Shown: positions 1 to 45,313 of the stretch, piece by piece
Layout: each line of letters opens with the position of its first letter
Numbering within the stretch: position 1 is the first letter of the stretch
Assembly (NCBI GenBank): GCA_016180955.1
Contig: JACPAD010000003.1
Location: 1-45,313, forward strand
Source of the DNA: Candidatus Zambryskiibacteriota bacterium
GTDB lineage: Bacteria; Patescibacteriota; Minisyncoccia; Phycocordibacterales; Zambryskibacteraceae
Reading direction: 5' to 3'
Length of the DNA stretch: 45,313 nucleotides
Notes under the pieces: model-generated
Database searches by the model: none
What the model was told of the DNA's origin: nothing
Seen by the model: only the letters and a program-made list of their open reading frames with translations
Made by a program: the position numbers and the translations under genes

Positions 1-1076
1 TCTGCGGTTGGTTTCTTGACCACTCGGGCGAGCGCTTTGGCGGCCGCTATTTTCATCTCGTCGGTAATTTGAGTGATGCGGGATTCAATTGCGCCTTTGA
101 AAATGCCCGGGAAAGCGAGAACATTGTTGATTTGATTTGGGAAATCGGAGCGGCCGGAGGCCACGACGGCCGCTCCTCCACGTTTGGCTTCGTCTGGCAT
201 AATCTCCGGTATCGGATTGGCCATGGCAAAGACTATTGCGTTCTTAGCCATAATTTCTATATCAGCTGCTTTGAGCAGGTCGCCTTTTGAGACCCCTACG
301 AAAACGTCGGCATCTTTGAGAGCGTCAAAAAGAGAGCCCGACAAGTTTTCTCCATTTGTGATTTTTAATAACCGTTTTTTATTTTCCGTTAGATCCTTAC
401 GTTTTTTGCTTATGATGCCGTGGCTGTCACAGACAATGATGTTTTTGAATCCGTACAAATTTAAAAGTCCGATAATACCGCTGCCGGCGGCACCGGCGCC
501 ATTGATGACGATTTTTACTTTTTCTTTTTTCTTTCCCACAACCTTTAAAGCATTGATGAGTCCGGCCAGCACCACGACAGCGGTGCCATGCTGGTCGTCG
601 TGCATTACCGGGATTGAGAGCTCTTTTTTCAGCCTCTTTTCAATCTCAAAACAGCGCGGGGCGGAAATATCCTCGAGATTGATGCCGCCGAAAGTCGGCG
701 CAATTGCTTTGACCGTTGCTACTATTTCATCAGTGTCTTGTGTCGCAAGCACAACAGGGAAGGCGTCAACACCGGCAAAGCGCTTGAAGAGAGCGGCCTT
801 GCCTTCCATGATAGGCAAGGCCGCTTCAGGACCGATATTGCCGAGGCCGAGCACGGCCGAGCCGTCCGAGATGATGGCGACGCCATTTTTCGTTGCCGTT
901 AGATCATAAACAAGCTTTTTATTTTTAGCGATCGCCAGTGCTGGACCAGCTACGCCGGGAGTATAAGCGAGAGATAACTCCTCGCGATTTCTCAATGGTA
1001 GTTTACTTATTACCGAAATCTTTCCGCGCGCTTTTCGGTGAACTTCGATGCTTAACTTTTGATAGTCTTTTTTCAC
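1..1076 (-). CDS. NAD(P)-dependent malic enzyme (3' end truncated by window edge)
   Basis: Reverse-strand translation from a GTG at 1076 reads KKDYQKLSIEVHRKARGKISVISKLPLRNREELSLAYTPGVAGPALAI...GNIGPEAALPIMEGKAALFKRFAGVDAFPVVL...HDDQHGTAVV, the malic enzyme signature. The + strand ORF 184-909 is its antisense. Confidence 0.93.
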   Translation of the reverse strand, partial: MKKDYQKLSIEVHRKARGKISVISKLPLRNREELSLAYTPGVAGPALAIAKNKKLVYDLTATKNGVAIISDGSAVLGLGNIGPEAALPIMEGKAALFKRFAGVDAFPVVLATQDTDEIVATVKAIAPTFGGINLEDISAPRCFEIEKRLKKELSIPVMHDDQHGTAVVVLAGLINALKVVGKKKEKVKIVINGAGAAGSGIIGLLNLYGFKNIIVCDSHGIISKKRKDLTENKKRLLKITNGENLSGSLFDALKDADVFVGVSKGDLLKAADIEIMAKNAIVFAMANPIPEIMPDEAKRGGAAVVASGRSDFPNQINNVLAFPGIFKGAIESRITQITDEMKIAAAKALARVVKKPTA

Positions 1077-1090
1077 AGAGTTTCTCTAGT

Positions 1091-1172
1091 GAGCACGAGA
1101 GGATTTGAACCCCCACGAGATTGCTCTCACTGGCTCCTGAAGCCAGCGCGTCTGCCGTTCCGCCACGTGCTC
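1091..1172 (-). tRNA. tRNA-Leu (anticodon CAG)
   Basis: Reverse complement GAGCACGTGGCGGAACGGCAGACGCGCTGGCTTCAGGAGCCAGTGAGAGC...GGGGGTTCAAATCCTCTCGTGCTC folds as a type II tRNA; anticodon loop TTCAGGA; no encoded CCA. Confidence 0.92.
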
Positions 1173-1277
1173 ATTGGTTCGCCGAAGCTTTATGCGAAGG
1201 AGACCGTGCAATGAGAATACAATATATGATAGTATCTTGCCATTCGTCTGACTTCGCATGGAGCTACGAAGGGACAA

Positions 1278-1350
1278 GCGGGATTAGCTCAGTTGGTACG
1301 AGCAGCGCTTTTACACAGCGAAGGTCGCAGGTTCGACCCCTGCATCCCGC
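1278..1350 (+). tRNA. tRNA-Val (anticodon TAC)
   Basis: GCGGGATTAGCTCAGTTGGTACGAGCAGCGCTTTTACACAGCGAAGGTCGCAGGTTCGACCCCTGCATCCCGC: full cloverleaf, loop TTTACAC. Confidence 0.92.
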
Positions 1351-1379
1351 ACTCGACTATCGCTCGTGATAAATCACCT

Positions 1380-2114
1380 ATGGCAGACTTATCCAAAAAT
1401 ATTCTTTACGAAGACAAAGATATCCTGGTTATCAATAAACCAGCGGGTTTAATTGTGCATCCAGATGGTCGGACTAAGGAATCAAGTGTTTCTGATTGGT
1501 TTGCGAAGAAATATCCGGAAGCAAAAAATGTCGGAGAACCCATTCAACTAAGCTCAGGGCAAGAAGTTGAACGACCGGGAGTAGTGCATAGAATAGACAG
1601 AGAGACCTCGGGAGTTTTAATTTTAGCCAAGACTAAAGAAGGTCATACGTATCTCAAAGAGCAATTTCAGAATAGAGAAATAGAAAAAACTTATCATTTA
1701 TTTGTATACGGTAATGTCAAAGACGATAGAGGCACGATAGATCTACCCAGTGGCAGAAGCACCGGAGACTTCCGCAAGTGGTCCGCAAAAAAAGGCGGCA
1801 CTCGAGGCGAAATCAGGGAGGCGGTGACGGAATTCAAAGTTTTAAAAAGAAGTCCCGATGGCTTGGCAACTTTTATAGAAGCAAAACCCAAAACTGGCCG
1901 CACCCACCAGATACGTGTGCACTTCCAAGCTCTCCACCATCCGGTAGTTGTGGACAGCTTATATGCAAAAAACAAGCCAAAACTTCTTGGCTTTGAACGT
2001 CTCGCTCTACATGCGCGAAAGATTACTTTTAAAGGTATGAAAGGAGAGGAAATAACGGCAGAGGCGCCTTACCCAGAGGATTTTCAAAAAGCTCTAAAAA
2101 CACTAGGTTTATAG
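1380..2114 (+). CDS. RluA-family pseudouridine synthase
   Basis: MADLSKNILYEDKDILVINKPAGLIVHPDG...VVHRIDRETSGVLILAKT...KTGRTHQIRVHFQALHHPVVVDSLY; start moved to the ATG at 1380 because the upstream part of the ORF runs through the tRNA. Confidence 0.93.
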   Translation: MADLSKNILYEDKDILVINKPAGLIVHPDGRTKESSVSDWFAKKYPEAKNVGEPIQLSSGQEVERPGVVHRIDRETSGVLILAKTKEGHTYLKEQFQNREIEKTYHLFVYGNVKDDRGTIDLPSGRSTGDFRKWSAKKGGTRGEIREAVTEFKVLKRSPDGLATFIEAKPKTGRTHQIRVHFQALHHPVVVDSLYAKNKPKLLGFERLALHARKITFKGMKGEEITAEAPYPEDFQKALKTLGL

Positions 2115-2129
2115 GCTTATTTCAGCCTA

Positions 2130-2159
2130 TTGACTTTTATATACTGCTCGTGCTATAAT
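2130..2159 (+). promoter_or_regulatory. Sigma70-like promoter for the DGR target gene
   Basis: TTGACT - 18 bp - TATAAT, about 80 bp upstream of the ATG at 2238. Confidence 0.6.
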
Positions 2160-2237
2160 TAAAACAGATTGAATGATTCGCTCAAGTTCCCGCATTTCGC
2201 CGGAGCTTAGAGTGAGTCAAAGATAAGGAGAAAAGTC

Positions 2238-2951
2238 ATGAGCAACAAGCCCGTGACCTTGGGCCAGGCGGTCCAGGTTCGCAAAATGGCGATCGAGAAG
2301 GGGGTTTCTCGTGACGTTTTCCAGACTCGTCTGGATGACGGCACGGTCGCCCGGTTCCTCAACTCCCTCAAGCCGTCTATTGGTGATCTGGCCCGCTGGG
2401 AAGCGAACTATAAGAAGCTCTTCGAGGAGAGGCCCGACCTCTCGCAGGTGCGGATTCCGGAGAAGCCCGAAGGCGTCGGGCCGGTGCGGCTTCTCGTTTG
2501 CGCGAAGGAACTCATCGAGTGGACAGAGAATCATCCGCTCGAGGGTGTTCAGGAAGCGCTGAAGAAGCACTTCCGGGGGTGGGAATACACGGATGACCTC
2601 GATGCCGACATCACGATGAACGACCGCGACCCGAGAAACGGCTCGTATGCCGTCTGGGTCAAGGATGTCCGCGAAGCTGATGAGGAATTCGCCAACAAGT
2701 CGGCGGGCGACCTCAAGGCCGAAGGCCACACCGGCATCACGGAGCTCGAGCGAGGCCTTCTCGAAGGAGATGTCTTCCTCGAGAAGGGCGAGCACCTGGA
2801 CCGCGAGAACGTGACGCTGTGCACAGGTTCTCGTCGTCGCGATGGCCTCGTGCCGAGCGGCCACTGGGGCGCCCGCGACGGGTTCGACGTCGACTGCTGC
2901 GACTCGGCGCGTCGCCTTCCGCGCCTCCGTTCCCGCAGGGTTTGGGCGTAG
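2238..2951 (+). CDS. DGR target (variable) protein with C-terminal VR, probable C-type-lectin-like variable domain
   Basis: 237 aa, SD-like ataaggag upstream. C-terminus ...GKGEHLDRENVTLCTGSRRRDGLVPSGHWGARDGFDVDCCDSARRLPRLRSRRVWA is encoded by the VR. No signal peptide or TM segment seen. Confidence 0.88.
   Translation: MSNKPVTLGQAVQVRKMAIEKGVSRDVFQTRLDDGTVARFLNSLKPSIGDLARWEANYKKLFEERPDLSQVRIPEKPEGVGPVRLLVCAKELIEWTENHPLEGVQEALKKHFRGWEYTDDLDADITMNDRDPRNGSYAVWVKDVREADEEFANKSAGDLKAEGHTGITELERGLLEGDVFLEKGEHLDRENVTLCTGSRRRDGLVPSGHWGARDGFDVDCCDSARRLPRLRSRRVWA
2825..2938 (+). repeat. DGR variable repeat (VR)
   Basis: 114-bp near-copy of 3191-3304. All 24 mismatches are at positions where the downstream copy has A (14 A>G, 8 A>C, 2 A>T). 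Confidence 0.95.
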
Positions 2952-2985
2952 ACTTACACCTTACACCTTGCATCTTGTAATCTTT

Positions 2986-3008
2986 GGCCGGCTCCTCGTG
3001 AGCCGGCC
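2986..3008 (+). terminator. GC-rich hairpin downstream of VR (terminator or retrohoming hairpin)
   Basis: GGCCGGCTC-CTCGT-GAGCCGGCC, perfect 9-bp stem followed by ATTTTT. Confidence 0.75.
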
Positions 3009-3190
3009 ATTTTTCATATAAAATAATTTGGCGGCTGTTAAATCAATTCCGCTTAAAGTTGAATAATGATTTGCCGCTTCAAAAACTGCTTGCCTTGCTT
3101 GACACAACGCCCGAGAGTGCCGCGGGAAATTCACAAATACAATAAGCCAATATTTCGGCTTACGAAGACACAGATGAAGCAGGGCAACGG

Positions 3191-3304
3191 AGGTTCTCGT
3201 AATCGCAATGGCAACGTGCCGAGCGGCAACTGGGACGCCAACGACAAGTTCAACGTCAACTACTACAACTCGACGAATCGCAATCCGAACCTCCGTTCCC
3301 GAAG
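3191..3304 (+). repeat. DGR template repeat (TR)
   Basis: AGGTTCTCGTAATCGCAATGGCAACGTGCCGAGCGGCAACTGG...AACCTCCGTTCCCGAAG. A-rich AAY codons in the frame equivalent to VR (SRNRNGNVPSGNWDANDKFNVNYYNSTNRNPNLRSR). Confidence 0.95.
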
Positions 3305-3307
3305 TTT

Positions 3308-3709
3308 TTAGAAAAGCTCTCCTTGCGGGGAGTTTTTCTTTGCGTAGTTTTCCCAGCCCAATGCCTCCTTGGATATTTCCTGGAGTTTTTCTTCAAAAAG
3401 TAAATAATAACTTTCTCTAATTATTTTCAGTTCAAATTCAACTCTGATAAGATATTTTAAAGTTTCTACGTTGATTCTTAATTCCCTAATGACTTCTCGT
3501 TTATCAGTTCTGTTTTCTAGTGACGCTCGTATAGCCAAGCTAAGCAAATTCAAACAAATTCTCTCTACTTCCGCATGCAAACCGAGCTTATCGCGTTTCG
3601 GCATCCTGCTTCCGACTTGATATATCTCTCTGTACAATGACTGGATATGGAAGATGATCGGAGCCACGTTTTTTCCGTCGGGGGGGGGTCCTGATAGGAG
3701 TATTTTCAA
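3308..3709 (-). CDS. avd: Avd-like accessory variability determinant (four-helix bundle)
   Basis: ...PIIFHIQSLYREIYQVGSRMPKRDKLGLHAEVERICLNLLSLAIRASLENRTDKREVIRELRINVETLKYLIRVEFELKIIRESYYLLFEEKLQEISKEALGWENYAKK resembles Avd/four-helix-bundle proteins; next to TR and RT. True start may be the GTG at 3667. Confidence 0.82.
   Translation of the reverse strand: MKILLSGPPPDGKNVAPIIFHIQSLYREIYQVGSRMPKRDKLGLHAEVERICLNLLSLAIRASLENRTDKREVIRELRINVETLKYLIRVEFELKIIRESYYLLFEEKLQEISKEALGWENYAKKNSPQGELF
3311..3338. terminator. Hairpin just after TR; possible bidirectional terminator between TR RNA and convergent avd
   Basis: GAAAAGCTCTCC-TTGC-GGGGAGTTTTTC, 12-bp stem including two G-U pairs, T-rich on both strands. 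Confidence 0.6.
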
Positions 3710-4724
3710 TCATATAGTTTCGGCTGAAAATTTATTTGCCGCTTGGCGAGTATTTAAGAAAGGCAAGACTAGAAAGCCTGATGTTATAGAATTTGCACAC
3801 AATCTAGAGAATAACATCTTTGCTCTTAGAGATGAATTGCTCGCGCACAACTGGAAGTGCGGAGGCTACAAAAAATTTTCTATAAAAGACCCTAAGCCCC
3901 GCACTATTCATAAGGCAACCGTGAGAGACAGGATTTTGTACCAAGCTGTCTATCAGATTTTGTATCCAATATTCGATAAAACTTTTATTTTTGATTCTTA
4001 TTCAAGCAGGAAAGACAAGGGGACTCACGCCGGAATAAAAAGGCTAAACATCTTCCTACGGAAGTTAAACATAAACTATACCAAACCGGTTTACGCGCTT
4101 AAATGCGATATCAAGAAATATTTTGACTCGATTGACCACGAAATTCTGATTTCGTTGATTAAAAATAAAGTAGAGTGTCTAAAAACGTTGGCTTTAATTG
4201 AGAAAATAATAAATTCTTTCCATAAAACTTCTGGCAAAGGCCTTCCGCTAGGAAACGTCACTAGCCAAGTTTTTGCCAACATTTACATGAACGGTTTTGA
4301 CTGGTATGTGAAAAATGAGCTTGGAATAAAGCATTACATCCGCTACAACGACGATTTCATTATTCTTTCTTCTAACAAAAATGAGTTAATTAAACTTATA
4401 CGATATATCGTATATTTCCTACTAAACAATTTAAAGCTCGAGTTGCATCCGGACAAGATAATTATCCGCAAACTTCATCAAGGCGTTGATTTCCTCGGAG
4501 CAGTTCTCTTGCCGCATAGAATGGCCCCCAGAACCAAGACAAAGAGACGCATTATTAAGAAATCGCTAAAAATGTTGAAAGAACTGGAGGCTGGCAAAAT
4601 AACAAAAGAAAAGTTCGGCCAATCAACGGTTTCTTATCTCGGACATTTAAGCCACACCAAATCGAGAGTTGTTCAGCATCTTCTGCATTCAATCAGGGCC
4701 AAAATGTGGAATTTGCCAGAATAA
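3654..4724 (+). CDS. DGR-type reverse transcriptase
   Basis: IHKATVRDRILYQAVYQILYPIFDKTFIFDSYSSRKDKGTHAGIKRL, KCDIKKYFDSIDHEIL, GKGLPLGNVTSQVFANIYMNGFD, YIRYNDDFIIL: RT domains with DGR/retron-like SQ motif and NDD catalytic box. Start codon uncertain (9-G tract at 3680-3688). Confidence 0.95.
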   Translation: MIGATFFPSGGGPDRSIFNHIVSAENLFAAWRVFKKGKTRKPDVIEFAHNLENNIFALRDELLAHNWKCGGYKKFSIKDPKPRTIHKATVRDRILYQAVYQILYPIFDKTFIFDSYSSRKDKGTHAGIKRLNIFLRKLNINYTKPVYALKCDIKKYFDSIDHEILISLIKNKVECLKTLALIEKIINSFHKTSGKGLPLGNVTSQVFANIYMNGFDWYVKNELGIKHYIRYNDDFIILSSNKNELIKLIRYIVYFLLNNLKLELHPDKIIIRKLHQGVDFLGAVLLPHRMAPRTKTKRRIIKKSLKMLKELEAGKITKEKFGQSTVSYLGHLSHTKSRVVQHLLHSIRAKMWNLPE

Positions 4725-4819
4725 GCTGATTTGTGTTAGATTACACTCCTAATGAATAAGGTAATTACACCGGCCTGCCCCGTGAGAAATGCAGCGAGGG
4801 TAAAATAATACGAAAAACT

Positions 4820-5212
4820 ATGAATAAAATAATTTCTCATGGGGTAAATATAAAAGAAAGGCAGGCACTCGACTTCCGAGCAGGGGATACCGTCAAGGTC
4901 TGGCAGAAGATTGTCGAGAAGGGAAAAACCCGTCTGCAGGCCTTCGAAGGTCTCGTCTTAGCTCGCAAGCACGGCAAGGAAGCCGGAGCCACTATAACTC
5001 TCCGCCGTGTTGCCTCTGGTGTCGGCGTCGAGAAAATCTTCCCGCTCTATTCTCCTACGATTGATAAAATCGAAGTGCTTAAACGTTCCAAAGTCCGCCG
5101 CGCCAAACTCTACCACATCCGAGAAAAAGCGGCTAAAGAAATCAGCAGGCAGATGAGAAATTTGAGAATAGCAAAAGAAGTCGAGGTTGAAGCAGAGGCG
5201 GAAGCAAAGTAA
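4820..5212 (+). CDS. rplS: 50S ribosomal protein bL19
   Basis: [84 protein letters not shown]. Confidence 0.96.
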
Positions 5213-5225
5213 TATTAGCAACAAT

Positions 5226-5308
5226 GCGCGGGTGGCGAAATTGGTAGACGCACTACCTTGAGGTGGTAGCGCCCTTCGGGTGTGGGAGTTCAAATCTCCC
5301 CCCGCGCA
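5226..5308 (+). tRNA. tRNA-Leu (anticodon GAG)
   Basis: GCGCGGGTGGCGAAATTGGTAGACGCACTACCTTGAGGTGGTAGCGCCCTTCGGGTGTGGGAGTTCAAATCTCCCCCCGCGC; type II, loop TTGAGGT. Confidence 0.94.
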
Positions 5309-5339
5309 CTTCGATAAAATCAGTGTAAACAAAAACGAA

Positions 5340-5370
5340 AGCGACCGGCATAAGTTTCATGCGGGTCGCT
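5340..5370. terminator. Hairpin between tRNA-Leu and the convergent hypothetical gene
   Basis: AGCGACCGGCAT...ATGCGGGTCGCT imperfect stem (one G-G mismatch). Confidence 0.45.
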
Positions 5371-5382
5371 ATGTTGGCCGGC

Positions 5383-5898
5383 TCATTTTCTGCTCGTTTC
5401 GTAAATGCTGGCAATAATCCTCTCGGCTATCCTAGTGCATTCGAGGATAATTGTACCAACATCTGGCATGACCTCATCGAACTTGGCTTCCCACACCACT
5501 TTCTGGTTAAGCCAAGTTCTGAATTCTATGAGGATGCTTGACGGTTTTGCCCCCGTCTCCTTATTGCCGTTTTGGCCGGCAAGATTGAGCACCACGATGC
5601 CCAACAATCGACGTGTGTATTCGTAGCCGAAGTATTTGTGCGACACAAGCACTTCTCTGATAAACGCGTCGACCACCTTTTTGTTGGCGCAGCACTCGGC
5701 CGCGGACTCATTCAGACCTTTTTCCATCGCCTGGCTTTTTTCAAGAGCCCATTTCGCTCTGATAAGGTCCGGCCGCAAGGTCTCTGCCACCCGCACCACG
5801 CCGTCTCTTCTTGTTACAGCTTGGAGCGCCGCTACGATTCTCTCCGCTTCTACAAAGCACTCGTGCCTTTGTTGAGGGGATCTGGAAATTGTGGTCAC
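5383..5898 (-). CDS. hypothetical protein
   Basis: Reverse-strand ORF; GTG at 5898 preceded by AGGAGGT; ends before the hairpin at 5340-5370. No family recognised. Confidence 0.65.
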   Translation of the reverse strand: MTTISRSPQQRHECFVEAERIVAALQAVTRRDGVVRVAETLRPDLIRAKWALEKSQAMEKGLNESAAECCANKKVVDAFIREVLVSHKYFGYEYTRRLLGIVVLNLAGQNGNKETGAKPSSILIEFRTWLNQKVVWEAKFDEVMPDVGTIILECTRIAERIIASIYETSRK

Positions 5899-5984
5899 AG
5901 ACACCTCCTGCGAAATCTGTTCCAAGTACACTCTACAGAGATTCTGGCTCTTAGTCAACGCTTAATATATAATCAGCATCCAAT

Positions 5985-6056
5985 GGCGACTATAGTTTAG
6001 TGGCAGAACCCCAGCTTGTGGAGCTGGCCGCGAGAGTTCGATTCTCTCTAGTCGCC
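5985..6056 (+). tRNA. tRNA-His (anticodon GTG)
   Basis: GGCGACTATAGTTTAGTGGCAGAACCCCAGCTTGTGGAGCTGGCCGCGAGAGTTCGATTCTCTCTAGTCGCC with G-1:C73 extra pair; loop TTGTGGA. Confidence 0.94.
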
Positions 6057-6078
6057 CCTTAACTGATATAATTTCTAC

Positions 6079-6534
6079 ATGAAAAAGATAATTGTTTCCA
6101 TCGTAGTTTTGGCCGCACTGGGATTCGGTTACTGGACTATCTCGCCGCTTTTTATCGATAAAAAGGTTTCTGAAGAATTTCCTGTTCAAGAAGCAGGCAC
6201 TCTATCTGGAGAAGTCTTAGCCGGGGCATTTATCGGTTTTGACAGCATTCACTATGGCTCTGGAGATGTAAAAGTTATTAAGACCGAAGAAGGATACATT
6301 ATAAGATTTGAAGAAAATTTTAACGTGGCCAATGGCCCAGACCTCTATGTCGGGCTTGGAAAGGACGGCGAATATAAAGGAGAATCCCAGATTGCAAAAC
6401 TGAAGGGCAACATTGGTTCACAGAATTATGTTGTGCCGGAGGATATAAATCTCGAAAATTACAACGAAGTCTGGGTATGGTGCCGCGCTTTCTCGGTAGG
6501 GTTTGCTAAAGCGATTCTTAATCCTTCAATATAA
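6079..6534 (+). CDS. DM13 domain-containing membrane-anchored protein
   Basis: N-terminal TM, FIGFDSIHYGSGDVKVIK...GPDLYVGLG...KGNIGSQNYVVPEDINLENYNEVWVWCRAFSVGFAKAIL. Confidence 0.85.
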   Translation: MKKIIVSIVVLAALGFGYWTISPLFIDKKVSEEFPVQEAGTLSGEVLAGAFIGFDSIHYGSGDVKVIKTEEGYIIRFEENFNVANGPDLYVGLGKDGEYKGESQIAKLKGNIGSQNYVVPEDINLENYNEVWVWCRAFSVGFAKAILNPSI

Positions 6535-7054
6535 ATCTATAAGGTTTTTTGGCCCATTCGCCAGCGTAGGCGACACCTATTCTGGGAGTTCTAACAATTT
6601 TCACTTTGGCATGACGAAGCTCTAGCGAAGTCGGCTCTTCTACCCATAAGCCCGATTTTTTGCCAAGTTTTTTGCCGTTTAAATTTTTATCTATCTTAAA
6701 TTTCTTTGTCAGCCGTGCTGGACCGGAAACATTTTCCGTGCCGCGAATGAGCACTGCGGCGGGAAAATCTTTTTCTTCTGTCACGATGTTTAACATCCAG
6801 TGCATACCGTAGGTGAAATAAACATAAATCGTGCCGGCTTCTTGAAACATAATTTCATTTCGCGCTGTTTTGCCTCGAGAAGAATGGCAGGCTAAATCAT
6901 GCGAGCCAACATACGCCTCCACTTCCGTGATTTTCTCCTTCGCTACGATATAGCGCTTACGCGAAGTCGAATAATATCTTCGCACTAAATATTTACCCAA
7001 GAGCTCTTTGGCAACAATTAAAGTTTTTCTATTAAAAAATGAATTAGGCAGCAT
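6518..7054 (-). CDS. DNA-3-methyladenine glycosylase (AAG/MPG family)
   Basis: AKELLGKYLVRR...ITEVEAYVGSHDLACHSSRGKTARNEIMFQEAGTIYVYFTYGMHWMLNIVTE...PAAVLIRG. Confidence 0.94.
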   Translation of the reverse strand: MLPNSFFNRKTLIVAKELLGKYLVRRYYSTSRKRYIVAKEKITEVEAYVGSHDLACHSSRGKTARNEIMFQEAGTIYVYFTYGMHWMLNIVTEEKDFPAAVLIRGTENVSGPARLTKKFKIDKNLNGKKLGKKSGLWVEEPTSLELRHAKVKIVRTPRIGVAYAGEWAKKPYRFILKD

Positions 7055-7078
7055 TTTCCTGGATAGTATAATAAAGAA

Positions 7079-7843
7079 ATGAAATTTGAGCTCATCGCTT
7101 TCGATATTGACGGTACCTTGACCAGGAGTAAATCGCCGCTTGAGGACAACCCCCTGATTGATACGGATATGTCGGACTGGCTCAATAAGTTAATGGTTAA
7201 GTATAAAGTGGCGATAATATCCGGCGCCTCCTACAAGCAATTCCAGTCTCAAATTTTGGCCCATCTGACTAAAGACAGAGAGAAGCTCAAGAATCTCTAC
7301 CTTCTGCCGACCAACGGCACCGCCTTATGTGTTTACGGAAACGGTACGTGGCAGTGCCCGCCGGTCAACGCTCTGACCGACAGCGAAAAGAAGGAAATCT
7401 ATGCAGCTTTCGATAAAATGTTTGCCGAAGTGGGGTTTACGATTCCCGATAATGTTTACGGCGAGATAATCGAAGACCGCGGCTCGCAGATTACCTTCTC
7501 CGCATTTGGGCAGAATGCTCCCATTGAAATCAAAGAGGCGTGGGACAAGGACCACAGCAGGCGCGAGCAAATGGTCTTGGTGCTTAAAAAGTATTTGCCG
7601 GATTTCGCGGCACACATCGGCGGGGCCACTTCCATCGACGTAACAAGGCGGGGGATAGATAAAGCCTACGGCCTTCGCGAACTTCTAAAACACCTCAATC
7701 TGCCGAGGGAAAAATTGCTTTATGTCGGAGACGAGTTGTATACGGACGGCAACGACGCACCGGCCCTTAAGGTCGCGGGAGAATGCCGAGCGGTCAAGGG
7801 CCCGGAGGAGACTAAGAAAGTCATAATGGAACTTTTGGTGTAA
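7079..7843 (+). CDS. HAD-IIB family phosphatase / phosphomannomutase-like
   Basis: FDIDGTLTRSKSPL ... IISGASYKQFQSQI ... GGATSIDVTRRGIDKAYGLREL ... LLYVGDELYTDGNDAPAL. Confidence 0.85.
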   Translation: MKFELIAFDIDGTLTRSKSPLEDNPLIDTDMSDWLNKLMVKYKVAIISGASYKQFQSQILAHLTKDREKLKNLYLLPTNGTALCVYGNGTWQCPPVNALTDSEKKEIYAAFDKMFAEVGFTIPDNVYGEIIEDRGSQITFSAFGQNAPIEIKEAWDKDHSRREQMVLVLKKYLPDFAAHIGGATSIDVTRRGIDKAYGLRELLKHLNLPREKLLYVGDELYTDGNDAPALKVAGECRAVKGPEETKKVIMELLV

Positions 7844-7867
7844 AACCGATGATGTTATAATAGCGAA

Positions 7868-8218
7868 ATGAAGGAACTGAATCCTTTTACCGAAAAGCGT
7901 CCATGGGGGGAATTTCGTGAGTTTGTAAGAGACGAGGCGGCTACTGTCAAAATCATTTTTGTAAAAAAGTGGGAGGCCTTCAGTCTGCAAAAGCATCACA
8001 ACAGGGCCGAATTCTGGAGAGTGCTCTCGGGCGAGCCAGATATCACCATTGGCGAGAAAACCACGAGAGCGAAAGTGGGGGATGAATTCGAGATTCCTAT
8101 AGAAGCCAGTCATCGTGTCTCAGCTCCGGTAAGTGACGTCGAGGTACTGGAGATTTCGAGGGGCAAATTTGATGAAAGTGATATTGTAAGAATTGAAGAT
8201 AAATATGGCCGCGCTTAA
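7868..8218 (+). CDS. Cupin, mannose-6-phosphate isomerase type II-like
   Basis: EKRPWGEFREFV...VKIIFVKKWEAFSLQKHHNRAEFWRVLSGEPDITIGEKTTRAKVGDEFEIPIEASHRVSAP. Confidence 0.87.
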   Translation: MKELNPFTEKRPWGEFREFVRDEAATVKIIFVKKWEAFSLQKHHNRAEFWRVLSGEPDITIGEKTTRAKVGDEFEIPIEASHRVSAPVSDVEVLEISRGKFDESDIVRIEDKYGRA

Positions 8219-9371
8219 GAAAAAGAAAACAGTTTCCAATAAAAAGAAAGCCAAAACCACTTTCAAGAAAGTTAAGAAAAAGCCGGTTAAGCCAAAGTTA
8301 AAGAAAAAATCGAGGCCTTTGGATTTGCGCCGCGCTCTTCATAATCCTGTTATGAGTCCGACGCCGGGTTCCTACTGGGAGTCGGAAGCGGTTTTTAATC
8401 CCGGGGCGGTTATGGACGGCGGTCGAATTCATCTCTTCTACCGCGCCTTGGGTCCTGACGGCATCTCCCGCATCGGTTATGCTTCAAGCATTGACGGAGT
8501 CAATTTCGACTATCGGCACCCGCATCCGGTCTATATACCGGAGAAGGCTGCTGAAACAGCCAAACATCACCCGTACACTTCTCCGGCGCGCCTCACGTAC
8601 AATAGGGAACTTTATCTCTCCGGCGGCGGCTGGGGCGGGTGCGAAGATCCCAGAGCGGTCAAAATTGAGGGCCGGATATATCTGACGTTCAACATGTTCA
8701 ATGGCTGGCACTCGATGCGGGTGGCCTTTACTTCCATTGGCGAAGAAGATCTTGCGAACAAAAAATGGTATTGGAGTAAATTCGCCTACCTCTCTCGTCC
8801 CGGCGACCGACAAAAGAATTGGATTTTATTTCCGGAAAAGATTCGTGGAAAATTCGCCCTCTTTCATAATTTAGACAAAGGAGACTCTGCCCGAGTGCAC
8901 ATTGCTTATCTGGATGAGCTTGATATGCGAAAGACACCATCGCAAGAGGAAGCTCCGGACCCGCATACTTTGCCTGACCATGTGGTCGGCTGGCACAATC
9001 GCACCAGAAGCGCTGCCGCTCCGCCGATAAAAACTCCCGAGGGCTGGCTTTTGTTCTATCATGCCATGGACAGAGATGACCCGGGGCGTTACAAGCTTGG
9101 CGCGCTTCTACTTGACCTTGAAGATCCGACAAAAGTTCTCTACCGCTCCAGTTATCCGATTCTCGAGCCGGACGAGTGGTATGAGAATGACTGGAAGCCC
9201 GGTATCATCTACGCTTCCGGAGCTGTCGTAAAGGGCGACAAGCTCTTCATCTACTATGGCGGCGGCGACAAACATATCGGCATCGCTTACACCAATTTGA
9301 GTGACTTCATCAAGAAGCTTGTGAATAACGAACACGCCGTGTTCTCAAAAAGGTCAGCTCTGGTAGCGTAA
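8205..9371 (+). CDS. GH130 family beta-mannoside phosphorylase-like protein with Lys-rich N-terminal tail
   Basis: MAALKKKKTVSNKKKAK... then YWESEAVFNPGAVMDGGRIHLFYRALGPDGISRIGYASS ... GGCEDPRAVKIEGRIYLTF. Confidence 0.9.
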   Translation: MAALKKKKTVSNKKKAKTTFKKVKKKPVKPKLKKKSRPLDLRRALHNPVMSPTPGSYWESEAVFNPGAVMDGGRIHLFYRALGPDGISRIGYASSIDGVNFDYRHPHPVYIPEKAAETAKHHPYTSPARLTYNRELYLSGGGWGGCEDPRAVKIEGRIYLTFNMFNGWHSMRVAFTSIGEEDLANKKWYWSKFAYLSRPGDRQKNWILFPEKIRGKFALFHNLDKGDSARVHIAYLDELDMRKTPSQEEAPDPHTLPDHVVGWHNRTRSAAAPPIKTPEGWLLFYHAMDRDDPGRYKLGALLLDLEDPTKVLYRSSYPILEPDEWYENDWKPGIIYASGAVVKGDKLFIYYGGGDKHIGIAYTNLSDFIKKLVNNEHAVFSKRSALVA

Positions 9372-9375
9372 TTTT

Positions 9376-11295
9376 ATGTTTGTCATTAAACGTACAGAAG
9401 ATAATCCTATCCTAGTGCCGACCCGCGATCGTCACTGGGAAGCTTCGGCTACCTTCAATATGTCTGTGCTTAAGAAGGGGCGGAATATCTATGGTTTGTA
9501 TCGGGCGATATCGAGTAAGGACCCGTTAAGGGTTCCCGACCAAATCTCTATCGTGGGCATTGCCAAAAGCTTCGACGGTCTGCATTTCGAAGATCGTAAG
9601 CCGTTCATCGAACCGCAGGAAGAGTGGGATAAATACGGTTGCGAAGACCCGCGCGTCACTTTTTTCGAAGGCCGCTATTATATTTTCTACACCGCTCTTT
9701 CCCAGTTTCCTTTTGCCGCCCTAGGCATCAAGGTGGCAGTGGCTGTCTCGGACGACCTTAAAAAGGTCGATGAACGGCACTTAGTTACGCCCTTCAATGC
9801 CAAAGCCATGACCCTTTTTCCGGAACGGATTAATGGCAAGGTTACGGTTTTATTCAGCGCTCATACCGATGACTCTCCGGCCAAAATGGCCATAGCGGAA
9901 GCCAGTGGTATCTCCGATTTTTGGTCGCCGGAATTTTGGGAAAAGTGGCACGAACGCATTGATGACCACAAGTTGAAATTGCGCCGCGCCGACTTCGATA
10001 TGGTCGAAGTCGGCGCGGCGCCCATAAAGACCAAATACGGCTGGCTCGTAATCTATTCCCATATCCAAAACTTTTTCCCCGGAGGTAACGGAGGACCGCT
10101 TTTCGGCATCGAAGCGCTTCTTTTGGACTTGAATGACCCGCGAAAAATAGTCGGCCGCACCAAAGGCCCGATGCTCGTGCCCGAAGAACCTTATGAACTC
10201 TCCGGTCATGTTTCCAATATCGTCTTTCCTTCCGGAGCGCTTATTGATGGCGATACATTAAATATCTACTACGGAGCCGCTGATACCACTGTGTGTCTGG
10301 CGCGCGTCAATCTGGATAATCTCATCTCAACTCTTTATCCTGAAACTCGGGACCGCTTTCACTTCAAGCGCGCTAAAAATAATCCGATTATTACTCCGGA
10401 CCCAAATCATCTCTGGGAATCGAAAGCGACCTTCAATCCCGCCGCCATCGATCTTGGCGGCAAAGTCCATATCCTCTATCGCGCGCTCGCAAACGACAAC
10501 ACCTCAACGATTGGCTATGTCTCAAGCGCTGACGGAATAAGCGTTGACGAACGTCTTCCCGAACCGGTCTATGTCCCGAGAGAAAATTTCGAAACCAAAA
10601 AGATTGAAGGCGCCAATTCCGGCTGTGAAGACCCGCGTCTTACTAAAATTGGGAAGGAGTTGTACATGTGCTACACCGCTTTCGACGGCGTCGGCCCGCC
10701 GCGCGTGGCGGTAACATCGATTAGTGGAAAAGATTTCCTTGCCCATGACTGGCGGTGGAAGAAGCCGGAACTCATCACTCCGGCAGGAATCGACGATAAA
10801 GACACCTGCATTTTCCCGGCGAAGGTTTCAGGTAAATTCATGGTTCTCCATCGCATCGGCACCGACATCTGCGCCGATTTTCTGGAGTCGCTTGATTTCA
10901 AAAAGGAAGCCGTCAAGAAGTGCATCAGAATCTTCGGGCCAAGACCCGGCATGTGGGACAGTGCCAAGGTCGGCATCACTGCTCCGCCTGTCAAGACCAA
11001 AAATGGCTGGGTCCTTCTCTATCACGCCGTATCGGAACATCACCACACCTATCGCATTGGAGCGGCACTTCTTGACCCCAAAGATCCGACGACGGTGCTT
11101 GCCCGTTCGGCCGACCCGATTTTCAGTCCCGAAGAATCTTTTGAGAAAGAGGGCATCGTCAATAATGTCGTTTTTCCTTGCGGTATAGTAGTGCGTGACG
11201 GATTGCTTTATATCTACTACGGCGCTGCGGACAAAGTGGTGGGAGTAGCCGCTATGGAGCTTGATGTTTTAGTAAATGCTCTTTCGATTCTGTGA
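9376..11295 (+). CDS. Tandem double-domain GH130 protein
   Basis: Two consecutive GH130 modules: HWEASATFNMSVLKKGRNIYGLYRAIS/YGCEDPRVTFFEGRYY and LWESKATFNPAAIDLGGKVHILYRALA/SGCEDPRLTKIGKELY. Confidence 0.92.
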   Translation: MFVIKRTEDNPILVPTRDRHWEASATFNMSVLKKGRNIYGLYRAISSKDPLRVPDQISIVGIAKSFDGLHFEDRKPFIEPQEEWDKYGCEDPRVTFFEGRYYIFYTALSQFPFAALGIKVAVAVSDDLKKVDERHLVTPFNAKAMTLFPERINGKVTVLFSAHTDDSPAKMAIAEASGISDFWSPEFWEKWHERIDDHKLKLRRADFDMVEVGAAPIKTKYGWLVIYSHIQNFFPGGNGGPLFGIEALLLDLNDPRKIVGRTKGPMLVPEEPYELSGHVSNIVFPSGALIDGDTLNIYYGAADTTVCLARVNLDNLISTLYPETRDRFHFKRAKNNPIITPDPNHLWESKATFNPAAIDLGGKVHILYRALANDNTSTIGYVSSADGISVDERLPEPVYVPRENFETKKIEGANSGCEDPRLTKIGKELYMCYTAFDGVGPPRVAVTSISGKDFLAHDWRWKKPELITPAGIDDKDTCIFPAKVSGKFMVLHRIGTDICADFLESLDFKKEAVKKCIRIFGPRPGMWDSAKVGITAPPVKTKNGWVLLYHAVSEHHHTYRIGAALLDPKDPTTVLARSADPIFSPEESFEKEGIVNNVVFPCGIVVRDGLLYIYYGAADKVVGVAAMELDVLVNALSIL

Positions 11296-11307
11296 TAATC
11301 TTAAAAC

Positions 11308-11973
11308 ATGATGTTTCCAAATTGGGCGAAGAACATTCTTTTCCTCCTCGTCTACATGATCTCGGGACTTATCCTCGTGATTATTATCGAAGGACTTCTC
11401 TCCGGCACCGACCTTATACCGCTTAATACCGCCATCGAAAGCGCCGTGGTCCATATGCGCGCTCCGCTTTTAACCAGTTTTCTCGTTCTGGTTACAAAAA
11501 TAAGCGACCCATTTCTGCTTTCATCCCTTGCCGTTTTGATTGCCGCCCTGCTTATCATGCGGCGAAACGTTTACGATGCCGTTTTGTTTCTTTCAGCAAT
11601 AATAGTCGCCATCATTTCACTGACTGTACTTAAAAATATTTTTCAGATTACTCGCCCCGTTTCCGATATTTACAGCGCCAATGGCTGGAGCTTCCCGTCA
11701 GGGCACGCGACCGTAGCCACAGCTTTTTTCTTTCTTCTCTCACTCACTTTTTTCAGTCGCATGAAGACTGCTGGCCGAAAGGTTGCTCTCGTGCTGGGCT
11801 CAATCTTAGCGGCGGTGCTCATTTCTTTTTCCCGTCTTTATCTTGGCGCTCACTGGACGCTCGATATCCTCGCCGGCATCGCTCTTGGACTTTTGTCCGT
11901 CAGCTTTACCGTGCTTATGTTTAGCGTCTTTGTCGAAAATAAGCGTTCATTAAGGAACAGGATAAATTCGTGA
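11308..11973 (+). CDS. PAP2 superfamily phosphatase
   Basis: KNIFQITRP...GWSFPSGHATVATAFFFLL...SFSRLYLGAHWTLDILAGIALG. Confidence 0.92.
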   Translation: MMFPNWAKNILFLLVYMISGLILVIIIEGLLSGTDLIPLNTAIESAVVHMRAPLLTSFLVLVTKISDPFLLSSLAVLIAALLIMRRNVYDAVLFLSAIIVAIISLTVLKNIFQITRPVSDIYSANGWSFPSGHATVATAFFFLLSLTFFSRMKTAGRKVALVLGSILAAVLISFSRLYLGAHWTLDILAGIALGLLSVSFTVLMFSVFVENKRSLRNRINS

Positions 11974-11987
11974 TAAAATTATAGCAA

Positions 11988-12770
11988 ATGATAGATCCAA
12001 TTGAAGCGCAAAAAGTTTTAAAATGGGCTTGGATAGCACTCGTTGTCTTGGCCATATTTCTCTCAGTCGAAACTTTGGAGGCGCTCAAGAATTTGCGCGG
12101 CATAGACCCTGCATACAATTCCGTTTCCGTATCTGGTGTCGGCGAGGCAGTCTCCGTGCCTGATGTAGCCGAGTTTTCCTTTGCCGTCTCGGCTGATGCC
12201 CAAGCTGTAAGTGATGCCCAAAAGCAAGTAACAGAGAAGGTGGATGTTATCTTGGCCGAACTCGAGAGTCTCGGTATTGAAGAAAGGGACATCAAAACAA
12301 CTGATTACTCCGTCTACCCGAAGTATGTTTATCAGTCGGCAATTTGCACATCTACATTCTGTCCGCCTTCGAAACAGGTTCCGGACGGTTATACCGTAAG
12401 CCACAGTGTGAGGATTGTGGTTAGGAAAACCGAAGATGCAGGGGAAGCGCTTGCTTTGGTAGGCGAGAACGGCGCCACTAATCTTTCCGGCATCTCCTTT
12501 ACCGTCGACGACCCTGACAAAATTTTGAACGAAGCCAGAGCCGAAGCCATCGCGGATGCTAAGGAGAAAGCCAAAATGCTTGCCGAAGAGCTCGGAGTGC
12601 GGCTGGTGCGGGTGGTAAGCTTCTACGATAACACCGGCGGTTCTCCAATACCGTATGCCGAAGGTTTGGGTGGGGATATGGTAAGGGCTGTTGCAGCCTC
12701 TGCTCCAACTGTTCCCGTAGGAGAAAATAAAGTTATGGTAATTGTCAGCGTTACTTACGAGATTCGTTAG
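11988..12770 (+). CDS. SIMPL domain (DUF541) protein
   Basis: NSVSVSGVGEAVSVPDVAEFSFAVSADAQAVSDAQKQVTEKVDVILAELESLGIEERDIKTTDYSVYPKYVY. Confidence 0.9.
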   Translation: MIDPIEAQKVLKWAWIALVVLAIFLSVETLEALKNLRGIDPAYNSVSVSGVGEAVSVPDVAEFSFAVSADAQAVSDAQKQVTEKVDVILAELESLGIEERDIKTTDYSVYPKYVYQSAICTSTFCPPSKQVPDGYTVSHSVRIVVRKTEDAGEALALVGENGATNLSGISFTVDDPDKILNEARAEAIADAKEKAKMLAEELGVRLVRVVSFYDNTGGSPIPYAEGLGGDMVRAVAASAPTVPVGENKVMVIVSVTYEIR

Positions 12771-12801
12771 GATATAATTAATTCAGGCATCGGAGGTGCT
12801 G

Positions 12802-12948
12802 ATGGCTAACCCGGTAAAAACTTGTTGTCATTGCGGAAGTAGTAAAGTAGTTAAATGGCAGGGTTACTACTTCTGCATTGATTGTCGGAAACTCCTCGAC
12901 GAAGTTCCCCCATACGCCCCTCACTTGCGCGCAAGTGAGGGGCGTTGA
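12802..12948 (+). CDS. Small zinc-ribbon protein (48 aa), not in the ORF track
   Basis: SD cggaggt then MANPVKTCCHCGSSKVVKWQGYYFCIDCRKLLDEVPPYAPHLRASEGR*; two CxxC pairs. Confidence 0.72.
   Translation: MANPVKTCCHCGSSKVVKWQGYYFCIDCRKLLDEVPPYAPHLRASEGR
12914..12945 (+). terminator. Intrinsic terminator overlapping the 3' end of the zinc-ribbon ORF
   Basis: ACGCCCCTCACTTGC-GC-GCAAGTGAGGGGCGT, 15-bp perfect inverted repeat followed by TGACTTTTT. Confidence 0.8.
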
Positions 12949-13005
12949 CTTTTTAGCAATTTCATATAACATATGAAATTGCACCCGCGGGGTGTTTTTT
13001 ACTAA

Positions 13006-13188
13006 ATGCATAGATTCATAAATTATCTTAAGGATACGCGAGGCGAACTCACCCATGTTTCCTGGCCAACACAGAAGCAAGCCATTGTCTTTACTGCGGT
13101 GGTTATTATTATTTCGATTCTGACAGCCGTTTTTCTTGGCTTCTTTGACTACATATTCTCGCTTATTCTCCAAAAGTTTATTCTATAA
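13006..13188 (+). CDS. secE: Preprotein translocase subunit SecE
   Basis: MHRFINYLKDTRGELTHVSWPTQKQAIVFTAVVIIISILTAVFLGFFDYIFSLILQKFIL; directly upstream of nusG. Confidence 0.95.
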   Translation: MHRFINYLKDTRGELTHVSWPTQKQAIVFTAVVIIISILTAVFLGFFDYIFSLILQKFIL

Positions 13189-13190
13189 AG

Positions 13191-13736
13191 ATGACGAAAC
13201 AGAAAATTTCGGAAGGACGCAATTGGTACGTGGTTCATACCTATGCCGGATATGAGAATGCGGTGATGCGTAATCTCAAACAGCGCATAGAATCTCTTGG
13301 CATGGAGGACAAAATATTCAATGTCATCGTACCGACAGAAAAGAAAATCAAGATAAAAGGCGGCAAGCGAGTTGAAGAAGAGGAGAAGATTTACCCCGGC
13401 TATATTCTAGTGGATATGATCGTCACCGATGACTCATGGTATGTGGTTAGAAACACTCCCAGAGTGACCGGCTTCGTCGGTTCCGGCGTCTATCCGGTGC
13501 CGATTGATAAAAAGGAGGTGGAAGCGCTCTTTGCCAGGATGTCTGCCGACAAGGTGACGCACACTATCAATCTCTTGGAAAACGACGCGGTGCTTATTAT
13601 CGACGGGCCATTCAAGGAGCTTGAAGGCAAAGTTTCCGAAATTGACGAAGAACGCGGTAAGGTTAAGGTCCTAGTCAACATGTTCGGACGAGAGACCCCT
13701 GTAGAATTAGATTTCTTGCAGGTGAAGAAGGCGTAA
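13191..13736 (+). CDS. nusG: Transcription antitermination protein NusG
   Basis: RNWYVVHTYAGYENAVMRNLKQRI...VIVPTEKK...KIYPGYILVDMIVTDDSWYVVRNTPRVTGFVG plus KOW region. Confidence 0.97.
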   Translation: MTKQKISEGRNWYVVHTYAGYENAVMRNLKQRIESLGMEDKIFNVIVPTEKKIKIKGGKRVEEEEKIYPGYILVDMIVTDDSWYVVRNTPRVTGFVGSGVYPVPIDKKEVEALFARMSADKVTHTINLLENDAVLIIDGPFKELEGKVSEIDEERGKVKVLVNMFGRETPVELDFLQVKKA

Positions 13737-13750
13737 AGCGATACCAATAT

Positions 13751-13776
13751 ACGAATGGCATACGAATCTAACGAAT
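13751..13776 (+). repeat. Left flanking array (ACGAAT x3) of the GxxExxY cassette
   Basis: ACGAAT at 13751, 13762, 13771 (period 9-11 bp). Confidence 0.7.
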
Positions 13777-13779
13777 AAA

Positions 13780-14157
13780 ATGCCAGAAATTATCTACAAA
13801 GAACTGTCGTATAAGATTAATGGCTTATTGTTTGAGATACATAATCAGCTCGGAAGATATTGTAGAGAAAAACAATATGGCGATGCTTTAGAAAAACTGC
13901 TCAAACTTCATAACCTAGAATTTAAAAGAGAGAAAACAGCCCCAGTAGAATTAATTGACAACAAGAGTACTAATAAGGTAGATTTCATTGTCGATAATAA
14001 GATCGTCTTGGAATTAAAGGCCAAATCTATTCTCCAGAAGAACGATTATTATCAGATTCAGAAATACTTACAAGCAAGTGGTCACAAACTAGGATTTATT
14101 GTTAATTTCCGAAATAAGTATTTAAAACCCATTCGTATCATTCGCATCAATTCGTAG
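13780..14157 (+). CDS. GxxExxY family protein (PD-(D/E)xK-like)
   Basis: YKELSYKINGLLFEIHNQLGRYCREKQYGDALEKLL...VDFIVDNKIVLELKAKSILQKNDYYQIQKYLQASGHKLGFIVNF. Confidence 0.9.
   Translation: MPEIIYKELSYKINGLLFEIHNQLGRYCREKQYGDALEKLLKLHNLEFKREKTAPVELIDNKSTNKVDFIVDNKIVLELKAKSILQKNDYYQIQKYLQASGHKLGFIVNFRNKYLKPIRIIRINS
14131..14155 (-). repeat. Right flanking array (ATTCGT/C x3), inverted relative to the left array
   Basis: ATTCGT 14131, ATTCGC 14140, ATTCGT 14150; encodes the protein's C-terminus PIRIIRINS. Confidence 0.7.
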
Positions 14158-14174
14158 ATTAGTATCGATATATT

Positions 14175-14597
14175 ATGGCTAAAAAGGTAACTAAAATTTT
14201 AAAGCTCCAAATCCCCGGCGGGGCGGCTGTGCCGGGACAACAGCTCGGTCCCGTACTCGGTGCCGCGGGTATTAATATCGGAGAATTCGTAAAGCGTTTC
14301 AACGAGGAAACTAAGGAGCGCAGAGGCGAGACTGTGCCTACAGTTGTCGAAGTTTATGAAGACCGCACTTATAAACTCACTTATAAGACAGAGCCGGCCG
14401 CCGCTCTCATTCTTAAAGCGCTTGGCAAAGAGAAGGGTTCCGGCATGCCCAATACCTCAAAGATTGGCACACTCTCCAAATCTCAAGTCAAAGAAATCGC
14501 CGAGAAGAAAATGGCCGATTTAAACGCCAATGACCTCGAAGCCGCCTCAAAAATTATCGCCGGTACCGCTAGGAGCATGGGCGTAGAAGTGAAATAA
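14175..14597 (+). CDS. rplK: 50S ribosomal protein uL11
   Basis: KILKLQIPGGAAVPGQQLGPVLGAAGINIGEFVKRFNEETKERRGETVPTVVEVYEDRTY. Confidence 0.97.
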   Translation: MAKKVTKILKLQIPGGAAVPGQQLGPVLGAAGINIGEFVKRFNEETKERRGETVPTVVEVYEDRTYKLTYKTEPAAALILKALGKEKGSGMPNTSKIGTLSKSQVKEIAEKKMADLNANDLEAASKIIAGTARSMGVEVK

Positions 14598-14723
14598 TTC
14601 ACTTCTACGAGCCGGAACGCGACGGCGTGAGGCGGGCCCGCGCAATCCCGCTCCAGCGGGATATGTGTGGGTGGACGTGAGGTAAATAATAAGTAGACTG
14701 TGTAGTCAGATGGAGGGTTAAAA

Positions 14724-14900
14724 ATGTCTGACGAAGAACCTTTATGCGATATCAGAGGTTTGTGTGTTGCTCCAAAAGAGGCGAAAGGTAGCACCAACTG
14801 CATTTATTGCGGTAAGGAGCTCATAGAAAAAGACGGCAAGTGGTACACGTGGGACGCAGATCTTCTTACCAATGAACCACAGCCACAAGATGAGGAATGA
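14724..14900 (+). CDS. Small Cys-rich (zinc-ribbon-like) protein, 58 aa, not in the ORF track
   Basis: SD tggaggg then MSDEEPLCDIRGLCVAPKEAKGSTNCIYCGKELIEKDGKWYTWDADLLTNEPQPQDEE*, followed by a hairpin. Confidence 0.65.
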   Translation: MSDEEPLCDIRGLCVAPKEAKGSTNCIYCGKELIEKDGKWYTWDADLLTNEPQPQDEE

Positions 14901-14924
14901 CGGCGCTGCAGAAATGCAGCGCCG
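14901..14924. terminator. Hairpin between the small Cys-rich ORF and folA (convergent)
   Basis: CGGCGCTGCA-GAAA-TGCAGCGCCG, 10-bp stem with GNRA loop. Confidence 0.7.
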
Positions 14925-14925
14925 C

Positions 14926-15441
14926 TTATCTTTCTAAAGTTATCCAGGCGTATTTCAATCCGGTTTTTTCGTCAAATCTCTCTTCGCGGAAAATTTCTTT
15001 TGTAAAATCTTTTTTCCAATTAGGGAAATACACGTTTCCCTCCGCATTACTCTCAACAATTGTCAGATAAAGTCTTTCAGCATAAGGAAAGGCTTGCTTA
15101 TAAATCTCTCCGCCTCCGATAACGAAAACTTCTTTGTCTGTTTTGCCACTCTTTTTAATAGCTTCTTCCATAGAACTTACTACTACACATCCTTCAGCTC
15201 GAAAGTTAGGATTGCGAGTGATAACTATATTGGTGCGGCCAGGCAGCGCTTTCCCTATAGACTCGTGTGTTTTCCTGCCCATGATTACGGGATGCCCCAT
15301 GGTTAGAGCTTTGAAACGCTTGAGGTCATCGGAGATGCGAAAGAGAAGCTCACCTGTGTCCTTGCCTATTGCATTATTACCCTTTGTTACAGCCACAATT
15401 ACGCTGATTTTAAGAGCTTTTTCAATAGTTGTAGCTTTCAT
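14926..15441 (-). CDS. folA: Dihydrofolate reductase
   Basis: ISVIVAVTKGNNAIGKDTGELLFRISDDLKRFKALTMGHPVIMGRKTHESIGKALPGRTNIVITRNPNF...VFVIGGGEIYKQAFP. Confidence 0.96.
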   Translation of the reverse strand: MKATTIEKALKISVIVAVTKGNNAIGKDTGELLFRISDDLKRFKALTMGHPVIMGRKTHESIGKALPGRTNIVITRNPNFRAEGCVVVSSMEEAIKKSGKTDKEVFVIGGGEIYKQAFPYAERLYLTIVESNAEGNVYFPNWKKDFTKEIFREERFDEKTGLKYAWITLER

Positions 15442-15482
15442 GAGCGCTGTTATACTGTGCTTAATTAAAAAGCTTACTCATT

Positions 15483-16151
15483 ATGCCTGTCTACGAAATA
15501 GAAATCAAAAGTCTTCTCGGCGCTAAAGAAAATGCCGACAAACTTAGAGAAAAAATAAGCAAAAATGGCGCATCTTTGTTTGCGAAAAATAATCAGCTCA
15601 ATCATTATTTTGTTTTCTCTAATGCACTCAAGTTTAAAGACACTCTGCTTCCTTATGTAAGCGCGGATAAAAAAGAATCTTTCGAAAAAATTCTTGACGA
15701 AGGAAATAATTTTTCAGTTCGCACTCGCGATACGGATGGAGAGGTAAAATTGGTGGTAAAAGCTTCTATCGACGCGGACTCGAGCTATAACGGAGTATCT
15801 AGGATGGAGTTTGAAGATAAAATGAGCATAACTTTAGATGAATTAGACAGATTGCTTCTAAGCTCTGGGCTTGAATACCAAGCCAAATGGTCGCGTGAGC
15901 GCGAAGAGTACAAATTAGAAGATATAAGTATTTGCCTAGATAAAAACGCAGGCTACGGCTATTTGGCAGAATTTGAAAAGGTCGTGGAGGACAAATCTGC
16001 AGCTGAATCTATAAAAGAGAATTTATTGAAAAAGATGGCCAATTTCGGCGTAGAAGAGCTTCCTCAAGATAGGCTAGAAAGGATGTTTGCCTACTATAAT
16101 ACTAACTGGCGAGATTATTACGGGACTGATAAGGTGTTTAATATCAAATGA
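15483..16151 (+). CDS. CYTH domain protein (class IV adenylate cyclase/triphosphatase-like)
   Basis: MPVYEIEIKSLLG...NNFSVRTRDTDGEVKLVVKAS...REREEYKLEDISICLDKNAGYGYLAEFEKVVED. Confidence 0.83.
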   Translation: MPVYEIEIKSLLGAKENADKLREKISKNGASLFAKNNQLNHYFVFSNALKFKDTLLPYVSADKKESFEKILDEGNNFSVRTRDTDGEVKLVVKASIDADSSYNGVSRMEFEDKMSITLDELDRLLLSSGLEYQAKWSREREEYKLEDISICLDKNAGYGYLAEFEKVVEDKSAAESIKENLLKKMANFGVEELPQDRLERMFAYYNTNWRDYYGTDKVFNIK

Positions 16152-16152
16152 T

Positions 16153-16716
16153 ATGTTTTTATCTGATACAGATATAGAAAAGGCACTTAAGTCAGGGGAG
16201 ATAATTTTAAAACCATTTAATTCCGGTCGTCTTCAGCCGGTGAGTTATGATATTCGTCTCGGGAATAAGTTTATTGTGAATGATGAAAGTGCCACTTATA
16301 TTATTGACCCGGTCAAAAAAATTTATGCTAAAACCAGGGAAATTATTATCGGCGATGGAGAAGAATTCATCCTGCATCCCGGGGTTTCTGTCCTAGGTAT
16401 TTCTAAAGAATATTTCGGCTCCGACAAATACCTTATCCAAATTGGAGGGAAATCATCCTTGGCGCGTGTGGGACTGATGATTCACAATACAGCCGGCATT
16501 ATCAACCCAGAGCATTATCTCAATATTACCTTCGAGCTTACTAATCAAAATAATGTGCCAATCATATTGCGTCCAGGTATGGATATTGCCCAACTAACTT
16601 TCTCTACCCTCTCTTCCCCCTCTAAAAGAAGTTATAAGAAGCTCGGCCGTTTCGCTAAAAATAACTGGAATAATTTTGTGGCTAAAAAAGAAGTTAATAA
16701 AAAAAGAAAAAAATAA
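16153..16716 (+). CDS. dcd: dCTP deaminase
   Basis: MFLSDTDIEKALKSGEIILKPFNSGRLQPVSYDIRLGNKF...GGKSSLARVGLMIHNTAGIINPEHYLNITFELTNQNNVPIILRPGMDIAQLTF. Confidence 0.93.
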   Translation: MFLSDTDIEKALKSGEIILKPFNSGRLQPVSYDIRLGNKFIVNDESATYIIDPVKKIYAKTREIIIGDGEEFILHPGVSVLGISKEYFGSDKYLIQIGGKSSLARVGLMIHNTAGIINPEHYLNITFELTNQNNVPIILRPGMDIAQLTFSTLSSPSKRSYKKLGRFAKNNWNNFVAKKEVNKKRKK

Positions 16717-16717
16717 T

Positions 16718-17689
16718 ATGAACAACAAGCATCCAGAGTATCAGTATCTAGATTTATTAAGAAAAGTTTTTGAAGATGGCGAAGAACAAGTCGATAGCGG
16801 TACTGGTGTAAAGACTTATAGCGCTTTTGGCGCGCAGATGCGTTTCGACCTCTCAAAAGGTTTTCCGCTCTTAACTACTAAAAAAGTTTATTGGAACGGA
16901 GTATTACAAGAACTCTACTGGTTTTTGTCAGGGCAAAGCAATATCAAATATTTGGTAGATAACAATGTACATATCTGGGATGACTATCCATACAAAATAT
17001 ATAAAGAGAAATCTGACAAAGGCGAACTGCCGGCCTTAACTAAAGAAGAATTCGTCGACAAGATTAAAAATGATGCCAATTTTGCCGAAGCGCATGCTAA
17101 TCTCCCTCATGGTTATGGAGAATTTTGGCGCCGATGGCCGAGCACGGATGGTAAAACTATCGACCAGCTTGGGTGGGTTATAGAGGAATTAAAGAAAGAT
17201 CCAGATGCACACAATACCCTCGTTAGCTCCTGGAATCCGCAATATCTCTATGCTATGGCAGAGCCAGGGCAGGCAGCAAAGTTTCCTATCTGCCACAATC
17301 TCTACCAAGTCAATATAAAGAAAGGTAAGGTTTGCCTCCAACTCTACCAGCGAAGCGCGGATATGTTCCTTGGCGTGCCATTCAATATCGCTAGCTATGC
17401 CTTGCTCACAATAATTATTGCCGAAATCTTGGAACGCGAGCCGGGAGAATACATACATACGCTTGGAGATTTCCATATGTATGAGAATCATCGCGAGCAA
17501 ATAAAAGAACAGCTCTCAAGAGAGCCAAAGCCATTTCCAAAAATTTCTATTAAAGCTGAGAATGTGACACTGGATTCTTTCTTGCCTACTCAAGTTAAGC
17601 TTGAAAATTATGACCCACATCCGCCTATAAAAGCTGAATTGAGCGTAGTCGGTGGCTATAACCCTAAAATTCACGCTAAGAAGAATTGA
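16718..17689 (+). CDS. thyA: Thymidylate synthase
   Basis: YLDLLRKVFEDGEEQVDSGTGVKTYSAFGAQMRFDLSKGFPLLTTKKVYWNGVLQELYWFLSGQSNI...CHNLYQVNIKKGKVCLQLYQRSADMFLGVPFNIASYALL. Confidence 0.97.
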   Translation: MNNKHPEYQYLDLLRKVFEDGEEQVDSGTGVKTYSAFGAQMRFDLSKGFPLLTTKKVYWNGVLQELYWFLSGQSNIKYLVDNNVHIWDDYPYKIYKEKSDKGELPALTKEEFVDKIKNDANFAEAHANLPHGYGEFWRRWPSTDGKTIDQLGWVIEELKKDPDAHNTLVSSWNPQYLYAMAEPGQAAKFPICHNLYQVNIKKGKVCLQLYQRSADMFLGVPFNIASYALLTIIIAEILEREPGEYIHTLGDFHMYENHREQIKEQLSREPKPFPKISIKAENVTLDSFLPTQVKLENYDPHPPIKAELSVVGGYNPKIHAKKN

Positions 17690-18882
17690 TGAAAGATAAA
17701 GAAATTCAGAAACTGATTGAAAAGGAGACAAAGAGGCAAAAAAGCGTCATAAATCTTATCGCTTCAGAGAATTATGTCTCCCAAGACGTACTCAAGGCTC
17801 TGGGTTCAGAGCTAACTAATAAATATGCCGAAGGATATTCTGCTCATCGATATTACGGTGGAAATGAGTTCTCTGACAAAGTCGAAAATCTTGCTAAAAG
17901 CCGGGCATTAAAGCTCTTTAAGCTCTCTCCAAAAAAGTGGCATGTGAATGTCCAGGCTCTTTCCGGTTCGCCGGCAAATCTTGCTGTCTATCTTGGCCTA
18001 GTTCCACTTGGCGGCACTATCATGGGGATGTCCTTGACCGATGGGGGGCATCTCACGCACGGCCATAAGGTTTCTGCCACCGGGAAATTTTGGAAAGCTA
18101 TTCAATATGGAGTGGACCCAAAGACAGAAAGAATTGATTATGAAAAGCTAAAAAAGTTAGCCAAGAAAGAGAAGCCAAACATTATTGTAGCTGGTTTCAC
18201 TGCCTATCCGCGATTAGTAGATTATAAAAAATTCAGAGAAATAGCGGATAGCGTACGCCTGCCTGCCGGCAGGCAGGGAGCCTCTCTTATGGTCGATATG
18301 TCACACACGGCAGGGCTGGTAGCTGGGGGAGTAATAGCTTCTCCATTTCCGCATGCTAACGTGGTTACCACTACTACCCACAAAACATTGCGCGGACCAA
18401 GAAGCGCATTAATATTTTCCCGTATTGATGAGCGGGAATTATACAAAAAGATTGATCGCGCCGTTTTCCCCGGGCTCCAAGGCGGGCCGCATTTAAACCA
18501 AATTGCAGCTGTTGCGGTCGCTCTCAAAGAAGCCTCAACCCCTGCTTTTAAAAAATATGCCAAGCAAGTGGTCAAAAATACAAAGGCTCTCACGGACGAA
18601 CTGAAAAGGCTCGGTTGGAGAATTGTCTCTGGTGGAACGGATACCCATCTCGCTCTTGTCGACACGTGGATGGGGGGCAAGGGGATATCTGGCAAGGAAG
18701 CGAGCGATAGGTTAGAGAAGGCTGGAATTATAGTGAATAAAAATACTATTCCTGGGGAAACTAGAAGTCCTATGGACCCATCTGGTATTCGTATTGGTAC
18801 CGCGGCGGAGACTACGCGCGGAAGCAAAGAAAGGGATATGATTAAGATTGCCCGAAAGATTGATAGAATATTGAGAGTGTGA
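17689..18882 (+). CDS. glyA: Serine hydroxymethyltransferase
   Basis: INLIASENYVSQDVLKALGSELTNKYAEGYSAHRYYGGNEF...LMVDMSHTAGLVAGG...VTTTTHKTLRGPRSALIF. Confidence 0.97.
   Translation: MKDKEIQKLIEKETKRQKSVINLIASENYVSQDVLKALGSELTNKYAEGYSAHRYYGGNEFSDKVENLAKSRALKLFKLSPKKWHVNVQALSGSPANLAVYLGLVPLGGTIMGMSLTDGGHLTHGHKVSATGKFWKAIQYGVDPKTERIDYEKLKKLAKKEKPNIIVAGFTAYPRLVDYKKFREIADSVRLPAGRQGASLMVDMSHTAGLVAGGVIASPFPHANVVTTTTHKTLRGPRSALIFSRIDERELYKKIDRAVFPGLQGGPHLNQIAAVAVALKEASTPAFKKYAKQVVKNTKALTDELKRLGWRIVSGGTDTHLALVDTWMGGKGISGKEASDRLEKAGIIVNKNTIPGETRSPMDPSGIRIGTAAETTRGSKERDMIKIARKIDRILRV
18258..18277 (+). repeat. In-frame palindrome CCTGCCTGCCGGCAGGCAGG inside glyA (encodes LPAGRQ)
   Basis: Perfect 20-bp palindrome; peptide RLPAGRQG interrupts the usual FREIAD-(x)-LMVDMSH spacing. 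Confidence 0.85.
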
Positions 18883-20435
18883 TAGCAAAAGAAATAAGGA
18901 CATTTGTCGAACGAGCACTTAAAAAGCTTGGTATTACCGAGACAGAATTTGTCGTGGAGCACCCAACCGATTTGAAAATGGGGGACTATTCTACCAATGT
19001 CGGCATCAAAACCGATAAAGCCAAGGAGATTTTCAACCACTTGGCGGTCCAACCGCCAAGTGGGGTAGAAAGAGTGGATTTAGCTGGGCCTGGGTTTATA
19101 AACTTTTATTTATCAAAAGAATTCTTTAAAGAAAATCTTAAGGAAATTATTGATGCCGGAGAAAATTTCGGGAAAAATGAAAATCTAAAGAGCCAGAAAT
19201 TCTTTATTGAACATACCCAGCCGAATCCGTTCAAGACCTTTCACATCGGGCATCTGATGAATAATACGATTGGCGAGTCAATAGCGAGAATCGTTGAAGC
19301 AAACGGGGCGGAAGTAAAGACGGCAAGTTACCACGGTGATGTAGGTATGCACGTGGCCAAGACATTGTGGAAAGGGGATTATGCCGCCGGGGCGAAGGCC
19401 TTTGAAGATGATCCGGTAGCCAAAAAAGAAATTGAGGACTTAAACAGGAAAATATATGACCGCTCTGATCCGGAAATAAATGCAAAATATGATGAAGGCC
19501 GAAAAAAGTCACTTGAGGAGTTTAAAGAAATTTACAAAAGATTGGGCACCAAATTTGATTTCAACTTTTTCGAAAGTGAGACAGCGGAGATTGGGAAAAA
19601 GATTGTGTTGGGAAATATCGGCAAAGTTTTTGAAGAAAGCGAAGGGGCAATAATATTTAAGGGAGAAAAGGCAGGGCTCCACACCAGAGTCTTTCTCAAT
19701 TCTGACAAATTACCGACTTATGAAGCGAAAGAAGTCGGTCTGGCAAAGATAAAGAAAGAAAAATTTCCTTTTGATTTATCGATGACAGTAACAGCTAATG
19801 AGCAAGATGCGTTTTTCGACGTAGTGGAGGCGGCTATAGGAGAAGTATTCCCGGAACTGAAAGGCAAACTGAAGCATCTTTCGCATGGAATGCTAAGACT
19901 TCCAACAGGAAAAATGTCGTCTAGAACAGGAGATATCATCACTGCCGAAGAATTAATTGAGGAAGTAAAAGGAAAAGTAAAAGATGATGAGCAAGTGGCT
20001 ATTGGGGCTATCAAATATATGATACTCCGGCAAGCTATCGGCAATGACATCGTCTTCGACTTTGAGAAGTCTGTTTCGACAGAAGGCGATTCTGGAGTTT
20101 ATTTACAGTATGCTCACGCTCGAGCTAATTCTATTCTTGAAAAAGCTAAAAATACGGCTAAAAACATCAACTTGGAGGTTGAGCTTCCAAGTAAAACACG
20201 GGAGGTAGAAAAACTTTTATACAGATTTCCGGAGATAGTGGAGAGAGCCGGAGCCGAATACGCGCCAAACTACATTACAACTTACCTTACTAAACTTGCT
20301 TCGGCATTTAATAATTTTTATGCGCACGAACAAATCATAGGCGATCCGTATCGTCTTGCTGTTACTCAAGCGTTCCAAATAGTGATGAAAAACGGCCTAA
20401 ATATTTTGGGAATCCCAGCTCCCGAAAGGATGTAA
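18879..20435 (+). CDS. argS: Arginyl-tRNA synthetase
   Basis: FFIEHTQPNPFKTFHIGHLMNNTIGESIARIVEANGAEVKTASYHGDVGMHVAK...LSHGMLRLPTGKMSSRTGDIITAEELIEEV. Confidence 0.96.
   Translation: MIAKEIRTFVERALKKLGITETEFVVEHPTDLKMGDYSTNVGIKTDKAKEIFNHLAVQPPSGVERVDLAGPGFINFYLSKEFFKENLKEIIDAGENFGKNENLKSQKFFIEHTQPNPFKTFHIGHLMNNTIGESIARIVEANGAEVKTASYHGDVGMHVAKTLWKGDYAAGAKAFEDDPVAKKEIEDLNRKIYDRSDPEINAKYDEGRKKSLEEFKEIYKRLGTKFDFNFFESETAEIGKKIVLGNIGKVFEESEGAIIFKGEKAGLHTRVFLNSDKLPTYEAKEVGLAKIKKEKFPFDLSMTVTANEQDAFFDVVEAAIGEVFPELKGKLKHLSHGMLRLPTGKMSSRTGDIITAEELIEEVKGKVKDDEQVAIGAIKYMILRQAIGNDIVFDFEKSVSTEGDSGVYLQYAHARANSILEKAKNTAKNINLEVELPSKTREVEKLLYRFPEIVERAGAEYAPNYITTYLTKLASAFNNFYAHEQIIGDPYRLAVTQAFQIVMKNGLNILGIPAPERM
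19039..19061 (+). repeat. Palindrome ACTTGGCGGT-CCA-ACCGCCAAGT inside argS
   Basis: Identical 23-mer occurs at 42350-42372 in an unrelated gene; encodes LAVQPPS at both sites. Confidence 0.9.
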
Positions 20436-20457
20436 AAAGTGTTAAAATAGCCAAAAT

Positions 20458-23400
20458 ATGGCAGATAAATCAGAACGCGCTTTAAGAGAGGAGGAAATTC
20501 TCCAATTCTGGAAGGAAAATAAGATTTTTGAAAAAAGCTTAGAAAAGAAAGCTCCGAAAGGCGAGTTTATTTTCTACGACGGGCCGCCGTTTGCCACCGG
20601 TCTGCCGCATGCAGGCAGTCTTTTATCCTCTGTGATTAAAGACGTGATTCCTCGCTACAAAACGATGCGCGGTTACCATGTGCGTCGTAGATGGGGCTGG
20701 GATTGCCACGGCCTGCCAATCGAAAATATGATTGAGAAAGAGCTTGGCATAAAAGACAAGAAGGAGATCGAAGAAAAGATAGGAATTAAAGCTTTCAACG
20801 AAGCCTGTCGAGCGTCGGTGTTGCGCTATGTCCATGAATGGAAGCATTATATAGACCGTGTAGGCCGCTGGGTTGAGTACGACAATGCGTATAAAACGAT
20901 GGACAACTCTTACATCGAGAGTGTCTGGAATGCGCTAAAAGAGATAAATAAAAAGGGATTGTTATATGAAGGCAGAAAAGTGCTTTTGTATTGCCCTCAT
21001 TGCGAGACACCGATTGCAAAGGCTGAAATCGCAATGGACCATAGTTACAAAGACCTGACCGAAGAGTCGGTCTATGTGAAATTTCCCGCCAGAGAGGGCG
21101 GGTCCGCCAACCCGAATGGCGGAAAGAAGTACTTCCTTGCCTGGACAACAACCCCGTGGACTTTACCAGGTAACGTCGCTCTGGCTGTCGGTAGGGATAT
21201 TGATTATGTCGAAGTAGAACATGTAAAGGGAAATTATATTTTAGCAAAGGATAGACTCTCAATAATCTCTGGAGAATATAAGGTTCTTCGAGAAATGAAA
21301 GGCAGTGAGCTGGTCGGTATGGAGTATGAACCTATCTACGAAATCCCTGCCGCCAAAGAAAGCGGCAAAAAGGCTTGGTATGTAACAGATGCTGATTTCG
21401 TGACGACAGAAGAAGGTACTGGCATAGTGCATACAGCAGTATTGTACGGCGAAGACGACTACACCCTGGGTGTCGCTCTTGACTTACCTATGGCGCAGCT
21501 CCTTGATTCAGCTGGGCATTTTAACGAAAAAGCACCGGAAATTATTAGAGGACAATATTTCAAGAAAGCGGAAAAGACTATCAAAGAAGACTTGGAGAAA
21601 AGAGACTTGCTCTTCAAAAAAGAGTTGCATAACCACTCATATCCGCACTGCCACCGCTGCGGTACTGAACTTTTGTATAACGCGATTTCTTCTTGGTTTA
21701 TCAATATTCAGAAAGTGAAGGACAGAATGATAAAACTTAACGAGAAAATAAACTGGGTGCCAGAGCACCTAAAACACGGCCGCTTCTTGAATATTGTAGA
21801 GAATGCACCGGACTGGACGATATCGCGCAATCGTTACTGGGCGGCGCCTTTGCCCATCTGGAAGGATGAAAATGGCAAGATAGTTTTAGTGGGCTCTTTA
21901 GATGAACTTAAAAAGCATACTAAAAAATCAGGCAATAAATATTTCATAATGCGTCATGGTGAGGCTATTGATAATGCAAAGCATATTCTCGATCCGAAGG
22001 GTGACCCTAATAATCATCTGACGGAAAATGGGAGGGAAGAAACAATTTCCGCTTCGAAAGCACTCAAGCGGAAAAAAATCAATATGATTGCCGTCTCGCC
22101 GTTTCTGCGCACCCGAGAGACCGCTGAAGTAGTCAAACTTGAACTCGGCTTGTCAGAGGAAGCTGTTATGATCGACAATCGCTTGCATGAATTCAACGAA
22201 TCGGAACAGAAAGCTGTGCTCAAACGCATGGGCGAATTCATTTTTGACATAGAAAGTCGTTATACTCAAAAAAATATTCTCGTTATTTCCCACGGCAATC
22301 CACTATGGATGCTGGAGCAAATTGCCGCGGGGCAGTCTAGCAATGATTTCTCAGAAAGAAAGATGTTTCGTACTGCCGAAGTCCGAGAATTACCTTTCGC
22401 TCCATATCCTCACAATGACAATTTTGAACTCGACCTCCATCGCCCTTACATAGATGAAATAGAGCTTGAGAAGGACGGCAAACCTCTTAAAAGAATTCCG
22501 GAAGTGATTGATGGCTGGGTGGAGTCTGCTTCCATGCCTTTTGCCGAGTATCACTATCCATTTGAAAATAAAAAAGAGTTTGAGTCGCGCTTCCCGGGAG
22601 ATTTTGTGGCTGAATACATTGCCCAGACGCGCACTTGGTTCTACTACATGCACGCGGTAGCTGTCATTCTGTTTAATAATATCGCCTTCAAAAACGTGGT
22701 TTCCACCGGCAATGTCTTGGCTAAAGACGGCTTGAAATTGAGTAAATCCAAAGGGAATTACACTGACCCCCTGATACTCCTAGACGATATGGGGGCGGAC
22801 GCTTTCCGCTACTACCTAATGTTCTCTGTCGTGATGCGGTCCGAGGACATGCTCTTCAAAGATGAAGAAGTGAAAGAAGTTCATAACAGAGTGATAAATA
22901 TGTTATCAAACTCGTTTAATTTCTATAAGCTGTATGCTGGCGAAACTGCGGACGCCAGGCATCCACAGAATGTCTTAGATCAATGGATTATCGCGCGTCT
23001 TGATGAATTGACTCAAGAGATTACCGAAGCAATGGAAAAATATGACATGGTGCGCGCTACCCGCCCTGTTAAAGACTTTGTTTCCGATCTGTCCACTTGG
23101 TATATCAGAAGGTCCCGCGAGAGATTTAAAGTTGGAGATAAAGAAGCTCTGGCCACAGCGCGACGTGTATTTCTTGAGTTCTCAAAACTTATTGCTCCGG
23201 TAATGCCTTTTATCGCCGAAGATATTTATCAGAAAGTAAGAGAGACCAATGACCCGCCAAGCGTGCATCTCTCCTCTTGGCCGGAAGGAGAAAAGGTAGA
23301 TAAGCAAATTATTAATGATATGAATGGAGCAAGGAAGATAGTAACGCTTGCTCTTGAGGCGCGCGCGAAAGCAAATATAAAAGTCAGGCAGCCATTGCAG

Positions 23401-23712
23401 GAATTAAGATTAAAGATTCAGGATTTAGGAATGGAGTATTTAGAAATTATTAAAGACGAGTTGAATGTGAAATCTATCGTGGTTGATGAAAATCTTACGC
23501 AAGAAGTTGAGCTCGATATAACCTTAACTCCGGAACTTATCGAAGAAGGCAAAGTACGCGATGCAATACGAGCGGTGCAGGAGTGGAGGAAAGAACAAGG
23601 TCTCAATCCGCACGACAAAGCTGAGTATGAAATATCATCTGAAAAAGTAGAATTCTTTACTAAATATAAGAAGGAAATTGAACGAGCAACGAACGTGCGG
23701 ATTGTGAATTAA
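20458..23712 (+). CDS. ileS: Isoleucyl-tRNA synthetase with inserted histidine-phosphatase-like domain
   Basis: PPFATGLPHAGSLLSSVIKDVIPRYKTMRGYHVRRRWGWDCHGLPIEN...AWTTTPWTLPGN...KLSKSKGNYTDP; YFIMRHGEAIDNAK...AVSPFLRTRETAEVV...VISHGNPLWML inserted before DLHRPYIDEI. Confidence 0.96.
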   Translation: MADKSERALREEEILQFWKENKIFEKSLEKKAPKGEFIFYDGPPFATGLPHAGSLLSSVIKDVIPRYKTMRGYHVRRRWGWDCHGLPIENMIEKELGIKDKKEIEEKIGIKAFNEACRASVLRYVHEWKHYIDRVGRWVEYDNAYKTMDNSYIESVWNALKEINKKGLLYEGRKVLLYCPHCETPIAKAEIAMDHSYKDLTEESVYVKFPAREGGSANPNGGKKYFLAWTTTPWTLPGNVALAVGRDIDYVEVEHVKGNYILAKDRLSIISGEYKVLREMKGSELVGMEYEPIYEIPAAKESGKKAWYVTDADFVTTEEGTGIVHTAVLYGEDDYTLGVALDLPMAQLLDSAGHFNEKAPEIIRGQYFKKAEKTIKEDLEKRDLLFKKELHNHSYPHCHRCGTELLYNAISSWFINIQKVKDRMIKLNEKINWVPEHLKHGRFLNIVENAPDWTISRNRYWAAPLPIWKDENGKIVLVGSLDELKKHTKKSGNKYFIMRHGEAIDNAKHILDPKGDPNNHLTENGREETISASKALKRKKINMIAVSPFLRTRETAEVVKLELGLSEEAVMIDNRLHEFNESEQKAVLKRMGEFIFDIESRYTQKNILVISHGNPLWMLEQIAAGQSSNDFSERKMFRTAEVRELPFAPYPHNDNFELDLHRPYIDEIELEKDGKPLKRIPEVIDGWVESASMPFAEYHYPFENKKEFESRFPGDFVAEYIAQTRTWFYYMHAVAVILFNNIAFKNVVSTGNVLAKDGLKLSKSKGNYTDPLILLDDMGADAFRYYLMFSVVMRSEDMLFKDEEVKEVHNRVINMLSNSFNFYKLYAGETADARHPQNVLDQWIIARLDELTQEITEAMEKYDMVRATRPVKDFVSDLSTWYIRRSRERFKVGDKEALATARRVFLEFSKLIAPVMPFIAEDIYQKVRETNDPPSVHLSSWPEGEKVDKQIINDMNGARKIVTLALEARAKANIKVRQPLQELRLKIQDLGMEYLEIIKDELNVKSIVVDENLTQEVELDITLTPELIEEGKVRDAIRAVQEWRKEQGLNPHDKAEYEISSEKVEFFTKYKKEIERATNVRIVN

Positions 23713-23713
23713 C

Positions 23714-23746
23714 CTAATTATTCTAATTAACCTAATTGACCTAAAT
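23714..23746 (+). repeat. Left flanking array (CTAATT, 9-bp period) of the four-helix-bundle cassette
   Basis: CTAATT at 23714, 23723, 23732 and CTAAAT at 23741; exact 9-bp spacing. Confidence 0.75.
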
Positions 23747-23747
23747 A

Positions 23748-24107
23748 ATGTCTCAAGCTCCAAATCCGAAATATGATCTTGAGGAAAGAACCGCCAAGTT
23801 TGGCGAAGAAATAATAAAGTTTTGCCGTTCTTTACCACACAATGAAATTACCAAGCCGGTAATAAATCAGTTGGTGAAGTGTGGCACCAGCGTCGGAGCT
23901 AATTATTGCGAAGCTGATGACGCCGAAAGTTCAAAAGACTTTAAGCATAAAATTGGCATTTGCAAGAAAGAATCCAGAGAATCCAAGCATTTCTTGCGAA
24001 TGAGTGCTATTGCTTGCCCTGAAAAAAAGGAAAACGCCAGAAAATTATGGACAGAAGCCAAAGAGCTGAACCTGATATTCAACTCAATTTACAAGAAGAT
24101 AAAATGA
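23748..24107 (+). CDS. Four-helix bundle protein (23S rRNA IVS-encoded/S23-like family)
   Basis: DLEERTAKFGEEIIKFCRSLPHNEITKPVINQLVKCGTSVGANYCEADDAESSKDFKHKIGICKKESRESKHFLRM. Confidence 0.9.
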   Translation: MSQAPNPKYDLEERTAKFGEEIIKFCRSLPHNEITKPVINQLVKCGTSVGANYCEADDAESSKDFKHKIGICKKESRESKHFLRMSAIACPEKKENARKLWTEAKELNLIFNSIYKKIK

Positions 24108-24295
24108 AAAAATCTAGAGATAATTTATTGGTAAAAGTGTTATTGTTGATACGAAAAAATCCGGGGATAAGACCGCGAGAATTAAATAATCTATTGAATC
24201 TGGAACATTCAGCAAGTTTGCGCAATCACTTAATTAAACAAGGATTAATACGAAAGAAAAGAAAAGGTTCGGTTGTGCACTATTATGTTATTTAA
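24104..24295 (+). CDS. Small winged-helix-like protein
   Basis: MKKSRDNLLVKVLLLIRKNPGIRPRELNNLLNLEHSASLRNHLIKQGLIRKKRKGSVVHYYVI; overlaps the stop of the previous gene (ATGA). Confidence 0.7.
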   Translation: MKKSRDNLLVKVLLLIRKNPGIRPRELNNLLNLEHSASLRNHLIKQGLIRKKRKGSVVHYYVI

Positions 24296-24313
24296 TTTTG
24301 ATATTGGGGTTTG

Positions 24314-24345
24314 TTTAGAACAATTAGAATAATTAGGTCAATTAG
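24314..24345 (-). repeat. Right flanking array (AATTAG, 9-bp period), inverted relative to 23714-23746
   Basis: TTTAGA at 24314, AATTAG at 24322, 24331, 24340. Confidence 0.75.
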
Positions 24346-24358
24346 AATAATTCTCTCC

Positions 24359-24874
24359 ATGTCTTACCATATTTATACAACTAGAGGAATTATATTATCT
24401 TCTCGGCCGATAGGGGAAGCGGATAGGATATACAGCGTTCTTACCCGTGACTTGGGACTTGTCAGAGCAAGAGCCGCCGGTGTGAGGAAAAATATTTCGA
24501 AGCTTCGCGGAGTACTCGAGCCATTTGTCTTGTCGCGAATTTCTCTTGTGCGGGGCAAGGACTACTGGCGGGTGACCTCGGCAGAGTGCTTGCGCGCGAT
24601 TCCGGCCGCAGCCGGAATCGCGCGTCCCCTTGCGCTTCTGGAGAAACTTGTTCAGGGGGAAGCACACCATCCAGAACTTTTCGACGCGGTGGAAGATGAA
24701 ATTACTAGATTTAAGATTCAGGATTCAGGATTTAAGAATGAAGACTGGGAAATTAGTTTGGTTTCCAAAGTTTTGCATCATCTGGGCTACTTAAAAGAGG
24801 CCGACCTTAATTTAGATAAAAAAGAATTGATTAAAGTCATTAACGAAGGTCTGCAGTCCAGCCATCTGGTATAA
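24359..24874 (+). CDS. recO: DNA repair protein RecO
   Basis: YHIYTTRGIILSSRPIGEADRIYSVLTRDLGLVRARAAGVRKNISKLRGVLEPFVLSRISLVRGKDYWRVTSAE. Confidence 0.88.
   Translation: MSYHIYTTRGIILSSRPIGEADRIYSVLTRDLGLVRARAAGVRKNISKLRGVLEPFVLSRISLVRGKDYWRVTSAECLRAIPAAAGIARPLALLEKLVQGEAHHPELFDAVEDEITRFKIQDSGFKNEDWEISLVSKVLHHLGYLKEADLNLDKKELIKVINEGLQSSHLV
24593..24624 (+). repeat. 14-bp-stem palindrome inside recO
   Basis: CGCGCGATTCCGGC-CGCA-GCCGGAATCGCGCG. Confidence 0.85.
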
Positions 24875-24904
24875 TAAAGTACTCGTTTACACGTCAAAAC
24901 TCTT

Positions 24905-26821
24905 ATGGATGGAGATGAAAAAAGTAAAGTCGAGGGTCTTAACGAAACTCTTTACTCCCGCACTCGTTATCGTGACCCCAGCGACACCAGAACCGGCGTG
25001 GAGTCAGTCGAGCAGCCGGAAGTAGGCGAGGGCTGGCAGTCGCCAAAGCTTGACGAAGTGCTCGCAGAGGAGCGTGTCGAGTCAGGGCCCAGCCCCTTTA
25101 TGAAAAAGTTTTTTGTCTTTGCCGTACTTTTCTTCATCGCCACCATTCTGGTGGCTGGATATGTTTTCTTCGGCGGGACTAATTTCATCTCATCGAAAAA
25201 CGTCGATATTGAGGTTGTGGGCCCGACACTCGCTTCCGCCGGGGAACTTGTCGAGCTCGGAGTTACCATCAAGAACGGTAATAATAGCGACCTTGAGCTT
25301 GCCAATCTCTCCGTAAGCTACCCTTCAGGCAGCCGCGACCCGGCCGATTCGAGCAAAACCATTAACTTCAGCAAAGAGGAGTTGGGGGCGATAGGTGCAG
25401 GCGGCGAAGCGGTGAGGAACATTCGAGTGGTGCTCATCGGCTCGACCGGAGAACTCAAGGAGATAAAGTTCTCCGTAGAATACAAAGTGCGCGGTTCTAA
25501 CGCCACTTTCTACAAAGATAAGGTTTACCCTATAACCATCGGCTCGGCGCCTCTTACTCTCACCGTAGAATCGCCAGAACAAGTGAACTCTGGTGATGAC
25601 TTCGTTATCGCAATCTCCGTTGCTCTAAACTCCACCGAAATTTTAAAGAACGTGATGCTTAGGGCCGAGTATCCTTACGGCTACAGTGTTACCTCCGCCA
25701 CGCCAGAAGCATTCTCGGAAGATAATGTCTGGGCTTTGGGCGATCTTGCTCCGGGAGTCGAGAAGAAAGTCGAAATTACGGGGCGACTGGTCGGGGAGAA
25801 TCAGGATGAGCGCACAATGCGTTTCTATGTGGGAGTTGGAGATAATGGTACCGTTAGTCCAAATTTCAAAACAATAGTTCTCTCGGCCCAAAACACGATA
25901 GCGATAGAAAGGCCATCTGTTGGCCTCTCGATAAGCTTTAATGGTGAGAGTATTCCGGTTTATATCGCTCCGGCCGAGAGCGCTATAGCCGCTGTTGTAA
26001 AATTCCAGAATAATTTGCCGGAAAAAATACTTAACCCCGTCCTTGAAGTGCGCTTCTCCGGCGCTGCGCTTAATAAATCATCGGTTCTGGCGCAAAACGG
26101 CGCCTATAATGCATCCTCGAATCGCATTAGCTGGAGCATTGTCAACTCGCAAAGACTTTCAGAGCTCTCGCCTGGACAGGAGGGGGCAGTCTCTTTTAAT
26201 TTCTCCGCTTTGCCCGATACTATCTCTCCGGGAGCAGAGCGCGGGATAGAGATAGAGGTTGTTCTATCGGGCATGCGAGGCAGCGGCGAGGGGCTACTTA
26301 CCATAAGCGAAAAGCGCACGATAAAAGTCGCTTCACAGGTCTCGCTTTCTTCTCGCGCCACTCATTCGCTCGGTCCCTTCGATAATACCGGGCCAATCCC
26401 GCCAAAAGTTGGGAAGGAAACCACTTACGGCATCATCTGGTCGGCCGGCAACACACGGGGGAATTTAACAAATGCCAAGATAGTCGCTCGGCTCGGGACA
26501 GGAGTAAAGTGGAGCGGAGTGCATAGTGCCGCGAGCGAAAACATTTCTTACGACGAAACGACGAATACGGTAACTTGGGAACTCGGCACGCTCTCGAGCG
26601 GCACCGGCTTTTCTACCGCCACGAGGGAAGTGGCTTTCCAAGTAACGCTTACTCCCGCAACCGCCCAGCTTGGCACTGCGCCCACTCTGGTAACCGGCAT
26701 TGGCTTGTCCGGCTTCGATTCTCTCTTAGATAAGACTGTTACTGCGACTAACCCTCCGCTTACCACAAAGCTTTCTAGCGACCCCGCATTTATCCAAGGA
26801 GATGATATAGTGGTCAAATAG
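24905..26821 (+). CDS. Large single-pass membrane protein with repeated extracellular beta-sandwich (CARDB/DUF11-like) domains
   Basis: About 65-aa acidic N-terminus, TM KFFVFAVLFFIATILVAGYVFFGG, then multiple Ig-like repeats. Confidence 0.75.
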   Translation: MDGDEKSKVEGLNETLYSRTRYRDPSDTRTGVESVEQPEVGEGWQSPKLDEVLAEERVESGPSPFMKKFFVFAVLFFIATILVAGYVFFGGTNFISSKNVDIEVVGPTLASAGELVELGVTIKNGNNSDLELANLSVSYPSGSRDPADSSKTINFSKEELGAIGAGGEAVRNIRVVLIGSTGELKEIKFSVEYKVRGSNATFYKDKVYPITIGSAPLTLTVESPEQVNSGDDFVIAISVALNSTEILKNVMLRAEYPYGYSVTSATPEAFSEDNVWALGDLAPGVEKKVEITGRLVGENQDERTMRFYVGVGDNGTVSPNFKTIVLSAQNTIAIERPSVGLSISFNGESIPVYIAPAESAIAAVVKFQNNLPEKILNPVLEVRFSGAALNKSSVLAQNGAYNASSNRISWSIVNSQRLSELSPGQEGAVSFNFSALPDTISPGAERGIEIEVVLSGMRGSGEGLLTISEKRTIKVASQVSLSSRATHSLGPFDNTGPIPPKVGKETTYGIIWSAGNTRGNLTNAKIVARLGTGVKWSGVHSAASENISYDETTNTVTWELGTLSSGTGFSTATREVAFQVTLTPATAQLGTAPTLVTGIGLSGFDSLLDKTVTATNPPLTTKLSSDPAFIQGDDIVVK

Positions 26822-26832
26822 ATTTAAGATTT

Positions 26833-28041
26833 ATGATTCAGGATTTAGGAATGATGGAAAAAATCGTTTCTCTTTGTAAAAGAAGAGGATTTATTTATCC
26901 AAGCTCGGAAATTTACGGCGGCTTTTCCGGCTTCTGGGATTACGGGCATTATGGGGCAATTCTTAAGGAGAATATTAAGTGTCTATGGAAGCAAAGATTT
27001 ATCTTTGATCGTGAGGATATGTTCGTGAATGACGCTTCAATAGTAATGAATCCAAATGTTTGGGAAGCATCAGGACATGTTTCTACGTTCACTGATCCTA
27101 TGGAAGATGGAAAGCAATTTAATACAATGTTTAAAACTTCTGTGGGAGCCGGAGAGGAATCTATTGTTTCTTACTTGCGTCCGGAGACCGCACAAGGAAT
27201 ATTTACTAATTTTAAAAATGTTATTGATTCATTCCATCCAAAATTACCCTTCGGCATAGCCCAAGTAGGCAAGGCTTTTCGAAATGAAATTTCTCCGCGC
27301 GATTTCATTTTTCGTTCGCGTGAGTTTGAACAGATGGAAGTCGAGTACTTCGTTAGAGAAAAAGACTGGGAAAAACATTTTCAGGAATGGCTAGAAAAGA
27401 TGCGCAAATTTGGCAAAGAGATCGGAATCAAGCAAATTATTGAGCTTGATGTGACGCCAGAAGATAGAGCCCATTATTCTAAACGGACTATCGATTTCGA
27501 GTTCGATTACCCGTTCGGTAGGAAAGAATTGTGGGGTTTAGCATATCGCACCGATTTCGATCTTAAAGCCCATTCTGCTAAAAGTGGTATAAGCTTGGAA
27601 TACTTTAATGAAGAAACAGGAGATCGATTGACTCCTCATGTGATAGAACCGTCACTCGGGGTAGACCGTACTATTCTAGCAATTCTTCTTTCTTCGTATA
27701 CCGAAGATGAAATAGGCGGCGAACCAAGGATTTATCTCAAGTTGGCAAAACACATTGCTCCTGTCCGCGCCGCAGTCTTTCCCCTCCTTAAAAATAAGCC
27801 AGAATTGGTGTCTAAAGCGAGAGAATTATTCCTAAATCTTAAATCCCAAATCCCAAATCTTGAGTTTGACGACAACGGCAATATCGGCAAGCGCTATAGA
27901 AGGCAAGACGAGATCGGCACGCCTTTCTGCATTACCATCGACTTCGATACTCTTAAAGACGATACAGTCACTCTCCGCGATCGTGATACAGGTGAGCAGA
28001 AGCGTATTAAAGTCTCTGATTTGAAAGAAGCTATTATTTAG
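26833..28041 (+). CDS. glyS: Glycyl-tRNA synthetase (class II, single-chain type)
   Basis: IVSLCKRRGFIYPSSEIYGGFSGFWDYGHYGAILKENIKCLWKQRF...YLRPETAQGIFTNFKNV...FRNEISPRDFIFRSREFEQMEVEYF. Start may be 26851/26854. Confidence 0.95.
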   Translation: MIQDLGMMEKIVSLCKRRGFIYPSSEIYGGFSGFWDYGHYGAILKENIKCLWKQRFIFDREDMFVNDASIVMNPNVWEASGHVSTFTDPMEDGKQFNTMFKTSVGAGEESIVSYLRPETAQGIFTNFKNVIDSFHPKLPFGIAQVGKAFRNEISPRDFIFRSREFEQMEVEYFVREKDWEKHFQEWLEKMRKFGKEIGIKQIIELDVTPEDRAHYSKRTIDFEFDYPFGRKELWGLAYRTDFDLKAHSAKSGISLEYFNEETGDRLTPHVIEPSLGVDRTILAILLSSYTEDEIGGEPRIYLKLAKHIAPVRAAVFPLLKNKPELVSKARELFLNLKSQIPNLEFDDNGNIGKRYRRQDEIGTPFCITIDFDTLKDDTVTLRDRDTGEQKRIKVSDLKEAII

Positions 28042-28049
28042 GGTATTCT

Positions 28050-29330
28050 ATGTTTCTCATGAAATTCAAGAAAACTACTCTTCCAAACGGTTTGCGAGTG
28101 ATTACTGTGCCAACTAAAGGGAATCCTTCTGTCACTACCATGGTTATGGTTGAGACTGGCTCGAATTACGAAACTAAAGAGCAAGGCGGCCTTTCCCATT
28201 TCTTAGAGCACATGTGTTTTAAGGGCACTATCAATAGGCCTACCGCGCTAGATGTCGCGCGCGAATTGGATAGCATGGGAGCTTACAATAACGCTTTTAC
28301 CGGCAATGAATATACCGGTTATTACGCCAAAGCTGAAAAAAAGCATTTCAAAAAAGTTCTTGAAATTCTTTCTGATATGTATCTGAATCCGGTTTTTCCA
28401 CAAGATGACCTTGAGAAGGAAAGGGGAGTAATTCTCCAAGAAATCAGCATGTATGATGATTTGCCTCAGGACAATGTCTACAATGTTTTTACCAAGCTAA
28501 TGTATGGAGATACGCCGGCTGGGCGCCCGATCATCGGCCCCAAGGAAAACATCAAACGCTTTAGCAGACAGGATTTCGTTGATTACCGGCGCAGGCATTA
28601 TGTAGCCAATAAAACTATCGTAGTAGTAGCAGGCGATATAAGTGAAAAAGCGATTCTCAAGGAGGTGAAGAAAAACTTCCAGAACATTCCTGGCGGCAAG
28701 AAAATCACCAAGCTTCCAGTCAAAGAGAGCCAAAAAGTTCCCGGCCTTTCAGTTCGCAAGCAAAAGACTAATCAAGCACATCTTATTTTCGGTTTTCGCG
28801 GCTATGATGCCGAGGATAAAAAAATTCCAATTATTACGGTGCTTAGCTCTGTTCTCGGCGGAGGAATGTCTGGCCGCCTGTGGCAGAAAGTCAGGCATGA
28901 AATGGGTGCCTGCTACTACATTGACGCGGGTCATCATGATAATACCGACCACGGCGTTCTAACTATCTCGACCGGTATTAATGTTTTTCGCACTGAAGAA
29001 GTAGTAAAAGCAGTTCTCTATGAGTGCAAGAAATTAGCTGAAGTCCCTATATCTGATGAGGAATTAGCAAAGGCTAAAGAGCATTATCTTGGGCATCTTT
29101 TCATGCATCTTGAAACGACTCATGCTCTCGCTCAATTCTACGGCATAGAAGAAGTTATTACCGGGAAGCTTAAATCTCCGTTTGATATCGAAAAAGCGGT
29201 GCGGCAAGTAACAGCTAAAGAAGTTGTGGAAGCGGCTCAAGACATTTTTAAAGATGAAAAGTTAAACCTAGCCATGATCGGCAATGTCACGAACCAAAAG
29301 GCGGTCAAAAAGGTTTTAACTTTTAAATAG
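28050..29330 (+). CDS. M16 family zinc peptidase
   Basis: GLSHFLEHMCFKGTINRPT (HxxEH), LEKERGVILQEISMYDDLPQD, inverzincin layout. Confidence 0.95.
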   Translation: MFLMKFKKTTLPNGLRVITVPTKGNPSVTTMVMVETGSNYETKEQGGLSHFLEHMCFKGTINRPTALDVARELDSMGAYNNAFTGNEYTGYYAKAEKKHFKKVLEILSDMYLNPVFPQDDLEKERGVILQEISMYDDLPQDNVYNVFTKLMYGDTPAGRPIIGPKENIKRFSRQDFVDYRRRHYVANKTIVVVAGDISEKAILKEVKKNFQNIPGGKKITKLPVKESQKVPGLSVRKQKTNQAHLIFGFRGYDAEDKKIPIITVLSSVLGGGMSGRLWQKVRHEMGACYYIDAGHHDNTDHGVLTISTGINVFRTEEVVKAVLYECKKLAEVPISDEELAKAKEHYLGHLFMHLETTHALAQFYGIEEVITGKLKSPFDIEKAVRQVTAKEVVEAAQDIFKDEKLNLAMIGNVTNQKAVKKVLTFK

Positions 29331-29346
29331 TGCTATCATAATCTTC

Positions 29347-30408
29347 ATGAACGATATTCGGAAAATTTCTATTACTACCGGCAGCTGGATGCGGCTGGTG
29401 ATAGTGCTTGCTCTCGCATATGCTTTTTTAAAAGTATCCCAGTTCATCCTTATCCTCATTGCCTCAATAGCTATCGCTTCAGCTATAGAGCCAGTCACTG
29501 TCTGGGCTAGACGGCAAAGCGTTCCGCGTCTGCCGGCCGTTGTCGCCGTCTATATTTTCGCAGCCTTGTTTCTATCAGGATTTTTCTACTTTCTTCTCCT
29601 TCCGCTTATCGGTGAGATCTCGGCATTCGTCAAAACTCTTACCATCTACTCCAATGCCGTCGTCAACGACAGCGTACTCTCCGGAATGTTTCGAACCCAA
29701 AATATCTTTAGCGGGCTCGATACCCCGACTTTGGTGCGCGAGCTTAGCTCCTATCTCAATTCTTTCTCCCGGTTCCTTTCCCAAGGCATTTTCTCATCGC
29801 TCGCTTTAGTCTTCGGCGGCGTTATCAACTTTGTCCTCATTGTCGTACTCTCGTTCTACCTCGCAGTGCAAGATGACGGCGTCGGCAAGTTCTTGAAAAT
29901 CATCACGCCCATAAATCACGAGCCCTATGTCATCGGTCTCTGGAAGCGCTCACAAAGAAAGATTGGCCTCTGGCTGCAGGGTCAACTTCTCCTCGGCGTG
30001 CTCGTCGCCATCCTCGTCTACCTCGGGCTCCTCATTATCGGAGTGGAACATGCCTTGCTTCTGGCGGTTTTGGCCGGGATCTTAGAACTTATCCCGCTTT
30101 TTGGTCCGGTGCTCGCGGCAATACCCGCGGTCTTTGTCGCCTACGCCTCTTTAGGTATGAGCTCGGCCTTAATCGTTGCTCTTCTTTACGTCCTCATCCA
30201 GCAGCTTGAGAATCACATTCTTTACCCCATGGTAGTCAAAAAGGTTGTCGGCATGCCGCCGATGGTCTCGATCATCGCTCTGGTGGTCGGTGGACAACTG
30301 GCAGGGTTTCTCGGCATTCTCGTTGCGGTACCGGTGGCGGCGGTAGTCATGGAGCTCCTCTCCGACATCGAAGAGAAGAAAATTGCCAAGCTTTCCGCCG
30401 CTCAATAA
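29347..30408 (+). CDS. AI-2E family transporter / PerM-like permease
   Basis: Polytopic; IASAIEPVTVWARR, GLWLQGQLLLGVLVAILVYLGLLIIGVEHALLLAVLAGILELIPLFGPVLAAIPAVFVAY. Confidence 0.92.
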   Translation: MNDIRKISITTGSWMRLVIVLALAYAFLKVSQFILILIASIAIASAIEPVTVWARRQSVPRLPAVVAVYIFAALFLSGFFYFLLLPLIGEISAFVKTLTIYSNAVVNDSVLSGMFRTQNIFSGLDTPTLVRELSSYLNSFSRFLSQGIFSSLALVFGGVINFVLIVVLSFYLAVQDDGVGKFLKIITPINHEPYVIGLWKRSQRKIGLWLQGQLLLGVLVAILVYLGLLIIGVEHALLLAVLAGILELIPLFGPVLAAIPAVFVAYASLGMSSALIVALLYVLIQQLENHILYPMVVKKVVGMPPMVSIIALVVGGQLAGFLGILVAVPVAAVVMELLSDIEEKKIAKLSAAQ

Positions 30409-30491
30409 TTTCAAAATGTCCGACAAGAAAAGTTTCTAAGCCGACGTTTCAGCCGGCTCCCCGACCTAAAGCGTCGGGGCATCACAATAAA

Positions 30492-31901
30492 ATGAAATCA
30501 TTTTATATAACAACCACCCTTCCCTATGTAAACGCGGAACCGCATATCGGCTTTGCTATGGAGTTAATCCATGCAGATGTCATAGCACGAGCGAAAAAGC
30601 TGCAGGGGGACGAAGTGTTTTTTAATACCGGTACAGACGAACATGGAGCCAAAGTTTACAACAAGGCAATTGAAGCGAATCGTGACCCGCAACAGTATAC
30701 AGACGAATATGCCAGTAAGTTTAAAGAACTTATTGAACTTTTAGGCATAGACCAGGGAAGCGTACATTTTATCCGCACTACGGAGGAACGCCATAAAAGA
30801 GCCGCTCAAGAGATCTGGAAACTTTGTGAGAAGGCGGGGGATATATATAAAAAGAATTACACAATCAAATACTGCATTGGCTGCGAGCTTGAAAAGACCG
30901 ATTCGGAACTAATTAATGGACGCTGTGTCATCCATCCTGATAAGGAATTAGAAATCAGAGAAGAGGAGAATTATTTCTTTAGGTTTTCAAAATATCAAGA
31001 GCCGCTTTTGAAATTTTATAAAGGCCATCCAGACTTTGTAATTCCCGACTTCCGTTTTAATGAAATTATTAAATTTGCGGAAAGGAGACTGGAAGACTTT
31101 AGCGTTTCCCGCCTTAAAGCGAAAATGCCCTGGGGAGTAGAAGTGCCTGGCGATCCTGAACATGTAATGTATGTCTGGTTCGATGCTCTGACCAGCTACA
31201 TTTCTACCATCGGGTGGCCGGATGATATGGAGGAATTTGAGAAATGGTGGCCGGTCGTACAGTTTGCAGGCAAGGATCAGGTACGTCAGCAGGCGGGCAT
31301 GTGGCAGGCGATGCTTATGTCAGCAGGACTTTTCCCATCCAAACAAATTGTTATTCACGGGTTTATTAATTACAAAGGAGAAAAGATGTCTAAATCTATT
31401 GGCAATGTCATCGCTCCTAAGGAAGTTGTAGACAGGTTTGGCCTTGATGCCTTGCGTTATTTTGTTACGCGGGAGATAAATCAATTCGAAGATACAGATA
31501 TAAGTTGGGAAAAGTTTTTGGAAGCTTACAATGCTAATCTGGCTAACGGATTAGGCAATCTGGTCTCGCGTATCATGCAGCTTGCCCAGACGCATTTAGA
31601 TAAGCCGGTAGAAATTGCGGAATGGGAAGATATGTCAGATTTTTTCGCTATTCTTGATAAGTTTGAGATAAATAAAGCAGCAGACTACATCTGGGCCAAG
31701 ATCGGGAAGTTGGACGCTTTAATCCAAGAAAAAAAACCATGGGAGTCTAAAGACGAGGAGGTTATTGCTGACTTGGTTGTCAGACTTTATTCCATTGCTC
31801 GCATGCTCAATCCGTTTATGCCGGATACTTCCGCAAAAATTAAATCTCTTGTAAAAGCCAATAAGAAGCCGGAATCGCCCCTATTTCCTCGCAAAGACTG
31901 A
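30492..31901 (+). CDS. metG: Methionyl-tRNA synthetase (short form)
   Basis: FYITTTLPYVNAEPHIGFAMELIHADVIARAKKLQGDEVFFNTGTDEHGAK...MYVWFDALTSYIS...NYKGEKMSKSIGNVI. Confidence 0.97.
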   Translation: MKSFYITTTLPYVNAEPHIGFAMELIHADVIARAKKLQGDEVFFNTGTDEHGAKVYNKAIEANRDPQQYTDEYASKFKELIELLGIDQGSVHFIRTTEERHKRAAQEIWKLCEKAGDIYKKNYTIKYCIGCELEKTDSELINGRCVIHPDKELEIREEENYFFRFSKYQEPLLKFYKGHPDFVIPDFRFNEIIKFAERRLEDFSVSRLKAKMPWGVEVPGDPEHVMYVWFDALTSYISTIGWPDDMEEFEKWWPVVQFAGKDQVRQQAGMWQAMLMSAGLFPSKQIVIHGFINYKGEKMSKSIGNVIAPKEVVDRFGLDALRYFVTREINQFEDTDISWEKFLEAYNANLANGLGNLVSRIMQLAQTHLDKPVEIAEWEDMSDFFAILDKFEINKAADYIWAKIGKLDALIQEKKPWESKDEEVIADLVVRLYSIARMLNPFMPDTSAKIKSLVKANKKPESPLFPRKD

Positions 31902-32704
31902 TGCCTAAATACTTCGATGTTCATTCGCACCTGAATTTCTCTGATTATCAGAAGGATTTTGGTGAGGTTATAAAAAGATTGAAAGAGACAGAAACTCACA
32001 CGATAGTCGTGGGAACTGATTTTGAGTCGTCTGCCAAGGGTGTCGACCTGGCAGGTCGACACCCTGAAATTTATGCTTGTATCGGTGTGCATCCCATTAG
32101 AGAAACTTCATCCTCTAACGGGACAGGTCCAGTTGATTTTGATATTGATAAGTTTGAAAGTCTAATACAAAATCCAAAAGTTGTAATGATAGGGGAATGC
32201 GGGCTTGATTTCTATCATGCCAAGAAAGAAGAAGATTTTGATAGGCAGAAAAAATTATTTTTGGCCCAAATAGAATTTGCTGTCGCGCACAATAAGCCCC
32301 TGATGATCCATGCTAGAAATGCGTATGAAGAGATCCTTGAAATTCTTGAGGAAGCTCGGCTTCCACTTGGAAGCCGAGCTTCTAAACTACGCGGCAATAT
32401 CCACTTCTTTGCTGGCAGTTGGGAAGTGGCACAAAGGTTTTTTGCCATTGGGTTCTCTATATCTTTCACGGGAGTAATTACCTTCACCTCGGATTATGAT
32501 GAGGTCATTAAGAACGCTCCGCTCAATATGATTCTCTCGGAAACAGACGCTCCGTACGTTGCCCCTGTTCCCTATCGCGGTCAAAGGAACGAACCGAGCT
32601 ATGTTTCGGAAGTCGTCAAAAGGATTGCGGAGATAAGAAGGGAGGATGAAGAACAGGTTCGAGCCGTTCTTGTCAATAACGCCCTTAGTATGATAGGGTA
32701 TTAA
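31901..32704 (+). CDS. tatD: TatD family metal-dependent DNase
   Basis: YFDVHSHLNFSDYQKDF...IGVHPIRE...MIGECGLDFYHAK...MIHARNAYEEILEIL...LSETDAPYVAPVPYRGQRNEPSYV. Confidence 0.95.
   Translation: MPKYFDVHSHLNFSDYQKDFGEVIKRLKETETHTIVVGTDFESSAKGVDLAGRHPEIYACIGVHPIRETSSSNGTGPVDFDIDKFESLIQNPKVVMIGECGLDFYHAKKEEDFDRQKKLFLAQIEFAVAHNKPLMIHARNAYEEILEILEEARLPLGSRASKLRGNIHFFAGSWEVAQRFFAIGFSISFTGVITFTSDYDEVIKNAPLNMILSETDAPYVAPVPYRGQRNEPSYVSEVVKRIAEIRREDEEQVRAVLVNNALSMIGY
32038..32064 (+). repeat. 12-bp-stem palindrome inside tatD
   Basis: GGGTGTCGACCT-GGC-AGGTCGACACCC. Confidence 0.85.
32351..32382 (+). repeat. 15-bp-stem palindrome inside tatD
   Basis: GAAGCTCGGCTTCCA-CT-TGGAAGCCGAGCTTC; related to 44329-44359 in 23S rRNA. 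Confidence 0.88.
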
Positions 32705-32724
32705 GTCTGATATTATCAGACTTA

Positions 32725-33135
32725 ATGATGCAAATTTACGAACTGGGATATCTCATTTTGCCGAGCGTAGCCGAAGATGCGCTTCCCGGAGTAACCGAGA
32801 AGATGAAAGATGCTATAAGCAAAGCCGGAGGGAGCATCGTCGACTCCGAGGCGCCGTTTGAGCAGGCTCTCGCCTACAACATGTCGAAGACTATTGGCGC
32901 CTCTCGCTATGTAGTCTCCGATGCTTATATCGGCTGGATAAAATTTGACTCTGAACCGGCTAAAGTCGAATCTCTTAAAGACGAGTTGAGGAAAATGAAT
33001 GAACTTCTACGATACCTTCTCGTCAAAGCTCCTAAAGAGACTTCCTTTACCTTCGCTAAAGCGCGGGCAGCTCTGGAAGAGAAAGAAGAAAAAGAGTTGC
33101 CGCCTACTCCGGCTGAAGAAGTAATGATAAAATAG
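32725..33135 (+). CDS. rpsF: 30S ribosomal protein bS6
   Basis: YELGYLILPSVAEDALPGVTEKMKDAISKAGGSIVDSEAPFEQALAYNMSKTIGASRYVVSDAYIGWIKFDSEPAKVESLKDELRKMNELLRYLLVK; upstream of ssb and rpsR. Confidence 0.92.
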   Translation: MMQIYELGYLILPSVAEDALPGVTEKMKDAISKAGGSIVDSEAPFEQALAYNMSKTIGASRYVVSDAYIGWIKFDSEPAKVESLKDELRKMNELLRYLLVKAPKETSFTFAKARAALEEKEEKELPPTPAEEVMIK

Positions 33136-33139
33136 TTAT

Positions 33140-33574
33140 ATGTATTTCAACCGCGCTATTATCATCGGCAATCTTACCCGCGATCCGGAACTTCGCTCCC
33201 TGCCCTCCGGTGTCCAAGTAGCGACGCTTGGGGTGGCTACCAACAGAGTATGGAAAGACAAAAATGGCGCCAAGCAGGAGTCGACCGACTTCCATAATGT
33301 AGTGGTCTTCGGCCGCCAAGCCGAAACTACTGCTCAATACTTGCGCAAGGGGTCAAATGTGTTGGTAGAAGGCCGCATGCAGACGAGAAGTTGGGATGGA
33401 ACAGACGGGCAGAAGAAGTATCGCACTGAAGTGGTTGCAGACAGGGTCCAATTTGGGCCGCGCACTTCCGGCGTGGTGTCTTCTCCCGCCGACGTTAAAG
33501 CTATGGCGGACAAGCCGGCTGAAACTATCGAATATCCGGAAGAAAATATAAACATCGATGATATCCCTTTCTAA
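33140..33574 (+). CDS. ssb: Single-stranded DNA-binding protein
   Basis: [84 protein letters not shown]; ends IDDIPF. Confidence 0.97.
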
Positions 33575-33746
33575 AAACGACTATATAGATTACAAGGATG
33601 TCGAAACTCTTAAAAAGTTTCTTACTCCGCACGCTCGCATTCAGTCGAGTCAGCGCTCTGGGGTTCCTTCCAAAAGTCAGCGGCAATTAGCTCTGGCCAT
33701 CAAGCGCGCCCGCTACATGGGATTGTTACCCTACGTATCGAGATAA
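33558..33746 (+). CDS. rpsR: 30S ribosomal protein bS18
   Basis: [56 protein letters not shown]. Confidence 0.95.
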
Positions 33747-33759
33747 TATCTCGATACGT
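33733..33759 (+). terminator. Inverted repeat spanning the rpsR stop codon
   Basis: ACGTATCGAGATA-A-TATCTCGATACGT, 13-bp arms; no strong T-tract. Confidence 0.5.
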
Positions 33760-33807
33760 TAGGAACAATTTCCTTACGTCAGCAGGTAATTGAGTTATAA
33801 TATTTTT

Positions 33808-34155
33808 ATGCGATTACCCTACGCGTTTCAAGGCCTGCTTTTCGTACCGGCACTGATTATGCTCGTTTTTATTTTGAAAGTTTTTTGTCCGGAGTCGGCG
33901 GGAGAAGAATGCTTTGCCGACTACTTTGCTGTGCCGATTTTCCTGCCTTTGATCGTAATTTATAAAATTTTTGGCGACAGCACTGCCGTCTTGGGGCAGG
34001 AGTTTCTCTTTATCCTTTTGTACTGGGGCGCTGTCGGATTCTTTATCGGTCTCATATTCGATCTGTATACTCACCCGTCTCCGTATTCACCCGAACAACA
34101 TCTCCTTCCTTCACAAACATCGGGACCTGGATTTCAACCCCCGTCTCAAGTCTAA
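33808..34155 (+). CDS. Small membrane protein, hypothetical
   Basis: Three hydrophobic segments (LLFVPALIMLVFILKVF, FLPLIVIYKIFG, FLFILLYWGAVGFFIGLIF); 3' end overlaps efp antisense by about 100 bp. Confidence 0.6.
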   Translation: MRLPYAFQGLLFVPALIMLVFILKVFCPESAGEECFADYFAVPIFLPLIVIYKIFGDSTAVLGQEFLFILLYWGAVGFFIGLIFDLYTHPSPYSPEQHLLPSQTSGPGFQPPSQV

Positions 34156-34612
34156 CGGACTTGGTCGCGCCTTGAGCGGTGTTGCCTTTGGTTGTATCGT
34201 GGGCCTCGACGACCTTGAGTTCCATTTTGATAGGAATTTTGAGCCCGATGATTTTACCTTGCAAGAGCATTGTATCCACGATAATGTTTGGTTTGAGAAA
34301 TTTCGCCGCCGGGCCAATCAAGTCTTCCGGTAGTTTAAAGCGCTTACTCGAGTCGCTCGCTTCGCAGAACCAATACTCTCCGCGGTTGTTATAAAGATAC
34401 TTAACTTCTTTTTTATCGATATCTGCCTCTTCGACTTTGTCGGAAACGTGGAAAGAGACTTCTGTCACTCGACCAGTGATAAGGTTTCTTAATTTTGTAG
34501 CGTTAACCGGCTTTCTCTGCTGTTTGCGAAAGACATGCGAGCCGATAACTTCCCACGGCTCGTTCTCATAGATAATGTATTTTCGCAGTGTAACTTCGCT
34601 GTAATCCAACAT
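34052..34612 (-). CDS. efp: Elongation factor P
   Basis: IIYENEPWEVIGSHVFRKQQRKPVNATKLRNLITGRVTEVSFHVSDKVEEADIDKKEVKYLYNNRGEYWFCE...GKIIGLKIPIKMELKVVEAHDTTKGNTAQGATKSVRLETGVEIQVPMFVKEGDVVRVNTETGEY. Confidence 0.94.
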   Translation of the reverse strand: MLDYSEVTLRKYIIYENEPWEVIGSHVFRKQQRKPVNATKLRNLITGRVTEVSFHVSDKVEEADIDKKEVKYLYNNRGEYWFCEASDSSKRFKLPEDLIGPAAKFLKPNIIVDTMLLQGKIIGLKIPIKMELKVVEAHDTTKGNTAQGATKSVRLETGVEIQVPMFVKEGDVVRVNTETGEYTDRI

Positions 34613-34624
34613 AGCCAGACTATT

Positions 34625-35620
34625 CTACATTTCTCTGAATTTTTGTCTAATTTCTTTGAGAATTTGGTCCGCTATTTTTTTATTTTCGCGCAAGAATGTG
34701 CGAGTTGCATCGTAGCCGACAGCGAGCTTCTCATTGTTGTATTTGTAGGTGCTGCCGGATTTTTGGACAAGGCCATATTTCTCGCCTAGAGCAATAAGCT
34801 CGCCTTCGCGGGAAATTCCTTCGTTATACATTAGGTCAAACTCGGTTTGCTTGAATGGCGCGGCAACTTTGTTTTTGACCACCTTTACTCTTGTGCGCCC
34901 GCCCATTACTTCCTCACCCTTTTTAATCTGGGCGATGCGGCGGATGTCGAGACGCACCGAAGTGTAGAATTTGAGAGCTTTGCCGCCAGTGGTCGTTTCT
35001 GGGTTACCAAACATGACGCCAATCTGCATGCGTATTTGGTTGATGAAGATGACAATAGTTTTCGACTTTGCCACGATAGCCGTAAGTTTGCGCAAGGCTT
35101 GGCTCATCAGGCGCGCCTGTTTGCCAACATGATATGCGCCCATATCACCTTCGATTTCATCTTTAGGCGTTAACGCTGCAACAGAGTCGATGACGATGAC
35201 ATCGAGTGAGCCCGTGCGTACAAGAGAGTCAACTATTTCGAGCGCTTGTTCTCCCGTGTCTGGTTGAGAAATAAGCAGTTCATTTATTTTGACACCGAGG
35301 CGCTTAGCATACTCCGGGTCCATGGCGTGCTCCGCGTCTATAAAAGCGCAAATACCGCCGAGTTTTTGGGCTTCGGCTATCACATGTAATGACAAGGTGG
35401 TCTTGCCTGAAGATTCCGGACCGAATATCTCGATAATGCGGCCGCGAGGGAGTCCGCCCACTCCCAACGCTTCGTCAAGGCCAATCGAGCCGGTAGATAT
35501 TGCGTCAACACCGACTTTCGGCTTGTCACCTAATTTCATAATGGAGTCCTCGCCGAACTTCACCCTTATTGCGTCTAGAGTTGTGTCGATACTCCCCTTT
35601 ATTTTTTTTGCTTTAGCCAT
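34625..35620 (-). CDS. recA: Recombinase RecA
   Basis: [72 protein letters not shown]. Confidence 0.98.
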
Positions 35621-35957
35621 TGAAAATTATTCTTATATTCTTGCTAGTTTCTCTGCCGAATCTGTCTCTAACCCTGGCGGTCATTATACTTAAGCCCTCG
35701 GCCAGTATCAATTTCTCGCTCCAAAGGCCTTTCTCGTCGGTAAAGATTTGTCTACCATCGAGACTTATCCAAGCCGCATTCCTAGCGCGGCCGCTTATGG
35801 CAATGACCGGCTCTGATACAACCGCACCATCTTGAGGACTGTCAATCCAAACTTGCGGTCCAAGGATAAGATATCGCGCCTGAAAGAGCACGTAGCCGGC
35901 AAAAATCAATCCAAGTGTCACTAACAGCCAATGCTTAGGCAGGAAACTAATTTTCAT
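35613..35957 (-). CDS. Membrane-anchored Ig-like (glucodextranase B-like) domain protein
   Basis: [25 protein letters not shown]...[66 protein letters not shown]. Confidence 0.72.
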
Positions 35958-38154
35958 CACTGTTTTCAATCTCGGTCTCAAGCATCTCTATGCCGATACC
36001 GGTAGTTGCGCCGATAACATCTCGCGGTTTGGCGCCAGAGCCCGGCCCGATAACGCCGCGCTCTTCGAGCATGTCCATAAGCCGTGCCGCACGAGCGTAG
36101 CCGATACGCAACTTTCGCTGTAGGAACGAGGTTGAGGCCTTGCCGGCCTGAATGACCGTTTCGCGAGCCTCTTCATAGAGTTCGTCATCATCGCTGCTGA
36201 ATTTGTCGCTCTCGACCGAAGAAGAAAAGATGACATTACTAGTGTGCTCGCCGGAAAAGTTTATCTCGTCCTGGAGTTCGTCCACGTAAGAATCTTTGAG
36301 GTACTTCACTACGGCTTTTACCTCCTGTTCTCTGATGTAGGCCGACTGGATGCGAATAGGCTTGCTCATCTCTCCGGACTGGAAAAGCATGTCGCCGGCG
36401 CCCAAGAGCTTCTCAGCGCCGGCTGAGTCGATAATGGTGCGAGAGTCAATCTGTGAGACCACTTGAAGCGCGATGCGAGAAGGGATGTTTGCTTTGATGA
36501 GACCGGTAATGACGTTTACGGACGGCCGCTGGGTTGAGAGGATGAGGTGAATACCGACGGCGCGGCTTATCTGGGCCAAGCGCACGATTGCGGACTCAAG
36601 CTCGCGCGGATAAGCATGCATGAGGTCGGCCAGCTCGTCGATGATGACTATGACATACGGCATGGAGTCCGGAGGCTGCGCCTCCGAATTTTTAATTTTC
36701 AATTTAGAATTTTCTATGGCTGGAAGCAAGATGTTTTTGTGATATGAACTAATGTCGCGAACACTCGATTTTTCCAGTATGTCATAACGGCGGTCCATTT
36801 CTTTGGCAAGCCACTTGAGCGCCATGATGGCTCTCTTAGGGTCGGTAATCACGGGAGCAAGGAGATGAGGGATGCCGTTGTACAAAGTAAGCTCGACGCG
36901 CTTCGGGTCTATCATGATGAATTTAAGATTCTCCGGAGGGTTGCGATAAAGAAGGGAGGTAATGACGGCGTGAATAGTAACCGACTTGCCGGAACCGGTG
37001 GCGCCCGCGATAAGAAGATGCGGCATCTTGGAAATGTTGTCGAAAATGGAGCGGCCGGCAATGTCTTTGCCCAAAGCAATAAGAAGCGGCAAGACGCTCT
37101 CAGAATAGTCGCTCTCGGAAATAAGCGAGCCCAAACCGACGATTGACTTGGCAGTATTGGGCACCTCGATACCGACAAGAGATTTGCCGGGAATCGGCGC
37201 CTCGATCCTCACCGGGTGAGCCGCCAGCGCCAGCTCCAAATTGGTCTGGAGTCCTAAGATCTTAGAGAGCTTAACGCCCTCGGCCGGCTTCAATGCGTAG
37301 CGCGTGACTGATGGACCGATGGATATCTCATCCATCTCAACTACAATGCCGAAATTAAGAAGAGTGCGCTTGATGAGGTTGGCGTTGGCCTTGATGTCTC
37401 CGACGCCGGGTCTGCCACTGTCTCTCTCTAAAAGTGAGAGCGGGGGAGGAGTCCAGACCTTGCCGCTTCTGCGTACCGTCGTAGGCATGAATCCTTCATC
37501 ACTATCGCGCTTGACCTTGCTGATTACTTGCTCCGGGCTTGTCGAGGGGTAAGTTATCGGTCTCTGGTCTTTTGCGGCTTTCTCCAATGCCTTATCAATA
37601 ACTGATGATTCCAGAGGAGTGTGGGTGTTGTCTTCTCTTTCTCGCGAGAAAAGTCGCTTGAAAAGCGAGATGAAATCCAGTCGCAAGGGAACATCGAATA
37701 TCACGAGAATCGCTACAATCATAAGGGCAAAAAGGAGAAGCGAGCTGACATAGACCTCAAAAAGGTTTAGAAGCGGACCAGAAATAATGCCGCCGATGAT
37801 ACCACCCTTTTGCGAAAAAAGGTCCACCAAGCCAAGGGCCGAGAGGAAAAAGAGCGACGAACCCAGTATTTGAGGCAAGGCGAATTGCCGCGCTCTTTCG
37901 TGAAGGAGCGAGACACAAAGAAGTATGAATACTATGGGGAGAATGTAGTAGCCGATACCGGAGAGGTAAGAGAGAGAGCTGTAAGCCACTACGCCAACAC
38001 GGCCAGCCGCGTCGTATGCGGCCAGCAAGAGAAAGGCGGAGAGTACCAGAGAAAAAATACCTAAAATTGTGTTTAGGGTCTCACGCGAAATAAGTCTAAG
38101 ACTAGCTAAAGCATCCTCGTCCGATTCGTGATTTTTTTTAGATCTGCGGGCCAT
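35947..38154 (-). CDS. ftsK: DNA translocase FtsK
   Basis: 4-TM N-terminus; PHLLIAGATGSGKSVTIHAVI, YVIVIIDELADLMHAYPRELESAIVRLAQISRAVGIHLILSTQRPSVNVITGLIKANIPSRIAL; C-terminal gamma-like wHTH. Confidence 0.97.
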   Translation of the reverse strand: MARRSKKNHESDEDALASLRLISRETLNTILGIFSLVLSAFLLLAAYDAAGRVGVVAYSSLSYLSGIGYYILPIVFILLCVSLLHERARQFALPQILGSSLFFLSALGLVDLFSQKGGIIGGIISGPLLNLFEVYVSSLLLFALMIVAILVIFDVPLRLDFISLFKRLFSREREDNTHTPLESSVIDKALEKAAKDQRPITYPSTSPEQVISKVKRDSDEGFMPTTVRRSGKVWTPPPLSLLERDSGRPGVGDIKANANLIKRTLLNFGIVVEMDEISIGPSVTRYALKPAEGVKLSKILGLQTNLELALAAHPVRIEAPIPGKSLVGIEVPNTAKSIVGLGSLISESDYSESVLPLLIALGKDIAGRSIFDNISKMPHLLIAGATGSGKSVTIHAVITSLLYRNPPENLKFIMIDPKRVELTLYNGIPHLLAPVITDPKRAIMALKWLAKEMDRRYDILEKSSVRDISSYHKNILLPAIENSKLKIKNSEAQPPDSMPYVIVIIDELADLMHAYPRELESAIVRLAQISRAVGIHLILSTQRPSVNVITGLIKANIPSRIALQVVSQIDSRTIIDSAGAEKLLGAGDMLFQSGEMSKPIRIQSAYIREQEVKAVVKYLKDSYVDELQDEINFSGEHTSNVIFSSSVESDKFSSDDDELYEEARETVIQAGKASTSFLQRKLRIGYARAARLMDMLEERGVIGPGSGAKPRDVIGATTGIGIEMLETEIENSDEN

Positions 38155-38192
38155 TCTTTTTTCTTAATAATAACACGACTATAAGAGGTCTG

Positions 38193-38231
38193 CCCCACTC
38201 CAGTTTTGTCATTTTCAAAACTGGAGTGGGG
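38193..38231. terminator. Long hairpin in the ftsK/wHTH intergenic region
   Basis: CCCCACTCCAGTTTTG-TCATTTT-CAAAACTGGAGTGGGG, 16-bp perfect stem. Confidence 0.6.
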
Positions 38232-38298
38232 TTGCAAAATTTGTCCCTTAATTCCATAATGAGTATAGTTTTAGTAAAAGACAATTTGATGAAAAACC

Positions 38299-38327
38299 AA
38301 AGGACACTTAAAGGACACAAAAGGACA
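38299..38327 (+). promoter_or_regulatory. Three direct repeats AAAGGACA (10-11 bp period) upstream of the 38344 gene
   Basis: AAAGGACA at 38299, 38310, 38320. Confidence 0.6.
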
Positions 38328-38343
38328 TAAAGTTTGAATTTGT

Positions 38344-38952
38344 ATGCCTGAGATAAGTAAGAAACTCCAAAAATTAGCCTCTGCAATTTATCTTATTACT
38401 GGATTTTTTAATGACCAAGAGCCGTTGAAGTGGCGTTTACGGAAACTTTCTGTCGACTTGGTTTCCGATATGATAAAAGACAAAACTCGTACAGTCAGAG
38501 AGGTCGCCGCCTTTTTTGCCCTAGCAAAAAATGTTGGACTGATTTCAGACACAAATCACAAAATTCTAGCTCACGAGCTGTCTAAGATTGAGTATGAGCA
38601 AGAAAAACCTTTAGAGACAATATTTTCTCGTGAAGCGCAATTAAGCGAGAGACTATTGTCACCACTCCCCGAGTCTGACTATATAAAGGACAATATTGTC
38701 GAAAAGAAGCAAGAGAAGCCGCTCCTAAAGGAATTCGGCGCATGGTCAAAACCATCTGTTAAGAAAAATAGCCGTCAAAGCATTATCGTCAATCTTCTCA
38801 AGCGCAAGAAAGAAATCATGATAAAGGACGTCTCGCCCCTCATAAGCGACTGTAGCGAAAAGACCGTTCAAAGAGAGCTTCTTTCAATGGTGGCGGCTGG
38901 TATTCTTATAAAACGAGGGGAAAAACGCTGGAGTAGGTATTCTCTTGCCTAA
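38344..38952 (+). CDS. Hypothetical DNA-binding (helix-turn-helix) protein
   Basis: C-terminal SIIVNLLKRKKEIMIKDVSPLISDCSEKTVQRELLSMVAAGILIKRGEKRWSRYSL is wHTH-like. Confidence 0.7.
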   Translation: MPEISKKLQKLASAIYLITGFFNDQEPLKWRLRKLSVDLVSDMIKDKTRTVREVAAFFALAKNVGLISDTNHKILAHELSKIEYEQEKPLETIFSREAQLSERLLSPLPESDYIKDNIVEKKQEKPLLKEFGAWSKPSVKKNSRQSIIVNLLKRKKEIMIKDVSPLISDCSEKTVQRELLSMVAAGILIKRGEKRWSRYSLA

Positions 38953-39015
38953 AAAGCTTAAAATGGTAATATAGCGTTATCCACAGCGTTTTTGGCTTTT
39001 AATGGACAATCTCCT

Positions 39016-39021
39016 TATAAT
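39016..39021 (+). promoter_or_regulatory. -10 element TATAAT upstream of the surface protein gene
   Basis: TATAAT with a TTGGCT-like -35 about 18 bp upstream; about 115-nt 5' UTR to the ATG at 39139. Confidence 0.45.
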
Positions 39022-39138
39022 ATAGGGGCTTGCCAGTGAAGGCATAACCGTTGCTGGCAAAATTAATACCCGTTTGTATTCTCCCGACGATTTAGAAATT
39101 AATGGGAAGTACCGACGCATTAGAAGTAAAATTACAAA

Positions 39139-41160
39139 ATGTTACAAACAAGAATTGCAAAGATCGCTGGAATTGCAGTAGGCGCGACCGTTGCCCTTGG
39201 CTCTTTTGTGCCAATGGCCGGCGCTGTCACTATTGCTGAACTCCAGGCCCAGATCAATGCACTTATGGCACAGCTTGCGGCCCTTCAAGGCACGACTGTT
39301 ACCACAAGTACAACCTTCACCCAGAATCTGACAGTTGGCTCGACGGGTGCAGAAGTTACCGCTCTTCAGCAAGTGCTTGTGAACGGAGGCCACTTAGTTA
39401 TGCCAGCAGGCGTAGCTATGGGTTACTTCGGTTCTCTTACTAAAGCTGCGGTAGCGGCTTGGCAGGCAGCTAACGGAGTAACTCCCGCAGCTGGCTACTG
39501 GGGCCCTCTCTCCAGAGCTAAGCACGCCTCACTCTCCACCGGTGCTACAGGAACTGTTCCCGGTGCTGCAGTCAGTACTACCGTCACCACCAGTGGTGTA
39601 ATCACTACCCCCGGTGCTGAAGGTACTATCACAGTATCAAAGAACCCGAATCCGGCTTCAGGCACGAAGCTGTACGAAAACGACTCAAAGAGAGAAGTTT
39701 TTGGTATCAAACTTGAGGCTAAGGGCTCTGATATGAGGGTCGAGAGAATCAAAATCGACATGGACCATGTCACTGGCACTAGTGTTGCTGACCAGAACTT
39801 CTACAACAAGATTGCTACCAAGATCTATGTTCTCGATCCGGACAAAAATGTTCTGACATCATCAGATCTTAACTCAACCACAGTCGTTAAAGACGGTTCA
39901 GACTACTTTATCACTCTTGCGGGCTTCGGTTATGTCGTCCCGAAGAATGCTACTAGGATACTGACCATCGCTGTTGACGGCAGAAGCACTTGGGATACAG
40001 ACTATGACACAGAGACTTGGTCTCTAGGCGTTCCGGTTGACGGCGTTCGCGCTTATAGCGGTGCATCTATCAACCAGTTCGGTCCGTCAACTGCTTTCAC
40101 TAACAGTTTCACCACTGAAGGTGATCTGTCAGAAAGCGCTACCCTTACCGCTTCCACTGCCGCTGACAATCCTGAAGACAATGATTATATCTGCACCTCT
40201 TCCTCAACCGAGGACGAGTGCGATAAACTCACTCTCTTGAAGTTCAATGTCAAGGCAGAGAAGGACGATGTCCTCCTCACCGATGTGGTGGTTAACATCT
40301 CGAAGATGACCGGCTCTGGCACAGCTTCAACCTCGGCTGCTTACCTCTATGACGGAAGCACGCTCGTAGGTTCGGCAACGACCATGAACTTCAGCGGTCA
40401 GTCAACCGCAACCTTCACGGATATTGATTACAAGATTCCGAAGGACACTTCAGTCAGCTTGACCTTCAAAGTTGACGTCATAGACGCTACCATTGCTCTT
40501 ACGACCTTTACCGCTTCTACCACGGCAGCAAACCTGACGGCGGAGAACATGAAGGGTACGGGCATTACCGAGTCCGGTAACGGTCTCGGCGAGACAATCG
40601 GCGTTCGCAAGGCCGGTGCCCAACTTACCTTGAAGTCAAAGGCGATTACCTACGGCGGTGCTCCAGGATTCTCTGGTGCTACCACTACGGCTAAGGCCGA
40701 CTTCGTGATTACAGTGAAGGCAGTCGGCAGTGCCGTTGTCTTCGGTGACTCGGCTTCAACCACGCGTCCGTTGGTTGTCTTGGGTACTCCGCTCGGCGAC
40801 ACTGCTTCGTCCTCTGTAATCTACAGAGGAGGTGCAGAAGTATCTGGTACTACACTCGCTAACTCCATGACGATAGTCGCGTCCTCAACTGCTATCACTG
40901 TTCCGTCTGGCGTAACTGCTACGACCACGAACAGCTGGGTACTGGCTGAAGGATTGAGCATTGATATCCCGGTATCGATGGTCTTCAACTCTCGTACTTG
41001 TGAGTCTGTGGGTGGTTGCAGTGACGTTACTAGCGGTGCATACGCAATCCAGATCAACAGAGTTTCCTGGGCAACTGCAGATGACATGGGCGAGATCCAA
41101 GTCTCGAACTTCATGTCAGGCAACTCCTCATGGAGAACTGGCAACGTGACTCTGCCGTAA
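39139..41160 (+). CDS. Secreted surface protein with peptidoglycan-binding domain (candidate S-layer-like protein)
   Basis: Signal peptide MLQTRIAKIAGIAVGATVALGSFVPMAGAVT; PGB domain LTVGSTGAEVTALQQVLVNGGHLVMPAGVAMGYFGSLTKAAVAAWQAANGVTPAAGYWGPLSRAKHA; long Thr/Ser-rich beta domains. Confidence 0.82.
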   Translation: MLQTRIAKIAGIAVGATVALGSFVPMAGAVTIAELQAQINALMAQLAALQGTTVTTSTTFTQNLTVGSTGAEVTALQQVLVNGGHLVMPAGVAMGYFGSLTKAAVAAWQAANGVTPAAGYWGPLSRAKHASLSTGATGTVPGAAVSTTVTTSGVITTPGAEGTITVSKNPNPASGTKLYENDSKREVFGIKLEAKGSDMRVERIKIDMDHVTGTSVADQNFYNKIATKIYVLDPDKNVLTSSDLNSTTVVKDGSDYFITLAGFGYVVPKNATRILTIAVDGRSTWDTDYDTETWSLGVPVDGVRAYSGASINQFGPSTAFTNSFTTEGDLSESATLTASTAADNPEDNDYICTSSSTEDECDKLTLLKFNVKAEKDDVLLTDVVVNISKMTGSGTASTSAAYLYDGSTLVGSATTMNFSGQSTATFTDIDYKIPKDTSVSLTFKVDVIDATIALTTFTASTTAANLTAENMKGTGITESGNGLGETIGVRKAGAQLTLKSKAITYGGAPGFSGATTTAKADFVITVKAVGSAVVFGDSASTTRPLVVLGTPLGDTASSSVIYRGGAEVSGTTLANSMTIVASSTAITVPSGVTATTTNSWVLAEGLSIDIPVSMVFNSRTCESVGGCSDVTSGAYAIQINRVSWATADDMGEIQVSNFMSGNSSWRTGNVTLP

Positions 41161-41197
41161 TCCACTCAAGGATTACTACGCTGGCCTAAAGGCCTAA

Positions 41198-41229
41198 ACA
41201 AAAACCCCGCCATTGGGCGGGGTTTTTGT
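41198..41229 (+). terminator. Rho-independent terminator of the surface protein gene
   Basis: ACAAAAACCCCGCC-ATTG-GGCGGGGTTTTTGT. Confidence 0.92.
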
Positions 41230-41273
41230 TGCTTGCCCCTCGTAGCTTTAGTGAAGTGGGGTATAATATATTT

Positions 41274-41375
41274 ATGCGTTATTTCGATAAAGCCTTTTTC
41301 AAATTCCTTTTTGCTTTTCTGTGCCTCATCTCTATAAGTATCGGAGTCATCGCGTATGCTCGCGCGCATCTCTAA
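41274..41375 (+). CDS. 33-aa single-TM peptide, not in the ORF track
   Basis: MRYFDKAFFKFLFAFLCLISISIGVIAYARAHL*; ATG lies 7 bp after a TATAAT box (41262-41267); overlaps the start of the next CDS. Confidence 0.45.
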   Translation: MRYFDKAFFKFLFAFLCLISISIGVIAYARAHL

Positions 41376-42486
41376 AATCTGTTTGGTAGTGCTACTTGCA
41401 CTCTTGCCGGTAGTCTTAAGTGCTCAAGCGGCGCTTATCAATATCAACACCGCTGGGCCGGAAGAGCTCCAAACACTGAAGGGCATTGGGCCGGTTAAGG
41501 CTCAAGCAATCATAAGTTATAGAACTCAAAACGGACTATTTCAGACTATTGAGGATATTCAAAATGTAAGCGGTATAGGCTCTGTTACTTTCAATAATAT
41601 AAAGAGCTTTATAACGGTGGGTGATGTAGGCACGTCGGAAGACGAAAAAGAGTATAAAGGAACCGCAACCACAACTCCGGAAATCACTGGTAGTTCAAGT
41701 GAGCCCGCTTCTTCCGCGCATTACAACGCTACTTCCTTGAGCAATAAAAAGCCGGAAATGACATCTAGCGTTAGCGCCGGCAGAGACCGGCTCGGCTCTG
41801 TCGGCGGTCCGCTCGAGTTTAGGGCAGAAACAAATTTTCAATATACTAAGAGCAGTATCTTTAAATGGAATTTCGGAGACGGTACCGAAGGTGTTGGACC
41901 GGTCTTGAATCATACTTACGAATATCCTGGGGAATATGTAGTAGTTCTAAACACCACTCTTCCAGAAGGACAGGCGATATCGAGGGTTAATGTAAAAATC
42001 ATCGAGCCGGAACTTAGCATTATTCTCGCTACTCCGGAAAGAATTGAAATTAAGAATAATTCAAGATATGAAGCTAGCCTTTTCGGCAAAGCGATAATCT
42101 CTGCCGGAAAGGCTTTTGTCTTCCCTCAAGATACGATTGTTAAAGCCGGCCGGAGCATTTCTTTCAGCAGTAGGGTGACTGACCTTCATCCTGTGAGTTC
42201 ATCTGACGCGATTATTCTAACGGTGGGGAATGCAGAGCCGTCTAAACTGGCGGCCAAGATTGAGGAAGAGAAAACGGAAAAAATCGCCTATCTCCAAAAC
42301 CAAATTGAGCTTCTGAAACAGCGGGTGGCAAACATCTCTCTTTCACCCAACTTGGCGGTCCAACCGCCAAGTGAGGAACTGCCAAGCGAAAATTTACCGG
42401 AGCTAGGAGAAACGCGAACAGCTGCAGTCGTGAAATCCGGTTGGCTTCAAATTCTGAAGCGCTTTTTCTTGCGAACTCAACAATGA
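41356..42486 (+). CDS. Secreted ComEA-type helix-hairpin-helix + PKD domain protein
   Basis: Signal peptide; ININTAGPEELQTLKGIGPVKAQAIISYRTQNGLFQTIEDIQNVSGIGSVTFNNIKSFI; PKD FKWNFGDGTEGVGPVLNHTYEYPGEYVVVLNT. Confidence 0.87.
   Translation: MLARISKICLVVLLALLPVVLSAQAALININTAGPEELQTLKGIGPVKAQAIISYRTQNGLFQTIEDIQNVSGIGSVTFNNIKSFITVGDVGTSEDEKEYKGTATTTPEITGSSSEPASSAHYNATSLSNKKPEMTSSVSAGRDRLGSVGGPLEFRAETNFQYTKSSIFKWNFGDGTEGVGPVLNHTYEYPGEYVVVLNTTLPEGQAISRVNVKIIEPELSIILATPERIEIKNNSRYEASLFGKAIISAGKAFVFPQDTIVKAGRSISFSSRVTDLHPVSSSDAIILTVGNAEPSKLAAKIEEEKTEKIAYLQNQIELLKQRVANISLSPNLAVQPPSEELPSENLPELGETRTAAVVKSGWLQILKRFFLRTQQ
42350..42372 (+). repeat. Second copy of palindrome ACTTGGCGGTCCAACCGCCAAGT
   Basis: Identical to 19039-19061. 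Confidence 0.9.
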
Positions 42487-43019
42487 TGAAAACGGAAGCA
42501 GGAGTATTAGGCGGGGGATGTTTCTGGTGTACGGAAGCGGTGTTTAAGAAGCTTCGTGGTGTCAAAAAAGTTTTACCCGGATACTCCGGCGGCACTGCGG
42601 AAGAGGCCACATATGAAAAAGTTTCTACGGGGCGGACCGGTCATGCGGAAGTCACTTATGTTGAATATAATCCAGAGCAAATCGCTTATCGCGATTTGCT
42701 CACGGTCTTTTTTGCTTCACATGATCCGACGACGGTCAACAGACAAGGGAATGACATCGGTCCGCAGTATCGCTCCGTCATTTTTTTCACCAATGAGGAA
42801 CAGAAGAAAGAAGCGGAGAAATTCATTGCCGAGCTTAATTCAGAAAAAGCCGGGCCGCCTGTGGTGAGCGCAGTCGAACCATTTAAAGAATTTTATGAAG
42901 CCGAGAATTACCACAAAGATTACTATGAGAGCCATAAGAAAGAGCCTTACTGCCAGATTATAATTAATCCCAAGCTCGAGAAAGTGCAGAAAGAATTTGC
43001 TAAATTGTTGAAGATTTAA
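42483..43019 (+). CDS. msrA: Peptide-methionine (S)-S-oxide reductase MsrA
   Basis: GVLGGGCFWCTEAVFKKLRGVKKVLPGYSGGTAEEATYEKVSTGRTGHAEVTYVEYNPEQI; ATGA overlap with the upstream CDS. Confidence 0.97.
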   Translation: MMKTEAGVLGGGCFWCTEAVFKKLRGVKKVLPGYSGGTAEEATYEKVSTGRTGHAEVTYVEYNPEQIAYRDLLTVFFASHDPTTVNRQGNDIGPQYRSVIFFTNEEQKKEAEKFIAELNSEKAGPPVVSAVEPFKEFYEAENYHKDYYESHKKEPYCQIIINPKLEKVQKEFAKLLKI

Positions 43020-43042
43020 GATTTATGATTTAAGATTTAAGA

Positions 43043-43420
43043 ATGGAAAATGATGAGTGGAAGTCTAAATTAACTCCTGAAGAGTATAAAGTCATGCGCG
43101 AGAAAGGGACAGAGCTGCCCTTCAGCGGAAGATTCTTGAAGACTGATGCGAAAGGCACTTATATCTGCAAAGCTTGCGGCAACGAACTTTTCTCATCAGA
43201 TGCAAAATTTGATTCTGGTACTGGCTGGCCGTCTTTTGACAATCCGGCAATTCTCGAGAATGTAAAGCTCGTGGGAGATAACAGCTTCGACATGCATCGC
43301 ACAGAAGTGAAGTGTGCGAAATGCGACGCCCATCTCGGTCACGTCTTCAATGATGGCCCGACACAAACGGGAAAAAGATATTGTATCAATTCCGTTTGTC
43401 TTGATTTGAAAGAGCAATAA
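43043..43420 (+). CDS. msrB: Peptide-methionine (R)-S-oxide reductase MsrB
   Basis: [65 protein letters not shown]...[37 protein letters not shown]. Confidence 0.98.
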
Positions 43421-43427
43421 AAAGTCA

Positions 43428-43451
43428 GAGGCGGACCTTAAGGTCCGCCTC
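43428..43451. terminator. Perfect palindrome between msrB and the convergent small ORF
   Basis: GAGGCGGACCTTAAGGTCCGCCTC. Confidence 0.7.
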
Positions 43452-43533
43452 GTGCGCGAAGTTCGCGCCGGCTCTGCCATAGAATCAGGCAGATTACTAC
43501 AACCATCAAGAGCCCGGAGAAAAGGTAGTCCAT
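43438..43533 (-). CDS. 31-aa single-TM small protein, not in the ORF track
   Basis: TTTGGAGGAGATACGCG then MDYLFSGLLMVVVICLILWQSRRELRARGGP*; strong SD, TM helix, stop codon lies inside the palindrome 43428-43451. Confidence 0.62.
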   Translation of the reverse strand: MDYLFSGLLMVVVICLILWQSRRELRARGGP

Positions 43534-43611
43534 CGCGTATCTCCTCCAAATTTAATCATAGCACGATAAACGTATTGCTGTCAAGTGCTTGTGCTGAATT
43601 AGTACAAGAGT

Positions 43612-43640
43612 TTGACATTGATAGAGAGAAAGTATAAAAT
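43612..43640 (+). promoter_or_regulatory. Consensus promoter for the 23S rRNA transcript
   Basis: TTGACA - 17 bp - TAAAAT. Confidence 0.72.
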
Positions 43641-43719
43641 GGCAAGTATCCAAAAAATGTTTAAAAACTTAATCTTTTCGAAGCGGCGTAAGCGACTTTA
43701 ATGTTGCTTGTGGGGTTAG

Positions 43720-43749
43720 AACCCCGTCCCGCTTCGGCGGGACGGGGTT
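43720..43749 (+). terminator. Strong intrinsic terminator/attenuator in the 23S leader
   Basis: AACCCCGTCCCGC-TTCG-GCGGGACGGGGTT followed by CGTTTTT. Confidence 0.75.
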
Positions 43750-43908
43750 CGTTTTTGGAAGATCATTGAAAACTGAATGCCATCACATGCAGTGTGAGAC
43801 TTTGGGGTCTTTATGCATGTAGATGGAGTAAAAATGCTAAAGGAAGCTTGCCACGTGGTGAACGCAAGTGAACTTTACGTGGTTGATTTCATTTAGCAGG
43901 ACAAAAAC

Positions 43909-43942
43909 ACGAATCTTACGAATGCAATCGAATGATACGAAT
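43909..43942 (+). repeat. Solo array of ACGAAT/TCGAAT repeats (9-10 bp period) just upstream of 23S
   Basis: ACGAAT 43909, ACGAAT 43918, TCGAAT 43928, ACGAAT 43937. Confidence 0.65.
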
Positions 43943-43994
43943 TATTCAATCTCATTCGCGGAGATTCAATGAGTGGTTTGTTAGTTTCCTAATA

Positions 43995-45313
<1,319 letters not shown>

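What the first reader, a model, noticed from the sequence alone, without database searches (positions are those of the whole stretch)
2130..4724. Complete diversity-generating retroelement: target gene + VR + TR + Avd + RT
Seen directly: VR 2825-2938 and TR 3191-3304 align without gaps over 114 bp. All 24 differences are at TR adenines (24/33 A changed: 14 to G, 8 to C, 2 to T), with none at the 81 C/G/T positions. VR is the 3' end of an ORF, and a nearby RT carries DGR-type motifs (GLPLGNVTSQ, YNDD). Established: adenine-specific mutagenic retrohoming by a DGR RT with Avd produces exactly this signature (Bordetella phage BPP-1 paradigm; DGRs are reported as abundant in CPR). Inference: the system is or recently was active, because 73% of template adenines differ while every non-A is preserved.
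Basis: partly seen in the sequence, partly recalled or inferred. Interest (0 to 1): 0.95.

Follow-up and report, generated by a model that had tools for sequence, protein, structure and literature searches.

The report
Mutation machine with genetic on/off switch
This tiny bacterium carries a complete gene-diversifying machine (a diversity-generating retroelement), and the overlapping starts of its two enzyme genes contain a slippery run of nine Gs that, judging from about 180 related loci, probably switches the machine on and off at random: a likely answer to how such targeted mutators are kept in check.

Summary
In detail: VR 2825-2938 and TR 3191-3304 differ at 24 of 33 template adenines and at none of 81 other positions. 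RT, Avd and target are all present, so this is a genuine DGR, of the Patescibacteria type, one of three in a 488-kb genome.

Their overlapping 5' ends contain a G9 run (3680-3688). The only runs of 8 or more G/C in the genome are at its three DGRs. Across 106 + 77 related loci, about three quarters carry a simple repeat at this point (G7-G13, (GA)n or (TTGG)n). Start codons lie beyond the tract, usually out of frame with the genes. The tract length that opens avd also opens RT in every locus that has both starts within 90 nt (42/42, replicated 25/25). Loci without a repeat nearly always have both genes in frame (39/42).

Best explanation: a phase-variable contingency tract that switches DGR hypermutation on and off by replication slippage. 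In the window the primary starts need G8; the assembly shows G9, so OFF or low. Switching itself was not observed.

The parts
2238..2951 (+). DGR target gene (237 aa; no Pfam/NCBIfam family; member of a target family found at related loci)
   Evidence: ORF; families; alignment A2; model pLDDT 87
2825..2938 (+). variable repeat (VR), 3' end of the target gene
   Evidence: 24 A-only differences from TR, 0 others
2985..3009 (+). GC-rich hairpin followed by T5, downstream of VR
   Evidence: hairpins follow VR at related loci (65 of 71 stronger than own shuffle)
3191..3304 (+). template repeat (TR)
   Evidence: AAC/AAT-rich in the target's frame
3310..3339 (.). hairpin directly after TR; terminator-like, lies between TR and the convergent avd
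   Evidence: 68 of 71 loci stronger than own shuffle
3308..3713 (-). avd gene (bAvd); primary ATG 3713-3711 is out of frame at the assembled G9 and in frame at G8; TTG 3709 is in frame at G9
3680..3688 (+). G9 simple-sequence tract in the overlap of the avd and RT 5' coding regions; proposed contingency (phase-variation) tract
3647..4724 (+). DGR reverse transcriptase; primary ATG 3647 is out of frame at G9 and in frame at G8; ATG 3654 is in frame at G9

Best explanation
This is a complete diversity-generating retroelement of the Patescibacteria type. TR RNA is reverse-transcribed by RT with Avd, adenines are miscopied, and the cDNA overwrites the VR at the 3' end of the target gene (inferred from the TR/VR signature and the known BPP-1 mechanism). 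A simple sequence repeat, here G9, sits in the short overlap of the divergent avd and RT genes, downstream of both genes' start codons. Gain or loss of repeat units by slipped-strand mispairing at replication shifts both reading frames at once, so that the mutator is translated (ON) at one length in three and truncated (OFF) at the others. In loci where RT has its own ATG beyond the tract, only Avd is switched, which should still stop the DGR because Avd is needed. Shown: the tract, its recurrence, the frame geometry, and different lengths in related species. Inferred: that the length changes within a population and that this turns retrohoming on and off. Window state as assembled: primary starts out of frame (OFF, or low from secondary starts).
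For: TR/VR adenine-only differences. The only G/C runs of 8 or more in the 488-kb genome are the three DGR junctions. 46 of 80 loci retrieved by RT similarity alone have G8-G13 within about 90 nt upstream of the RT core, against 12 runs of 7 or more G/C in the other 713 kb. Other repeat units at the same point: (GA)n and (TTGG)10; L024/L026 are 83% identical but carry G9 and (TTGG)10, L055/L071 are 92% identical with GA tracts of 13 and 17 nt. An ATG beyond the tract opens avd in some frame in 70/71 loci but in the present frame in 18. The length that opens avd also opens RT: 34/39 within 60 nt, P=4e-10; 42/42 within 90 nt, P=6e-17; replicated in 77 new loci, 19/22 and 25/25, P=1e-5 and 5e-10. 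Loci without a repeat have both genes in frame 32/32, against 18/71 with a repeat, Fisher P=4e-14. Window and L006 share the N-terminal peptides of both genes only in the G8 frame. MutS is absent in this genome and its genus. Loss of RT or Avd abolishes retrohoming in BPP-1 (PMC12875486).
Against: No within-population length variation, expression or retrohoming was observed; each species is one assembly. ON is rarer than one in three (15/105), and in loci with both starts before the tract OFF is mostly one base too long (34 against 12), which random slippage alone does not predict. Secondary start codons may keep some expression at OFF lengths, as in the window. The tract is always G-rich on the RT strand, never C-rich, which is unexplained. 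Some loci without a repeat lack an in-frame ATG (3 of 10 in the replicate).
Confidence: 0.78

Rival explanations
1. The tract is a programmed slippage site: RNA polymerase or the ribosome slips on it, so a fixed fraction of Avd and RT is always made and the DNA length is not a heritable switch.
For: Most assembled genomes are out of frame (ON only 15/105), and in loci with both starts before the tract the needed correction is mostly the same, minus one base (34 against 12). Long homopolymers can cause transcriptional slippage (general knowledge).
Against: (GA)n and (TTGG)n repeats occupy the same point and are poor substrates for one-base slippage. Avd-only loci need plus one or plus two about equally (25 and 19). 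In-frame lengths exist. Tract length varies from 7 to 13 among relatives.
Confidence: 0.13
2. An ordinary DGR: the G run is an incidental feature, a conserved Pro/Gly stretch, or a ribosome-binding or promoter element without switching.
For: DGRs are common in Patescibacteria (PMC8144416), and a clade of related loci works without any repeat.
Against: Such runs are almost absent elsewhere. The run is out of frame in most loci, so no peptide is conserved. It is replaced by other repeats at the same point. The in-frame length is shared by two genes on opposite strands.
Confidence: 0.05
3. The out-of-frame tracts are assembly errors or the genes are decaying, and say nothing about control.
For: Metagenome assemblies; some targets in this genome look damaged (L004 target out of frame with its VR; L005 has an in-frame TGA in TR and VR).
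Against: The runs recur at one point in well over a hundred assemblies and hardly elsewhere. RT and Avd frames downstream are intact in nearly all loci. 71 of 90 loci keep a clean TR/VR pair with 1204 adenine mismatches against 31 others, so the systems work or worked recently.
Confidence: 0.04

Closest known systems
BPP-1 (Bordetella phage) diversity-generating retroelement
   Same: RT, Avd, TR, VR at the 3' end of a target gene, adenine-specific differences, hairpin after VR; closest solved RT is the 8ub7 series, which I know from memory to be the BPP-1 complex
   Different: BPP-1 has avd-TR-brt as one same-strand operon with a structured spacer between TR and brt (PMC12875486); here avd is antisense and overlaps the RT start, a hairpin follows TR directly, and a simple repeat lies in the overlap
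Patescibacteria (CPR) DGRs, clade 2 of Roux et al. 2021
   Same: Cellular DGRs in Patescibacteria with targets lacking recognisable domains (PMC8144416); the window belongs with these by host and target type
   Different: A contingency repeat at the avd/RT junction is not mentioned in what could be read; whether the divergent avd was noted in surveys not held here (Paul 2017, Wu 2018) is unknown
Contingency (phase-variable) loci with homopolymer or short tandem repeats in Neisseria, Haemophilus and Campylobacter
   Same: Simple repeat in the 5' coding region, start codon before it, in-frame at one length in three, several repeat units used
   Different: Known examples switch surface or metabolic genes; here the switched genes are a targeted mutator, and one tract sits in the coding overlap of two divergent genes
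Haemophilus influenzae fimbrial genes hifA/hifB
   Same: One repeat controls two divergent genes together (van Ham 1993, cited in PMC11868660)
   Different: There control is transcriptional, through the combined promoter; here it is proposed to be translational, through reading frame
SpyCI islands of Streptococcus pyogenes
   Same: A mutator phenotype that is switched by a genetic change (PMC4129442)
   Different: Island integration in mutL with genome-wide mutation, against repeat slippage and gene-targeted mutation here

Membership tests
Diversity-generating retroelement | TR/VR pair differing only at template adenines | tested here: met
   24 of 33 A changed, 0 of 81 others
Diversity-generating retroelement | VR at the 3' end of a target ORF | tested here: met
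   ORF 2238-2951, VR 2825-2938 in the AAC frame
Diversity-generating retroelement | RT of the DGR type | tested here: met
   GLPLGNVTSQ and YNDD; profile best matches the 8ub7 RT, E=1e-60 against 2e-32 for group II intron RT; related loci carry TR/VR pairs. No tree with all RT classes was built.
Diversity-generating retroelement | Avd accessory protein | tested here: met
   Pfam bAvd 47 bits, cut-off 40; below the NCBIfam equivalog cut-off
Diversity-generating retroelement | Target with a C-type lectin fold | tested here: inconclusive
   Confident model but only weak Foldseek hits, several to C-type lectin domains, E above 0.4
Diversity-generating retroelement | Mutagenic retrohoming in living cells | not testable with these tools
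   no reads or strains available
Phase-variable contingency locus | Simple repeat well above background at the start of the gene | tested here: met
Phase-variable contingency locus | Repeat length decides whether the start codon is in frame | tested here: met
Phase-variable contingency locus | Length differs between close relatives while flanks are conserved | tested here: met
   L055/L071 92% identical with GA 13 and 17 nt; window and L006 74% identical with G9 and G8; few close pairs were available
Phase-variable contingency locus | Reversible switching of expression within a clone or population | not testable with these tools
   no reads, strains or expression data

The most novel reading that the evidence does not exclude
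Across Patescibacteria, targeted hypermutation is itself a bet: a contingency repeat in the shared start of avd and RT randomly and heritably switches the DGR; most cells stay OFF with their current variant locked in, and rare ON cells explore new variants.
Probability: 0.7. Interest if true: 0.88.

Novelty: new variant of a known kind. Interest (0 to 1): 0.82.

Why it matters
How DGR activity is restrained in nature is open: a 2026 study calls it an exciting frontier (PMC12875486), and a review suggests that hypermutation is suppressed in stable conditions because reactivation overwrites earlier variants (PMC8867640). This gives a concrete, sequence-visible switch that can be read from existing metagenomes. 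It joins two classic kinds of evolvability, contingency repeats and targeted retro-mutagenesis, in one locus, and would explain why TR/VR signatures persist in lineages whose consensus genome cannot translate Avd from its ATG. Surveys that call avd absent or broken in Patescibacteria DGRs may be reading OFF states.

Tried and rejected
Poly-G as a Shine-Dalgarno or promoter element: rejected because its position varies and it is replaced by GA or TTGG repeats. Conserved Pro/Gly residues: rejected, out of frame in most loci. Other VRs for this TR in the genome: none. Avd against PDB: no match. C-type lectin fold by Foldseek: only weak hits. Rfam on the first 9 kb: four tRNAs, no DGR RNA. The first Python scans failed because locus files are grouped. 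Paul 2017 and Wu 2018 are not held. Literature searches linking DGRs with slipped-strand, homopolymer or phase-variable control found nothing relevant; one further search returned no papers at all.

Full report
WHAT WAS CLAIMED AND WHAT IS THERE. The key observation is exact: over 114 ungapped bp, VR (2825-2938) and TR (3191-3304) differ at 24 positions, all TR adenines (14 A>G, 8 A>C, 2 A>T of 33 A), with none at the 81 other positions (hypergeometric P=1.4e-17; same pair found by the repeat finder). VR is the 3' end of a 237-aa ORF (2238-2951). The RT (to 4724) is RVT_1 and carries GLPLGNVTSQ and YNDD; its profile's best solved relative is the 8ub7 series (E=1e-60), far ahead of group II intron RTs (2e-32). 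Avd passes Pfam bAvd. The DGR sits between a pseudouridine synthase gene and rplS, and the closest relative (L006) also has rplS beside the RT (read from the sequence).

THE WINDOW HOLDS ONE OF THREE DGRs IN A 488-KB GENOME. Two more RTs (50-52% identical) lie on contig C6. Each has its own TR/VR pair with mostly adenine changes (13 adenine changes each, against 1 and 2 others) and the same layout. No second VR for the window's TR was found in the genome.

ARCHITECTURE. The order is target with VR, hairpin, TR, hairpin, avd on the opposite strand, RT. In 104 of 106 related loci, and in all 75 scorable new loci of a second sample, an avd homologue lies on the opposite strand; in nearly all it overlaps or abuts the RT 5' end head-to-head. 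71 of 90 loci with sequence enough show a TR/VR pair at this spacing, with 1204 adenine mismatches against 31 others. Hairpins follow both VR and TR (stronger than own shuffle in 65 and 68 of 71). In BPP-1, avd-TR-brt is a same-strand operon with a structured spacer between TR and brt (PMC12875486).

THE TRACT. In the window a G9 run (3680-3688) lies in the overlap of the avd and RT starts. It and its two counterparts at the other DGRs are the only runs of 8 or more G/C in the whole genome. Of 80 loci retrieved from public genomes by RT similarity alone, 46 have G8-G13 starting 15 to 91 nt before the RT core; no C6+, A8+ or T8+ run occurs there. The rest of those loci (713 kb) holds only 12 runs of 7 or more G/C. 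Loci without a G run sometimes carry another repeat at the same point: (GA)6.5-9.5 in four and (TTGG)10 in one. L024 and L026 are 83% identical across the junction but carry G9 and (TTGG)10; L055 and L071 are 92% identical with GA tracts of 13 and 17 nt. One locus of the second sample (L290) has a GA tract adjoining a G9 run. Among viral DGRs used as a control, 52 with avd on the RT strand have no tract; of 15 with divergent avd, one has. On an RT tree the repeat is spread over deep branches and clustered (14 changes; shuffled mean 37.6), with a 20-row group lacking it.

FRAMES. On the avd strand, an ATG beyond the tract opens avd in one of the three frames in 70 of 71 loci, but in the present frame in only 18. 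The RT either has its own ATG after the tract (27 loci) or also starts before it. For the latter, the repeat length that opens avd is the length that opens RT: 34/39 using starts within 60 nt (expected 15.7, P=4e-10), 42/42 within 90 nt (expected 18.3, P=6e-17). With the same definitions, 77 further loci from across the class gave 65 tracts, 63/64 with an ATG in some frame, and concordance of 19/22 and 25/25 (P=1e-5 and 5e-10). These P values treat loci as independent, which related species are not fully. Loci without a repeat have ATGs in frame for both genes in 32/32, against 18/71 with a repeat (Fisher P=4e-14); in the replicate 7/10 against 12/64. The simplest reading is that the frame disagreement is due to tract length and affects both genes together.

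THE WINDOW'S STATE. Read from ATG 3647 and ATG 3713 with one G fewer, RT begins MEDDRSHVFSVGGGPDRSIFNHIVSAENLFAAW and Avd begins MIENTPIRTPPDGKNVAPIIFHIQSLYREIYQ. The relative L006 at G8 reads MEDNRSHEISVGGGFNGSIFSHITSVENLFAAW and MTENTPVKAPPNGNFVAPIIFHIQSLYKEIYS. At the assembled G9, RT ends after 15 residues and Avd is garbled. Secondary starts (RT ATG 3654, avd TTG 3709) happen to be in frame at G9, so the state may be low rather than fully off. By the same reading, the other two DGRs are in frame (L002, G9) and out of frame (L003, G8).

MECHANISM. Shown: position, recurrence, repeat-unit turnover, frame geometry, and length differences between related species. Inferred: replication slippage changes the length within populations, switching translation of RT and Avd together, or of Avd alone where RT has its own ATG. 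Because inactivating RT or Avd abolishes retrohoming in BPP-1 (about 1e-9; PMC12875486), either should switch the mutator. MutS was not found in this genome (85% complete) nor in any of the 17 genomes of its genus scanned, and only 1 of 41 genomes passed the cut-off; its absence should make such tracts more mutable (general knowledge). Pooled, only 15 of 105 unambiguous loci are ON, fewer than one third (P=2e-5). This suits a mutator kept mostly off, but it is also the main support for the rival idea of slippage during expression. Against that rival: GA and TTGG repeats take the same place, and loci where only avd is switched need either correction about equally (25 against 19).

TARGET. The target has no Pfam or NCBIfam family but belongs to a family found in many of these loci. 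Its model is confident (pLDDT 87). Foldseek gives only weak hits, several of them C-type lectin domains and one a T. denticola variable protein, so a lectin fold is possible but not shown here. Its function is unknown; for candidate-phyla DGRs in general, modulation of host interaction has been suggested (PMC8867640).

NOVELTY. DGRs in Patescibacteria are known (PMC8144416). I found no paper joining DGRs with contingency repeats, but two key DGR surveys could not be read, so priority for the divergent avd layout is uncertain. The phase-variable control is, to my knowledge, new.

Noticed in passing
L005 (own genome, C6), TR and VR on the minus strand near 6347-6495 and 6805-6953: The TR itself contains an in-frame TGA whose A is unchanged in the VR, so this target now stops inside its VR; mutagenesis of that adenine could turn the stop into Trp or Cys.
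   Followed up: partly
L004 (own genome, C6), target 7057-7449 minus and VR 6955-7065: The target ORF ends as it enters the VR: it is out of frame with the AAC frame of the TR/VR, a frameshift or an assembly error.
   Followed up: partly
L203 (G037), VR: VR holds an in-frame TAG made from a TR AAG codon: a stop created by the mutagenesis.
   Followed up: no
junctions of all tract loci in the first sample: The run is always G on the RT strand and never C; the cause of this polarity is unknown.
   Followed up: partly
L290 (G264:C108): A GA tract of about 12 units directly adjoins a G9 run: possibly a snapshot of one repeat type replacing another.
   Followed up: no
other genomes of the order (e.g. 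G038, G040, G041, G046, G053): Several relatives have many G8+ runs, some with no matching RT: there may be other contingency loci in these Patescibacteria.
   Followed up: no
L098, avd region 4599-4993 minus: The avd gene is split into two frames in its middle, away from the GA tract.
   Followed up: no
window 2238-2951 against 3654-4724: The target gene is 63% GC while RT and avd are 38-40% GC and the window averages 46%.
   Followed up: no
window 1090-1172, 1278-1351, 5226-5308, 5986-6056: Four tRNA genes flank the DGR region.
   Followed up: no

Follow-up and report, generated by a model that had tools for sequence, protein, structure and literature searches.

The window, the whole stretch of 45,313 nt that was analysed, carries what its sequence indicates to be a complete DGR on the chromosome of a member of the Parcubacteria group (Patescibacteria/CPR). 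The element probably hypermutates the C-terminal, CLec-like face of a non-secreted protein of 237 aa, with cDNA synthesis that would start by way of an RNA leader. The leader and an antisense gene for the accessory protein Avd adjoin the variable site reported in the preliminary description, which missed them, and they are the new part of the locus. We further propose, tentatively and at somewhat below even confidence, that in patescibacterial DGRs the leader, located 5′ to the template repeat (TR), is the docking and priming element of the complex of reverse transcriptase (RT) and Avd, acting through a helix P0 formed across the TR, and that the reversal of avd served to make the TR RNA a short free-standing transcript.

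Layout of the cassette and its repeats

Reading along the plus strand, the target gene with its variable repeat (VR) is followed by a terminator-like hairpin, the leader, the TR, a second terminator-like hairpin, avd on the minus strand, and the RT gene. Downstream of the RT lie the gene for ribosomal protein L19 and then tRNA genes, and the locus is chromosomal. The elements other than the leader are as follows.

2130–2159, plus strand: predicted promoter-like site of the target gene (TTGACT-18-TATAAT with an extended −10; 11 of 12 consensus matches)
2238–2951, plus strand: ORF of the DGR target protein, 237 aa, with a predicted CLec-like C-terminal half and relatives in Parcubacteria
2825–2935, plus strand: VR, inside the target ORF at its 3′ end, with A-only differences to the TR
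2985–3009, plus strand: GC-rich hairpin and T-run 3′ of the target gene, 49 nt past the VR (terminator scan)
3191–3301, plus strand: TR, with 11 AAY codons in the VR frame
3319–3337, plus strand: terminator-like hairpin and T-run, predicted from sequence by terminator scan as the end of the TR RNA
3308–3709, minus strand: Avd accessory protein, between TR and RT; the true start is possibly nearer 3670
3654–4724, plus strand: DGR RT (PF00078, E 2e-21; motifs YNDD and LGNVTSQ); start codon uncertain

The general features of a DGR that can be read from sequence are present, comprising an adenine-specific TR/VR pair, an RT of DGR type with both hallmark motifs (YxDD and [LIVM]GxxxSQ), an Avd, and a VR at the C-terminus of the target. 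Avd matches the profile PF22296 bAvd above its cut-off (E 4e-12), and NF033474 DivGenRetAVD with E 4e-12, below the cut-off of that model. The divergent avd and RT genes overlap at their 5′ ends (window 3654–3709), where there is a tract of at least eight G nucleotides, and close or overlapping avd and RT 5′ ends also occur in other loci. An orthologous cassette with the same neighbours is present in the same genus (L011/L056, Parcubacteria group GW2011_GWA2_50_10b).

The antisense position of Avd between TR and RT is general in this phylum. It is found in 111 of the 112 CPR loci having Avd, i.e. in 75/75 from the family and order samples and 36/37 from the phylum-wide sample. The sole exception (L212, from the phylum-wide sample of 37 loci) has the canonical order VR-Avd-TR-gap-RT. 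By contrast, Avd of phage DGRs is encoded on the RT strand upstream of the TR in 6/6 cases, including Bordetella BIP-1. In an RT tree calculated by a quick method with a midpoint root, the elements with antisense Avd cluster together (SH-aLRT 97), with the phages and L212 falling outside.

The VR and TR form a direct repeat (2825–2943 and 3191–3309) with a spacing of 366. Base-by-base comparison of TR 3191–3301 with the VR shows that 23 of 31 adenines are changed and none of the 80 other positions; the probability that 23/23 changes fall on A by chance is ∼2e-13. The earlier reading of the codons is confirmed, in that all 11 AAY codons of the TR are re-specified in the VR (as R,D,L,H,R,D,D,D,R,L,R) and both tyrosines become cysteine (TAC to TGC in two codons). 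Three further codon changes, GAC to GGC, AAG to GGG and ACG to GCG, were absent from that account. The suggestion that the template avoids stop codons is well founded for its AAY design, but the AAG codon at 3246 can mutate to a TAG stop, so that the template is not wholly stop-proof. At position 3302 there is an A in the TR and a C in the VR. The same boundary difference recurs in most relatives, and it is therefore better read as a fixed TR/VR boundary than as a mutation; it looks like the IMH*/IMH difference.

Comparison was made with 94 TR/VR pairs from CPR genomes, some of the data deriving from incomplete MAGs. Within these, 57.8% of 3029 TR adenines are changed, compared with 2.2% of other bases. 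AAY accounts for 806 of 923 AAN codons (87%), and 72/806 of these (9%) are unchanged. The expected probability that 11/11 AAY codons would be changed is 0.36 at the family rate and 0.49 with full randomisation, and thus re-specification of every asparagine is ordinary among related pairs and not exceptional. These natural CPR sequences display context-dependent mutagenesis at template adenines. At the first A of an AA pair 77% of cases show a change, and C, G and T all arise, while the second A (49%) and a lone A (43%) are changed mostly to G. This pattern agrees with the raised mutation rate for AAC in BPP-1 (PMC12875486), although the CPR figures include selection on the target. Given the mutability of AA pairs and the lack of stops derived from AAY, these codons join stop avoidance to high mutability.

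The target protein

The 237-aa protein has no family in Pfam, NCBIfam or PADLOC, and no sequence match in the PDB. Its AF2 model, based on an alignment with 12 relatives, has a pLDDT of 84 and a pTM of 0.78, with residues 1–50 uncertain. From residue 83 the model proceeds as a strand, a helix, two strands and a long helix (169–183), and it ends with four to six short strands on which the VR lies. The same order of elements is present in the model of a second family member. Comparison of the two models with the PDB using Foldseek gave recurrent matches to C-type lectin domains, and to EgtB (FGE/CLec-type) for the second; none was significant, the best having E values of 0.2–0.9 and none falling below 0.2. 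The C-type lectin fold anticipated for the C-terminus is thus compatible with both models and with the recurrence of CLec and EgtB matches, but lacks a significant structural match, and we regard a CLec fold as no more than likely. The known CLec variable proteins (Mtd, TvpA, archaeal and Thermus) similarly have a C-terminal VR over the last strands and the helix-then-strands order seen in the model, but their N-terminal parts differ from that of the window target, and there is no significant fold or sequence match between them.

The N-terminal 47 residues (window 2238–2378) recur elsewhere (L149 2247–2390, minus strand; L007 1501–1641), both in an unrelated DGR target and in proteins that belong to no DGR. 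These sequences suggest that an N-terminal module may be swapped among DGR targets and other proteins. The N-terminus of the orthologue in L011 differs from that of the window target. The module was considered as a widespread targeting tag, but it was rejected in this role on finding it in only 7/148 genomes, with one copy in each. A viral origin of the target was also considered. The protein has no close relatives in the viral contigs of IMG/VR, and such an origin is therefore not supported.

The preliminary description had noted that the target has no visible export signal, and a Kyte-Doolittle scan supports this; the protein contains no hydrophobic 19-mer, the maximum mean being 0.52. An N-terminal hydrophobic segment, taken as 19 residues within the first 60 with a Kyte-Doolittle mean of at least 1.6, is absent in 89 of 92 CPR targets, for some of which the choice of ORF was mechanical. 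The preliminary description had also set this protein apart from the targets of phage tail and surface DGRs. The observation of a missing export signal is sound, but it is not new for CPR. Roux et al. 2021 (PMC8144416) reported that targets of CPR clade 2 are typically without recognisable TM or other domains, and left open whether they are truly non-membrane-bound. The point that the target looks cytoplasmic was thus already known.

Patescibacteria are epibionts dependent on contact with their hosts. There is a substantial, though less than even, possibility that a non-classical route carries the target out of the cytoplasm for display. This would accord with that way of life, and with DGR targets elsewhere, which are mostly surface-exposed binders (PMC8144416); the missing hydrophobic segment argues against it.

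A structured RNA 5′ of the template repeat

A conserved element of ∼100 nt lies directly 5′ of the TR. A single alignment of all the leaders gave no consensus because they fall into two classes, and splitting by class provided one for each. Both classes share a plan in which a 12-bp closing helix P1 at the edge of the TR encloses two hairpins, P2 and P3. The window leader belongs to class II, with the following predicted elements.

3079–3187, plus strand: structured 5′ leader of the DGR RNA, class II (79.9 bits with covariance model R1, of which it is a seed member)
3081–3087, plus strand: 5′ strand of P0 (AAAAACU), located 5′ of P1 and paired with 3303–3309
3090–3100, plus strand: 5′ strand of closing helix P1, paired with 3177–3187
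3110–3126, plus strand: P2 hairpin (3110–3113 with 3123–3126), the weakest helix
3143–3162, plus strand: P3 hairpin (3143–3148 with 3157–3162)
3177–3187, plus strand: 3′ strand of P1, ending 3 nt before the TR
3303–3309, plus strand: 3′ strand of P0 (AGUUUUU), immediately 3′ of the TR

The leaders were aligned by sequence only using MAFFT, with 11 sequences of class II (the window type) and 12 of class I. Two-sided changes occur in 20/24 base pairs of class II and 16/24 of class I, and 91.5% and 93.1% of cells, respectively, are paired. The covariation scores are 0.71 (class II) and 0.58 (class I). Shuffling gave means of 0.31 and 0.28 and, in 500 shuffles, never a score as high as the real one, and slid structures reached a maximum of 0.23. 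Covariance models made 31 (class II) and 56 (class I) leader matches, most of them outside the seeds, and with the two models the leader is found at only ∼85 of some 120 CPR loci (E ≤ 0.01). The same search gave no match in the six phage DGRs or in L212. The refitted alignments have 92–95% paired cells, though these alignments lean to the model. P2 of class II is the weakest helix, at 78%. Neither the window leader nor its relatives match Rfam 15.

The class of leader follows the RT tree, with 3 changes compared with 30.6 in shuffles. Within the source genome the class II model matches the window locus only, whereas the matches of the class I model are confined to the other two DGRs. Near-identical RTs and leaders are found in three loci (L052, L054 and L211) of genomes from different families of the phylum, so that a chromosomal DGR has probably been transferred horizontally between them in recent times. 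A second leader RNA (L049:53–169, minus strand; E 3e-15) lies at a contig edge away from the RT, and is a possible second DGR or orphan DGR RNA.

Folding of positions 3079–3340 generates the P0 helix AAAAACU/AGUUUUU, formed between the 5′ end of the leader and the nucleotides following the TR. The corresponding pairing is UAAAACU/AGUUUUA in the orthologue L011 and AGAAACU/AGUUUCU in most class II loci, with variants AGAAAUU/AAUUUCU in L119 (and, by eye, the same in L120) and AGAUACU/AGUAUCA in L145. The class I pairs are AAAUGAAGA/UCUUCAUUU and AAAUGAAGC/GCUUCAUUU. The duplex between a leader and its own flank is more stable than with swapped partners, at −13.0 vs −10.8 kcal/mol in class II (0/2000 permutations) and −11.1 vs −10.2 kcal/mol in class I (1/2000 permutations); these energies could in part reflect base composition common to the leader and flank of one genome. 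The compensatory base pairs of P0 would not be explained by such shared composition. General self-pairing between the start and end of the TR was also considered; it was seen in class II (0/2000) but not in class I (575/2000), and was rejected as a general feature. Since the 5′ strand of P0 co-varies with the bases just 3′ of the TR, the leader would sit at the likely start of the cDNA.

Proposed initiation of cDNA synthesis in CPR DGRs

In the proposed mechanism a short TR RNA (about 3079–3337) would be made on its own. P0 would close the TR into a loop, bringing its 3′ end, where the cDNA must start because TR–VR identity ends there, next to the leader. The RT–Avd complex would then bind the leader and prime cDNA synthesis at this point, so that the leader would do the job of the 3′ spacer of BPP-1, and the mutagenised cDNA would replace the VR. 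Expression of the RT may rely on a promoter within the stretch antisense to avd, or on transcription that continues past the TR terminator. Such read-through into the RT would create a transcript antisense to avd mRNA. The orientation of Avd may also set up a regulatory conflict between avd and a read-through TR–RT transcript.

A hairpin and T-run is found 3′ of the TR in 37% of relatives at a strict threshold, compared with 0.4% in shuffles, and the sequences of the stems are very different between genomes. Hairpins with T nucleotides are also enriched 3′ of the VR in relatives; that of the window (2985–3009) looks like a terminator and may also be the retrohoming stem-loop.

In BPP-1 a structured spacer 3′ of the TR recruits RT–Avd and contains within it the adenine used for priming, and cDNA synthesis is ended by a motif 5′ of the TR (PMC12875486; PMC8867640). 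By analogy the CPR elements could prime from the 3′ side in the canonical manner, if the TR RNA passes the hairpin and then folds into a spacer-like structure within the stretch antisense to avd; the role of the leader would in that case be confined to stopping cDNA synthesis, stabilising the RNA or driving transcription. Such read-through and the formation of a 3′ spacer could occur, since the terminator is a sequence prediction. Nevertheless we consider canonical 3′ priming unlikely. In CPR loci a terminator-like hairpin lies within tens of bases of the TR, directly 3′ of it in most relatives, and the Avd stop codon is usually close behind. The median distance from the TR end to the Avd stop is 17.5 nt, leaving little non-coding room for a spacer like that of BPP-1. 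Moreover, P0 links the leader to the 3′ end of the TR, not the 5′ end.

The preliminary description had proposed a search for paralogous VR proteins elsewhere in the genome. The source genome (0.49 Mb, 85% complete) contains none of the window type, but it does have two further complete DGRs, the targets of which are unrelated to that of the window. In the second DGR (L040, G000:C6:12000–26000; VR 8954–9065, target ORF 9057–9449, minus strand) the TR and VR are intact and A-specific, and the target frame breaks just before the VR, through a frameshift or an assembly error. The third (L041, G000:C6:37000–50000; TR 7383–7478, VR 7841–7936, minus strand) has an in-frame TGA in both TR and VR, so that copying of this template would of itself place a stop codon in the target. 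A weak fourth Avd-like four-helix-bundle protein (L069, G000:C3:29836–30138, minus strand; E 0.002, below cut-off) is present on a contig in which no DGR RT was found. Elsewhere in the phylum, locus L012 (G008:C11) has two tandem targets of the window type beside an RT with an in-frame TAG, and the TR search of that locus found no TR. In three loci the best VR is ∼1 kb or more from the TR or on the opposite strand (L188, VR 91–213; L199, VR 709–840; L147, VR 448–566, minus strand); these may be remote or second targets.

The damage in the other two DGRs of the genome, and the interrupted RT of G008, would be in keeping with the window DGR being a fossil, with old VR differences and an element now inactive. 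We consider this improbable, since the window target, RT and Avd all retain open frames, TR and VR do not differ at any non-adenine position, and conservation of the RT reaches 72% identity within the genus. A plain regulatory role for the leader, as a riboswitch- or attenuator-like 5′ element with no part in the chemistry of retrotransposition, is very improbable. The leader does follow the target gene and lie close to a predicted terminator, which might suggest such a role, but it is always directly 5′ of the TR, its class follows the RT phylogeny, and covariation links its P0 strand to the sequence flanking the TR on the 3′ side.

The window DGR resembles that of BPP-1 (avd-TR-brt, target mtd) in its A-specific mutagenesis from TR to VR, the VR at the 3′ end of the target gene, the DGR RT, the Avd, and a structured RNA adjoining the TR. 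The single-strand order avd-TR-RT of BPP-1, with avd upstream, is not found; here the order is VR, TR, antisense Avd and RT. The structured element is 5′ of the TR, and where BPP-1 has a ∼140-nt spacer 3′ of the TR the window has a terminator-like hairpin. The locus is chromosomal, whereas BPP-1 is a phage. The window DGR is probably a member of CPR clade 2 of Roux et al. 2021 (PMC8144416), with which the host lineage fits, and which it resembles also in chromosomal context and in a target lacking a recognisable TM or known domain; the word Avd is absent from the main text of that paper. No description of an antisense Avd or a 5′ DGR leader was found in the literature searched, the scope of which did not include Paul et al. 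2017 and Wu et al. 2018. The DGR itself is of known type. As far as the literature covered extends, the rearrangement of the cassette across CPR, together with its covarying 5′ leader, is undescribed.

CPR bacteria rank with the most DGR-rich groups, and to our knowledge the mechanism is known only from phage BPP-1. Taken together, the leader and the antisense Avd suggest that CPR bacteria may start mutagenic copying differently from the textbook phage system. A covarying RNA that reaches the cDNA start site provides a testable handle on the start of cDNA synthesis in CPR DGRs, and covariance models can locate their RNAs, including those without a neighbouring RT. A defined minimal RNA could be used for a compact mutagenesis tool. 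With 89 of 92 CPR targets lacking an export signal, what these proteins bind, and where, stays a directly testable question. If the proposed role of the leader is correct, it would constitute a second way to start DGR cDNA synthesis, and one that is among the commoner by lineage.

Follow-up and report, generated by a model that had tools for sequence, protein, structure and literature searches.

A histidine-phosphatase domain inserted into isoleucyl-tRNA synthetase of Patescibacteria and exchanged between synthetase bodies

Extra domains of aminoacyl-tRNA synthetases (aaRSs) are usually regarded as stable, lineage-specific additions. Appended domains described in AARS Online include GST, WHEP and others, and the word 'phosphatase' is absent from the main text of that paper (PMC11580382). 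The NCBIfam model ileS_w_GNAT (NF040702) likewise defines an isoleucyl-tRNA synthetase (IleRS) bearing an extra enzyme domain, but this is an acetyltransferase (GNAT) and not a histidine phosphatase (HP). Enzymes of the HP superfamily are mostly phosphomonoesterases. In titles and abstracts of the open-licence PMC literature we found neither a description of an HP domain in IleRS or valyl-tRNA synthetase (ValRS) nor a paper on GNAT in IleRS. Here we analysed a stretch of 45,313 nucleotides, called the window below, from a Candidatus Zambryskiibacteriota bacterium (contig JACPAD010000003.1 of assembly GCA_016180955.1). Its IleRS has gained an extra domain as have the aaRSs of AARS Online, and that domain is an HP.

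The ileS gene lies on the forward strand at positions 20458–23712, directly downstream of argS (18879–20435, forward strand), and its translation is a stop-free open reading frame of 1084 aa. The protein scored 816.2 bits against the curated ileS model TIGR00392 (NCBIfam; cut-off 621.4), and it was the only match above the cut-off in its own genome assembly (488 kb, 84.9% complete). A Pfam scan found tRNA-synt_1 in two stretches (3.7×10−121), His_Phos_1 and, at residues 841–981, the anticodon-binding domain Anticodon_1. The CP1 editing domain (approximately residues 196–397; 21043–21648) was located by its match to the solved editing domain 1wk8, and the KMSKS motif is present as KLSKS (residues 760–764; 22735–22749), in agreement with a preliminary description in which the synthetase was said to continue in frame beyond the insert. 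The HIGH-motif position (residues 51–54; 20608–20619) reads HAGS and fits neither HxGH nor the G/AxHH variant, the fourth residue, normally His, being Ser. The same HAGS occurs in four relatives (L004, L005, L011 and L012), and HYGS in a fifth (L013). Despite HAGS, we take the protein to be a working IleRS because it is the only one encoded in the assembly. The full-length model had a pLDDT of 87.3 and a pTM of 0.79. Catalytic, editing and anticodon domains are common to the window protein and the solved IleRSs (8c8v, 1ile and 7d5c), from which it differs by HAGS and by approximately 166 extra residues that constitute the HP domain. Curated scores for the mupirocin-resistant IleRSs MupA and MupB (683.6 and 677.4 bits) stayed below the cut-off of 1900, as did that for ileS_w_GNAT (300.7 bits; cut-off 1999), and the Pfam scan revealed no GNAT domain. 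Between ileS and recO, a small protein of the 23S rRNA-intervening-sequence type is encoded at 23748–24107.

The solved structure 8c8v aligns with window residues 9–488 and again from residue 656 onwards. Because it has just five residues of its own (479–483) between these stretches, we place the insert, which is absent from solved IleRSs, at approximately residues 490–655 (21925–22422), close to the boundaries given in the preliminary description (an insert of ~160 aa at ~21930–22420 between GSLDEL and DLHRPY). GSLDEL starts at residue 479, followed by RHG (499), SPFLRT (547), RLHEF (575) and SHG (611), and the IleRS body resumes with DLHRPY at residue 659 (22432–22449). Secondary structure, pLDDT and the Pfam match PF00300 delimit the folded HP domain at approximately residues 494–645 (21937–22392). 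The PF00300 (His_Phos_1) match was 3.6×10−19 with 69.6 bits (cut-off 21.7), which assigns the domain to branch 1, and the insert was the only HP match in its own genome. Both the domain search and the structure prediction that had been proposed as checks thus turned out in favour of a phosphatase: the model of the insert (33 aligned sequences) has a complete phosphatase fold with a mean pLDDT of 92.5 and a pTM of 0.89. Foldseek matches fell into the HP superfamily, with RosC (2.7×10−10), a riboflavin-pathway HP (9.3×10−10) and PspA (1.6×10−9) among them. After realignment to solved folds, PspA (4ij6) had a Z score of 19.1 (2.0 Å over 154 residues), followed by GpgP (4qih; 18.5), the riboflavin-pathway HP (9mmh; 18.3), PhoE (1h2e; 18.2) and SixA (16.5). 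Judged from the model, the closest folds are those of small-molecule phosphatases, a likeness that by itself shows no substrate.

The histidine-phosphatase pattern RHG...R...SHG seen earlier was recovered and extended by an acid. The catalytic set consists of R499 and H500 (21952–21957), R551 (22108–22110), E578 (22189–22191) and H612, the second His (22291–22293). H500 is presumably the phosphate-accepting His, and we likewise carry over the roles of the other residues from the HP superfamily. All five residues were invariant across 25 aligned IleRSs. In the wider alignment of 107 inserts at the same site, where column conservation averaged 0.46, the first R, the H and the second R were invariant, the acid was E in 104 and D in three, and the second His was aligned in 106; the exception (L109) has SHA in its sequence, which was lost in the alignment. 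The fold (Z 17.9–19.1) and the RHG...R...E...H set are shared with PspA, PhoE, GpgP, the riboflavin-pathway HP and CobC, whereas the window HP is embedded in an aaRS and its stretch from E578 to H612 is shortened. There, approximately 40 residues are missing from the window copy, which is a short form with 145–158 residues in the profile match compared with 187–204 in other HPs. No curated HP equivalog of NCBIfam reached its cut-off with the window protein (SixA 36 of 74.5, CobC 28.9 of 162.9 and PspA 28.6 of 350 bits).

We then surveyed how widely the insert occurs between the GSLDEL loop and DLHRPYID (site A). Among 30 loci fetched from relatives, the insert region was completely readable in 29, each of which had an insert starting with RHG or RHA; the thirtieth (L025) ends inside the HP domain. 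A profile search detected the site-A insert in 95 of the 142 genomes sampled from the class, a count that rests on profile span and frame length of genomes that were not fetched and that comprises 90 full-span matches, three at contig ends (G123, G195 and G159), one split match (G196) and the split match of the window itself. Since 47 of the 142 genomes showed none, the insert is not indispensable. In a second draw of 145 genomes from the phylum, it was present in nine of nine genomes of the same class and in 12 of 136 others, and one genome (G243) had an HP at another site. Groups named among the matches listed were Paceibacterota, Nomura-, Zambryski-, Wolfe-, Yanofsky-, Jorgensen-, Giovannoni-, Sungi-, Peregrini- and Peribacteria, and some were labelled 'bacterium' only. 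With the IleRS-HP profile (E ≤ 1×10−25), two samples from outside Patescibacteria gave no fused gene: 201 genomes from the same phylum as an Anaerolineaceae genome, and 199 from that of a Clostridium genome, the single match in the latter sample being a free HP of 210 aa. Rare cases may exist elsewhere. A record titled Spirochaetia (L115 of genome G342, ~400 kb) contains an HP-IleRS of the Patescibacteria kind and is probably mislabelled.

The recurrence of one architecture in 95 of 142 class genomes rules out chance, an artificial fusion or an assembly error, the latter two also being countered by its presence in genomes of two to seven contigs (G014, G017 and G011). That fold and catalytic residues are conserved across the class argues, as far as sequence and model can tell, for a real second catalytic activity. 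The preliminary proposal of a second enzymatic activity, for example hydrolysis of a phosphorylated metabolite or signal, is thus supported in part. A defence-gene or viral origin of the cassette was dropped, as there was no PADLOC match and none of five pattern matches in viral contigs was confirmed.

The HP domain also exists as a separate gene. In five loci (L091, L092, L094, L095 and L098), an HP gene of 183–209 codons lies on the same strand between argS and an insertless ileS, with abutting or overlapping open frames, and two more loci (L093 and L100) have the order argS-HP-ileS with gaps. ArgRS was confirmed by Pfam in all seven, as well as in L109, where it precedes the inserted form. 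In the HP tree, the free HPs are scattered among the inserted ones, requiring at least four changes on starred branches, and the tree would fit insertion or excision alike.

Moreover, HP domains occur in ValRS and at further sites of IleRS. We found ValRS-HP fusions in L101, L102, L103 (which has lost the second His) and L104, and a tandem HP pair in L106; a Val_tRNA-synt_C match confirmed L104 and L106 as ValRS. A search of 286 genomes of the phylum added L257, L260, L267 and L268, giving nine ValRS cases in total. IleRSs of Peregrini- and Peribacteria (L107, L108, L138, L141 and L142) have a second HP after DLHK, at a short stretch that precedes RIPEV in other IleRSs. In another IleRS (L105, 3138–7490), the HP precedes the anticodon domain (IleC site) and is accompanied by a GNAT acetyltransferase domain. 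The HPs of the second site form one group in the HP tree (SH-aLRT 88), apart from the site-A HPs, and the ValRS HPs require two or more changes on starred branches. We read these placements as several independent recruitments, on a quick tree with long branches. The tree omits 15 repeated, partial or broken loci (L001, L002, L025, L078, L080–L084, L117, L132, L136, L144, L207 and L209; among them, L082 repeats L105, L083 repeats L103 and L084 repeats L104), and four identical rows were merged. Like the HP tree, the 20-row body tree below is a quick tree, the 100-row host tree was built with FastTree, and none has bootstrap values. At another locus (L208, 1488–3143), a 2-hydroxyacid dehydrogenase is fused to a C-terminal HP domain, possibly as a serine-pathway fusion. 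The coupling to Ile-tRNA synthesis postulated in the preliminary description gains support from insertions that recur in IleRS and ValRS and from the argS-HP-ileS gene order, both read from sequence.

Within the family of the window, the IleRS bodies fall into three clades with a support of 100 each (20-row body tree), all of them in one genus (g1, G000–G016), which suggests frequent replacement of ileS itself. HP similarity does not follow these clades. For example, the window protein and L011 are 82, 46 and 75% identical in N-terminal body, HP and C-terminal body, respectively, and the window protein and L006 are 53, 71 and 52% identical; the values are 85, 48 and 89% for L006 and L021, and 50, 67 and 52% for L021 and L027 (231 of 253 pairs of 23 loci were compared). 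Identity shifts at approximately residues 471–498 and 653–665. Over the 190 pairs of 20 loci (L015, L017 and L030 were left out here and in the AU tests), five body segments correlated with one another at 0.70–0.96 and HP with all of them at −0.07 to 0.06, and the flanks of the insert, 130 residues on either side, correlated with each other at 0.96. AU tests on the HP data rejected each body clade (p 1.2×10−43, 1.3×10−6 and 2.4×10−6), and the body data rejected the short-HP clade (p 2.1×10−30). Decoupling was weaker in 33 other loci of the class (N-C 0.73, N-HP 0.33 and C-HP 0.47). Within the genus (13 genomes), neither part followed RpoB (Mantel p 0.17 for HP, 0.32 or 0.24 for the body), and identities were 84–94% for RpoB versus 34–71% for HP; over all 16 genomes, HP did follow RpoB (r 0.50, p 0.0025, Mantel). 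On the grounds of segment correlations, AU tests and RpoB comparison, IleRS body and HP cassette both appear to move, independently of each other. Neutral recombination in the conserved flanks could be the source of this exchange.

We think it probable that an essential IleRS here carries an exchangeable, complete HP cassette of the PhoE/PspA/CobC kind that would act in cis, as an active phosphohydrolase, on a small compound linked to isoleucine or valine aminoacylation. This explanation builds on what was observed: the sequence, the predicted fold, the catalytic residues and their conservation, the recurrence of the insertion in both IleRS and ValRS, the free-gene form and body-to-body exchange. 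From these we infer the phosphohydrolase activity, its action in cis and the class of compound. H500 would take the phosphate of the substrate, R499, R551 and H612 would hold it, E578 would serve as the acid, and water would then free the phosphate from H500. Candidate substrates are small phosphorylated or nucleotidyl compounds that arise from isoleucine/valine aminoacylation or disturb it. The best-supported claim, from sequence and model, is that of a putatively competent phosphohydrolase acting in cis. Weighing against the explanation are the 47 class genomes lacking the insert, the ValRS copy of L103 with its lost second His, the HP equivalogs that all stay below their cut-offs, the possibly neutral nature of the exchange and the weaker decoupling in other loci of the class.

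A narrower form of this explanation, detoxification or self-immunity, is possible and in our view rather unlikely. The cassette would destroy a natural IleRS/ValRS inhibitor that contains phosphate, phosphoramidate or nucleotide, and its exchange would reflect an arms race. This would suit the turnover of both cassette and IleRS body within one genus, in which the HIGH motif also differs between bodies (HAGS/HYGS, HYGH and A/GxHH). The G/AxHH-type bodies recall IleRS2, where this motif is described to give mupirocin hyper-resistance (PMC10485003). GNAT and HP occur jointly in the IleRS of L105, and a precedent for detoxification is the AspRS-inhibiting nucleotide microcin C, to which a GNAT domain and a phosphoramidase are each described to confer immunity (PMC7157772). 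However, we saw no link between HP and the mupirocin-resistance motif: G/AxHH was present in 54 of 116 HP and 28 of 72 non-HP rows (188 rows, 16 unread, the non-HP set mixing Patescibacteria with other phyla). Moreover, there was no PADLOC match, and phosphomonoesterases prevail in the HP superfamily. We know of no inhibitor of IleRS or ValRS with such chemistry. It is a doubtful but conceivable scenario that in Patescibacteria the rapidly turned-over cassette in IleRS and, several times over, in ValRS acts as a local safeguard of the synthetase against an inhibitor of phosphorylated or nucleotidyl nature, which hosts or competitors might produce.

It is less likely still that HP is a structural or passenger insertion, with a surface loop tolerating HP domains that serve folding, assembly or nothing and whose catalysis is unused. 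The loop at site A does tolerate insertions, because IleRSs of family f103 (L200, L202 and L203) have a different, non-HP insert of ~110–130 residues there (that of L200 without a Pfam match), and several body lineages have no insert at all. On the other hand, conservation is much higher at the catalytic residues than elsewhere in the domain, and the same HP clade also occurs as a free gene beside ileS.

We consider it very improbable that the HP removes phosphate from the acceptor end of tRNA before charging, a 3'-end repair that would suit IleRS and ValRS alike and place the domain sensibly inside a tRNA-binding enzyme. The closest folds are small-molecule phosphatases, the HP at the IleC site is found ahead of the anticodon domain, and, as a weaker point, the net charge averages 0.2 over 107 site-A domains (−1 in the window), whereas an RNA-acting domain is expected to be basic. 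Moonlighting as the phosphoglycerate mutase of the cell, for which the best NCBIfam HP equivalog (the archaeal-type dPGM_arch, 46.5 bits) and the lack of an iPGM match in the own genome could be cited, was rejected on gene content with hardly any residual credence: the dPGM cut-off of 225 was not reached, enolase had no match in the 84.9%-complete genome and was present in just 19 of 61 relatives, iPGM exceeded its cut-off in eight of 61 genomes, all eight with enolase, and the insert was present in 29 of 29 readable loci of relatives despite the scarcity of enolase.

An aaRS with an extra domain is of a known kind; unusual here is that an enzyme is embedded, repeatedly recruited and exchanged. 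New are the occurrence of HPs from other lineages in ValRS, as a tandem pair and at two more positions of IleRS, the free gene between argS and ileS, and, in the family of the window, exchange independent of the body. The preliminary description did not extend to the exchange of the cassette, the separate gene, the fusions to ValRS and the ~40-residue shortening. In much of a bacterial class, a complete enzyme domain sits amid an essential synthetase. In this bacterium with a tiny genome, the apparently working phosphatase and its exchange among relatives point to a second role of the translation machinery that has gone unrecognised. Putative phosphate chemistry linked to aminoacylation becomes directly testable with one recombinant protein. 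If the protective reading were true, resistance would evolve by swapping the cassette and not the synthetase. The system also opens a way to study selection in organisms of which hardly any are in culture.
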